From positions 1 through 43,853 of the forward strand of contig JAAHFP010000048.1 in assembly GCA_010672925.1 (NCBI GenBank): a stretch of 43,853 nt of DNA, written 5' to 3'. Positions within the stretch are counted from its first letter, which is position 1. Each line of letters begins with the position of its first letter. The notes under the pieces are model-generated. The model was not told the DNA's origin. It saw only the letters and a program-made list of their open reading frames with translations, and searched no databases. This document shows, piece by piece, positions 1 through 43,853 of this stretch. This stretch comes from Symploca sp. SIO1C2. GTDB taxonomy: Bacteria > Cyanobacteriota > Cyanobacteriia > Cyanobacteriales > Coleofasciculaceae. The position numbers were made by a program, and so were the translations under genes.

Positions 1-111
1 GCGCTGCCTCTCTTAGACTTGGCAATTGTACGTATTCTTGGGACACCATTGACTGAATTGATTGATTTTTTATCTTGCGGACTATCAGACTTTGGAGTTT
101 CGCACTCCTAA
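1..111 (+). CDS. possible 3' end of a truncated upstream gene
   Basis: Frame 1 is open from the first base to a TAA at 109-111, giving 36 residues that end in DFGVSHS. The other two plus-strand frames close within 55 bases. The peptide is rather hydrophobic (PLLDLAIVRILG) but I do not recognise a family. An open stretch this short is expected by chance fairly often, so it is only a candidate for the end of a gene beginning outside the window. Confidence 0.22.
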   Translation, partial: ALPLLDLAIVRILGTPLTELIDFLSCGLSDFGVSHS

Positions 112-641
112 CTAGTCTAAACTCCAGTCAAATAATGCAGACTATTGATCTTTCTTTCTTCAAGTTACAGCAAATTAGCTTGATAAGTATCAGGAACTAT
201 TCGGTAATAGCCAAAATTTACATATTCTTTAAACTAATATTCTTCTGACCCTAATTGACACTATCGGTATTTAAGTAATTGTTAACAAAAGCAAAGTAAC
301 TTTTTATACATTGAGAGTAAAGTTACTTTTTATACATTGAAATTCCCAACTTCACTTTAGTTAACATTTGGCATGTCCTAACCTACATCTGGGTTAAGGA
401 TTCTTGGACATGTACCTGCTTACAGTGCTTCAGCATGGGATTTTCAGGGTAAAGAACCCTTTCTCAACAGTTGTGTAGACTAGCTTTTATGAAAAACCAT
501 TGACTCAACTCCCGTCAGGAGAATATTTTTTTGCTTTCACGGGTTTTTCATATTACTTGAATACCTTAGTAAATACTCGTAAGATTAATCCCTACAGATG
601 GAACGCAACTTGACGTATTTCCGGAGAAATGGCTAATTATT
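112..641 (+). promoter_or_regulatory. long structured leader upstream of the secreted DUF11 protein gene
   Basis: This 530-base gap has no convincing gene. A 22-base direct repeat (AAAGTAACTTTTTATACATT plus GA) lies at 293-314 and again, with one mismatch, at 319-340. CATGTCC at 372-378 pairs with GGACATG at 406-412. ATGAAAAACC at 489-498 pairs perfectly with GGTTTTTCAT at 542-551, and CCCGT (511-515) with ACGGG (539-543) inside or in competition with it. This looks like a promoter with a paired operator followed by a folded 5' untranslated region. No known riboswitch class was recognised. Confidence 0.4.
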
Positions 642-3600
642 TTGAAATATTTCTTTAGAAATAATCTACCACCAAAATTTATTCACAATCAAGGCTGGTT
701 ACTCAGCAATCTTGTACTGGCGGTTATTTTAGGCTGGACTCAAGCGGTAAATGCTGAAGGTAGTCGAGAATTAACTAACAATGGAGGAAATCGCCCTTTC
801 CTGGATTCTCGCAGTGACAACGATCCAGTAGCGAACATACCCCGTCGCACCACAATTCAGGTATTTGTCAATCCCAATGAAACGATCAATCTTGGCTCAA
901 GCGCTAATGGTGTCAACCAAGGAAGAATCAGATATACAAACCCCAATGGCATCACCAATACTTGTCCTATAGGAGGAGATTTGGGACGAATTGATAGCCG
1001 TGATGAAGAATTAGCCGGTCCTTTGCCCAATGGGGGAGGCTATAATCCTTGTCAAGTGAGGGTAGATGTTCCGGGCATTTGGACGATCGAATTTATTGGC
1101 CCTGATGGTGCTACAGGAACCCAGGATCCAACGCAAACATTAGCTAATATTCTGCCTGCTCAAAATAACAATGAAAGTTTTGTCTCCGCTTGGGATGTAA
1201 CGGTGCGTAACGTTGCTGGGGATGATCTTGATGGTCGGGCTTATGCTACCTATATACCCCTAAACCTCGGAGCAAATGGACTGAGTCTCAATTCTCGCAC
1301 TTTTGTGCAAACCCAGCGGGGTGATTTGTTCCAGGTGAATCTCAATGGCATCGACCCCTTTGGGTTTATCTTCTTTGCCAACAATAAAGGATTTACTGAT
1401 GCAGCAGGCAATCCCATTTTCCAATCAGTTTTTAATGATCCTGTTCCTAACTTCCATCTCCCGAGTAATCCAGATACAGCAGAGGACATCACTTTCAAGC
1501 TTTTCTTTAACCCACCGAATCTAGACTTACCCAGAGAAGCACCGGTGGCGTTGTTTAATTTAGCAAACAACCCACCAACGGTTGTCGGTACAACCAGTAC
1601 CTTCCTACGGCAAGACCCTCCCCCTGTTCCTCAACTTCAGAACTTAGCCTTTGAGTTTAGAGGGGTAGATGGCACCCCTGGGAGGGCTGACCCTACCAAG
1701 GGTGGTGAATTTGTTTTTGATACTAGCGAAGTTGGCAGTGTTCAAATAACCATTGATGTCAATCGTAATGGTATCCTCGGAGATGGCAATGATGTCATCT
1801 TGACTAGTGCAACCATTATTGGGACAAACATCATACCCTGGAATGGTCGGGATAGTAACGGTGATCCTCTTCCCGCCGGTAATACCCCTTATCAGTCAGC
1901 GGTTAGTTTCTTTGTTGGGGATGTTCACTTTCCCTTTCTTGATCCAGAAAATGACCCAACGGGACTGATTATCGAAAGGGTTGATAGAAGAACCCTAGAG
2001 GTTCAAGACAGGTTAGTTTACTACAACGACACTCCGGTTAATGATCAACCTGGAGGTCCTGATCCTATTAGTGGCTTGCGAGGGGTTGATAGTCGTCTGG
2101 GAGCCCACGATTTTGATCAGCTATTTGGTGACGCCAAGGGTATCGATACTTGGACTTCCCTGGCTACTCCAGTTTTCCTCGTTGATGGCATCTTGATCCA
2201 AAAAGCTGAGCTAACAATTGATAAAGTTGCTAGTACCAACTTATTGCAAGCTGGTAGTCCAGTTTCTTTTACCCTCACCGTCAGAAGCCTTCCCAATGAT
2301 CAAGCCAATCCTGCTTTAATACCTCCAGATACTTTCACCCCTGTTGAGGGTATCAAGGTAACAGATAATGTTCCAGACACGATTGGTAATGTGACCTGGA
2401 CTTGTGAAGTTACCTCTGGTGTCGGAACTTGTGTGACTCTCAGCGGTACAGGAAATAACGTTGATGTGACCTTGAATCTTGATCCAGGAGCAGAAGTAAA
2501 AATTACCATTGATGGTGTGGTTTCTCCCCTCGCATCAGGAGAGTTAGTCAATACAGCCATAGTGAATGTACCTCCAGATACCTTAGAACCTAACCCTCAG
2601 CAAGATCCAGATGATCCTTTGGGTAACGTCGCTACTGCAAGACTTGATATTGCCCTGAGTCCGATTCAACCCGTTGGAATCAAATCTAGCCGTTTAGCGA
2701 TTGATGCTGATAGCAGTGGAAATTTAACTACTGGTGATACTGTAGAATACACGATTATCTACAGCAACCAAGATCCTGAGCAAGATGTTCTGGATTTCCT
2801 GGCTACTGACACTATCGATACCAGTAAAGTCACTTTCGTTCCTGGTTCCTACAGCTTGGATACTTCGGTTGGAGCAACAGTAACTGCTAACCCAACCTTT
2901 AACGGCACAACTGATATTAATCTTACCAGTCCTGATGTTTTAGGAACTCTGCCCAAGGGAGGCTCTCAGATAATTATCAAATATCAGGTTAAGATCGATG
3001 CTCCTCAAGGAGCACAAATTAGTAACCAGGCTGTTGCTACTTCCCGAGGTGGTAGACTCGATCGGGTTGTTACTGATAGTTTTTCTGGTCCAGGAGATTT
3101 GCCTACCTTAATTGATGATGGGGTAAATACTGGTAATCTATCTGCTACCGATGATGATGACCCCACAGTCATAACTGTAGGTGCTGCTAATGCTGGCAAT
3201 AGAGGTGAGCCAACATTTGTCTTGGTTAAACGCATTACCAATATCATCAAAAATGGCTTCCCCATTGGCGGTACTAATTTTGGTATTTCTGTTGATGATC
3301 CTAATGACCCCAACGATAATTTACCTGGTTGGTCTCAACTCAGTACCGGGGCCCCAGTAGGGGTTTTCCGGTTTGATCAACCATTAGCCAGTGGAGACTT
3401 AGTGGAATACACTATCTATTTCCTAGTGGAGGGGACTCAGTTCAACAATATCCGATTATGCGACCCCATTCCCCAAGGAACAACCTTTGTTAGCAATAGT
3501 TTTGGCGTCAATCAAGGTATTTTATTGAATCAGAATGGTACAGAGGTCGCCCAAACCAATGGGGCAGATACGGACACCGGAAGATTCTTCTCACCCTTAG

Positions 3601-3731
3601 CACCTTTACTCAGTCCTCCTTGTCCCAACCCAATTGAGCCTCAAGGAGCCATTTTCGTAGATTTGGGTGATATTCCACCAACTGCTCCTGGCAATGTGGG
3701 GTTTGTTCGCTTCCGAGTCAGAATTGATTGA
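642..3731 (+). CDS. large secreted DUF11-repeat surface protein
   Basis: A 1029-residue protein with an N-terminal signal peptide (hydrophobic core LSNLVLAVILGW, probable cut after VNAEG, about residue 39) and no further membrane segment. From about residue 525 there are at least two immunoglobulin-like modules of the DUF11 type (elements such as VSFTLTVRSL, DTVEYTIIYSNQ) and a third related module at the C-terminus (LVEYTIYFLVEGTQF). DUF11 proteins are exported and usually belong to the cell surface or sheath; the precise role is unknown. The start is TTG at 642; no in-frame ATG exists near it. The nearest Shine-Dalgarno-like GGAG (623-626) is about 15 bases upstream, longer than ideal, so the start is the weak point. 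The N-terminal 500 residues are Asn/Asp/Pro rich and were not assigned to a family. Confidence 0.85.
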   Translation: MKYFFRNNLPPKFIHNQGWLLSNLVLAVILGWTQAVNAEGSRELTNNGGNRPFLDSRSDNDPVANIPRRTTIQVFVNPNETINLGSSANGVNQGRIRYTNPNGITNTCPIGGDLGRIDSRDEELAGPLPNGGGYNPCQVRVDVPGIWTIEFIGPDGATGTQDPTQTLANILPAQNNNESFVSAWDVTVRNVAGDDLDGRAYATYIPLNLGANGLSLNSRTFVQTQRGDLFQVNLNGIDPFGFIFFANNKGFTDAAGNPIFQSVFNDPVPNFHLPSNPDTAEDITFKLFFNPPNLDLPREAPVALFNLANNPPTVVGTTSTFLRQDPPPVPQLQNLAFEFRGVDGTPGRADPTKGGEFVFDTSEVGSVQITIDVNRNGILGDGNDVILTSATIIGTNIIPWNGRDSNGDPLPAGNTPYQSAVSFFVGDVHFPFLDPENDPTGLIIERVDRRTLEVQDRLVYYNDTPVNDQPGGPDPISGLRGVDSRLGAHDFDQLFGDAKGIDTWTSLATPVFLVDGILIQKAELTIDKVASTNLLQAGSPVSFTLTVRSLPNDQANPALIPPDTFTPVEGIKVTDNVPDTIGNVTWTCEVTSGVGTCVTLSGTGNNVDVTLNLDPGAEVKITIDGVVSPLASGELVNTAIVNVPPDTLEPNPQQDPDDPLGNVATARLDIALSPIQPVGIKSSRLAIDADSSGNLTTGDTVEYTIIYSNQDPEQDVLDFLATDTIDTSKVTFVPGSYSLDTSVGATVTANPTFNGTTDINLTSPDVLGTLPKGGSQIIIKYQVKIDAPQGAQISNQAVATSRGGRLDRVVTDSFSGPGDLPTLIDDGVNTGNLSATDDDDPTVITVGAANAGNRGEPTFVLVKRITNIIKNGFPIGGTNFGISVDDPNDPNDNLPGWSQLSTGAPVGVFRFDQPLASGDLVEYTIYFLVEGTQFNNIRLCDPIPQGTTFVSNSFGVNQGILLNQNGTEVAQTNGADTDTGRFFSPLAPLLSPPCPNPIEPQGAIFVDLGDIPPTAPGNVGFVRFRVRID

Positions 3732-3732
3732 T

Positions 3733-3797
3733 ATAGCGTTTCTCGTTGGCATGAGGTACAAAGTTTCTGGTTTGCGGGAATGGGGAATAGGGAATGG
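3733..3797 (+). repeat. dispersed repeat, copy 1 (ATAGCGTTTCTC family)
   Basis: It begins one base after the stop codon of the DUF11 gene. It reads ATAGCGTTTCTC, then ATGAGGTACAAAGTTTCTGG, then GGGAATGGGGAAT tandem units. The same module occurs in reverse orientation at 27981-28050. Confidence 0.7.
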
Positions 3798-3934
3798 AAA
3801 ATGTACTTCACTCTTATTGAGAAATGCTGTATCAATTCCGGCTACATGAGAATAATATTGCTGATATGCTGGGGATTGATGTGTAGTAGCGATCGCTTAT
3901 TCGTTTTTCTTCCATACCAAAAAACGTGATTACT

Positions 3935-4190
3935 GTAGGGGCGGGTTTAGGGATATGCTCGGAACATCAACGATCACCATGGTACAAAACCCGCCCTATC
4001 GATAACCTTGCCGATTAGCGCTCGCTGAGCACCGTCAGATAAAACCCGCCCTATCGATAACCTTGCCGATTAGCGCTCGCTGAGCACCGTCAGATAAAAC
4101 CCGCCCTATCGATAACCTTGCCGATTAGCGCTCGCTGAGCACCGTCAGATAAAACCCGCCCTATCGATAGCCTTGCCTTGCCGATTAGCG
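3935..4190 (+). repeat. GGGCGGGTTT element with 55-bp tandem array
   Basis: The left end at 3935 (GTAGGGGCGGGTTTAGGG) matches the repeat family found many times at 22.5-24.6 kb. It is followed by tandem units of exactly 55 bp starting at 3986, 4041, 4096 and 4151. Each begins AAAACCCGCCCTATCGATA and contains GATTAGCGCTCGCTGAGC. The first three are identical or nearly so; the fourth is shorter and diverged. Confidence 0.85.
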
Positions 4191-4205
4191 ATGGCCTATA
4201 CGACC

Positions 4206-4250
4206 TTGTTTCTGGCTTTTTTTTGGACTGAAGTCCTACTACTGCTTATC
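4206..4250 (+). repeat. GGACTGAAGTCC dispersed palindromic repeat
   Basis: The core TTTGGACTGAAGTCCTACTA contains the inverted repeat GGACT-GA-AGTCC. Further copies lie at 9546-9591, 19143-19187 (reverse) and 25615-25670. Between this repeat and the next gene, a short hairpin ACCCTTG...CAAGGGT (about 4333-4355) is the only other structure. Confidence 0.7.
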
Positions 4251-4391
4251 ATAAAAACTTCGACCCGTCAGCCTTAACGATAAGTCTTCAACCAGACATG
4301 ATATCAGCTGTCGAGATATCTAATACAGACAAACCCTTGTTTTTTCAGCAAGGGTCAATCTAAAATTTAGAGTCTACTGCTTGGTGTGAGT

Positions 4392-4910
4392 ATGTCAAAG
4401 CCTCCGAGTAAGCCTACCAAAAAGTCCCTGGAAGCTAAAAGGTCTACCCTAAGACGTTTGCGTCGATTGAGTCACCTGCTGGATAATGCTATCCCCATTC
4501 CAGGTACTCCTTATCGTTTTGGTCTTGATCCCATACTCGGTCTGTTGCCGGGAGGTGGTGACTTCTTGAGTACCATCTTCTCTGCCTATATCGTCTTCCA
4601 AGCTGCCCAAATCGGTCTCCCACGAGCTACTTTACAGCAAATGGTACTGAATGTCCTGGTTGATACCGTTAGTGGTTCTGTACCCTTCATCGGGGATTTA
4701 GTTGATGTTACCTGGAAAGCCAACGTCAAAAACATCCGGTTGCTGGAAGATCAGTTGGATGTTCCCCAGGCAGAACAACAAAAAACAGATTGGTGGTTTC
4801 TGATATTGTTGCTGGGAGGGTTATTCTTGATCATGATCATTGCAGTTACCATCAGCGTCACGATTTTGGGCTGGCTGCTGAGTTTGCTTACGGTCGGTGT
4901 GGGAGGGTAG
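4392..4910 (+). CDS. DUF4112 membrane protein
   Basis: A 172-residue protein. A basic N-terminus (KKSLEAKRSTLRRLRRL) precedes the DUF4112 core with its typical elements LDNAIPIPGTPYRFGLDPI, LLPGGGDF and NVLVDTVSGSVPFIGDLVD. A strongly hydrophobic C-terminal helix (WFLILLLGGLFLIMIIAVTI) is probably a membrane anchor. The molecular function of DUF4112 is not established. The ATG at 4392 was preferred over the in-frame GTG two codons upstream; both fit. The stop codon runs directly into a 9-bp tandem repeat (4911-4976). Confidence 0.85.
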   Translation: MSKPPSKPTKKSLEAKRSTLRRLRRLSHLLDNAIPIPGTPYRFGLDPILGLLPGGGDFLSTIFSAYIVFQAAQIGLPRATLQQMVLNVLVDTVSGSVPFIGDLVDVTWKANVKNIRLLEDQLDVPQAEQQKTDWWFLILLLGGLFLIMIIAVTISVTILGWLLSLLTVGVGG

Positions 4911-4976
4911 AGGAGACAAGGAGGACAAGGGGGACAAGGAGGACAAGGGGGACAAGGAGGACAAGGGGGACAAGAG
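4911..4976 (+). repeat. 9-bp tandem repeat (GGACAAGGA/G)n
   Basis: About seven units alternating AGGACAAGG and GGGACAAGG follow immediately after the DUF4112 stop codon. The opposite frame encodes an artificial Pro/Cys-rich ORF that is not a gene. Confidence 0.9.
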
Positions 4977-4990
4977 AAGATATATATACT

Positions 4991-5075
4991 TACCAATTCC
5001 CAATTCCCAATTCCCAAACAACAAACAACCGATAACAAACAACCGATAACAAACAACCAACAACAAACAACAAAC
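4991..5075 (+). repeat. low-complexity repeat, left inverted copy flanking the next gene
   Basis: CAATTCC-CAATTCC units followed by AACAAACAACC/GATAACAAACAACC units end just before the ATG at 5080. The block at 4991-5030 is the reverse complement of 7035-7074 over most of its length, so the gene between them is bracketed by inverted copies. Confidence 0.75.
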
Positions 5076-5079
5076 TCAG

Positions 5080-7011
5080 ATGAAAACGGCGACGCGCCCA
5101 GACAACCTAGAAATTTTGGGACATCTTCTACAGGAAGACTTGCAGGCAAAACTGACGGAGTCGATTCCTGTTCGAGTTCGATGTCTGCTGAAGGATGACA
5201 TCTTAGCGGTTCTGGTGCAACATCGGGGGGAGGAGTTGCCCAATCCCCAAGAAATTTTTGACTTTTTAGAGCAAACGATGCTCACTGAGCAATCCCTCCT
5301 AAAATTGCTCTTGCCTGAGGAACGTTCAGTTAGCCTGCCGGTAAGAATGTATGTGAGGGTAGCAGGACAAAAGCAGTCTTATGGCTCCCACTCTTTTAGC
5401 GTAGAGCCTCCTGCTTCACCAACCATCGCTGCTACAACTCTCGAAAATATACCAGAAGTCGAACAACTTCTGAAGACTCCTCTGGAAGAAGGAAGGAGAA
5501 GGGAAACTAGTCAGCGGACGCGGATACAAGGAGACGGGGAGACGGGAAGCAATGAAATCTCCGACAACATTTCTACCCAATCAGAAGCAGGTGACCAAGT
5601 AGATTCTGAGTTTAACCCCACCAATGTGCCAGCTACCTTTGCTGCTCCTCTTGGAGGTGAGGATCAGGAGAATGAGTCTGATGAGGAAGCAGAGGATAGC
5701 TCAAACTCCGGGTCAATTAAATCCAAACAGGCTCTGATTCCCTTGGCAGTATCAGGGGTAGGTTTAAGTTTGGCGGTTTTCTTTGGTTGCCTTTATGTTT
5801 TGACTCGCCCTTGTGTGATGGGAGAATGTACGGCAATTACTGAAGCGAAGAACTTGAGGGATCAGTCCACTAAAACTCTACAAAATCCTCAATCAGGTCA
5901 AGAAGTTCTAGGAGCACAACAGCAGCTAATCGAAGCGATTAACTTGCTAGAAACGATTCCCCCTTGGTCAAAGGAACATCCCAACGCTGAAAAAATTCTT
6001 CAAACTTATCGTAACCAACATCAAGACCTTGATCAAATGGTAACGGCTTTGAAGATGGCAGCAAGAGCCTCTTACAAAAGCCAAAATCCCCCTCATGATG
6101 CTCCCAAATGGATCGAAATTCAGAATCTGTGGCGAGAAGCGATCGCGCGGTTAGAACAACTACCTAAAACTAGCAAGCTTCAGCCTCTAGCTCAAGCTAA
6201 AATTAAATCCTATAAGCTCAATTTAGAGCAAATTAAGCAGCGATTAGTGCAAGAACGCAAGGCTCTTCAAACCCTGCAAGCTTCTAAAGATGCAGCACTT
6301 AAAGCCGAAGCTCGTCAAGGGGTTGCCCAAAATGTAAATCACTGGCAACTAGTTTATTCTACCTGGCAAACTGCTTTAAACAGTCTCCAAAATATTCCCC
6401 AAGGAACAACCGCCTATACCGAGGCACAGAAGTTATCAGACTCCTATCAACCCCAAGTCAGTGCAGCCCGCGATCGCAAAACTCAAGAGCAAATTGCCGC
6501 CAAAACCTATAACCAGGGAATCTATTTGGCTAAACTTGCCCAGAATTATCAAGCAGATAACCAATGGTCAGCAGCGGTCACTCACTGGCGTAATGCTTTG
6601 ACTCACGTCAAGCAGGTTCCCAATAATACATTTTACTACAGTAAGGCCCAGTCTTTAGTTAAACCCTATCAGGGCGCACTTCAGCAAGCACAAGGAAAAC
6701 TACGCTCTGCTGTTAAGGTACAACAAGCCCGCAGAGATTTAAATCAGATTTGCTCTGGTACAAGCCAGGTTTGTCGATATAGCATTAACACTAGTGCTAT
6801 TAAAGTTAGGCTAGCTCTCTCCTATGTACAAAAGATCAAGCAAACAGCAATGAGCGCTGATTCCAAAGGGGACTATAAAACTCGTGCTAGTTTAGTTGAC
6901 CATATAGCAAGGTTACAAGAAGCCCTAGAAACTGTTAGCGATAATGCTAAGATCCGCTTGGAAATCTATTCTCCTGATGGGGTATTAATTAGTAGTCATA
7001 GACCGAGATAG
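5080..7011 (+). CDS. single-pass membrane protein with long alpha-helical C-terminal region
   Basis: A 643-residue protein not assigned to a named family. Residues 1-110 form a compact domain (VRVRCLLKDDILAVLVQHRGEE). A low-complexity acidic linker follows (about 115-215), then one clear transmembrane helix at about 218-241 (ALIPLAVSGVGLSLAVFFGC). Beyond a short Cys-containing stretch (RPCVMGEC) the rest is helical and Gln/Ala rich. It has several TPR-like or coiled-coil units with repeated W..A...W...L..I/V patterns (WSAAVTHWRNALTHVKQVP). The layout suggests a cytoplasmic N-terminal module and an extracytoplasmic or periplasmic solenoid; topology is inference. It is flanked by inverted low-complexity repeats. 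Confidence 0.75.
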   Translation: MKTATRPDNLEILGHLLQEDLQAKLTESIPVRVRCLLKDDILAVLVQHRGEELPNPQEIFDFLEQTMLTEQSLLKLLLPEERSVSLPVRMYVRVAGQKQSYGSHSFSVEPPASPTIAATTLENIPEVEQLLKTPLEEGRRRETSQRTRIQGDGETGSNEISDNISTQSEAGDQVDSEFNPTNVPATFAAPLGGEDQENESDEEAEDSSNSGSIKSKQALIPLAVSGVGLSLAVFFGCLYVLTRPCVMGECTAITEAKNLRDQSTKTLQNPQSGQEVLGAQQQLIEAINLLETIPPWSKEHPNAEKILQTYRNQHQDLDQMVTALKMAARASYKSQNPPHDAPKWIEIQNLWREAIARLEQLPKTSKLQPLAQAKIKSYKLNLEQIKQRLVQERKALQTLQASKDAALKAEARQGVAQNVNHWQLVYSTWQTALNSLQNIPQGTTAYTEAQKLSDSYQPQVSAARDRKTQEQIAAKTYNQGIYLAKLAQNYQADNQWSAAVTHWRNALTHVKQVPNNTFYYSKAQSLVKPYQGALQQAQGKLRSAVKVQQARRDLNQICSGTSQVCRYSINTSAIKVRLALSYVQKIKQTAMSADSKGDYKTRASLVDHIARLQEALETVSDNAKIRLEIYSPDGVLISSHRPR

Positions 7012-7074
7012 TTGTTTGTTGGTTGTTAGTTGTTGGTTGTTTGGGAATTGGGAATTGGGAATTGGGAATTGGTA
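7012..7074 (+). repeat. low-complexity repeat, right inverted copy
   Basis: TTGTTTGTTGGTTG units and then four GGGAATT units begin at the base after the stop codon. 7035-7074 is the inverted partner of 4991-5030. Confidence 0.75.
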
Positions 7075-7204
7075 AAGGTTATTCTTTGTGGGAAATTCCT
7101 TAAAACCTAATTCCAGGAGTTATACTGCTAGACTTAATTCTTGGAGAGATTTAATATTGTCATTTTCAATTAAACTAGGATATGAAATACAATAGAACAT
7201 CAAA

Positions 7205-7780
7205 ATGTCTCCAGAAAATTTTTTATCTTCTAGTCTTTGGACTGCCAGAGTGAAGACTTACTTCAAGCTCATGGATGTCAACGGAGATGGATTTTTGTCT
7301 CCCTCCGACTTTGATGAAATCGCAAGTCGGATGCTTCAAATTGAAGGTAATCAATCAAAAGCTGAAGAAATCAGGGAACTGTTTCGCTCTCTATATCAGT
7401 ATATTGTCGCCGGAGGGGCTGCGATTAACAGCAACACTAAGGTTAGCGAAGAAGAGTTTCTAACCAATGCTGCCAAAGCAGTAACTTCGGTCGAATCACC
7501 CCCAGAAGTTGCTAGGAAAAAAAATGAAGTCTTTTTCGATCTCATCGATACTGATAATTCTGGAAACATCTCCTGTGACGAGTACCGTAAGTATCTGGCA
7601 ATATACTCTGGTAGGGAAGATCTGGACATGGCTGACCAGGCTTTCAAGAGCATCGACATTGATGGTGATGGTTTGATCGACCGTGAAGAGTTTATCGAGG
7701 GTCATATACGCTACTGGTTTGAAGACGGTAGCGATCAAAGCTTCTCTCCCCTTCCCTACGGACCGTTAGTCACTCCATAG
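7205..7780 (+). CDS. EF-hand calcium-binding protein (calerythrin-like)
   Basis: A 191-residue soluble protein without a signal peptide. Three canonical 12-residue EF loops are visible: DVNGDGFLSPSD (24-35), DTDNSGNISCDE (115-126) and DIDGDGLIDREE (151-162), all with acidic residues at positions 1, 3, 5 and 12. A degenerate fourth site lies near 72-83 (NSNTKVSEEEF). This layout, with one degenerate loop in four, resembles calerythrin and sarcoplasmic-type calcium-binding proteins. The likely role is calcium buffering or sensing in the cytoplasm; no partner is evident. It is preceded by a 190-base gap holding repeat sequence and a weak promoter region. Confidence 0.9.
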   Translation: MSPENFLSSSLWTARVKTYFKLMDVNGDGFLSPSDFDEIASRMLQIEGNQSKAEEIRELFRSLYQYIVAGGAAINSNTKVSEEEFLTNAAKAVTSVESPPEVARKKNEVFFDLIDTDNSGNISCDEYRKYLAIYSGREDLDMADQAFKSIDIDGDGLIDREEFIEGHIRYWFEDGSDQSFSPLPYGPLVTP

Positions 7781-7945
7781 TGACAGAAGCGCCCGACGGG
7801 GGGCGCACCATCCGCTGTGAAGGGAAGAAACAAGCAAAATCCTCTTCCCTTCTGCCTTCTGTCCTCTGCCTTCTGCCCTCTGCCCTCTGCCCTCTGCCTT
7901 TTGCTATACATAGTTATAAATTTTCCCGCCGACTTACTTAGAGAT
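7781..7945 (+). repeat. heptamer repeat block (CTGCCTT/CTGCCCT)n with TTGCTATA arm
   Basis: 7845-7900 holds about eight heptamers of the CTGCC-NN type, followed by TTTTGCTATA. The same arm bounds the elements at 22048-22160 and 27841-27945. The block is in frame with the next gene but is not part of it. Confidence 0.8.
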
Positions 7946-9478
7946 ATGCCAAAGACGAAAATGCTATTCCATATATCTCCAAAAGAGCAACAAAAAATAG
8001 CAATTATTGGTGCGGGTGCGATGGGTATATCAATAGCATCTATTCTTGCTAGATTAGAACTGGCTGAAGTGACCATTTTTGAAGCAGAATCAAAACCCTT
8101 TAATAGTAAAAGTGCTTCGACTAACAACACAGGTATTTTACATCACTTTATTTATGGAGGACACAGAAATACCTTAGAAATATTATTTAAACAAGCTATT
8201 GTATTTAGAAAACTAATGCCCGACTATGTTTTTGGAGATAATCAGATAAATTACTTAGTTTTAAATGAGCCAAATAATACGGCAATACACCGAAAAGGAG
8301 TAACTTTCAAAGAAGTAGCTACTTTTCTGAAAAATATTTATCAAAATCATTTAATAAAACACCCAGATGATAATTTTTTTGGCCAAGCAGAAGAAATAGT
8401 AAAAATAATAGATGAAGAGAATATTGATTATTTTTTGAACAGTCTAGGTTTATCAATTAATTTAGACAAAACTTGGGTTAATAGAAGCACAAAAAAAACT
8501 TTTTTAGGAGCAGTTCAAGTCAAACAACCTGTCTTAAATATGGGGGAATATTGTACTCATATGATTAATTTATTAGACTTATTACTCCATGATAATTTGT
8601 TGAGTTTTCAAGGTAATACTAGAGTCAAGAGTATTTGTATAAAAGACCAGGGATTTGAGTTAAAAATAAAAAACAGTAATCAACTTTCTTTTGATACCGT
8701 AATCAATGCTGGTTATGGTGGAGGTTTAGAAATTCCTAGTCCATCTCTTCAAGGTGAAATACAGCAAGAAGGAAACATAGCTAAGCTTAAAGTATATGGA
8801 TTATATAAGATTCCTCAATGGCTTAAAGTACAAATACCAGGACTAGCAGAAAGTTTCTCAAGTACTCTACTTATCCGAGGTCAATACGGAGGAATTATTA
8901 AAGTTGGTTATGATTTTCTTGCCATGTTTTATGGTCCAGAATATAACCAAGCAGAATTACACTTTCCTATAGATACAAATTTTAATCATTTTCCTGAACA
9001 ATGGCATAAAAATTTGCCCCAGATCATGGGAAGGAGTGAAAAAGAGATGATGAAAGCCATCAAAAATGGTATTTCTAGGTGGATTCCTTGGGCTAAAGAA
9101 CTTGAAGATGTAAAGCTTAAGAAAGCTGTCCAAGTTTATCCAGGCCGCCAACCTGCTAATGATTTAGAGGCAGCTAAACGAGATGATGACCCGGTTCGCT
9201 ATAGGTATAAACATCAAAATGGCGGGGAGTATATTCACATTACTGGATCAAAATTGACATCAATTCCCTATAATTCTTTTAAGATTGTCCGAGAAATATT
9301 ATCAATATATATAGCAAAAGGAATTTTAACCCAAGAGCAAGTGAATCAACACATAGCCATAGACGAAAGTCATGAAATAACTATTTCACCGCAAATAGAA
9401 TACGCACTTGGGAAAGATTTACCTCAAATGGACAGTTCAGAAAGAGAAAAGATTATACAAGAGTGGAATGTATACTAA
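7946..9478 (+). CDS. FAD-dependent oxidoreductase (DAO-like)
   Basis: A 510-residue flavoprotein. The dinucleotide-binding fold is at the N-terminus: KIAIIGAGAMG (GxGxxG at residues 22-27) with the acidic residue ending strand 2 in TIFEAES (E46). A second FAD-contact strand is seen as VINAGYGGG. The overall layout fits the D-amino-acid oxidase/glycerol-3-phosphate dehydrogenase-like superfamily; the substrate cannot be told. The frame stays open upstream to 7817, but that stretch is heptamer repeat, so ATG 7946 is the chosen start. The gene is visibly richer in A+T, with long runs of A and T, than both neighbours, which suggests transfer or relaxed composition. It stands alone, 165 bases after the EF-hand gene. 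Confidence 0.82.
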   Translation: MPKTKMLFHISPKEQQKIAIIGAGAMGISIASILARLELAEVTIFEAESKPFNSKSASTNNTGILHHFIYGGHRNTLEILFKQAIVFRKLMPDYVFGDNQINYLVLNEPNNTAIHRKGVTFKEVATFLKNIYQNHLIKHPDDNFFGQAEEIVKIIDEENIDYFLNSLGLSINLDKTWVNRSTKKTFLGAVQVKQPVLNMGEYCTHMINLLDLLLHDNLLSFQGNTRVKSICIKDQGFELKIKNSNQLSFDTVINAGYGGGLEIPSPSLQGEIQQEGNIAKLKVYGLYKIPQWLKVQIPGLAESFSSTLLIRGQYGGIIKVGYDFLAMFYGPEYNQAELHFPIDTNFNHFPEQWHKNLPQIMGRSEKEMMKAIKNGISRWIPWAKELEDVKLKKAVQVYPGRQPANDLEAAKRDDDPVRYRYKHQNGGEYIHITGSKLTSIPYNSFKIVREILSIYIAKGILTQEQVNQHIAIDESHEITISPQIEYALGKDLPQMDSSEREKIIQEWNVY

Positions 9479-9545
9479 CAATCTGATTTTTCACGGGATA
9501 TGAAAAGTCATTTTTTACCTCCCAATGGTTTAAAACTTAGCAGTC

Positions 9546-9591
9546 TGCTTCTTTTTGGACTGAAGTCCAACTACTGCTCATTACTCATTAC
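9546..9591 (+). repeat. GGACTGAAGTCC dispersed palindromic repeat
   Basis: Copy with TTTTTGGACTGAAGTCC followed by ACTACTGCTCATTACTCATT. It sits in the 3'-3' gap between the FAD gene and the end of the CHAT gene. Confidence 0.65.
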
Positions 9592-9592
9592 T

Positions 9593-12500
9593 TCAATCCA
9601 TACCATGAGCAACAAAACCAGCCCAATAGAAAGGATGGTCAAAGGGGAAATCCTTTTTACCCAAAGACTGCAAACTCTGTTGCTGTCCCTCTAATTTCTT
9701 CGCAATGGTCAACCACTTATGAGACGCTGCCTGATCTCCTTCAGCTTGGGCTTGTTGCTTAGCAGTATTAACCTCCTCTAACTTTTGTAGCAGATGTGAG
9801 TTTAACTGAGCCTGATAGTTTTGGGTAAAATCCTCTCCTGTTAACTTGCGGAGTTTAATTTGCCCTTGCTGTAGTGCCTGGGAACGGCTCATCCCTGACT
9901 CGCGGTTCTTATAGTAAAATATAGCTAATAAAGCACTAGCCAAATCCTCTACTGACCACTGGGTACTAACTACACTCCTGGCTCCAGCACAGAGAAAGCC
10001 TGTAGCGAGAGTAAGCAAGTCATCGGTAATTTCGGTAACAGTGAAATTAACCTCGCAAGCGCAGGCAAACACTTCCGAGAGATTGGGCATACGCCAGCTA
10101 GGAGTTAAGAGTTGACCTAAGGTAAGGGAACCATCTCCTAAACTTAACTGGGATTCCAAGGGCTGGAAAGGATTAGATTTAGCATGATGGCTAGAGTGGA
10201 GAATCTGCACTTGCTGAGCTAACTTTTGGTAGGACTTGACTGTAGCCTTGCGTCCCTGCAAGCGTTGCTCAGAAGGAACTTGATAAATTTGAGCTAGGGT
10301 TTCGCATTCAAAATTGGTAAAAGGCAGATCTTCCGTAGCATCTTCAACTATACCCATTTGCTGACCTTCGATGGGTGGGCGTTGGTGGCAATAGTGGAGG
10401 ATTTGGCAACTGGGAATCAGACGAATACGAAAGCGATCGCCCAGGTAAGTTATTTTGGTAACATGTTTAGTTGGAGAAGATTTGGAAGATTTGCTGTTAA
10501 AAGCTAAACCGCGAGTCTGGTCAATAACAATCCTTTCTTCCTTTTCTGCCTTATCTTCTTCCTTCCCTCCTGCCTCCTGCCCCCTGCCTCCTGCCTTATC
10601 TTCTTCCTTCCCTTCTGCCTTCTGCCCTCTGCCATCTGCCTTCATCGGCAATGCAGCAAAAGGAATCTGATGCAAAGCTAAATGAGGTACAATAATCAAC
10701 TCCTCAATTCCCTCAAGATATTGTCCCACCAGCTTCTCCAACTGCAAGCGCTCAGCAAGTTCCTGGAGAAAATCCCCCATCTTATCCTTCCATTTACTGT
10801 TTGTTCTAACATAAGGTCTGAACCAATTATCCAAGATCCAATCCTGCAACTTACCCAACCCTTGCCTCTCACAAGTCAAAACCTGAGTCTTGCGATCCTT
10901 AAACAGGGCAAAAATATAGGTATCCTCCTTAGTTGTATAGAAACTGAGCAAAGCAGTAGTTGGCTCCTCAATTAACTGCTGTATTTGCTCCCAATGCAGA
11001 TGCTCCACCTGAACTTGTCCTGCCAAAACAGGATCATAACGGCGCAGTTGTTGCCAAACTTGCTGTTTTTGTGCCTCTAATGCCTGGATTTCTTCCTCGT
11101 ATGCTGATAAATCCTCCCTAGTCAAGGATTGATGGGCTTGCTTCACTCCAGTTCCCAATGACATTTTTTCATGGCTACTTCCTGCTAAGACTGGGATAGC
11201 TCCAAAACGCATAAGATTGATACGCTGTTGTATTTTCTCGTAATCCTGCAAATGCTGTTCTACCTCTGGAGCAATGTTTCCCCCTTGGTAGAGTTCATTA
11301 CTGGCCATCATATCTACCAAGCGTTGAGCACGAGAACGTTCAGTATATTCTACTGCTTTCTTGATCTCTCCTAAATTGAGGCAAGCTTGTACTATCTTGT
11401 TATATACGTTAATAGAATTGGCAATAATCTCCTGACGGCGCTCCTCATCAATTGCCCAATTCCGGCTTTGTTCTACTGCTTGGATAGCTAGGGCATAACC
11501 TTGGATAGCTAGTTGCCAATTGTTATTTTCCAGGGCAAGGTTGCCTAAATTACGAGCTGTTTGCAGGCAGTCGAGAGGGAAGTTTTCTGGAGTACGGATT
11601 TGTAGGGCATTGTGATAAGCAGCAATGGATTGTTCGAGATTCTCTACTCTCTCCCCTTTGATTCTGTTACAATAGGCATGGCCGAGACTATTTTGAATCA
11701 TTGCCCAATCTTGCGGAAATGCTGACTTGGTAGTGATTTGTAGGGCATTTCTAAAAGCAGCAATGGATTGTTCGAGATTATCTGCTCTCTCCCCTTTGAT
11801 TCTCTCGGAGTAAGCAATGCCGAGATTGTGTTGAGTCATTGCCCAATCTTGAGGAAATGCTGACTTGGTATAGATTTGTAGGGCATTCTTATGAGCAGCA
11901 ATGGATTGTTCGAGATTATCTGCTCTCTCCCCTTTGATTCTCTCGGAGTAAGCAATGCCGAGATTGTTTTGAGTGGATGCCCAATCTTGGGGAAATGCTG
12001 ACTTGGTAGTGATTTGTAGGGCATGACTATAAACAGCAATGGCTTGTTCAAGATTCTCTACTCTTTTCCCTTTGATTCTGTAGAAGTAAGCAATGCCGAG
12101 ATTGTTTTGAGTGGATGCCCAATTTTGGGGAAATGCTGACTTGGTAGTGATTTGTAGGGCATGACTATAAACAGCAATGGCTTGTTCAAGATTCTCTACT
12201 CTTTCCCCTTTGATTCTGTAGAAGTAAGCAATGCCGAGATTGTTTTGAGTCATTGCCCAATCTTGAGGAAATGCTGACTTGGTACGAATTTGTAGGGCAT
12301 TGTGATAAGCAGCAATAGCACATTCAAGATTATCTGCTCTCTCCCCTTTGATTCTGTACAAGTAAGCAATGCCGAGATTGTTTTGAGTCATTGCCCAATC
12401 TTGAGGAAATGCTGACTTGGTACGAATTTGTAGGGCATTGTGATAAGCAGCAATAGCACATTCAAGATTATCTGCTCTCTCCCCTTTGATTCTGTACAAG

Positions 12501-13237
12501 TAAGCAATGCCGAGATTGTTTTGAGTGGCTGCCCAATCTTGAGGAAATGCTGATTTGGCACGGATTTGTAGGGCATTGCTATAAGCAGCAATAGCAAGTT
12601 CGAGATTATTTGCTCTTTCCCCTTTGATTCTCTCGGAGTAAGCATTGCCGAGATTGTTTTGAGTCATTGCCCAATCTTGGGGAAATTTCTCCAAAGTAAA
12701 AACTGTAGCAATGACTTCATAAGCAGCAATGGCGATTTCTAGGTTACTAGCTATGTTGCCCAGAGGAAACTGTTGAATCAACTTGCTAAACTTGAAAAGG
12801 ACTAGAACAAAATATTCTGCTTCTTTTGGCTGAAGTTGAGGCAGGGTTTCTTTTGCCCAAAATTGCAGTATCTGCCCTAAGTTTTCATCTAGCTTGTCGA
12901 GGTTCTCTTGCAATAGCGGGTAAACTGACTGAGGGCTAGAGTCAGTTGCTATTACCTGCAAGATAGACTGTAGGAACTTGAGATACTCTACTGAAGAAAC
13001 TAAGGTGGAGGAAATCCCGATCATCTCTCCTAATTCCCCTGCCAAGTTTTGCAACCAATTGGCAGTATTTTCATTTCCTGCTTCTACCATTTGTGCTGCT
13101 ACTGCTTCCATTATCTGCACCAACTCCCCATTGACTAACTCTAGGTTAGTCTGTAGTATTTCCTCTTCCTGTCCATCGGGGCATTGCAGCAGTTGTTGAA
13201 TAAGATTGAAATAAACTTCAAGTCGTTGTTCATCCAT
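9593..13237 (-). CDS. TPR-CHAT protease-like protein
   Basis: A 1214-residue cytoplasmic protein. Residues 1-175 form a helical N-terminal region. Residues 175 to about 560 are tandem TPR-like units of exactly 46 residues, each carrying FPQDWAxTQNNLGxAY and RIKGERxxNLExAIAAY; eight are nearly identical, then TPR-like helices continue. The C-terminal CHAT domain (caspase HetF-associated with TPRs) has the predicted catalytic pair: His in LHSSHHAK (about 1017) and Cys in VFACACEVN (about 1060). CHAT proteins are caspase-like peptidases used in bacterial death and defence systems. Residues about 864-900 are a Gly/Lys/Glu-rich insert encoded by a dispersed heptamer repeat, yet the frame stays open. 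Its likely operon partner, the DUF4384-like gene, lies upstream but is separated by a mobile element at 13283-13582. Confidence 0.9.
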   Translation of the reverse strand: MDEQRLEVYFNLIQQLLQCPDGQEEEILQTNLELVNGELVQIMEAVAAQMVEAGNENTANWLQNLAGELGEMIGISSTLVSSVEYLKFLQSILQVIATDSSPQSVYPLLQENLDKLDENLGQILQFWAKETLPQLQPKEAEYFVLVLFKFSKLIQQFPLGNIASNLEIAIAAYEVIATVFTLEKFPQDWAMTQNNLGNAYSERIKGERANNLELAIAAYSNALQIRAKSAFPQDWAATQNNLGIAYLYRIKGERADNLECAIAAYHNALQIRTKSAFPQDWAMTQNNLGIAYLYRIKGERADNLECAIAAYHNALQIRTKSAFPQDWAMTQNNLGIAYFYRIKGERVENLEQAIAVYSHALQITTKSAFPQNWASTQNNLGIAYFYRIKGKRVENLEQAIAVYSHALQITTKSAFPQDWASTQNNLGIAYSERIKGERADNLEQSIAAHKNALQIYTKSAFPQDWAMTQHNLGIAYSERIKGERADNLEQSIAAFRNALQITTKSAFPQDWAMIQNSLGHAYCNRIKGERVENLEQSIAAYHNALQIRTPENFPLDCLQTARNLGNLALENNNWQLAIQGYALAIQAVEQSRNWAIDEERRQEIIANSINVYNKIVQACLNLGEIKKAVEYTERSRAQRLVDMMASNELYQGGNIAPEVEQHLQDYEKIQQRINLMRFGAIPVLAGSSHEKMSLGTGVKQAHQSLTREDLSAYEEEIQALEAQKQQVWQQLRRYDPVLAGQVQVEHLHWEQIQQLIEEPTTALLSFYTTKEDTYIFALFKDRKTQVLTCERQGLGKLQDWILDNWFRPYVRTNSKWKDKMGDFLQELAERLQLEKLVGQYLEGIEELIIVPHLALHQIPFAALPMKADGRGQKAEGKEEDKAGGRGQEAGGKEEDKAEKEERIVIDQTRGLAFNSKSSKSSPTKHVTKITYLGDRFRIRLIPSCQILHYCHQRPPIEGQQMGIVEDATEDLPFTNFECETLAQIYQVPSEQRLQGRKATVKSYQKLAQQVQILHSSHHAKSNPFQPLESQLSLGDGSLTLGQLLTPSWRMPNLSEVFACACEVNFTVTEITDDLLTLATGFLCAGARSVVSTQWSVEDLASALLAIFYYKNRESGMSRSQALQQGQIKLRKLTGEDFTQNYQAQLNSHLLQKLEEVNTAKQQAQAEGDQAASHKWLTIAKKLEGQQQSLQSLGKKDFPFDHPFYWAGFVAHGMD
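10535..10645 (-). repeat. heptamer repeat inserted in frame in the CHAT gene
   Basis: On the plus strand this reads CTGCCTCCTGCCCCCTGCC, CTTATCTTCTTCCTTCCCTTC and CTTCTGCCCTCTGCCATCTG in two rounds. It is the same family as the intergenic blocks at 7845, 22120, 27846 and 29418. It encodes ADGRGQKAEGKEEDKAGGRG-type low-complexity residues within the CHAT region. Confidence 0.85.
11650..12700 (-). repeat. 138-bp tandem coding repeats (TPR units)
   Basis: The TPR region repeats at the DNA level with a period of 138 bp (46 codons). The units at 12236-12373 and 12374-12511 are identical base for base. Neighbouring units differ mainly in the helix-A residues (YLYR, YFYR, YSER) and in the helix before ALQI. 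Confidence 0.9.
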
Positions 13238-13282
13238 AGTATTTTCTTATTCTATCTCCAGTTAAAAGTTCCCCAGCTCTTC

Positions 13283-13582
13283 CATTGGTGTCAACTTAAG
13301 CTAGGGATAGCTTAACGTTTAGCTTCCACACTCACCCAGAGTTTAAACTCTGGGCTAATAGCTAAAATCCACTCAAGTGGACTAAAGATTTTTGGAAAGA
13401 TTGATACCAAATCCGGTTTACTCAGACCAATTATTAGAACACTGAAACAGGTGACATAGGGAAAAAGATAGTTAGCTTTTGAGATGCAGATTTGTATGAG
13501 TCATCTTTAGATGACTTGAGCTATTAGCAAGGAACTTAAGTTCCTTGTGGGGCATGAGTTTTACGTTAAGTTGACACTAATG
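13283..13582. mobile_element. multi-palindrome MITE-like element, copy A (300 bp)
   Basis: The terminal inverted repeats are CATTGGTGTCAACTTAA at the left and the matching TTAAGTTGACACTAATG at the right. Inside are, in order: GCTA-GGGA-TAGC; CCCAGAGTTTAAACTCTGGG (13335-13354); TCCACT-CA-AGTGGA (13368-13381); a roughly 95-bp insert starting near GATACCAAATCCGGTTT; GTCATCTTTAGATGAC (13500-13515); and CAAGGAACTTAAGTTCCTTG (13528-13547). Conserved spacers such as GCTAATAGCTAAA and GAGCTATTAG separate the palindromes. No coding sequence is present. The right end abuts the stop codon of the DUF4384-like gene, and the left end is 46 bases from the CHAT start. A second copy lies at 43583-43786. Confidence 0.85.
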
Positions 13583-13583
13583 C

Positions 13584-14456
13584 TCAACCTACTACCTCAA
13601 AAGAGCGATAAAATGCTTGCCAATTCCTGCCATTTTCTACCAAACCTGTCCACAATTGGTTAAATCGTTTAGGATTCCAAATGGGAAATGGTTCCTCTTC
13701 ATTAGGAGTTAACCAAGGCAAATCCAACGAATCCTCTAAGACAATAGCCAGAAACTCCTCTTTCCCTACAGCATCAAATTTAATCTTGTCCTCTTCACAC
13801 ATTGCCCCTTGCTGAGGCATAATCATTTTCTTGTCTTTAAGTCGATTAACTGGAGCAAAGGCTTGGGAAGGACAGACCAGATATTTGGTATCTAAACCGC
13901 GATTTAGTAACAACAGATGCTCTTGGTCACAATCTAGCTCGATGTGCATATAGTAAGGAACATTGACATCAATTACAGGCTTCTTGCCGATAGGTCCCAC
14001 CATACCTCTGTCAGATTCCGGGGTAAAACAAAGCCAATAGGGAGGAGATGCGGCTTTTTCCCGCAGGGTTTCCCAAAGCCAATCCATTTGCCAGTTAGGG
14101 AATTTCCGCTCCCATAACCAGCGATAAGCAATTTGCCAGGGAGACTGTTTTTCATCAGCAGGTCTTCCACGCGATCGCTTATCCCAATTTACTCCATCTT
14201 GAGCCAATTCCTCACCAAACTGCTTTTTCAGCTTGTCCAATACTTCGCCAATAGTAGGATTAATGCTCAGTTCAGTAAAATTTTTCAGTTTTGGCTCCAT
14301 TTCACGAGCAATATCCACATTCTTTTTTTGCCAATTATCAGGACAAAAACGTAGTTGAAAGCAGAGTTTTTGAGTTTCGGCGCTTTTGCCTCTAGGGAAA
14401 ATCTGGTCAGTTATTTCTGCAATGAACTTTTCTTTTTGAGATTGTTCGTTGGTCAT
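13584..14456 (-). CDS. DUF4384-like protein paired with CHAT gene
   Basis: A 290-residue protein. The N-terminal half is helical and charged (EKFIAEITDQIFPRGKSA, GEVLDKLKKQFGEELAQDG). The C-terminal half (about 165-270) resembles the DUF4384 fold seen with caspase-like and kinase proteins: VPYYMHIELDCDQEHLLLLN, then a region ending IMPQQG, then EEFLAIVLED. Assignment is by pattern only. The start is ATG 14456 (MTNEQSQKEK), preceded by AGAAG at a good distance. The frame stays open to 14654, but that extension is made of the PPKSP-type intergenic repeat. It lies upstream of the CHAT gene on the same strand, which fits a regulator or sensor for the protease; this is inference. Confidence 0.72.
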   Translation of the reverse strand: MTNEQSQKEKFIAEITDQIFPRGKSAETQKLCFQLRFCPDNWQKKNVDIAREMEPKLKNFTELSINPTIGEVLDKLKKQFGEELAQDGVNWDKRSRGRPADEKQSPWQIAYRWLWERKFPNWQMDWLWETLREKAASPPYWLCFTPESDRGMVGPIGKKPVIDVNVPYYMHIELDCDQEHLLLLNRGLDTKYLVCPSQAFAPVNRLKDKKMIMPQQGAMCEEDKIKFDAVGKEEFLAIVLEDSLDLPWLTPNEEEPFPIWNPKRFNQLWTGLVENGRNWQAFYRSFEVVG

Positions 14457-14873
14457 GGTATTTCTTCTAATGAATTGGAACATCACTAAATTTGTGCAGA
14501 CAGCGCCAAGCACTGTAATCAAGCACAGTAGACAAAATCTACCTTTCTCCGAAGTCCACTTTTCTCTGAAGTCCTCCTTTCTCTGAAGTCCTCCTTTCTC
14601 TGAAGTCCCCCTTATTAAGGGGGATTTAGGGGGATCAAAACTACCCCATAGCAAAACAAACTACTGTATCTAAATTCTGCCATGTATTTTTTGATTTGTG
14701 TGGAATAAGCAAATTTTTATTTATTTTTATTTATGCTTATTTTGCCTTATTTTTGGATATTTAACTTGATTAAAATAGCTGGCTTTATTTGGGCATATTT
14801 ACCGGTCTCTATACATTTATTTTTCTCGTCAATAACCTAGAAGTCATAACCATTTATTTTGGAGATAATGGCA
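14457..14873. repeat. intergenic region with 17-bp tandem repeat and palindrome
   Basis: 14540-14606 has about four units of CTCTGAAGTCCTCCTTT (17 bp). A CCCCCTTA-T-TAAGGGGG palindrome follows (14607-14623), then GATTTAGGGGGATC, an arm of the dispersed GGGGGATTTAGGGGG repeat family. 14690-14830 is very A+T rich and probably holds promoters. Nothing else was seen. Confidence 0.7.
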
Positions 14874-15020
14874 ATGACTAAGAAAAATCGGCAAAAAAAA
14901 GTTTGGCTATTAATACAGTTTCTGCTTCCAGAGTTACTGGCTTTACTCTTTGAGGCTAATGTGGTCAGATTAGTTAATCTTTGCTTTTTGCTCTGGCAGT
15001 TGCTCAGGGATGAGGAGTAA
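14874..15020 (+). CDS. small predicted membrane protein, 48 residues
   Basis: The short frame begins MTKKNRQKKVWLLIQFLLPE and ends LLRDEE. GGAG at 14861-14864 is about nine bases before ATG 14874; an ATG two codons earlier is too close to it. A basic N-terminus followed by a hydrophobic stretch rich in Leu/Phe suggests a membrane-associated peptide. No family was recognised. It lies on the plus strand inside an otherwise minus-strand island. Confidence 0.42.
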   Translation: MTKKNRQKKVWLLIQFLLPELLALLFEANVVRLVNLCFLLWQLLRDEE

Positions 15021-15075
15021 TAACAATCTCCCTAACTCCCCTGATTTCATAAAAAAGGGTTTCGAGGGAGACTGG

Positions 15076-15113
15076 AGTTCAAAGTCCCCCAGAATTGGGG
15101 GATTTAGGGGGCA
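15076..15113 (+). repeat. dispersed GGGGGATTTAGGGGG repeat
   Basis: TTCAAAGTCCCCCAGAATTG is followed by GGGGATTTAGGGGGC. Close copies lie at 16137-16170 (same orientation) and 15555-15603 (reverse, diverged), and a related arm at 14603-14638. Here it overlaps the 3' end of the DUF559 gene. Confidence 0.8.
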
Positions 15114-15480
15114 AATGCTTCCCAGCAACATCTTTAATCTCTGCCAAAACTTTAGGCAAATTATTCATCACCTCTTCATTTCTGAATCTCAGCACTTTAT
15201 AGCCATATTCTGCTAATTTAGCAGTTCTAGCATCATCGTATTCTGTCTGGGAAGCGTGAATTTCTCCATCAACTTCTACAACTAATCTACAAGCAGGACA
15301 ATAGAAATCTAAAATAAAATTTCCTACAGGATGCTGACGGCGAAAACGTAATCTTTCGAGTTGTTTGTTGCGTAGTGCTTCCCAAAGACTAGTTTCTGCC
15401 GGTGTCAGATTGTTTCTTAACTTCCGCGCAGCTTGTGCTATTTCTGGATTTGTACCCCTGATCCTATCGTTATTTCTCAC
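15079..15480 (-). CDS. DUF559 (Vsr-like) endonuclease-fold protein
   Basis: A 133-residue protein of the DUF559 family, related to very-short-patch-repair endonucleases of the PD-(D/E)xK fold. Visible signatures are ARKLRNNLTPAETSLWEALR (residues 18-37), FRRQHPVGNFILDFYCP with Asp58, LVVEVDGEIHA with Glu69/Asp71, and the C-terminal GYKVLRFRNEEV. Nucleases of this family are common in large cyanobacterial genomes; the physiological target is unknown. The GTG start at 15480 has AGAGAAGAG upstream. The last ten codons (PPKSPNSGGL) come from a dispersed intergenic repeat that supplies the stop codon. Confidence 0.88.
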   Translation of the reverse strand: MRNNDRIRGTNPEIAQAARKLRNNLTPAETSLWEALRNKQLERLRFRRQHPVGNFILDFYCPACRLVVEVDGEIHASQTEYDDARTAKLAEYGYKVLRFRNEEVMNNLPKVLAEIKDVAGKHLPPKSPNSGGL

Positions 15481-15688
15481 TTTCTCAACTCTTCTCTAAA
15501 CATCATGCAAGATAATTTATTCCCTAACTTTTCCAATTTTTTCCCTCGCCATTTGCCCCCCTAACCCCCCAATTCTGGGGGGAACCGGAGTTCAAAGTAC
15601 CCTAAAATTGGTGAATGTAGAATTTAGCCCATACTACGCGATCGCACTACTTTATTCCACCAACCCCTCCAACAACAAAGCCACTTGT

Positions 15689-16042
15689 TCAGGTGCGGGA
15701 AGTTGATTCTGCATTATGACTCCAGCCAATTTCTGCCACCAATGGTGACAGTTTTTCCTTGGCATAGTAAGAAATGTAGAATTCTCGCATTCTCCAGATA
15801 TTCCGAACCGAAAAGCCACTGATACCTGGAAACTCCCCTTGTAAGTCTGTTGCCAGTTGTTCGACTACTGACTTCCCCCAGGTTTCTCCCTGTTGACGGG
15901 TCACAATTAACTGCCCAATATCCCAATAAAGACTAATTAATTCCTTGTTGACTGCTTTGAGGGATTGGTACTGCGCCTCACGAATGCGCTGCTTGACTTC
16001 TACTAGTAGTTTCCGATACTTCCCTGAATCCAGATCACTCAT
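15689..16042 (-). pseudogene. DUF1016 (YhcG-type) nuclease remnant with internal deletion
   Basis: About 117 residues carrying only the N-terminal DUF1016 helical domain (LISLYWDIGQLIVTRQ, WGKSVVEQLATDLQGEFPG, SVRNIWRMREFY, LSPLVAEIGWSHN). Intact YhcG-like proteins run to roughly 330-350 residues, with a PD-(D/E)xK nuclease domain after WSHN. Here the frame shifts right after WSHN and stops. The next frame then reads QLPAPEQVALLLEGL, which looks like the C-terminal tail of such proteins. So the nuclease domain seems to have been lost by an internal deletion. ATG 16042 was chosen; a GTG four codons upstream lies inside a dispersed repeat. Confidence 0.72.
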
Positions 16043-16339
16043 TTCCGTATGCACGACCCTTTAGCTTGTCATCATTGCCTAAAACCTACCACCTAATACC
16101 AAATCCGGTTCTCGTATCAGAGTAAAAATATATAATTCAAAGTCCCCCAGAATTGGGGGATTTAGGGGGCTTTCAGCAGCTGAGGTATAATTACGCAATA
16201 TTTCGCCACCAGCATCCGCTGCGCTTTAGCAAAGCATCCCGAAGGGTATACACACCTTACGATAGGTACTACTTTTTCATTTTAAGGAGAGCTTTAAACC
16301 GAATTGATCAATTATCAATTATCCATTATCACCTAACAC
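16043..16339. repeat. intergenic repeat cluster
   Basis: 16052-16080 is GCACGACCCTTTAGCTTGTC plus ATCATTGCC, a dispersed repeat also at 29327-29357 and, reversed, at 39800-39827. A TACCAAATCCGGTT repeat at about 16098 recurs inside mobile element copy A. The GGGGGATTTAGGGGG repeat covers 16137-16170. No gene is supported. Confidence 0.6.
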
Positions 16340-18100
16340 CTAAGACAACACAGTAGGACAAACAACCCGACAACCAAAGTGACAATACCTACAATCCGGT
16401 GCACGGTGGTAGCGATAGGCACTACGACAGTACTTAGAATAGCTGTACCACGAACCTCCACGGAGCACCCGACAATCATTGTCATTATCATCTAACCAAA
16501 CACTGCCATCTGTAGGCGCACCTTTATAATTCTCATGCCAGTAGTCAGCGCACCACTCGAAGACATTACCGTGCATGTCATACAAACCAAAAGCATTGAC
16601 AACGGGAAAACTACCAACAGCAGTCGTCTGCATACCGTTATAGTTGGCTAACCCAGGAGTAATAGTTTTACCAAAGTGAAACGGAGTAATTGTACCAGCG
16701 CGACAGGCATATTCCCATTCCGCTTCACTGGGTAGTCGGTAATCTTTTCCCGTTTCCTTAGACAATCTGGCACAAAATTCTACCGCATCATACCAAGATA
16801 CCTGCTCCACTGGTAGGTCTGCCCCTTTAAATTGGGATGGATTAGGGGTAAGTTCTTGATTAATTTGAGGAAGGGCTGCTACAGCTTGCCATTGAGCCTG
16901 GGTAACTGGATATTTGCTCATGCAAAATGAAGCTACAGCTACTCTGTGCCAGGGACTTTCCGCATCATATCGCTCCTTTTCCGTATCTGGGGAACCCATC
17001 TGGCAGTTACCGGGAGGAATAACCACCATCTCTAAGCTGACTCCTTGACCCAAATCTTCAGTAAAATACTGAGCTTTACCTCGACTACGCTTAATTTCTT
17101 GACCTTTAGGATTCACGGTTACGACATCAAAGGCCACCACCGGTAATTCTGGGGAGGAAGGCAATACTACTGACTTCTGAAAAATCCTTTGGAAAGCTTT
17201 AATCACATCCATATCTGAACCAGCCGCTGCCACATTTACCCGCATCCACAGCTGGGTTGCTAGTTGCCGATGGCCTTCAGCTTCTGCCCTAAAAGCATCC
17301 ATTTTCAGGGTTTCTAGATCTTTGGGGGTAGCGTATTGGGGAAAGAGAATCAGGTGAGACTGAACCAATGGTTCTGCAATAGCGTAAGGTGTTTGTGGAG
17401 GCTTCTGATACTGATGACTAATTTCTGGTACTCGATGGTGCAAATATTGCTCCAAACGCTCTACCGTAGCACAATTACCCTCTCCCTGAATCCTTAACGC
17501 CTCTAACAGGGAATAAGTGAAGGAACCATGCTGGAGAGATTCTATCTCGTAGGCTCTTTCGCTAGGACTACAGGAGTACATCGTCACTACCCCTTGCTGT
17601 CGTTCCTTGCCAATACCCTCTTCTGCTGTATTTCTCTGATTACGGCAAGCATCTAACAGTAGTATCACATTATCAGCTCCAAACTGCCGCAGCCTTTGGG
17701 TTAGATAATTAATGCTTAATGCTGTCTTTGTGATCTCACTAGGGTTAGTATCCGAGAGTAACAAATATTCATGACCATCATAACGCAGACCATGACCGAC
17801 AAAAAAGAACCAGAGATTGTCCCCTGGTTCCAGTAAAGGTTTCTCAAACTGCGATAGGGAAGTGCTGTTGCAAGCGGAGCGCAAAAAATGCCGCAGGTTC
17901 CCAAAAGTAGGCTGGGTGGGAATTGGTGTCGTATTCGTGGGAATTGGTGGGGAATCTTCGGTAAACAGAAAAACTCGCTCAAAGTCCGCCTCTTGTTGAA
18001 AAAAATCCCCCATACTCTGGGCATCCCTCTTCCCATAAATTGGGGACTGAAAATGAGTGTAGTTATTAATACCAATTATGATTGCCCAGTTTTTATCCAT
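16340..18100 (-). CDS. caspase-like peptidase fused to FGE/C-type lectin domain, DGR-type variable C-terminus
   Basis: A 586-residue protein. Residues 1-250 are a C14 caspase-like domain starting DKNWAIIIGINNY, with predicted catalytic His103 (FFFVGHGLRYDG) and Cys152 (ILLLDACRNQR). Residues about 340-586 are a formylglycine-generating-enzyme/sulfatase-modifying domain, a C-type lectin fold, with IPPGNCQMGS, VEQVSWYDAVEFC, RLPSEAEWEYACRAG, YDMHGNVFEWCADYW and LRGGSW. In the last 40 residues the positions that are usually Asn in cyanobacterial relatives are Tyr, His, Cys, Ser, Lys or Arg. This is the signature of adenine-directed DGR mutagenesis. Inferred role: ligand recognition by a hypervariable lectin domain coupled to a death protease. 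It lies in the same island as the CHAT gene. Confidence 0.9.
   Translation of the reverse strand: MDKNWAIIIGINNYTHFQSPIYGKRDAQSMGDFFQQEADFERVFLFTEDSPPIPTNTTPIPTQPTFGNLRHFLRSACNSTSLSQFEKPLLEPGDNLWFFFVGHGLRYDGHEYLLLSDTNPSEITKTALSINYLTQRLRQFGADNVILLLDACRNQRNTAEEGIGKERQQGVVTMYSCSPSERAYEIESLQHGSFTYSLLEALRIQGEGNCATVERLEQYLHHRVPEISHQYQKPPQTPYAIAEPLVQSHLILFPQYATPKDLETLKMDAFRAEAEGHRQLATQLWMRVNVAAAGSDMDVIKAFQRIFQKSVVLPSSPELPVVAFDVVTVNPKGQEIKRSRGKAQYFTEDLGQGVSLEMVVIPPGNCQMGSPDTEKERYDAESPWHRVAVASFCMSKYPVTQAQWQAVAALPQINQELTPNPSQFKGADLPVEQVSWYDAVEFCARLSKETGKDYRLPSEAEWEYACRAGTITPFHFGKTITPGLANYNGMQTTAVGSFPVVNAFGLYDMHGNVFEWCADYWHENYKGAPTDGSVWLDDNDNDCRVLRGGSWYSYSKYCRSAYRYHRAPDCRYCHFGCRVVCPTVLS
16358..16470 (-). 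other. candidate DGR variable region (VR)
   Basis: Codons for residues 544-581 of the caspase-FGE protein. Fixed blocks (RVLRGGSW, CRSA, APD, RVV) alternate with positions reading Y S Y S K Y, then Y.YHR, then C.YCHF. Most of these codons (TAC, AGC, TAT, AAG, CAC, CGT, TGT) can be reached from AAC or AAT by changing only adenines. No template repeat and no reverse transcriptase (no Y/F-x-DD polymerase ORF) was recognised in this window, so diversification would have to act from elsewhere. Confidence 0.68.
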
Positions 18101-18375
18101 TTTGTTAAAAATCTTGACATTTGAACTGGAGAGCCATAGCTCCCTAATATTAAAGCTGGGGGAGTTGGGGCAGAAAAACTCCTCTTATAATCCAGTGGGG
18201 GAGCAGAGCAGATTTAATATTACCACCCAATACTACTCAGTTAGGAATTGAGTTGCTTGAAAAATTATTAAGCTCTAGCGAGGGTAAATCATATCATGTC
18301 CCGTTGCACAAACCCAGTATTAACACTTCCAATAACAAATGACCAATGACAAATAACCAATAACCAATAACCAAT
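18101..18375. other. intergenic region, low-complexity repeats only
   Basis: It holds the promoter side of the caspase-FGE gene and, at 18330-18375, tandem AATAACCAATGACAAATAACC-like units. No gene or strong palindrome is visible. Confidence 0.5.
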
Positions 18376-19086
18376 TTATTTTTGTAAATTTCTGACTTCC
18401 TTATGAACAGTCATACCAATTTGTAGTGATTCATTGAGTAAGCGCCCATATTCACTGGTTTGGTTAACCCTGTCAAAGGTCATCAAAGTAGTAAGATTGT
18501 TTTCTAGTTCTGATAATAGTTGATAACGGCGGTCAATAAATCCTTGATGTTTCCTAATGATTTTTTCTACTTGCAGGGCACTAACCAAGCTTGACTTCGT
18601 AACCTTCAAGGCTTCGATGACTTCTTTTCTATTATTGGCTCCAGGTAATTGGCTAGAATAGTTTTCGACGGACTCGAGTTGATCAATAAGAGCTAAGGTT
18701 TTAATTATACCATTATATTTATCCACTTCCTCCATCAATTGAGCCAATGATTTGCTTTGTTTGGCTCGTTGACAGAGATATAAGTTCCAGACTGAGATAC
18801 CTAGTATCGCAATTCCTAAAATTACTATTAGCAGTTGGCTAATGCCAGTGCTATCCTCCGGTAAATTTCCTGAACTACGGAGCACAATTAAGCTGACAGG
18901 CATAACAAAAATTAAAACTACGAGCAGAACTAAAAACTCGGTAATCAAAACCGATAATCCCTGCTGGTAGTTTTTAAAGCTAAGGGCCCGACACAAGTCT
19001 AATGCTAGTGTCGAGCTAAAATTTAAATCCACCAAGTCTTCTAAATTTTCTGCGGTAATCTGCAAATCTGTTAAGTCAGATTCCAT
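18376..19086 (-). CDS. two-helix membrane protein with coiled-coil tail
   Basis: A 236-residue protein without a recognised family. Two transmembrane segments are clear: VLITEFLVLLVVLIFVMPVS and LLIVILGIAILGISVWNLYL, about residues 60-82 and 93-117. The C-terminal half is charged and helical. The start is ATG 19086 (MESDLTDLQ), fixed by an excellent AAGGAG eight bases upstream. The frame remains open to 19167, but that extension is a TTACTTATTAC-type tandem repeat and is rejected. It is followed on the same strand by nothing; the next gene upstream also encodes a membrane protein. Confidence 0.75.
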   Translation of the reverse strand: MESDLTDLQITAENLEDLVDLNFSSTLALDLCRALSFKNYQQGLSVLITEFLVLLVVLIFVMPVSLIVLRSSGNLPEDSTGISQLLIVILGIAILGISVWNLYLCQRAKQSKSLAQLMEEVDKYNGIIKTLALIDQLESVENYSSQLPGANNRKEVIEALKVTKSSLVSALQVEKIIRKHQGFIDRRYQLLSELENNLTTLMTFDRVNQTSEYGRLLNESLQIGMTVHKEVRNLQK

Positions 19087-19089
19087 TAC

Positions 19090-19252
19090 TTGACTCCTTA
19101 AGTAATAAGTAATAAGTAATAAGTAATGAGTAATGAGTAATAAACAGTAGTAGGACTTCAGTCCCAAAATAAGCCAGAAATAAGCGTTATTTGTTATTTA
19201 TTAGTTGAAGCTCAAAAACAAATAACAAACAACAAATAACAAACGACCAACC
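19090..19252. repeat. AATAAGT tandem repeat, GGACTTCAGTCC repeat and AACAAAC units
   Basis: 19101-19141 is AAGTAATAAGTAATAAG-type tandem repeat. 19143-19187 is a reverse copy of the GGACTGAAGTCC dispersed repeat. 19215-19250 is AACAAATAACAAACAAC low-complexity sequence reaching the stop codon of the next gene. Confidence 0.75.
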
Positions 19253-19933
19253 TTAATAAGGGAATAAGGCTCGGCCTATTAAGTTCAAAACCTGGAGGTA
19301 AAAATTACTTTCTAGATTACGAAAGAGCTGGAATGGTTGGGAAGGTTCTCCAAAAAAAGGCCGGAGAGTCCACCCTAGCTGACTACCGACAAAGCCATAT
19401 AGTATTAACCAACCTTTGATTACACTAGTGCGATATTTGACTTGCTCAACATCTTGATCAGAAAAAGATTGCATGGCTTGATAAAAGAAGTTAATGCCAA
19501 TGAATCCGGTAATTGTTAGTATAACTATATTCAAGAGCGAGAAAAACACATAATCGTTAATCGAAATACGGAAAAATAGTGTAATTGGTGCAAAGCCAAA
19601 CAGCATAACACTAATGATTGACATTGCGGCTAAGAGCAATGCCAGGTACTGTGGAAAAGTACGTTTAGAGCCAGAAATGATATCAAAGAAATATAGAGTA
19701 GGCAGACAAATAATCAAGGTAAGTAAATATAGAGCCGGTAACTTGATTGCTGAAGCAGGTATTTGTAACCCTCCAGCAAAAGAACCCATAATTGCCCCAT
19801 AAATGGCAAAAAAAGTTGAACTACAAATTAGCAGTGCAATTATTTTTTTTTCTAGCCTTATACCTTTGCTAATCTCGTCTAAAAATTGGGAGCGATCGCG
19901 CAGAAAGTTGGTCAAGATAGCAAAGTACTTCAT
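19253..19933 (-). CDS. cyanobacterial multi-pass membrane protein (Yip1-like)
   Basis: A 226-residue polytopic protein with about five hydrophobic segments: IIALLICSSTFFAIYGAIMG, LYLLTLIICLPTLYFFDIIS, YLALLLAAMSIISVMLFGF, VFFSLLNIVILTITGFIGIN and SVIKGWLILYGFVGSQLGW. It ends with the conserved-looking LGWTLRPFFGEP and NLESNFYLQVL. I recall this family from cyanobacteria, where it is often labelled an actin-binding WH2 protein, a label I consider unsafe. The general layout resembles Yip1-type proteins. Function unknown. The ATG at 19933 has GGGAAAGAAG directly upstream. Confidence 0.75.
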   Translation of the reverse strand: MKYFAILTNFLRDRSQFLDEISKGIRLEKKIIALLICSSTFFAIYGAIMGSFAGGLQIPASAIKLPALYLLTLIICLPTLYFFDIISGSKRTFPQYLALLLAAMSIISVMLFGFAPITLFFRISINDYVFFSLLNIVILTITGFIGINFFYQAMQSFSDQDVEQVKYRTSVIKGWLILYGFVGSQLGWTLRPFFGEPSQPFQLFRNLESNFYLQVLNLIGRALFPY

Positions 19934-20209
19934 CTTCTTTCCCTTTTACACATCAATGATCTATTGAATCTATCAACCTCAATGAGGGAAATTACGGAGA
20001 CAGACAAGTTATTGTTATAAAACTTTACAGCTCAGGTTGGGAAGAGACGCGGAGATGCGGAGACGGGGGGACGCGGAGACGGGGAGAAAGGAATTTTCAT
20101 GCATGGTGGTGAAAAAATTTTTTTTCATTATGACTGCCTCCTGCCTCCTGCCCCCTGCCACCTGCCACCTACCACCTACCACCTGCCACCTACCACCTAC
20201 CACCTTGCA
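19934..20209. repeat. tandem repeats (GGAGACGCGG and TACCACC/TGCCACC)
   Basis: 20042-20088 is GAGACGCGGAGATGCGGAG-type repeat. 20130-20205 starts with CTGCCTC heptamers and turns into TGCCACC/TACCACC heptamers that run up to the stop codon of the Crp/Fnr gene. Confidence 0.8.
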
Positions 20210-20896
20210 CTAATCCTTTAATTGAACTGGTAAACAAATCAGATGTTCTCCTTGGATAACAATTAATCCCTTTTGGCGCAGTTTACCCATCAAGCGAGTC
20301 ACAGTGACTCTAGTGGAACCAATAGCACTACCAATTTGTGCATGAGTCAAGGGAAATGGCAAACAGTAACCATCGCTGGTAGGTTCACCAAATTCTTCAA
20401 TTAGTAGGGTAAGAAAGCCCAATAGTCGGTCAATTGTACGTCGTTGTCCCAAGGTACTCAACCAAAGGAGTTTGCGCTGATGCTGATACCGAAAGGCATC
20501 TAAGACTTCCCGCCGTACATGAGGCCAGTTGTCGAGATCCTGCCAATACATCCAAATCACCGAGGTTTGGTCTAGGTGAGAGTAAGCTTGTAGTGTAAAT
20601 GGCGACTGAGCAACAATTTCAAAAGGTTGACCCGCAGCAACAAAACCTAAAAAAGCTTCTTCTGTTGACGGTTGTGACAATTGAGACTCAACAGTCCTGG
20701 TGCTGACATTAACTTGGGCTGTACCGACTAAACGAATCACTCCCCGATGTACCAGATATAGTAAACCAGCACGGGTGGGCACCCGCTCATCTTTACTAAA
20801 AACCCGATAACGGTAGTGTTCCCGTGCCCAGTCAAGAATCCGTTGCCAAGCTAAAAAAGGTCGAGACGCCTCTGATGAGTCGGATAATGAAAGCAT
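20210..20896 (-). CDS. Crp/Fnr-family transcriptional regulator
   Basis: A 228-residue protein with an N-terminal cyclic-nucleotide-binding-like beta roll (about 25-125, with LLYLVHRGVIRLVG and GQPFEIVAQSPFTLQAYS). A long dimerisation helix follows (VRREVLDAFRYQHQRKLLWL), then a winged helix-turn-helix (about 175-222: LPFPLTHAQIGSAIGSTRVT, VTRLMGKLRQKGLI). The recognition helix SAIGSTRVTVTRLMGKL is typical of the family. Residues needed for cAMP binding are not clearly present, so the effector is unknown. It is transcribed divergently from the DALR gene, suggesting control of itself or of that gene. Confidence 0.9.
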   Translation of the reverse strand: MLSLSDSSEASRPFLAWQRILDWAREHYRYRVFSKDERVPTRAGLLYLVHRGVIRLVGTAQVNVSTRTVESQLSQPSTEEAFLGFVAAGQPFEIVAQSPFTLQAYSHLDQTSVIWMYWQDLDNWPHVRREVLDAFRYQHQRKLLWLSTLGQRRTIDRLLGFLTLLIEEFGEPTSDGYCLPFPLTHAQIGSAIGSTRVTVTRLMGKLRQKGLIVIQGEHLICLPVQLKD

Positions 20897-20950
20897 AAGC
20901 TCCGAGCTTAACGAATCGCTAGTTTTTTTAGATTGTACATGGAGTTTAAT

Positions 20951-20964
20951 GTAACAAAAAATAC
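20951..20964 (+). promoter_or_regulatory. GTA-N8-TAC motif between divergent genes
   Basis: GTAACAAAAAATAC fits the NtcA consensus GTA-N8-TAC. It lies only 22 bases before the ATG at 20987, and such a motif is expected by chance about once per 4 kb. It could equally be irrelevant. Confidence 0.2.
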
Positions 20965-20986
20965 TTCCAAGGATCGGTGATTAAGT

Positions 20987-21895
20987 ATGAATTGTTCAGT
21001 AGATTATGCTGCTGTCAAAAAAATCTTGCAGCTAGAGGTCTCAAGAGTTACTTCCTCATCCTGCCTCTTGCCTTCTGACTACTGCCTCCGGCCTCCTCAG
21101 ATGAAGCGCTGCTCCCATGATACCGACATTGTGTATAGCTGTGCGATCGCGTTTAAACTTGCCCCGGTACTAAAGTTACCAGCAATCGACATTGCTAAGC
21201 AGCTAGTGACTGCCCTTGGAGAAAAGTTCTACTGCCGACCACTGGGAATATACTTAAATTTCCAAGTTGAAGTAGTATCCTCAGGTTGGATTTACTTTTG
21301 GCTGAAGGAAGAGAGTTTAGCTGCTTGGTTACAACAGTTAATTTTTTTAGGAGACGCGGGGATGGGGGGATGGGGAGATGGGGGGATGGGGAGACACGGA
21401 GACGCTGGGATGGGGGGATGGGAGGCTGATGATTTATTTCCCATGCAATATGCTCATGCCCGCTGCTGTTCACTTCTGCGCTTAGCTCACAGGCAAGGTA
21501 TAATCGATTGGAAATTAGACATCATCAGCAGCAATTCACCAAAAACCGATAAAAACCCCAATTCTCCATTCTCCATTCTCCATTCTCCATTCTCCATTCT
21601 CCATTCTCCATTCTCCATTCAGTTAGCGCATCCAGCAGAGAGACGCCTAATTGCTCAGATTGTCGATGTCAAAGATGCCCTGAGTAACCAAGGTCAAATT
21701 CAAGGAGTAAAATTGGCTAGGGAGTTGAGCAAAGCTTTTGAGCAGTTTTACAGCAGCTGCCGTATTTGGGGAGAAGTGAAATCCCAAGCACCACAACTAG
21801 CCAAAGCTAGATTAGGTTTGGTTGCAGTCACTCAAGTGTTGCTGCGATCGCTTTTGCAAGAACAGTTGGGTATACTCGCACCAGTGGAACTCTAA
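20987..21895 (+). CDS. DALR anticodon-binding-domain protein with three in-frame repeat inserts
   Basis: A 302-residue protein resembling the cyanobacterial stand-alone DALR (arginyl-tRNA synthetase C-terminal-like) proteins. The N-terminal part (DTDIVYSCAIAFKLAPVLKL) recalls the ArgS additional domain. The C-terminal helices (YAHARCCSLLRLAHRQGIID, HPAERRLIAQIVDVKDALS, SRIWGE-like block, TQVLLRSLLQEQLGI) form the DALR fold. There is no synthetase catalytic core, so it is not an ArgS. Three intergenic-type repeats interrupt it without a frameshift: CTGCCTC heptamers at 21055-21100, GGGATGGGGAGACG units at 21352-21430 (about 25 Gly/Met/Asp residues), and CTCCATT heptamers at 21562-21620 (SPFSILH repeated). 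The function is unknown. Confidence 0.8.
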   Translation: MNCSVDYAAVKKILQLEVSRVTSSSCLLPSDYCLRPPQMKRCSHDTDIVYSCAIAFKLAPVLKLPAIDIAKQLVTALGEKFYCRPLGIYLNFQVEVVSSGWIYFWLKEESLAAWLQQLIFLGDAGMGGWGDGGMGRHGDAGMGGWEADDLFPMQYAHARCCSLLRLAHRQGIIDWKLDIISSNSPKTDKNPNSPFSILHSPFSILHSPFSIQLAHPAERRLIAQIVDVKDALSNQGQIQGVKLARELSKAFEQFYSSCRIWGEVKSQAPQLAKARLGLVAVTQVLLRSLLQEQLGILAPVEL

Positions 21896-22049
21896 TATCA
21901 AGTTCGGCTGAATACTTACACTTCAGTAGCAATAAGGGAGAACCCACCCCTAACCCCTCCAAGGAGGGGAACCGGAGGCAGAGGACTCAAAGGGAAGAAA
22001 GAAGGTCGCAAGGGAGAAGGGAATTATAAGCGATTATCCGAACTTGATA
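21896..22049. mobile_element. MITE-like element with TATCAAGTTCGG ends, copy 1
   Basis: A perfect 12-bp terminal inverted repeat (TATCAAGTTCGG / CCGAACTTGATA) bounds 154 bp with no coding capacity. It starts at the base after the DALR stop codon. Copy 2 at 29369-29494 is the reverse complement over both arms. The centre differs: here ACCCCTCC-AAGGAGGGG, there CTGCC heptamers. Confidence 0.82.
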
Positions 22050-22160
22050 TAGCAACCGCCAGGGCAGTTAGGACAATGCCAAATGCTGAAACTTTTACCT
22101 GTCAATCTTTTTCCTTGGAGCCTTCTGCCCTCTGCCCTCTGCCCTCTGCCTTTTGCTATA
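22048..22160. mobile_element. MITE-like element with TATAGCAA ends, copy 1
   Basis: Bounded by TATAGCAA and TTGCTATA, with internal GCAGTTAGGACAATGCCAAA, TGCTGAAAC, ACCTGTCAA and CTGCC heptamers. The reverse copy lies at 27841-27945. It is nested against the end of the previous element, sharing a TATA. Confidence 0.75.
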
Positions 22161-22412
22161 TAACCTCTGAGGAATTGGCGTTTCATCGCAACAGTGGAAA
22201 TTTTACTGTGTTTTTACCATTTCCTAACAACTTCTTCACAGGTATTGTTCTGAACAGCCACCTGAAACTATGTATGTAGTATACATAATATAAATAACCG
22301 CCCTTCTTTCTTAAAGTCTGATGGGCAGTAGTTGTCGTACTAGGAGGTTGAGAAATCTCAGCACCATTTGGTGAGCAAACTTTAGAGATTTTCCAGTAGG
22401 AGAGAATATACT
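22161..22412 (+). promoter_or_regulatory. leader of the 33-residue membrane protein with nested hairpin
   Basis: AAATCTC (22353-22359) pairs with GAGATTT (22385-22391) and encloses a second hairpin, CACC-ATTT-GGTG (22362-22373). The AGGAGA ribosome site of the small gene follows at about 22398-22403. A TATAAT-like TATAATATAAAT lies at about 22285-22300. Confidence 0.45.
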
Positions 22413-22514
22413 ATGAATGACCAAGTAATTCGCTGGTGGGTAATTGCTGCTTTTGAGATTACCCTACTAGCAACAGCGCCGTTCTTAATTCACATCCTCT
22501 CACAGCTACCGTAA
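22413..22514 (+). CDS. small single-pass membrane protein, 33 residues
   Basis: MNDQVIRWWVIAAFEITLLA continues to ...FLIHILSQLP. One hydrophobic helix spans about residues 9-30. AGGAGA lies eight bases before the ATG, a strong ribosome site in a repeat-rich region. Size and layout resemble the small subunits of photosynthetic or NDH complexes (PetL, PetN, PsbX, NdhQ class), but the sequence does not match one I can name. Confidence 0.62.
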   Translation: MNDQVIRWWVIAAFEITLLATAPFLIHILSQLP

Positions 22515-22848
22515 TCAGATTAGAATTCTTTGTACAAATATAATAACACTTCCCAACAGTTGTAGGGGTGGGTTTAGGAAAAATTTAGACTATTTTATCC
22601 GAATATTCCGTTCAAAACCCTCCCTGCCGCAACTTTCAGTTAAACCAACCAATTTCCAATGATAACCATTGTAGAGGCTGGTTTAAGGATTACCTTGCCC
22701 ATTTTTCCCGAATATTCTGCCAATTCTTAATTCTTCATTCTGTAAGTTGACTTTATTTGGATTTTCGACTATTATTTTATAATGGAAGAATGTGCGCACA
22801 TATATAGTGTCTGCAGCTAAGTTATTATAGAAGGGTAGACATCTAATC
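22515..22848. repeat. two diverged GGGCGGGTTT-family elements
   Basis: Left ends are at 22562 (GTAGGGGTGGGTTTAGG) and 22671 (GTAGAGGCTGGTTTAAGG), both more diverged than the array at 23747. The remainder (22735-22848) is A+T rich and should contain the promoter of the GIY-YIG gene. Confidence 0.65.
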
Positions 22849-23220
22849 GTGGTTGATCGGGTATTATTACAAGAGGAAGCGACTCGACTACTTGATATCC
22901 TTCGCACAACTCCATTCAACAATTGTTACCCACTCAGTAGAGAATTCAAAGAACTACCTAATCGCACTGGCATTTATGCAATTAGGCACAGATTCCAAGG
23001 TATTTTGTATATTGGAAAATCTGGTAACGTGAGAAGCAGACTCAGAGGCGGACATAAAGCATTAGGTTGGGCATTTATCGACAGACTTGATCCCGATGAT
23101 GTGCGAATTGCCGTTGTCAGAGTATCTTTTGAGTGGATTCGGTTAACATTGCAGCTAGAAGGTATCATGCTCCGACAAGTTAGACCACCCTACAATGATC
23201 GCATTGCTCAGGAGGATTAA
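22849..23220 (+). CDS. GIY-YIG nuclease-domain protein
   Basis: A 123-residue protein made almost wholly of one GIY-YIG domain: TGIYAIRH (GIY at 41-43), LYIGKSGNVRSRLRGGHKA (YIG at 54-56, followed by conserved Arg residues), catalytic Glu104 in QLEGIML and Asn116 in RPPYND. There is no DNA-binding extension, so the target is unknown. GTG at 22849 was chosen because a GGG-rich AAGGGTAG precedes it and no ATG lies near. Three bases separate it from the next gene, indicating an operon. Confidence 0.88.
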   Translation: MVDRVLLQEEATRLLDILRTTPFNNCYPLSREFKELPNRTGIYAIRHRFQGILYIGKSGNVRSRLRGGHKALGWAFIDRLDPDDVRIAVVRVSFEWIRLTLQLEGIMLRQVRPPYNDRIAQED

Positions 23221-23223
23221 GCT

Positions 23224-23631
23224 ATGCCCTTATCTAATCCCGATACTGAATCCCGAATCTTCCACTCCTTCCCAGAAAAAGTGCAGCTGGCGATTAGAAC
23301 CTATGCACAATCAGCGGGATTATATCCTGATGTTGTTATTGTTTTTGCCATTGCTCACTTTTTACAGTTAGAGTCTATTCCCTGGCACGATCGCCATAAC
23401 CAGAATGCCAGTGGTAGTATTTTAGATGAGTTACCAGCTGCTTTGCGAATAGAGATTGAAAACTATGCTGCTGAAGATGAGTTACCGCCGGAATTTGTAG
23501 TAGAATTAGCGATCGCTCACTTCCTCGATCCTGACTCAATGACCTTCGATGATTGCCAAACTGGATTGCAACAAGACCAGTTAGCATTACTGAGATTGGA
23601 GAAACGCGAACGAGCAATAACGGTAGTCTAG
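23224..23631 (+). CDS. small acidic protein with internal duplication, partner of GIY-YIG gene
   Basis: A 135-residue unrecognised protein made of two related units of about 42 residues (14-55 and 68-109). Each runs FPEKVQLAIRTYAQS / LPAALRIEIENYAAE, then L.P..V...AIAHFL (42-47 and 96-101). It starts three bases after the nuclease stop codon with GGAGGA overlapping that stop, so translation is probably coupled. The compact acidic duplicated form beside a small nuclease suggests an inhibitor or specificity partner; this is inference only. Confidence 0.75.
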   Translation: MPLSNPDTESRIFHSFPEKVQLAIRTYAQSAGLYPDVVIVFAIAHFLQLESIPWHDRHNQNASGSILDELPAALRIEIENYAAEDELPPEFVVELAIAHFLDPDSMTFDDCQTGLQQDQLALLRLEKRERAITVV

Positions 23632-24619
23632 CGATCGCATTTTTGATAAAACTATCCAATCATCCTAACATTCCAACCATTGTCATCATTATAGGGGGGA
23701 GTTTTATCCCAATTCCCAAATAAATCAATCATCAATCGTAACCATCGTAGGGGCGGGTTTAGGGATAATCTAGCCCATTTTACCCAAATATTCCCATCAA
23801 AACCCGCCCAACACCATTCCCCTAGTTAACCAAAATTATCGCCAAATTCAACAAGCATCGCATTACCTAGATTATCCACAGAGACGGTTTTATACCAATT
23901 CCCCCAAATAAAGAAGTTATCAATTTTAACTATTGTAGGGGCGGGTTTAGGGATAATCTAGCCCATTTTACCTGAATATTGGGATCAAAACCCGCCCTGC
24001 CGTAACCCCCCAATTAACCCAACCAATTCCCAAAATAATCAATTATCAATTTTAACCATCGTAGGGGCGGGTTTAGGGATAATCTAGCCCATTTTACCCA
24101 AATATTGCCATCAAAACCCGCCCAACCCTGTCCCCGGTTAAACCAACCAATTCCCAATTTTAACCATCGTAGGGGCGGGTTTAGGGATAATCTAGCCCAT
24201 TTTACCCGAATATTGCCATCAAAAACCGCCCAACACCATTCCCTCAGTTAATCAAAATTATCGCCAAATTCAACAAGCATCGCATTACCTAGATTATCCA
24301 CAGAGCCGATTTTATACCAAAATTATCGTCAAATTCGTTAACGGCAGGGCGGGTTTTGTATCCAAATTATTGTCAAATGCGATAAAGGTGACCATAATTC
24401 TAAATTCTAAATTCTAAATTCTAAATTCTAAATTCTCTACCATTCCCCCATTTAACCAAAATTATCGCCAAATTCAACAAGCATCGTATTACCTAGATTA
24501 TCCACAATGCCGGTTTTATACCAAAATTATCGTCAAATGCGTTAACGGCAGGGCGGGTTTTGTATCCAAATTATTGTCAAATGCGATAAAGGTGACCCTA
24601 AACCCGCCCCTACAAATTC
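23632..24619. repeat. tandem array of GGGCGGGTTT inverted-repeat elements
   Basis: Units start at 23747, 23935, 24061 and 24169. Each reads GTAGGGGCGGGTTTAGGG, ATAATCTAGCCCATTTTACC, then AAAACCCGCCC, so each is itself a hairpin. Two units carry an extra module, CAACAAGCATCGCATTACC-TAGATTATCCACA. Reverse-type ends occur at 24345-24365, 24548-24565 and 24596-24613 (CCCTAAACCCGCCCCTAC). 24397-24436 is an ATTCTAA tandem repeat. No gene is supported. Confidence 0.85.
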
Positions 24620-24760
24620 CTAATTCTTTATTCTCTTTTGCTCCTCGGCGATAATTTCCTTCACCTTCTCAGCTTCCGGGGATTGGAGATGCTTCAAGAT
24701 ATCCAGGGGACGATAGTCTGTAACCATGCCTAAAGTTTTCTGGCAAAGTACAACTGTCAT
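24620..24760 (-). CDS. possible 46-residue protein or gene remnant
   Basis: A short frame reads MTVVLCQKTLGMVTDYRPLD and then ILKHLQSPEAEKVKEIIAEE. The C-terminal part looks like a genuine amphipathic charged helix. No ribosome site is visible, and the segment is embedded among repeats, so it may be the tail of a decayed gene, for example an antitoxin-like one. Confidence 0.35.
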   Translation of the reverse strand: MTVVLCQKTLGMVTDYRPLDILKHLQSPEAEKVKEIIAEEQKRIKN

Positions 24761-24802
24761 TTTGAGTCATGCCACTTGTAATTATCAATTAGCCATTATC
24801 CA

Positions 24803-25447
24803 TTATCCATTATTAATAAACCTTTGCTTCACAAACCACCAACCACCTATTCCTAAAACCAACACAAATACTAGCCCCACAACCAGAGACTGACTAGGAA
24901 ATGGTGCTGCTGACCCAGAAGACACTAGCTGTTGAGCAGCTTGAGACTCTGAATTAGAGTTTTCCTGAGGAGAACTTGCTGCCGGTGCAGCTTTCCCCGC
25001 ACTAACATTGACATTGTACTTCAGCTGAAATGGTTGGAAGCCAGCACCAGCTTTGGCAGTCCCACTGAACTCTAACTCATAGGCTCCTGCCTGAGGAAAC
25101 ACAACCTCAGCCCCTGGAATTCCTTGATATTCTTCGGCGGAGATTCCCTTTAAAGTTGGCCTTAAAACCGGTGGCTCTTCTGAGTTTGAGGGTTGCTGAT
25201 AAACGGCTAACTGACAGTTGCATTGTTCTAGGGGAATAATTTGCCCTCCTGAACGAGTTAGGGCAAACCAAACTGTCGCCACTTCTCCAGCGCGAGGATT
25301 GTGATTCGGTTCGAGGTGGAAGGTAGCACCGACATCCGCATCAGTCTTCAGGGTGTGAGCGGTTGCTGGGTTAATTAGTCCTGTTAGGGAAACTAGACTT
25401 GGGGAAGTAACAAGTAACAAGTAACAAGTAACAAGTTTTGAGCTCAT
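24803..25447 (-). CDS. secreted, C-terminally anchored Ig-like protein
   Basis: A 214-residue protein: signal peptide (1 to about 31, cut near ATAHTLK), a beta-rich domain (about 32-155: TFHLEPNHNPRAGEVATVWF, IIPLEQCNCQLAVY, VFPQAGAYELEFSGTA) reminiscent of YtkA/FixH-like Ig folds, a Ser/Ala/Gln linker, and a C-terminal transmembrane helix (LVVGLVFVLVLGIGGWWFV) with a basic end. It is probably periplasmic and held in the membrane. CNC (around residue 80) and conserved His residues could bind metal; this is inference. The hydrophobic core of the signal peptide (KLVTCYLLLVT) is encoded by an ACTTGTT tandem repeat. Confidence 0.78.
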   Translation of the reverse strand: MSSKLVTCYLLLVTSPSLVSLTGLINPATAHTLKTDADVGATFHLEPNHNPRAGEVATVWFALTRSGGQIIPLEQCNCQLAVYQQPSNSEEPPVLRPTLKGISAEEYQGIPGAEVVFPQAGAYELEFSGTAKAGAGFQPFQLKYNVNVSAGKAAPAASSPQENSNSESQAAQQLVSSGSAAPFPSQSLVVGLVFVLVLGIGGWWFVKQRFINNG

Positions 25448-25827
25448 TATCTATATAAGCTAATCGAGATTTTCTATATTTTTTATCACTATTGCTCTTA
25501 TCAATGATTGTAGCGTTCTTAAGCTTATTCTGGCTTAGCGTACTCCTCCCTCTGTTGCCTGTTGCCTACCGACCCCAATCAGTTTTCGACAGGCGTGCAA
25601 TATCTAAGTAGGGCTTGTTTCTGGCTTCTTTTTGGACTGAAGTCCTACTACTGCTTATTACTTCAAAACCCAAGTCAATCGACTCGATGAGGCAAACCCT
25701 AAGTATAGATGTGTCAGATATGAAGGTGGCACAACCGGTGGAACTGTAGCTGAAACCTATTGGTCAGATTAAACACCACTTCAAGAATTTTTTTAACGCC
25801 ACTGACCAGTTATTGAGGCTAGTTATT
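25448..25827. other. intergenic region between divergent genes
   Basis: 25615-25670 is a GGACTGAAGTCC dispersed repeat (TTTTTGGACTGAAGTCCTAC). The rest shows no gene, tandem repeat or strong palindrome. It must hold the promoters of the anchored Ig-like gene and of the Omp85 gene. Confidence 0.55.
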
Positions 25828-27813
25828 ATGTTGTACAAAGCTTTATCAATTTCTACTTTAGTTGCCCTTGCTCTAGTAGAGTTAACGACCCAGGCATTGG
25901 CTAATCCTAACCTCACTAATTCCACTAAGAAAAACCATGTAGTCACTGTTGAAGCTGCGACCACTGAGTCTCAGAATACCAATAATGTGGTAGTTACTAC
26001 AACTCCTAATTCTGCCCAATCTACAGCTGTTCAACCCATTCCTCAAGCCAACGAAACCGCTGCTAGATCTGGCAGTAACCAGACTATAACCGATGATTTC
26101 GCTGTTACTGCTACTGATGTTCAAATAGTAGGGGTATCAGAAGAGTTGCAACAAGTTATCCGAAAACAAATTAGTACCTATCCCGGTGGTTCAACTAGTC
26201 AAAGTCAACTGGAAAAAGATGTGGCAGCAATCTTAAATACTGGTTTATTTGCTGATGCTAGAGCAACCCCAGCAAATAATCAACAGGGTTGGGATGTGGT
26301 TTATCAAGTTACCCCAGTAGTGGTTAAATCTGTCCAACTTTCTGGTAATCAGGTACTTACCCCAGAAATTGCCAATGACTTGTTTCAATCTCAATTAGGC
26401 AACCCCATTAGCCCTACTAACCTCAATCAGGGAGCAGCACAACTTAACCAATGGTATCAAGATAACGGCTATGCGATCGCTCAGGTAATCGCAGTGCAAC
26501 CAACAGCCAATGGTGTAGTCAAAATTGAGGTAGCTGAAGGAGTAATTGGAGATATCAATCTGCGCTTTTTGGATGAAGAGGGTAAGCCAACCGAGGGACG
26601 TACTAGGGAAGATTTTCTGAAAGATGACTTGCAGCTTAAATCTGGTGACTTATTCCGTATGGATGTAGCACAGCAAGACTTACGGCAGTTGTACCAATTG
26701 GGGTTATTTAACCAAGTTGATATCTCCCTCAACGGCGATGCTAAAAAAATGGATGTCACTTACGAACTTACTGAACGAGCACCTCGTACAGTTAATGTTG
26801 GTGGTGGCTACAATGATGCTAATGGTATTTTTGGCACGATTAGCTACAAGGACAATAATATTGGTGGTGTTAACCAGAAACTAGGATTTGAGCTACAGTT
26901 AAGTCCCAGGGATCTACAGTTTGAAGGGAATTATGGCAGCCCTTACCGCGCCAGCAGTCCGGAGAAACCAGGGTATAATGTGGAAGCTTTTCGGCGTCGC
27001 ACCGTATCCCGCACTTTTGAAGGTGACATACCTTTGGAGGGTGATCAAGAATTTGAAACTCCCAATGAAGGACATTTTGGCGGTGGCATCACCTTGACTA
27101 AACCAGTAAATGGTTGGGATACTTCAGTAGGCTTGAACTATGACCGCACCAGTATACGCGATCGCGACGGTAATCTCCTCCCAGAAGACCCTTTAGGTAA
27201 TCCCCTCTCCTTCAGCGATACTGGTATTGATGACTTAGTAAGTTTATCTCTGGAAGTAGCCCAAGACCAAAGGGATAATCCGATTAATCCTACCCAAGGT
27301 TCCCTCCTCAGCTTTAGTACAGAGCAATCTTTACCCATAGGCAGCGGTAATATTCTGATGAACCGACTTCAGGCCAATTACTCTCACTACCTACCGGTTA
27401 GTTTGCTCAATGGGGAAAAATCAGAAGTACTAGCTTTTAATGTTCAAGGAGGTACAACCATTGGTGACTTACCTCCTTACCGCGCCTTTAACTTAGGAGG
27501 GCAAAATTCTGTGCGGGGTTATGGCAGTGGTGATGTTGCCACTGGCCGCAGCTATGTGTTAGCTTCCGCTGAGTATCGTATCCCCATTTTTAGGCCAGTA
27601 GGTGCAGTCTTGTTTGCTGACTTTGCCTCTGACTTAGGTTCTGCTCCTAGTGTACCAGGAGAACCAGGGATAGTCAGGGGTAAACCGGGCAGCGGCTTTG
27701 GTTACGGTGCTGGCTTACGGGTAGACTCTCCCATTGGGGTGCTTCGAGCAGATTACGGCTTTAATGATCAAGGTGACAGTAAACTTCAGTTTGGTCTTGG
27801 GCAAAGGTTTTGA
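25828..27813 (+). CDS. Omp85/BamA-family outer-membrane protein
   Basis: A 661-residue protein: signal peptide (about 1-26, ALANP cut), a Thr/Asn-rich linker (30-90), then three POTRA units (about 95-330: VVYQVTPVVVKSVQLSGNQV, YQDNGYAIAQVIAVQP, LRQLYQLGLFNQVDISL). The C-terminal 16-strand barrel has the conserved VRGY motif (about residue 562) and a terminal Phe (FGLGQRF). Three POTRA domains and this length are usual for cyanobacterial Omp85, which inserts barrel proteins into the outer membrane and is related to chloroplast Toc75. ATG 25828 was preferred over the TTG five codons upstream. Confidence 0.93.
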   Translation: MLYKALSISTLVALALVELTTQALANPNLTNSTKKNHVVTVEAATTESQNTNNVVVTTTPNSAQSTAVQPIPQANETAARSGSNQTITDDFAVTATDVQIVGVSEELQQVIRKQISTYPGGSTSQSQLEKDVAAILNTGLFADARATPANNQQGWDVVYQVTPVVVKSVQLSGNQVLTPEIANDLFQSQLGNPISPTNLNQGAAQLNQWYQDNGYAIAQVIAVQPTANGVVKIEVAEGVIGDINLRFLDEEGKPTEGRTREDFLKDDLQLKSGDLFRMDVAQQDLRQLYQLGLFNQVDISLNGDAKKMDVTYELTERAPRTVNVGGGYNDANGIFGTISYKDNNIGGVNQKLGFELQLSPRDLQFEGNYGSPYRASSPEKPGYNVEAFRRRTVSRTFEGDIPLEGDQEFETPNEGHFGGGITLTKPVNGWDTSVGLNYDRTSIRDRDGNLLPEDPLGNPLSFSDTGIDDLVSLSLEVAQDQRDNPINPTQGSLLSFSTEQSLPIGSGNILMNRLQANYSHYLPVSLLNGEKSEVLAFNVQGGTTIGDLPPYRAFNLGGQNSVRGYGSGDVATGRSYVLASAEYRIPIFRPVGAVLFADFASDLGSAPSVPGEPGIVRGKPGSGFGYGAGLRVDSPIGVLRADYGFNDQGDSKLQFGLGQRF

Positions 27814-27840
27814 TGGATAACTAGGGTTTGGGAGAATAAG

Positions 27841-27945
27841 TATAGCAAAAGGCAGAGGGCAGAAGGCAGAAGGCAGAAGGGAAGAGGTTGACAGGTAAAG
27901 GTTTCAGCATTTGGTATTGTCCTAACCGCCTTGGCGATTGCTATA
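27841..27945. mobile_element. MITE-like element with TATAGCAA ends, copy 2
   Basis: The reverse complement of the element at 22048-22160: TATAGCAAAAGGCAGAGGGC (heptamers), TTGACAGGTAAAGGTTTCAG, CATTTGGTATTGTCCTAACC, ending ATTGCTATA. It lies 27 bases after the Omp85 stop codon. Confidence 0.75.
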
Positions 27946-27980
27946 ACAAGTAACAAGTAAACTGGTGAGGTACATCTCCA

Positions 27981-28050
27981 ATTCCCCATTCCCCATTCCC
28001 CATTCCCGGAAACCAGAAACTTTGTACCTCATTTCAATGAGAAACGCTAT
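27981..28050 (-). repeat. dispersed repeat, copy 2 (ATAGCGTTTCTC family)
   Basis: Reverse copy of 3733-3797: CCCCATT tandem units, then CCAGAAACTTTGTACCTCAT and GAGAAACGCTAT. Confidence 0.7.
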
Positions 28051-28090
28051 AAAACACTAATCACTCTGCAAACCAAAAAATAGATAAACT

Positions 28091-28612
28091 TTATTGATAA
28101 ACCCTAATTAGAACCGCAACAAGCACCAATATCAAGTAAAAAGCAATAAAAATTTGAGGAATAGTAGCTTCAATTTTAGCCATTGATTGATATTGCTCTT
28201 TTTCGAGCACTTTCCACTCCGCCGAAAACACTGCTGCTGGCAATTGTCTTTCAAGGGCATGTATTACTTCAAATTTGACACGATTCATCAAACCATAGTG
28301 TTTACTGAGTCTTCGCCAAGTTAGATCAAGCATGATTCCGGCAGAAGCAACCGCGAAGATCGCCCCCAGTGAAATTAAAGAGGTAGGAGATTCTAAGTTT
28401 TTGAGAGCAAATGCAGCTACTGTTATCAAAGAAGCATTAGCAGTTAAAAAAATACTATGAGATGTTTGACGCCGTGCTACTAACTTTTCCATTGTCTCGA
28501 CATAAATTTTGTACTGTTCGAGGAGTAGTTTCATTTTGTCTAGACTTACAGAAGAGTCTATCAAGAAAAGTTCTTTACTCAGATTACTTTCTGTTTCTAC
28601 CTTCTCGCCCAT
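28091..28612 (-). CDS. small three-helix membrane protein
   Basis: A 173-residue protein with a cytoplasmic helical N-terminus (LLLEQYKIYVETMEKLVARR). There are three hydrophobic segments: SIFLTANASLITVAAFAL, LISLGAIFAVASAGIMLDL and IPQIFIAFYLILVLVAVLI. Between the second and third is WRRLSKHYGLMNRVKFEVIH followed by ALERQLPAAVF. This W-RL...N..KFEVIH-E pattern resembles an uncharacterised family of small membrane proteins. I recall such proteins as suspected effectors in bacterial conflict systems, but the assignment is weak. It stands alone, 276 bases downstream of Omp85 and convergent with it. Confidence 0.7.
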   Translation of the reverse strand: MGEKVETESNLSKELFLIDSSVSLDKMKLLLEQYKIYVETMEKLVARRQTSHSIFLTANASLITVAAFALKNLESPTSLISLGAIFAVASAGIMLDLTWRRLSKHYGLMNRVKFEVIHALERQLPAAVFSAEWKVLEKEQYQSMAKIEATIPQIFIAFYLILVLVAVLIRVYQ

Positions 28613-28704
28613 ATCTGTAACAGAAATATGATATAAGTAAATTATAAACTGGTTAACTTAATATATACCCAACTTAGTAAATCCTCGGTACACTTTGTGC
28701 CTTT

Positions 28705-29196
28705 GTGATAAAAATGACCTCCAACCTAAAAATCCCGACAATTTCTACCTCTCAACAACCATCCTGGCAAATCAAACTACTCTACGACGGTGAATGTCCG
28801 TTATGTGTGCGAGAAGTCAATTTTTTGAGCAAACGGGATGCGGGTAGAGGAATAGTCGAATTTGTGGACATTGCTGACCCTAACTATACTCCCGAAGCTC
28901 ATGGCGGAATAGACTTTGAGACAGCAATGGGCAGAATTCATGCTGTACTTCCCGACGGCACCATCATCAAAAATATCGAGGTCTTTCGTCGAGTCTACGA
29001 AGCTTTGGGTATGGGATGGATCTATGCTGTCACCAAACTACCGGTAATTGGTTCCATTGCCGATAAATTATATGAAATTTGGGCTGACTGGCGACTTGCT
29101 CTCACAGGGCGTCCTAATTTAGCAACAATAGTTGCTCAGCGCCAACAGCGAGATGATTGTAACATCCTCGGTCGCTGCCAAGGGAGTAGGGAGTAG
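28705..29196 (+). CDS. DCC-family thiol-disulfide oxidoreductase (DUF393)
   Basis: A 163-residue protein with the DCC signature LLYDGECPLCVREVNFL (Cys31 and Cys34 as CxxC). It continues with FVDIADPNY, the GRIHAVLPDGTI block and the C-terminal Y-WADWR-L helix typical of DUF393. The family is thioredoxin-like and membrane-associated or soluble; the partner is unknown. The nearby ftrC gene is also thiol-redox related, but separate promoters are likely because 400 bases of repeats lie between. GTG at 28705 or ATG at 28714 could be the start. Confidence 0.88.
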   Translation: MIKMTSNLKIPTISTSQQPSWQIKLLYDGECPLCVREVNFLSKRDAGRGIVEFVDIADPNYTPEAHGGIDFETAMGRIHAVLPDGTIIKNIEVFRRVYEALGMGWIYAVTKLPVIGSIADKLYEIWADWRLALTGRPNLATIVAQRQQRDDCNILGRCQGSRE

Positions 29197-29368
29197 GGAG
29201 CGGAGGAGCTGAGGAGCAGAGGAGCAGAGGAGCGGAGGAAGAAGAATACAATTTTCCTTAACCCTTGGGTATTTCCATATATAGGGTTTTTTTAGGACAC
29301 AAACACCATATATGAGAGTTGACAAAATGCGCGACCCTTTAACTTGTCACCATTGCCATTCCACCTAA
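29197..29368. repeat. GGAGCAGAGGAGC tandem repeat and dispersed repeat
   Basis: 29198-29242 is (GGAGCAGA/GGAGCGGA)n immediately after the stop codon. 29327-29357 is the GCGCGACCCTTTAACTTGTC-ACCATTGCC dispersed repeat. CATATATAGGGT and CCATATATGAGAG near 29276-29315 are short similar sequences. Confidence 0.65.
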
Positions 29369-29494
29369 TATCAAGTTCGGATAATCACTTATAGTTCCCT
29401 TCTCCCTTGCAACCTTCTTTCTTTCCTTCTGCCCTCTGCCTTCTGCCCTCTGCCTTATTGCAACCGAAGTGTAAGTATTCAACCGAACTTGATA
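29369..29494. mobile_element. MITE-like element with TATCAAGTTCGG ends, copy 2
   Basis: 126 bp with perfect 12-bp inverted ends, the reverse complement of the 21896-22049 element. Its centre is a run of CTGCC heptamers (29418-29457). The remaining 105 bases to ftrC hold TACCACC-type heptamers and a probable -10 box TATACAAT near 29566. Confidence 0.82.
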
Positions 29495-29599
29495 TAACAC
29501 CTACCACCTGCCACCTAACACCTAACATCCAACACCTATCACCTGCTATCAGCTTTTGCTATACAATGCTAAAAACAGTTCACCTGCCGACCCTATAAT

Positions 29600-29986
29600 A
29601 TGAGCACCACAGAAACCAATACAAGCACTACAGAAACCAATAAGTATTCCAGTGATAAAAATCTGGAAGCAATGAGGAAATTTTCCGAGCAATATGCTAA
29701 GCGTACTGGAACTTACTTCTGTGTTGATCCTGGTGTCACTTCTGTAGTTATTGAAGGACTTGCTAAACACAAAGATGATCTTGGTGCTCCCTTGTGTCCC
29801 TGCCGCCACTACGAAGATAAAGAAGCAGAAGTAAAAGCAACTTTTTGGAATTGTCCTTGTGTTCCCATGCAGGAGCGTAAAGAGTGCCACTGTATGTTGT
29901 TCCTAACTTCCGATAATGAGTTTTCTGGTGACAAGCAGGAGATTTCTATAGAAGAGATCAAAACAACAAGAAGTACCTTGGCATGA
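29600..29986 (+). CDS. ftrC: ferredoxin-thioredoxin reductase catalytic subunit
   Basis: A 128-residue beta (catalytic) chain of FTR. It uses a [4Fe-4S] cluster and a redox disulfide to pass electrons from photoreduced ferredoxin to thioredoxin. Expected cysteines are all present: APLCPCRHY (66, 68), WNCPCVP (85, 87) and KECHCMLF (96, 98); another Cys41 sits in TYFCVDPGV. The core ETLEAM-like start (NLEAMRKFSEQYAKRTGTYF) follows an N-terminal extension made of two copies of STTETN, a small tandem duplication. The DUF309 gene overlaps its stop codon by four bases, so the two are cotranslated. Confidence 0.97.
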   Translation: MSTTETNTSTTETNKYSSDKNLEAMRKFSEQYAKRTGTYFCVDPGVTSVVIEGLAKHKDDLGAPLCPCRHYEDKEAEVKATFWNCPCVPMQERKECHCMLFLTSDNEFSGDKQEISIEEIKTTRSTLA

Positions 29987-30414
29987 CCGATGCTGTACCA
30001 CCAAGAGAATTTTTCCAGGGCGTCGAGCAATTCAATCAACAAGAATTTTATGCTTGTCACGACACTCTGGAAGCTTTATGGATGGAAGCCCTAGAACCCC
30101 AAAAGCGGTTTTACCAGGGTATCCTGCAAATTGCGGTTGGTTGCTACCATCTGGGTAATCTTAACTGGCAGGGTGCAGTTATCCTGCTAGGTGAAGGAAT
30201 AGGACGTCTCAGGGACTATCAAGAAGAAGTTGAGCAAGGAATTGATGTCACTGGACTATTACATCAAAGTGTGCAGTTATTAAAAGGGTTGCAAGAGACA
30301 GGACCAGAACAAGTAGCGGACTTTGTTAAACAGCTAGAATCACTACCAACTAATGCTTCTGATGATCTCAGTAGTACATCTTTTGCTGGTTGGCCAAAAA
30401 TTCGTACTCTTTGA
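29983..30414 (+). CDS. DUF309 protein
   Basis: A 143-residue helical protein with the DUF309 signature FFQGVEQFNQQEFYACHDTL, EALWMEA, KRFYQGILQIAVGCYHLGN and GAVILLGEGIGRLRDY. DUF309 forms a helical bundle; the conserved His and Glu positions suggest ligand or metal binding, but no activity is established. It overlaps ftrC by ATGA, indicating an operon with it. A run of GGAGCGG repeats follows the stop codon. Confidence 0.9.
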   Translation: MTDAVPPREFFQGVEQFNQQEFYACHDTLEALWMEALEPQKRFYQGILQIAVGCYHLGNLNWQGAVILLGEGIGRLRDYQEEVEQGIDVTGLLHQSVQLLKGLQETGPEQVADFVKQLESLPTNASDDLSSTSFAGWPKIRTL

Positions 30415-30760
30415 GGAGGCAGGAGGCTCCGAGGCAGTATTTTTTCACCGCCAGATGGGTGAGCGAAAAAAAGGGTGGGGAGCGGAGGAGCGGAGGAGCG
30501 GAGGAAGAAGAGAGAACTGATAATTTTTGGATACAAAGCTCAAGAAATCCTACCCAAAATTTCGTTCACCCGGTAGCGGGTAGCTAGCAAGCAGCGATCG
30601 CTTGAGTAATTTACCCGACACTCTGCATCCTAACTGGCACAATGAACAAGGGGATGGCAGCCATCCCCTTGTTAAACCCCTTGCGGGTTATCGAGAATGG
30701 AGCGAGATCTCAGATCTACCAAACTCTGGGATATGTTGGTAGAAAAACGGGTTCTATCCT
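30415..30760. other. intergenic region with tandem repeat and strong palindrome
   Basis: 30478-30505 is GGAGCGGAGGAGCGGAGGAG. 30645-30673 is a perfect inverted repeat of 14 bp around one base (AACAAGGGGATGGC and its complement), possibly a terminator or a mobile hairpin. CTACCAA (30716-30722) pairs with TTGGTAG (30736-30742) just before the Uma2 gene. No gene is supported. Confidence 0.65.
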
Positions 30761-31393
30761 ATGGTTACAACAACGACACCAGCCGAACAAAGAATCTTAC
30801 TGGAGGGCATCAGTTGGCAGACATTTAAAACTATGCTGGCTGACATGGGTTCAGATCGAGTAACCCGATTAGCCTATGATTCTGGAAAAGTTGAAATTAT
30901 GACCCCCCTAATGCCCCATGAGAACTCCAATCGACTGATTGAAGTGTTTGTTGGTGTACTTTGCGAAGAATTAGGCTTGGAGATTAAACGGACTGGTTCA
31001 CTGACTCTAACACGAGATGACTTGGAGTTTGGAGGTGAACCGGACAGCAGTTACTACATCCAGAATGAATCTTTGGTTCGAGATAAAGAACACATCGATC
31101 TAGCATTTGACCCACCCCCTGATTTGGTATTAGAAGTGGAGTACTCCAGGTCAAAAATAGATAAGCTTTCCCTGTATGCAGCGATGGGAATTCCGGAATT
31201 TTGGCGCTACAACGGAACTAAGTTGCGAATCTACAAGCTGGAATCAGGGGAGTATCAAGAATCCAACTCCAGTTTTGCCTTTGCCTCTGTACCAGTCAAA
31301 GAAATTCCGAAATTTATCCAAGAGAGTCGAAAGGTTGGTGAAATTACTTCTACCCGAAATTTCCGCAACTGGGTTAGACCGCAGTTAGATTAA
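30761..31393 (+). CDS. Uma2-family (DUF820) restriction-endonuclease-fold protein
   Basis: A 210-residue protein of the Uma2/DUF820 family, greatly expanded in cyanobacteria. The PD-(D/E)xK core is visible as GEPDSSYYI (Asp95), PPDLVLEVEYSRSKIDKLSL (Asp121, Glu125, Glu127, Lys135) and the helix LYAAMGIPEFWRYNG. The N-terminus has the usual ISWQTFKTMLADMG and MTPLMPHENSNRLI. The biological target is unknown. A 28-bp perfect palindrome at 31421-31448 follows and may end transcription before the opposing tRNA gene. Confidence 0.9.
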   Translation: MVTTTTPAEQRILLEGISWQTFKTMLADMGSDRVTRLAYDSGKVEIMTPLMPHENSNRLIEVFVGVLCEELGLEIKRTGSLTLTRDDLEFGGEPDSSYYIQNESLVRDKEHIDLAFDPPPDLVLEVEYSRSKIDKLSLYAAMGIPEFWRYNGTKLRIYKLESGEYQESNSSFAFASVPVKEIPKFIQESRKVGEITSTRNFRNWVRPQLD

Positions 31394-31420
31394 GGGACTT
31401 CCGACATCCCATTGCACCTT

Positions 31421-31448
31421 GTAGAGACGTTGCATGCAACGTCTCTAC
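31421..31448. repeat. 28-bp perfect palindrome (GTAGAGACGTTGCA and complement)
   Basis: GTAGAGACGTTGCA is followed directly by its reverse complement. This type of palindrome recurs in cyanobacterial genomes. Here it sits between convergent genes and could act as a bidirectional terminator. Confidence 0.75.
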
Positions 31449-31493
31449 AGAATTTCGCGGTTTGGGATATCCAAACCAAAAATGAGATAAGAA

Positions 31494-31566
31494 CGCCCTC
31501 GGTAGGATTCGAACCTACGACCAAGGGATTAGAAATCCCTTGCTCTATCCCCTGAGCTACGAGAGC
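31494..31566 (-). tRNA. tRNA-Arg(UCU)
   Basis: A full cloverleaf on the minus strand. The acceptor GCTCTCG pairs with CGAGGGC, with one G-T wobble. The D stem is GCTC/GAGC, the anticodon stem AGGGA/TCCCT with loop TTTCTAA (anticodon TCT), and the T arm GTAGG-TTCGAAT-CCTAC. 73 nt, no encoded CCA. Confidence 0.95.
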
Positions 31567-32037
31567 TAGAACGAGCAATCAGATACAATTACCGATACTA
31601 ATCAGTCAAAATTGGAAAGTTAAACATTTTTAATTTCCAAGAGAGAAAGTAACTTGTGACAGAATTACTCAAGAATTAGCATACAATGATTGGTTCATCA
31701 AGTAGTAGTGATCTGATAGTATCAAGCATTGTATCGGTGGTTGCCACCATTAGGCAACCATAACGCAACAATTAACTTGAGCCAAACTACAGGATCCAAC
31801 CTCTTGACGTTCAAGGTACACTATAAACCAAAGATCATCAAATGCTTGTCTCAATAGTAGTACAACTCAAGGCGATCATCCCAAACCAGAGGTTTAGTGA
31901 AGAGCTAGTGCTTTGTGCTTATTGCTGCTCAGTCCAACCCTGACACCAGCATTCTGGATAGAGATATAGTTACTTGGGTATTAGCTACAACCATAGCACT
32001 CTCATCCCAATTCAGTCAGCACTCATTTGCCAATGTT
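31567..32037. other. intergenic region between tRNA-Arg and a conserved gene
   Basis: GGTTGCC (31739-31745) pairs with GGCAACC (31753-31759) as a hairpin. The frame of the next gene is open from GTG 31915, but homologues as I remember them begin at the later ATG. No dispersed repeat of the families seen elsewhere was found. Confidence 0.5.
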
Positions 32038-32697
32038 ATGTTTATTCTCAAAAGGCAGGATGTTGAAATCACTAGCATTCAGCACCCAAAGCGGGAGCAG
32101 CAAATCCCGATTCTCAGTTATCAGGGGCAAACCTTTCGCTTAATTAGCGTGTTTAGTGCCCAACAAGCGGAAGAAGCAAAAGCTTTCTGGCGAGATCTCA
32201 CTGATAATCGCGGTAAAGCATGTGTGTTGCTAGAAGAACCTGATCGCTTTAGTGTTTGGGGAAAAATTCGCCTGGAACAACTGGGGAAAGAGGCTGGTCC
32301 TGACTCAACAGTTATCCCATATACCCAAGCTTGCCTTTTACTCTTACAAACGGTTTACATTGATGTTGAAGACCTCTTAGGAACTAGGCAAGCTAAGTTG
32401 TTCCAAAAAGATATCACTGAGGTCTTTCGGCAATGGCACTTTCCCCAAGCTGATTCTTCTGAAGCTGTCAATCATTTGATCTCCATGGATCCATTGACGA
32501 CTTTACAGGTTCCCCCCTGGGAAGAACACCATTTGATTACCCTACTACAGGAACTTCATCGTTTGGGCAAAGAATATTTTGGTAATGTCAATTTTGCTGA
32601 GGGAGTAAGCGATATCTTGCAAGACATGCCAGATAATGACCAAACTCAGTTCATTCAGTGGCTCCAGTCCTCTCCTCTTGGTAAACTATGGCGATAA
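32038..32697 (+). CDS. conserved cyanobacterial protein (Npun_F0813-like)
   Basis: A 219-residue protein starting MFILKRQDVEITSIQHPKRE. The segment FRLISVFSAQQAEEAKAFWR, LTDNRGKACVLLEEPDRFSV, WGKIRLEQL reads like the cyanobacterial family I know as Npun_F0813, with no established function. The C-terminal half is helical (TEVFRQWHFPQ, HHLITLLQELHRLGKEYFG). No signal peptide or membrane helix. ATG 32038 was chosen from remembered family starts; GTG 31915 would add 41 residues without clear conservation. Confidence 0.7.
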   Translation: MFILKRQDVEITSIQHPKREQQIPILSYQGQTFRLISVFSAQQAEEAKAFWRDLTDNRGKACVLLEEPDRFSVWGKIRLEQLGKEAGPDSTVIPYTQACLLLLQTVYIDVEDLLGTRQAKLFQKDITEVFRQWHFPQADSSEAVNHLISMDPLTTLQVPPWEEHHLITLLQELHRLGKEYFGNVNFAEGVSDILQDMPDNDQTQFIQWLQSSPLGKLWR

Positions 32698-32773
32698 ACA
32701 AAATGTAACAATAATTAACACAAAACACAACAAAGATAATTAAAAGTTAGCAAATGCTAGCCAAAAAGTATCG

Positions 32774-33805
32774 GTGATAATGATTATGAGCAGCTCCCTA
32801 GAAAAAGAAAAATCCTCTTTTGGTATTCAATCTCTGCTAACCTCTCAAAATCTCGTTTATTTGGGAATTGCTTGGGGGGTAATATCTTTATTATTTTTTC
32901 TACTGTTTAGCATCTCTGTTCCTGGAGAAGAGAGTCCATTTTGGTACTTGGTTGGTACATATATTCTCGAATTAATTCCCTTCCTCACTGCTGCTATCCT
33001 CTGCTTCAGAAATTGGCGCTCTCCTCAGATTGCCAGCGGACGTAATGTTTGGTTGGGCATAGGTTTGGGAACAATCTGTTGGTTTGTCGGAGGTTTGTTA
33101 TTTGGTTGGTGGGAGCTGTATTTAAAGCTGGAACCTGATGTCTCACCCGCCGATTTGTTTTACATTTTTTTCTATCTGTTTGTCAGTTGGGGCATGATAT
33201 TAGCAGTTATTCCCAGGCGTTTGAATTTAGAGATTTGGCAATGGCTGACGGTGGCAGGGATCGCTTTAGCTGGAATAGCTTTAGCTATCTGGGTCTTTAT
33301 CTCTACACCTGAGGTTGCAGAGGAAGCTAATATCTTAATACCGTCTTCTGACATTGAACAAGTACAAGCAGCAGTTGAACCCAAGGCAATCTTAGTGCAA
33401 GCTAGCTCAACTGCTTCACCAACAACAGAAACAGCAGCAGTATCAGAACATGAACCACCCAGTTGGGCACTTGCTCTTGACAAAACACTCCAACCCCTAG
33501 GTAAATATGTAAATTTGTTTTACATAGTTGGTGATGTCTTCCTCTTAGTTATTGCCTCAACTCTCTTATTAGCTTTTTGGGGTGGACGTTTTGCTCAATC
33601 TTGGCGGATGATTGCCGCTGCTGCCTTTTCTCTCTACATTTCAGATATGTGGTTCAAATATGCTGAAGCTAGCTCAGTACAATATGAAAGTGGAGGTTTA
33701 TTAGAAGTATTTTTTGTTTTTAGTGGTGTCCTATTTGCCATAGGTGCCCTACTCGAATATGATGTATCAAGCCGTTCCCGCCGTGCTGGGCGTAGGCGAT
33801 CATAA
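32774..33805 (+). CDS. eight-helix membrane protein
   Basis: Up to 343 residues without a recognised family. Five transmembrane segments come first (about 27-47, 56-78, 90-113, 126-146, 154-176). A roughly 65-residue Ala/Thr/Glu-rich loop follows, then three more (about 245-270, 280-297, 308-328) and a basic tail (SRSRRAGRRRS). The pattern of paired Trp/Phe-rich helices recalls integral membrane sensor modules, but no cytoplasmic output domain is fused. GTG 32774 is followed by in-frame ATGs at 32780 and 32786, and the last is a plausible start. The HTH gene begins nine bases after the stop, so the pair is probably a membrane sensor and DNA-binding partner; this is inference. Confidence 0.75.
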   Translation: MIMIMSSSLEKEKSSFGIQSLLTSQNLVYLGIAWGVISLLFFLLFSISVPGEESPFWYLVGTYILELIPFLTAAILCFRNWRSPQIASGRNVWLGIGLGTICWFVGGLLFGWWELYLKLEPDVSPADLFYIFFYLFVSWGMILAVIPRRLNLEIWQWLTVAGIALAGIALAIWVFISTPEVAEEANILIPSSDIEQVQAAVEPKAILVQASSTASPTTETAAVSEHEPPSWALALDKTLQPLGKYVNLFYIVGDVFLLVIASTLLLAFWGGRFAQSWRMIAAAAFSLYISDMWFKYAEASSVQYESGGLLEVFFVFSGVLFAIGALLEYDVSSRSRRAGRRRS

Positions 33806-33814
33806 GGTGAGCCC

Positions 33815-34783
33815 ATGAGTCCAAGAAAACTTTCTGATGCCGACAAAAGCGACATCTTGCAACTATACCGACAACAGTCACAGACAACTTCAACTTTAGC
33901 AAATCGCTATGGTGTCAGTAACTCGACAATTAGTCGCATTCTCAAAAGCAACTTGCTGGAGTCAGAATATGAAGAACTGATTCAGCAAAAGCGAGCCAAT
34001 CGTACCTCGATAAGTGTTGCTCAGCTGAACAATAAACCTCAAGAAGAGACTGATTCTCCTGTAGAAACAGAGACTAAAACTACGGATCAGTCCCTAGAAA
34101 TTGAGACTGAATCTGAGTCATCAACTTCCAATTCTTCAGATGGTCGTCGGCGACGTAGACGTTCCTCAGTAGCTTTAAAATCTGATACTGAGGAAAAAAT
34201 GGTACAGACCCAATTGCCACTAGACATTAGTAGTGCATCCCAACCCCAGGAGGATGTTGAGGAATCCTCTGAATCCCCGGAAAACATTGATCAGCCTCAA
34301 GACAGTAACTTTGAGGAGTTACTCGACGATAACTTGCCAGATTTGGGTTTAGGGGAAGATTTTGATGAGGATTTAGATGAGGATTTAGAGGAAGACTGGG
34401 ATGACGATGAGTTAGAACTACCAACTCAGATGTCCATCAAAACCTCTATGGGCAAAAGTGGTGCTGATGTTCATGTTTTACCTCTGTCTGAAGCTTTCTT
34501 ACCCAAAATCTGCTACTTGGTTGTAGATAGATCAGCAGAGTTGATTGCTAGACCTCTCAAGGAGTTTAGTGACCTCGGACAAATTCCTCTTGAGGAAGTT
34601 CAGGAGAGAACACTACCAGTCTTTGAGAACCACAAAGTAGCACGGCGTTTTTCCAATCGCTCCCAAAGGGTGATCAAAGTGCCCGATGGTCAAATGCTCC
34701 AAAAGACTGGCTATCATCTACAAGCAAAAGGAATAACTCGACTATTAATTGATGGTCAAGTTTACTCCCTCGTAAATAATTGA
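33815..34783 (+). CDS. HTH DNA-binding protein with acidic linker
   Basis: A 322-residue protein with a homeodomain-like helix-turn-helix at the N-terminus (about 5-50: LSDADKSDILQLYRQQSQTT, STLANRYGVSNSTISRILKS), as found in transposase-type and resolvase-type HTH domains. A long low-complexity acidic linker follows (about 70-210, containing a DEDLDEDLEEDWDDDELEL stretch). The C-terminal domain is conserved-looking (LSEAFLPKICYLVVDRSAEL, PVFENHKVARRFSNRSQRVI, LQAKGITRLLIDGQVYSL). No transposase catalytic domain is present. AAGGTGA six bases before the ATG supports the start. It is in an operon with the preceding membrane protein gene. Confidence 0.82.
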   Translation: MSPRKLSDADKSDILQLYRQQSQTTSTLANRYGVSNSTISRILKSNLLESEYEELIQQKRANRTSISVAQLNNKPQEETDSPVETETKTTDQSLEIETESESSTSNSSDGRRRRRRSSVALKSDTEEKMVQTQLPLDISSASQPQEDVEESSESPENIDQPQDSNFEELLDDNLPDLGLGEDFDEDLDEDLEEDWDDDELELPTQMSIKTSMGKSGADVHVLPLSEAFLPKICYLVVDRSAELIARPLKEFSDLGQIPLEEVQERTLPVFENHKVARRFSNRSQRVIKVPDGQMLQKTGYHLQAKGITRLLIDGQVYSLVNN

Positions 34784-34826
34784 CCCCAAAATTAGGTGAT
34801 TTTCTCTGAAAGGGTGTACCTATCTT

Positions 34827-35065
34827 AGTGGCGTGACACGATTAAAAATGTAGTTGGGTGAAACTGGGTTAAACGTCCGCGTAGATGTAGGTTGGGTCGA
34901 GGCAACGAGACCCAACACAGTCCCCTAAGATAGTTGGGTCATTAAGAAAGCTCTACCCAACCCACTATTCCGCATTTTTAACCGTACCACGCCATTAGAT
35001 TTAATCTAAAATCTAAAATCTAAAATCTAAAATTTATTACACATTTTTAGGTGTGTCGCGCCACT
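34827..35065. mobile_element. inverted-repeat element with AGTGGCGTGACAC ends
   Basis: The left end AGTGGCGTGACACGATTAAA-AATG is matched, reversed, both by CATTTTTAACCGTACCACGC-CAT at 34973-34995 and, better, by CATTTTTAGGTGTGTCGCGC-CACT at 35042-35065. Inside is a GTTGGGT...ACCCAAC hairpin and an ATCTAAA tandem repeat (35004-35032). No coding capacity. Confidence 0.65.
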
Positions 35066-35067
35066 AC

Positions 35068-35322
35068 TTACAGAGGTCTTTGGCGTTTGGCTAACTCTGA
35101 AGGTGGGCGGTCGCTATTCCAAGCCCACCAAACAGTACCACAGTGACAATCATAAAACTCTTGCCACTTTTTGCTATGGTCTTCAGTTATGACTGGTGAG
35201 CGACGATTAACCCAAACTCTTTGTGCTTCTATAGAAGGAGCTCGACAGTTAGGGCAGCAAAATTCCAATGCATGAGTAGCAGATTGTGTCCATTGAGGAG
35301 GTACTAGAGAAAAAGCTTCCAT
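35068..35322 (-). CDS. small zinc-ribbon-like protein
   Basis: An 84-residue protein with two metal-binding-like pairs: CCPNCRAP (around 23-26) and YDCHCGTVWWAW (around 58-61). This suggests a single zinc ribbon. No family name is certain, though the C..C-GTVWWAW pattern looks like a conserved small cyanobacterial protein. Its start codon overlaps that of the divergent TPR-CHAT gene by two bases, so each gene's promoter lies within the other's 5' coding region. Confidence 0.7.
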   Translation of the reverse strand: MEAFSLVPPQWTQSATHALEFCCPNCRAPSIEAQRVWVNRRSPVITEDHSKKWQEFYDCHCGTVWWAWNSDRPPSELAKRQRPL

Positions 35323-37354
35323 GACTAGTTATATACTGAAACAATTTCGGCTGAGTGCTTTTCTGGCCATTCTTGTTACTTTTACCCCAGTTTTAGGCTC
35401 TCCTGTTACAGCTCAAAGCTTGGTAGCAGACCGCTTCGACCAGAAAGCTACCTTACCTAGCAGGCTTATTGCTTCTGAATTTGAATCTCTTGAGGAAGCA
35501 GTAGAAGCTTCCAATAAGCTTATTATACAGGGTGATGAGCAACTTGAACTTCAAGAATATCAAGCAGCCTTAGAATATTATCGACAGGCGCTGGAAATTG
35601 ACCAAGAATTTGAGCTAGATTCTCCGGAAACAGCATTAAAAGGTATGGCGAAAGCTTACCTGTTAATGGAGGATTACCCTCAAGCGATCGCAATTTTTAA
35701 GCAGCTAATTGCAGATAGCAAACAAGAAAGCCTGAATCCAGGTTTGAGCCCAGCCCTTAGCAATCTAGCTTTAGCTTACTTTCTTTCTGGTCAACTCAAG
35801 GAAGCAGAGGTCGCCTTAAAAGAAGCCATTGCCGGTTGGGAAGAGATTCGGGCATTGAGCGATGATGATCTCAATAAGATTACCTTCTTAGAGCAGCAAG
35901 CTTATAGCTATCGGTTGTTGCAAAAAGTCTTAGTTGCCCAAAACAAACCAGAGGAAGCACTGCTAGTAGCTGAACAAAGTCGGGCGAGATCCCTAGTGGA
36001 GCAGTTTGTCGAAAATTCTGGTTCTTCCCCCCTTCCTCCCCCTACTATTGAGCGCCTCCAACAAATTGCCCAAGAGTCTAACTCCACTATTGTTGAATAT
36101 TCTCTAGTCGGCAGTGAGTTGCGGGTGTTTGGAAATGAGCCAAGGGATGAAACTGACTTGTATATTTGGGTGATACAACCCAATGGAACTATCTCCTTTC
36201 GTCAGCTTGACTTGCGGCAGTTGCCCGACAAATCCTTAACTGAGCTAGTGGCAAAAGTCCGAACTAGAGGTTTGGGAGTTCAAGGCAGGGGGACTGTGGT
36301 CATTGAAACGAATAGTGCTAGAGCTAATAATATTGACACTTCCCCACAAAAATTAGAAGAGCTTTATCAACTGTTGATTGCGCCGATTGCTGATCTCTTA
36401 CCCCAAAATCCGAGCGATCGCGTGACTTTTGTGCCCCAGGAAGCAATATTTTTAGTACCTTTTGCTGCTTTAAAAGACCCTAGTGGGAACTATCTGATTG
36501 ACCAACACACCTTGCTATCGGCTCCTTCTATTCAAGTTTTAGCCTTAACTCAGCAACAACAGCAACGCCTCCAAGGGTCTGGAAATCAAAATTTACTGGT
36601 AGTCGGCAATCCTACCATGCCAACTCTACCAGCCCAAGGGGATGCTCCTCCCCAGCAACTGATCAGCCTACCGGGGGCAGAAAAGGAAGCGCTTGCGGTA
36701 GCTTCTCTCCTCAATACCCAACCCCTTATCGGCAGTCAGGCAACCAAAGCCGCAGTGGTAAGAGCAATGCCCCAACAGCGGATCATCCATCTCGCTACTC
36801 ACGGATTACTAGAGCTAGATGACAACTTAAAGGAATTTGACCCAACTGCCAATGTTCCTAGTGCTAGGGAAAGTGGCGTATTTATCACACCGGGAGGAAT
36901 TACCGTTGGTTCTAATGTCTTTATTGGAGGAGTCCCAGCAGAACAGGTTTTAGTTAATGAAGGAGTGCTCCGGGTATCCCTAATAGGAGCAATTGCCCTT
37001 GCTCCCAGTGGTGATGATTCTGGTTTTCTTACAGCTAAAGAAATTCTGGATTTGCAGCTCAATAATACCGAACTAGTTGTCTTGAGTGCCTGTGATACCG
37101 GAAGGGGTAAAATTACTGGGGAAGGAGTTGTCGGACTATCTCGCACTTTTATTGCTACTGGTGTTCCTAGTGTCGTTGTCTCCCTCTGGGCAGTCCCAGA
37201 TTCTCCCACCTCATCCCTAATGATCGAGTTTTATCGCCAAATGCAACAAGGAGCAGATAAAGCCCAAGCCCTAAGGCAAGCTATGCTAACTACTAAGCAA
37301 CAATATCCTCATCCGAGGAATTGGGCAGCATTTACTCTGATAGGAGAGCCGTGA
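35321..37354 (+). CDS. secreted TPR-CHAT protein
   Basis: A 677-residue protein: signal peptide (about 1-32, LSAFLAILVTFTPVLGSPVT), TPR units (about 60-200: ALEYYRQALEIDQEFELDSP, LSNLALAYFLSGQLKEAEVA), a linker, and a C-terminal CHAT domain (about 340-677). The predicted catalytic residues are His494 (IIHLATHGLLE) and Cys591 (VVLSACDTGRG), in canonical form. The following GLSRTFIATGVPSVVVSLWA and WAAFTLIGEP motifs are typical. Unlike the CHAT protein at 9.6-13.2 kb, this one should act outside the cytoplasm. Export of CHAT proteins is common in filamentous cyanobacteria, but substrates are unknown. Confidence 0.9.
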   Translation: MTSYILKQFRLSAFLAILVTFTPVLGSPVTAQSLVADRFDQKATLPSRLIASEFESLEEAVEASNKLIIQGDEQLELQEYQAALEYYRQALEIDQEFELDSPETALKGMAKAYLLMEDYPQAIAIFKQLIADSKQESLNPGLSPALSNLALAYFLSGQLKEAEVALKEAIAGWEEIRALSDDDLNKITFLEQQAYSYRLLQKVLVAQNKPEEALLVAEQSRARSLVEQFVENSGSSPLPPPTIERLQQIAQESNSTIVEYSLVGSELRVFGNEPRDETDLYIWVIQPNGTISFRQLDLRQLPDKSLTELVAKVRTRGLGVQGRGTVVIETNSARANNIDTSPQKLEELYQLLIAPIADLLPQNPSDRVTFVPQEAIFLVPFAALKDPSGNYLIDQHTLLSAPSIQVLALTQQQQQRLQGSGNQNLLVVGNPTMPTLPAQGDAPPQQLISLPGAEKEALAVASLLNTQPLIGSQATKAAVVRAMPQQRIIHLATHGLLELDDNLKEFDPTANVPSARESGVFITPGGITVGSNVFIGGVPAEQVLVNEGVLRVSLIGAIALAPSGDDSGFLTAKEILDLQLNNTELVVLSACDTGRGKITGEGVVGLSRTFIATGVPSVVVSLWAVPDSPTSSLMIEFYRQMQQGADKAQALRQAMLTTKQQYPHPRNWAAFTLIGEP

Positions 37355-37483
37355 GGGGAGAGTGTGGGGAGTGTGGGGAGACAAGGGAGGGCTGATAAGC
37401 ATCACGAGTGGAAAATTCCCTAAAACCTACCACCTACCACCTACCACCTATCACCTAACACCCACCACCTAACACCAGCCTTG

Positions 37484-37804
37484 ATGAACGTTTCCATCCA
37501 AACTATCCTTAACCAAACCTATCAGGGACTGCAAACCCTTTACGAAGAACAATTAGACCAAATTATTCTCTTTGGTTCTCAAGCTAGGGGTGATGCTAAG
37601 CCTGACTCAGATATTGATATTTTAATCGTTCTTAAACATGCCTTTGTCTATTCCCAAGAAAGCGATCGCATTTCTCCTCTCATTGCCAATCTCTGCCTAG
37701 AATATGATGTCCTGATTAGCTGTGCTTTTGCTACTCACGAGCAAGTTCAATCTCAAAATACCGCTTTTTTCCGCAATATTCGCCAGGAAGGGGTTGTCTT
37801 ATGA
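37484..37804 (+). CDS. MNT-type nucleotidyltransferase antitoxin
   Basis: A 106-residue minimal nucleotidyltransferase with the signature LFGSQARGDAKPDSDIDILI (GSxxRG at 31-36, metal-binding Asp43 and Asp45). In MNT-HEPN modules this enzyme is the antitoxin and neutralises the HEPN ribonuclease, in studied cases by adding AMP to it. ATG 37484 is used; a TTG one codon upstream opens the frame. TACCACC-type heptamers (37421-37475) fill the gap before it. The stop overlaps the HEPN start by four bases (ATGA). Confidence 0.9.
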   Translation: MNVSIQTILNQTYQGLQTLYEEQLDQIILFGSQARGDAKPDSDIDILIVLKHAFVYSQESDRISPLIANLCLEYDVLISCAFATHEQVQSQNTAFFRNIRQEGVVL

Positions 37805-38196
37805 CTCCAGAACAAGAGAGATTCCTGAATAAAGCCAACCGTAGTTTGCAAGCAGCTAAAGAATTAAACAATACTGGATTTGCCGAATTTGCTGCATCTC
37901 GTGCCTATTACACTCTTTTCTATATTGCCACAGCTTTCCTTGAAGGAGAAAACCTGTCTTACGCTAGACATTCAGCTGTCATTGCTGCTTTCGGCCAAAA
38001 ATTTGCCCGTACTCGACGTATTCCTGTTGAATATCACCGCTACCTGATTGACGCAGAAAGAACTCGTCTACGTGCTGATTATGATCTAGAACCCAACATT
38101 ACAGAAACCGAAGCAAGACAAATAATATCGCGTGCTGAAACCGTGCTCAATTTTGCCTTGTCTAATATCGATTCACTTCCACCACCATCACCCTAA
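37801..38196 (+). CDS. HEPN-domain toxin (PF05168-like)
   Basis: A 131-residue helical protein: FLNKANRSLQAAKELNNTGF, FAASRAYYTLFYIATAFLEG, RHSAVIAAFGQKFARTRRI, ERTRLRADYDLEPNITETEA. This is the HEPN form paired with MNT proteins, with RxxADYD in the last helices rather than a plain R-x4-6-H motif. It would act as an RNase or RNA-binding toxin restrained by the upstream MNT protein. The four-base overlap supports translational coupling. C-terminal PPPSP lies just outside the domain. Confidence 0.88.
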   Translation: MTPEQERFLNKANRSLQAAKELNNTGFAEFAASRAYYTLFYIATAFLEGENLSYARHSAVIAAFGQKFARTRRIPVEYHRYLIDAERTRLRADYDLEPNITETEARQIISRAETVLNFALSNIDSLPPPSP

Positions 38197-38580
38197 CTCT
38201 TACACCAAAGGAACAACAGCAAGGCAAGTTAGTGAATAACAGTGCAAATAAACCTAGATAGGTTCTCATTTTTCCACTTTGTGGGCAAGATTTGCTACTG
38301 GCATCCTGCCAGTTCCACAGTAGATATGTCAACACTGTGCTACATCTACTATTAGGAGAAATTGCTTATGAGGGAATGGGGATTCCAGGTCACGGTCAGA
38401 TTACTTGACAAATAACATAAAACGTGTATATGGAATTATATGCGATCGCTTAACCTTGAGTTGTTTGTGCAATCGGTGAAGTACGCTGACTGAAAAGTAG
38501 GGAACAGGGAACAGGGAACAGGGAAAAACCTATTTTCATCATCTGACTGCCTCCTGCCTCCTGCCTCCTACCTCCTGCCT
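38197..38580. other. intergenic region between convergent genes
   Basis: CTGGCA-TCC-TGCCAG (38297-38311) is a compact hairpin that could end transcription. 38500-38525 is GGGAACA tandem repeat, and 38543-38580 is CTGCCTC heptamers running up to the hfq stop codon. No gene is supported. Confidence 0.55.
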
Positions 38581-38787
38581 TCAAACCTTAATATAAGCAA
38601 TTGCCTGAAGCCAGATAATCATTTGTTGCTCTTCCTGAGTGCTTAGACAGATACAGTATTGATCCTGCCAGCGAAGCTTGCCGTTCAACAAATCCCCGGT
38701 AAGTAATTTGAGCTCTACCTCTTGTCCCTCTTTAATCAAGTTTTGAATTTGACGAACGCTGGGCAGACCAGTTTGTAATTCAGTCAT
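38581..38787 (-). CDS. hfq: cyanobacterial Hfq RNA-binding protein
   Basis: A 68-residue Sm-like protein of the divergent cyanobacterial Hfq group. The Sm1 part reads IQNLIKEGQEVELKLLTGDL and the Sm2 part QMIIWLQAIAYIKV, without the KHA motif of enterobacterial Hfq. Cyanobacterial Hfq forms hexamers and, in Synechocystis, acts with the type IV pilus ATPase PilB1. Its head-to-head position with dapF is a known cyanobacterial arrangement and supports the name. 85 bases separate the two starts. Confidence 0.92.
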   Translation of the reverse strand: MTELQTGLPSVRQIQNLIKEGQEVELKLLTGDLLNGKLRWQDQYCICLSTQEEQQMIIWLQAIAYIKV

Positions 38788-38872
38788 AGTTCAATATTAA
38801 GGAGAATACAACCAGAAAATCTTACTATTATTTTTGAGTAAGAAGTATTGTTTACAGGGAGATATTTATTTT

Positions 38873-39715
38873 ATGGCAATCGAATTTACGAAGTACCACG
38901 GTTTGGGTAATGACTTCATTCTGATTGATAATCGTGCTACCTCTGAACCGGCAATCACTCCAGAGCAAGCAATTCAGCTGTGTGATCGCCATTTTGGTAT
39001 TGGTGCTAATGGTGTTATTTTCGCCTTGCCGGGACAGGATGGCACTGACTATACCATGAGAATTTATAATTCCGATGGCTCAGAGGCTCAAATGTGTGGC
39101 AATGGCATTCGCTGTTTAGCACATTTTTTGGCAACTTTAGAAGGTGAAGCGGCTAAGACCGCCTATCACATTCATACACTAGCGGGGGTGATGATTCCCA
39201 AACTGGAAGCGGATGGGAAAATTAAGGTTGATATGGGCGTACCTTTCCTGGAAGCAGGACAAGTCCCCACAACTTTAGCCGAAACTGACCAAAAAGTGGT
39301 CAATATTCCCATTCAAGTGGCGGGGCAATCCTGGGATGTTACTTGTGTGGGTATGGGTAATCCCCACTGCATTACTTTTGTTGAGGATATCACAGCTATT
39401 CCCCTAGAAACTATTGGTCCGGAGTTTGAGCATCACCCAGCTTTCCCTCAAAAAACCAATACTGAGTTTATTCAGGTGGTGCGTCCAGACTATATCAAAA
39501 TGCGAGTTTGGGAGCGTGGTGCTGGGCTAACTTTAGCTTGTGGAACCGGTGCTTGTGCCTCGGTAGTAGCTGGTGTGTTGACTCAAAATTGCGATCGCAC
39601 TGCTACTGTGGAACTCCCTGGTGGTTGTCTGGAAATCGAATGGTCTGAATTAGATCAGCGTCTGTATATGACTGGACCCGCTGAATGCGTATTTACAGGT
39701 CGATGGGAAGGATAG
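38873..39715 (+). CDS. dapF: diaminopimelate epimerase
   Basis: A 280-residue cofactor-independent epimerase converting LL- to meso-diaminopimelate for lysine and peptidoglycan synthesis. Both catalytic cysteines are present: Cys75 in [10 protein letters not shown] and Cys223 in [10 protein letters not shown]. Other signatures are [35 protein letters not shown] and [11 protein letters not shown] 38873 gives the usual N-terminus ([10 protein letters not shown]); the open frame upstream to 38834 is rejected. Length is normal for the family. Confidence 0.97.
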
Positions 39716-40124
39716 GTATTAGGTCTTAGGTGTTAGGTGTTAGGTATTAGGTCTTAGGTGTTAGGTGTTAGATATTAGGTATTAAGTCGTAGGTTGTAGG
39801 CAATGGTGACAAGTTAAAGGATCTTGCAATTCTAAATTCTAAATTCTAAATTCTAAATTCTTCATATTCCCGATACAATATCTAAAATTGCACTTCATCA
39901 ACAGCTATAATCGCCAAGAAGTGTTATTGTATGGTACTTAACCAGTTGTATCTACCTTCGTGAATTCATCTTCTTAAAGTGTCTTCACAAAAAGTTACAA
40001 ATTGCTAAAGGAATACTGCTAGCTCAAAAACGGGCTATAACCCCTATAGCCCTCTAGCCAAAAATCTGAGAAAATACCTGCTCTACCTCATTTATTAAAC
40101 CGATTGTTTTAAGTAGCTCAACCA
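39716..40124. other. intergenic region with TTAGGTG and ATTCTAA tandem repeats
   Basis: 39716-39790 is a TTAGGTGTTAGGTATTAGG heptamer run starting at the dapF stop codon. 39800-39827 is the reverse of the dispersed GACCCTTTAACTTGTC-ACCATTGCC repeat. 39829-39860 is ATTCTAA tandem repeat. 40030-40060 shows an imperfect GGGCTATA...TATAGCCC inverted repeat. The promoter of the SpoIIE gene is expected here. Confidence 0.6.
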
Positions 40125-41606
40125 ATGTTCTTCACGCCTGATGCTATGACAGCAAGGCCCATACCACGCCAATCCCCAAATTCAGATCACAGCAGCCTTG
40201 GTGCGGCTGAAAGAACTCCCGTGGCTGCCCTTAAAGAACTAGTGGCCCGCCTGCACCGCGAACAGCACAAGATTCAAAACTTGTTAAGTTCACTAGGATT
40301 TGCCTTACGTAGCTTCAACAATTTAAATCAGTTTTTGGAGCTAATTCCTCTAATGGCAGCACGGGTAACTGATGCTGACGGTGGTGCATTAATCTTGTTC
40401 CAACCAAATGGTCAGATCAGGCTAGAGCTGTTACACTGTCAAGACGGTCAAGCTTGTCAGGATATTCGTCAAGCGATAGAAATGGCAACTCGTCAACTTA
40501 TGGCGGTTGATCGAGATACTGAGGGAGATGCTGAAACAGCAACAAAACCAGCAGTAGTATTTACAGATATTCCAGAATATTTTAATAAGCAGGTGAGCCA
40601 CTACCTAGGAGCAGATGTTCAACTATTTGGAGCTCCAATTCTGGTAAAAAATGTCGAACGAGGGCGTTTATATGTCTTTAGCAGTGATCCAGAATATAGC
40701 TGGACTGCAACGAGACAAAAGTTAGTGCGCTTGGTAGCAGACCAAACAGCAGTGGCAATTGCTAATGATGAGCTGACAGCTGAGCTAAGGAAAAAAGAAC
40801 GCTTAGATCGGGAGTTGGAAATTGGTGCAGATATTCAACTGCGCCTGCTACCGCGTCAATGTCCTCAAATTGAGGGAGTTGAGCTAGCAGCTAGGTGTAT
40901 AACCGCTGACAGAGTGGGAGGTGACTATTACGATTTTATTCCTACTAATTATGACCAGATACGGGAGAAACATCCCAATGCCCCAGAAGTCAGCGATACT
41001 CACAAAACTTCTGTACCTTGGAGTATTGTCATCGGTGACGTTATGGGGAAAGGAGTACCCGCTGGTTTGATTATGACGATGACTAGGGGGATGCTACGGG
41101 CAGAAGTTCTGAATCGTCACTCACCGGCAAAAATTTTACAACATTTGAACCGGGTAATGTACGCTGATCTAGAAAATTCTAACCGGTTTGTCACCCTGTT
41201 TTATTCCGAATACGACCCTGAAACAAAGATTCTCTCTTATAGCAATGCTGCTCACAATCCACCTTTACTGTGGCAGGCTTCAACTCGTTCCCTTAAACCT
41301 CTGGATACTTGGGGGATGTTGATTGGTCTAGAGGTAGATTCTCAATATGAAGAGGCTCAGGTACAGTTAGCTCCTGGGGATACAATTATTTACTATACTG
41401 ACGGCTTTACTGATGCAGCCAATCAGAATGGCGATCGTTTTGATGAAGAAAATTTGGTACAAGCTTTCCGGTGGGCTTGCGAGCATTGTAATGGTTCTCA
41501 AGAGGTTCTGGATTACTTGTTTGAACAAGTACAACAGTTTATCGGTGCAACCAACCGTAATGGAGATGATATGACGTTGGTTGTTATGCAGGTGAAAGGG
41601 AATTGA
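40125..41606 (+). CDS. GAF-SpoIIE/RsbU-type protein phosphatase
   Basis: A 493-residue protein. Residues about 60-215 form a GAF sensor domain (LIPLMAARVTDADGGALILF, LGADVQLFGAPILVKNVERG). A short coiled coil (ELTAELRKKERLDRELEIG) links it to a PP2C/SpoIIE phosphatase domain (about 245-490) with metal-binding motifs DRVGGDYYDFI, VIGDVMGKGVPAGLIMTMTR, SNAAHNPPLL, YYTDGFTDAANQNGDRF and GDDMTLVVMQV. Such proteins dephosphorylate anti-sigma-factor antagonists in partner-switching signalling. No cognate STAS or HATPase gene is next to it here. No signal peptide or membrane helix, so it is cytoplasmic. Confidence 0.94.
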   Translation: MFFTPDAMTARPIPRQSPNSDHSSLGAAERTPVAALKELVARLHREQHKIQNLLSSLGFALRSFNNLNQFLELIPLMAARVTDADGGALILFQPNGQIRLELLHCQDGQACQDIRQAIEMATRQLMAVDRDTEGDAETATKPAVVFTDIPEYFNKQVSHYLGADVQLFGAPILVKNVERGRLYVFSSDPEYSWTATRQKLVRLVADQTAVAIANDELTAELRKKERLDRELEIGADIQLRLLPRQCPQIEGVELAARCITADRVGGDYYDFIPTNYDQIREKHPNAPEVSDTHKTSVPWSIVIGDVMGKGVPAGLIMTMTRGMLRAEVLNRHSPAKILQHLNRVMYADLENSNRFVTLFYSEYDPETKILSYSNAAHNPPLLWQASTRSLKPLDTWGMLIGLEVDSQYEEAQVQLAPGDTIIYYTDGFTDAANQNGDRFDEENLVQAFRWACEHCNGSQEVLDYLFEQVQQFIGATNRNGDDMTLVVMQVKGN

Positions 41607-41741
41607 GAATTGTTATTTGTCATTTGTCATTTGTTGTTTGGAAATAGAAAATTTCGTCTCCCTCAGCTTCCTCAGCTCCCTCAGCTACCTCAGCTGGTAA
41701 AATCTTTTGAGTGAACTTTTTTTGATGAGGCAATAAGAATT

Positions 41742-41993
41742 ATGGTCGTTGTAGAACTGCAAGTAATAGACCCTCTTTGGCAGAGTATCAGCTACTGCTA
41801 CGATACTCTAGGCTTACTAAGCTCTCACTTAAATGTTGATTCGTTGATTTTGGCTCAAAGCGTTCAAGATCCAGATCTTTTAGGTCAGATGCAAAATACC
41901 TGGAATAACTTTGTTAAGTCTGGTCAAATCTGGGCATTCCTGATTGGGATAGTTATTGGTTACTTCTTCAGAAATTTCACCTCTTTTGGTTAA
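41742..41993 (+). CDS. small C-terminally anchored protein
   Basis: An 83-residue protein of unknown family: a soluble N-terminal segment (VVELQVIDPLWQSISYCYDT) and a single hydrophobic helix near the C-terminus (IWAFLIGIVIGYFFRNF). This is a tail-anchored form. It precedes argH by about 100 bases on the same strand, but AACAAATAAC repeats intervene, so cotranscription is possible and not assured. Confidence 0.6.
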   Translation: MVVVELQVIDPLWQSISYCYDTLGLLSSHLNVDSLILAQSVQDPDLLGQMQNTWNNFVKSGQIWAFLIGIVIGYFFRNFTSFG

Positions 41994-42089
41994 TAGTGCT
42001 CAACGATTAAGAAAGGGTGCTCATTGGTTCTTAGTCATTACCACAACCAACAACAAATAACAAACAACCAACAACAAATAACAAATAAC

Positions 42090-43472
42090 GTGACAAAACC
42101 AGCAACTTGGAGTCAGAGATTTGAATCAGCGCTACATCCGGCGATCGCTAAGTTTAATGCTAGTATTGGCTTCGACATAGAATTGATTGAGTATGACCTT
42201 ACCGGTTCTGTAGCTCACGCCAAAATGCTGGCTCATACTGGTATTATCTCCGAGTTGGAAGGAGAGCAGTTGGTCTCAGGGCTAGAACAAATTCGCTCAG
42301 AATACCGAGAAGGTAAGTTTAATCCTGGTATCGAGGCGGAAGATGTCCACTTTGCTGTAGAAAGACGACTGACAGAGATTGTCGGTGATGTCGGCAAAAA
42401 ATTGCACACGGCTCGTTCGCGCAATGATCAGGTAGGTACTGATACTAGGCTTTACCTCCGAGACCAAATTACCCAAATTCGTCAACAATTGAGAGAATTA
42501 CAAACTGTACTCCTCACCTTGGCAGAAGCTAACGTAGAAACTCTCATCCCCGGCTACACTCACCTACAACGAGCTCAACCCCTAAGTTTAGCCCATCACT
42601 TGCTAGCTTACTGGGAAATGTTCCAGCGGGACTGGAAGCGGTTAGGGGAAATTTACCAACGAGTGAATATCTCACCCTTGGGTTGCGGGGCACTAGCTGG
42701 TACGACTTTCCCCATTGACCGTCATTATACGGCCAAAGAGTTGCATTTTGGTGCAGTTTATGCTAATAGCTTGGATGGAGTTAGCGATCGCGACTTTGCC
42801 ATTGAATTCTTAGGGGCTGCTAGCCTGATTATGGTTCACCTAAGCCGTTTATCAGAGGAAGTAATTCTTTGGGCATCGGAGGAGTTTGGCTTTGTTACCC
42901 TGAAGGACAACTGTTCCACTGGTTCTAGTATTATGCCCCAAAAGAAAAATCCTGATGTCCCCGAACTGGTGCGAGGCAAGACAGGTCGAGTTTTTGGTCA
43001 TTTGCAAGGTATGCTGGTGTTGATGAAAGGGTTACCTTTGGCATACAACAAAGATTTGCAAGAAGATAAAGAAGCTTTGTTTGACGGGGTAAAGACGGTT
43101 CAAGGTTGCCTGGAAGCAATGACAATTCTCTGGCGGGAAGGACTAGAATTTCGTATTAACAGGTTAGCATCAGCAGTTGCCGCAGATTTCTCTAATGCTA
43201 CAGATGTTGCCGACTATTTAGCCGCCAAAGGTGTACCTTTCCGAGAGGCATACAATCTGGTAGGGAAAGTCGTAAAAACCAGTCTGGCTGCTGGTAAATT
43301 GCTCAAAGATTTGACTCTTCGGGAATGGCAGGAATTGCATCCAGCATTTGCCGAAGATATTTATGAAGCGATTGCACCCACTCAAGTTGTTGCCGCACGT
43401 AATAGTTATGGTGGCACTGGTTTTGAGCAGGTACAAAGAGCTATTGCCGATGCCCGCAATCGTTCAGTTTAA
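42090..43472 (+). CDS. argH: argininosuccinate lyase
   Basis: A 460-residue enzyme that cleaves argininosuccinate to arginine and fumarate, the last step of arginine biosynthesis; a fumarase/aspartase-superfamily tetramer. The superfamily signature [12 protein letters not shown] is at about 278-289. Other ArgH blocks are [57 protein letters not shown] and [14 protein letters not shown] 42090 ([11 protein letters not shown]) gives the normal length. The frame stays open upstream to TTG 42024, but that part encodes [13 protein letters not shown] from an AACAAATAAC repeat and is rejected. Confidence 0.96.
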
Positions 43473-43582
43473 GCTCAACTATAGCAATACTTGCTGGTAT
43501 CCTAAAAGTAAGTAAGAAAAGATTCAGGTAACGAGAGATTGCGCAATTGAAGATAAAATTCCTGTAGGGGCACATTGCCTGC

Positions 43583-43786
43583 CATTGGTGTCAACTTAAC
43601 GTAAAACTCATACTCCGCCGGTCGTTTAAACGACCGTCTAATAGCTCAAGTCATCTAAAGATGACTCAATTTTCCCAAAAATCTTCAGTCCACTTCAGTG
43701 GACTTTAGCTATTAGCCCAGAGTTTGAACTCTGGGTGGGGTGGAAGCTAGTTGTTAAGCTATCCCTAGCTTAAGTTGACACCAATG
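43583..43786. mobile_element. multi-palindrome MITE-like element, copy B (204 bp)
   Basis: Same ends as copy A (CATTGGTGTCAACTTAA ... TTAAGTTGACACCAATG), in reverse orientation relative to it. Internal palindromes are CGGTCGTTTAAACGACCG (43619-43636), GTCATCTAAAGATGAC, GTCCACTTCAGTGGAC, CCCAGAGTTTGAACTCTGGG and GCTATCCCTAGC, with the same spacers (CTAATAGCTCAA, TTTAGCTATTAG). It lacks the roughly 95-bp insert of copy A. It lies 110 bases downstream of argH. No gene is visible from 43787 to the window end. Confidence 0.85.
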
Positions 43787-43853
43787 ACCAACGTGCGCCC
43801 TCAAAGATTATTCTTCCCAAGTCAAAAATGTTCAATTCCAGTTGGCGGCGTTG

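Follow-up and report, generated by a model that had tools for sequence, protein, structure and literature searches.

Does the lectin face of the caspase-like protein encoded at 16340..18100 (minus strand) still vary under the action of a diversity-generating retroelement (DGR), or has it become fixed? The gene lies in a window of 43,853 nucleotides, the whole stretch of DNA analysed here, and a sequence-only reading had proposed that its C-terminal tail has been diversified, possibly by a DGR acting in trans. With a probability of about 0.8, we conclude that the tail represents an old variable region (VR) of the DGR type that is no longer diversified and is kept by purifying selection.

Domain architecture and the C-terminal tail

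The open reading frame and its translation give a protein of 586 residues (P0001) with two Pfam domains: a caspase domain, Peptidase_C14 (residues 4–233; 17402..18091, minus strand; E 6e-16), and an FGE-sulfatase domain of the C-type-lectin fold (residues 357–580; 16361..17032, minus strand; E 1.5e-54). Sequence matches of the latter among solved chains include PvdO (5hha) and Treponema denticola variable protein 1 (2y3c). The focal protein has both the domain match and the His/Cys pair of the Peptidase_C14 class. Across 21 aligned proteins, His103 (in GHG) is invariant and Cys152 (in DACRN) is kept in at least 90%; going by the motifs, we take these two residues to be the catalytic dyad.

As in the cyanobacterial CLec family of DGR targets, the FGE-type lectin domain has a VR scaffold near its C-terminus, and the protein ends in RVLRGGSWYSYSKYCRSAYRYHRAPDCRYCHFGCRVVC followed by five residues. 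The DGR-type VR comprises 38 codons (residues 544–581; 16358..16471, minus strand) and was assigned by comparison with DGR templates, orthologue conservation and dN/dS. Its variable residues are probably surface-exposed, judging from the lectin fold. The fixed blocks RVLRGGSW, CRSA, APD and RVV that had drawn attention to the tail are all present. The accompanying claim, that the codons between them can be reached from AAC/AAT by adenine-only changes, stands in part: 12 of the 13 codons at template-Asn sites end in C or T, but AAG, which had been listed among them, is unreachable from AAC/AAT by such changes, as is a GCA found at one template-Asn site.

The asparagine runs that the sequence-only reading had placed at these positions in relatives exist, and they are template repeats. 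We scanned the contigs of 84,980 species, which gave 399 stretches that encode a relative, and used the best 80 of these (79 distinct loci). With the phage BPP-1 reverse transcriptase (RT) as query, a DGR-type RT was found in the same locus in 10 of the 79, two of the ten from one organism, Fischerella sp. PCC 9431; because the flanks extended at most 10 kb, and often less, 10/79 is a lower bound. Nine of the ten RT-bearing loci contain a template repeat, with 60-base stretches in which every mismatch falls at a template A, and no template repeat was found in the tenth (L063). When VRs of standard length were set against the template of their own locus (nine comparisons), there were no non-A mismatches in eight and two in one. 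FGE-lectin tails of this kind are thus DGR targets in relatives, in agreement with the sequence-only reading.

The first-ranked relative is one of the Fischerella sp. PCC 9431 loci (L045). Its protein is matched over residues 1–581, is 58% identical to the focal protein in the best segment and has the same tail layout. Unlike the focal gene, it is adjoined by a template and an RT, its mismatches are confined to A, and the RT carries LPIGNLTSQ. Somatically variable specificity is plausible for this homologue, in which target, template and RT occur together. A search across the order, with three candidates scored in most genomes, gave matches at 1e-160 in 9 of 388 genomes, and those outside the genus are 54–58% identical to the focal protein. 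Compared with nine templates, the focal VR itself has 15–21 mismatches at A and 19–25 at other bases, the latter mostly in third positions, indicating that it is old and not freshly templated.

Reverse transcriptase and template searches

The earlier observation that neither an RT nor a template lies near the gene holds for the window as a whole. The search that had been suggested for the rest of the genome, a template beside a DGR RT, returned neither from the draft assembly of the host (G000; 245 contigs, 97.9% complete). RVT_1 (PF00078) has seven matches in this genome, and the TSQ motif of DGR RTs is present in none of them. We take the seven to be either of the group II intron type or proteins with QGISLGCPLSP in place of the TSQ motif. 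Searches of the same genome with the BPP-1 RT and the Fischerella RT had no match outside this set (best E within it 4.3e-12 and 8.0e-16, respectively). As a positive control, the Fischerella RT matched 54 of 291 genomes across the order at 1e-40 or better (E 2.7e-42 to 3.5e-192). In the family Coleofasciculaceae it matched none of 20 genomes at 1e-40, the host and both congeners included, and 16 of these 20 are at least 90% complete.

Template searches were likewise negative. A DNA search of the host genome with the tail produced 16 matches, which were to the query tail, to two paralogous tails and to a repeat lying between genes, with no template among the 40 of 220 first-look candidates that were scored. 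With a template peptide as query, all 17 candidates were scored and proved to be 13 tails of the family and four weak matches in other frames (E 0.6–3), again with no template. No Asn-rich tail was found in the genome either; the extracted tails contain at most five Asn per 34–35 residues. A template scan of the type applied to the window recovers the template in a control locus. Because the genome is a draft and only 40 of the 220 DNA candidates were scored, an RT or a template may nevertheless have been missed.

The RTs on contigs C193 and C215 of the host genome were considered as hidden DGRs and rejected, since the TSQ motif is absent and neither contig has lectin genes of the family. A PF05635 protein lies 3 kb from the C193 RT. 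A scan around the C193 RT gave 911 template/VR-like pairs. Runs of N account for many of these, and the best pairs come from repeats that lie outside the RT. Around the C215 RT there are two pairs; one of them is mismatched at 5 of 70 bases, in each case at an A, and these mismatches are bunched at the edge of a repeat. We judged both sets to be interspersed repeats. Separately, the RT-like frames L235 (9450–10238) and L236 (7608–8462) have the motif QGISLGCPLSPLMG and an N-terminus that is apparently cut; one of the two was tested and matches phrog_1423.

Conservation and codon usage of the tail in the genus

The congener G002 has an orthologue that is 77% identical to the focal protein (75.9% over 581 residues), and the conservation of the focal VR is measured on this one pair. 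Within the VR, 34 of 38 residues are the same, as are 12 of the 13 at template-Asn sites, where the sequence-only reading had expected variation, and the changes are mostly synonymous (pS 0.36, pN 0.056, dN/dS 0.118). Elsewhere in the pair dN/dS is 0.272 for the caspase part, 0.188 for that part of the lectin domain which precedes the VR, and 0.215 for the whole protein. When 38-codon windows are moved along the protein, 10 of 539 reach the 34 matches of the VR, whose own window is among the ten. In a set of 57 distinct tails of the same length, which includes a few templates, we compared 17 variable sites, a broader selection than the 13 template-Asn ones. The orthologue agrees with the focal tail at 15 of them, the other 55 tails at 2–8. 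For this one congener orthologue, the VR is nearly identical and does not differ mainly at template adenines.

Since no RT or template was found, the family gave 0/20, and the orthologue's VR is kept with a dN/dS of 0.12, the focal tail is very probably not diversified at present. The rival account is that a DGR elsewhere in the genome, absent from the draft assembly or overlooked by our searches, still rewrites the tail in trans. Remote DGR targets in cyanobacteria are described in the excerpted text of Vallota-Eastman 2020 (PMC7517822), and the number of contigs and the share of DNA candidates scored leave room for such an element. Set against this are the congener's nearly identical VR with its synonymous divergence, the family-wide RT result, the identity of all 17 peptide candidates and the non-A mismatches to every template compared. 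We therefore rejected an active trans-acting DGR on the RT, template and orthologue evidence, and regard one that was missed as very improbable. What had been named beforehand as speaking against somatically variable specificity, namely a genome with no template or DGR RT and orthologues with the same residues at the supposed variable positions, is what we found as far as the searches reach, with one orthologue that has 12 of 13 of those residues, and such variability is unlikely here. Of the proposal that the lectin face has been diversified, the DGR-type VR on a caspase–FGE protein and a DGR-like codon signature in the genus are retained, and present-day diversification is not.

That codon signature bears on whether the tail was ever made by a DGR. 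Ordinary mutation can leave any base at the third position of fourfold codons at template-Asn sites, whereas derivation from an AAC/AAT template requires C or T there. We counted standard 34-residue tails only, from 8 of the 13 family genes of the host, 12 tails of congener G001 and 3 of G002. In DGR-adjacent targets, 48 of 55 such codons end in C/T compared with 463 of 880 upstream, and in relatives with no RT in the locus the figures are 86/99 and 946/1752. The three genomes of the genus, the host included, gave 58/67 versus 776/1304 upstream (p 4e-6). Taken singly, the host is marginal (15/18 versus 289/499, p 0.048), G001 is clear of chance (34/39, p 0.0009) and G002 is not significant (9/10, p 0.09); these p-values are optimistic because the rows are related by descent. 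Stratifying the genus excess by amino acid and leaving out the orthologue gave an odds ratio of 4.8 (p 6.5e-7), and leucine CTN codons end in C/T at 17 of 17 template-Asn sites versus 33 of 88 upstream. Fixed codons of the same VRs also lean towards C/T (167/240, versus 57/65 at variable sites; p 0.003), and some of the excess may therefore be a property of the region.

The residues K, Q, E, M and W cannot be produced from AAC/AAT. They occupy 8 of 104 template-Asn sites in the host, 10 of 156 in G001 and 2 of 39 in G002, compared with 0 of 182 in DGR-adjacent VRs. The genus count, given as 18/195 with the focal tail and its orthologue included, argues against an ongoing or purely AAY origin. 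The VR tails of the genus bear the codon trace of AAC/AAT-template mutagenesis, somewhat worn, as DGR-adjacent targets do. As a set they depart from chance; for the focal tail taken alone the codon evidence is weak, because just two fourfold codons, CGT and GCA, lie at its template-Asn sites.

One could instead suppose that the tail was never a DGR product and that point mutation and selection made the binding loops of an ordinary FGE/lectin C-terminus diverge. One of the two informative codons of the focal tail (GCA) is contrary to a DGR origin, Tyr, His and Cys codons necessarily end in C/T, and the fixed codons share the lean. The excess at template-Asn sites of the genus is nonetheless independent of amino acid and as large as in DGR-adjacent targets, and there are DGR targets among the full-length homologues; we consider a purely mutational origin improbable. 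That the focal tail itself was once rewritten by a DGR is what these comparisons with its relatives suggest.

Paralogues, possible origin and genomic setting

Tails of this kind occur in 13 genes of the host genome (at E 1e-20 there are 16 match rows, three genes being split in two), and the congeners G001 and G002 have many family genes too. We compared VRs between reciprocal-best pairs defined by the lectin domain without the VR, some genes entering more than one pair. A sequence pattern supplied 31 distinct tails, of which 30 had sufficient flank; it does not pick up the C169 gene or some of the genes of G001 and G002. The pairs fall into two classes. In 4 of 13, namely the focal pair plus three from a single other family, the VR is conserved (identity 0.88–0.97, pN 0.01–0.06, flank pS 0.41–0.49). 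In the other 9 it is changed (identity 0.41–0.68, pN 0.23–0.37, flank pS 0.36–0.72). A second lectin tail (GNIPGNCR...), kept in all three congeners with a VR pN of 0.01–0.06 (L031 on G000:C157, L188 on G002:C470 and L222 on G001:C817), is another frozen VR.

The two classes fit a loss of the DGR near the split of the genus, with some tails already fixed; because 9 of 13 pairs have diverged VRs, a DGR may have remained active for longer at other loci. Part of the division could be due to hidden paralogy or gene conversion. In line with this division, we tentatively suggest that the genus retains a set of lectin receptors that a mutator, since lost, once generated and that are now frozen under selection: what was an adaptive repertoire would have become a fixed, innate-like one. 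A variant that overlaps with our preferred reading is that the gene arrived by horizontal transfer, already diversified and fixed, from a DGR-bearing cyanobacterium, and that the genus never had a DGR. The orthologue's neighbourhood shows no synteny in the 10.8 kb read, DGR RTs occur in 54/291 genomes of the order and in 0/20 of the family, and excerpts of PMC7517822 report horizontal exchange of DGR elements. Many transfers would be needed, though, to account for 13 family genes here and many in the congeners, and we think this variant somewhat unlikely.

Returning to an old VR held by selection, its history would begin in an ancestor or donor lineage in which AAC/AAT codons of the lectin binding face were targeted and rewritten by a cyanobacterial DGR. 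With RT and template apparently absent from the genus and its family, one useful binding face, fused to a caspase-like protease, would have been held by purifying selection. The protein would most likely be an intracellular sensor of a fixed kind: a ligand bound by the lectin face would switch on the protease, with a regulated-death or signalling response as the output. Ligand binding, protease activation and the response are all predictions.

Several elements of this account have precedents. The available portions of PMC7517822 describe orthocaspase- and kinase-lectin DGR targets and dispersed paralogues, among them all3226, a dispersed paralogue with remnant TR-VR homology and no RT nearby, and suggest that the machinery may be removed after a good variant has been selected. 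The cyanobacterial orthocaspase-CLec variable proteins in these portions resemble the focal protein in having an N-terminal orthocaspase-like domain, a C-terminal lectin domain and a VR at the 3' end. Their genomes hold DGRs. In the focal case, by contrast, the genome searches found neither RT nor template, the sampled family yielded no RT, and two species share a conserved VR. DGR-diversified putative antigen sensors have been proposed in multicellular bacteria, according to excerpts of Dore 2024 (PMC10907252); they too couple a lectin-fold VR to protease or death-type effectors, but most of their VRs are reported there as diversified in nature, whereas the focal VR looks fixed. Purifying selection against DGR diversification is treated in the excerpted part of PMC8144416. 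Judging by titles and the starts of abstracts, with partial coverage of the literature, we found no paper on frozen VRs in DGR-less genera. If our reading is right, a DGR target that outlives its mutator can have its binding face held by selection, neither lost nor randomised, and the C/T third bases at former AAC/AAT sites offer a way to spot former DGR targets in genomes that lack DGRs.

The surroundings of the gene have features of their own. A near-palindromic intergenic repeat, CCCCCAGAATTGGGGGATTTAGGGGG, occurs three times with at most 3 mismatches (15086–15111, 15556–15581 and 16144–16169) within 1.3 kb downstream of the gene, and none arose in 100 shuffles. A short DUF1016_N protein of 121 residues (15689–16054, minus strand) matches PADLOC models of the candidate system PDC-S02; it corresponds to the N-terminal part only of the longer models and is perhaps a truncated nuclease. 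About 3 kb from the caspase–lectin gene, a TPR-CHAT protein of 1214 residues (9593–13237, minus strand) represents another type of caspase-like protease.
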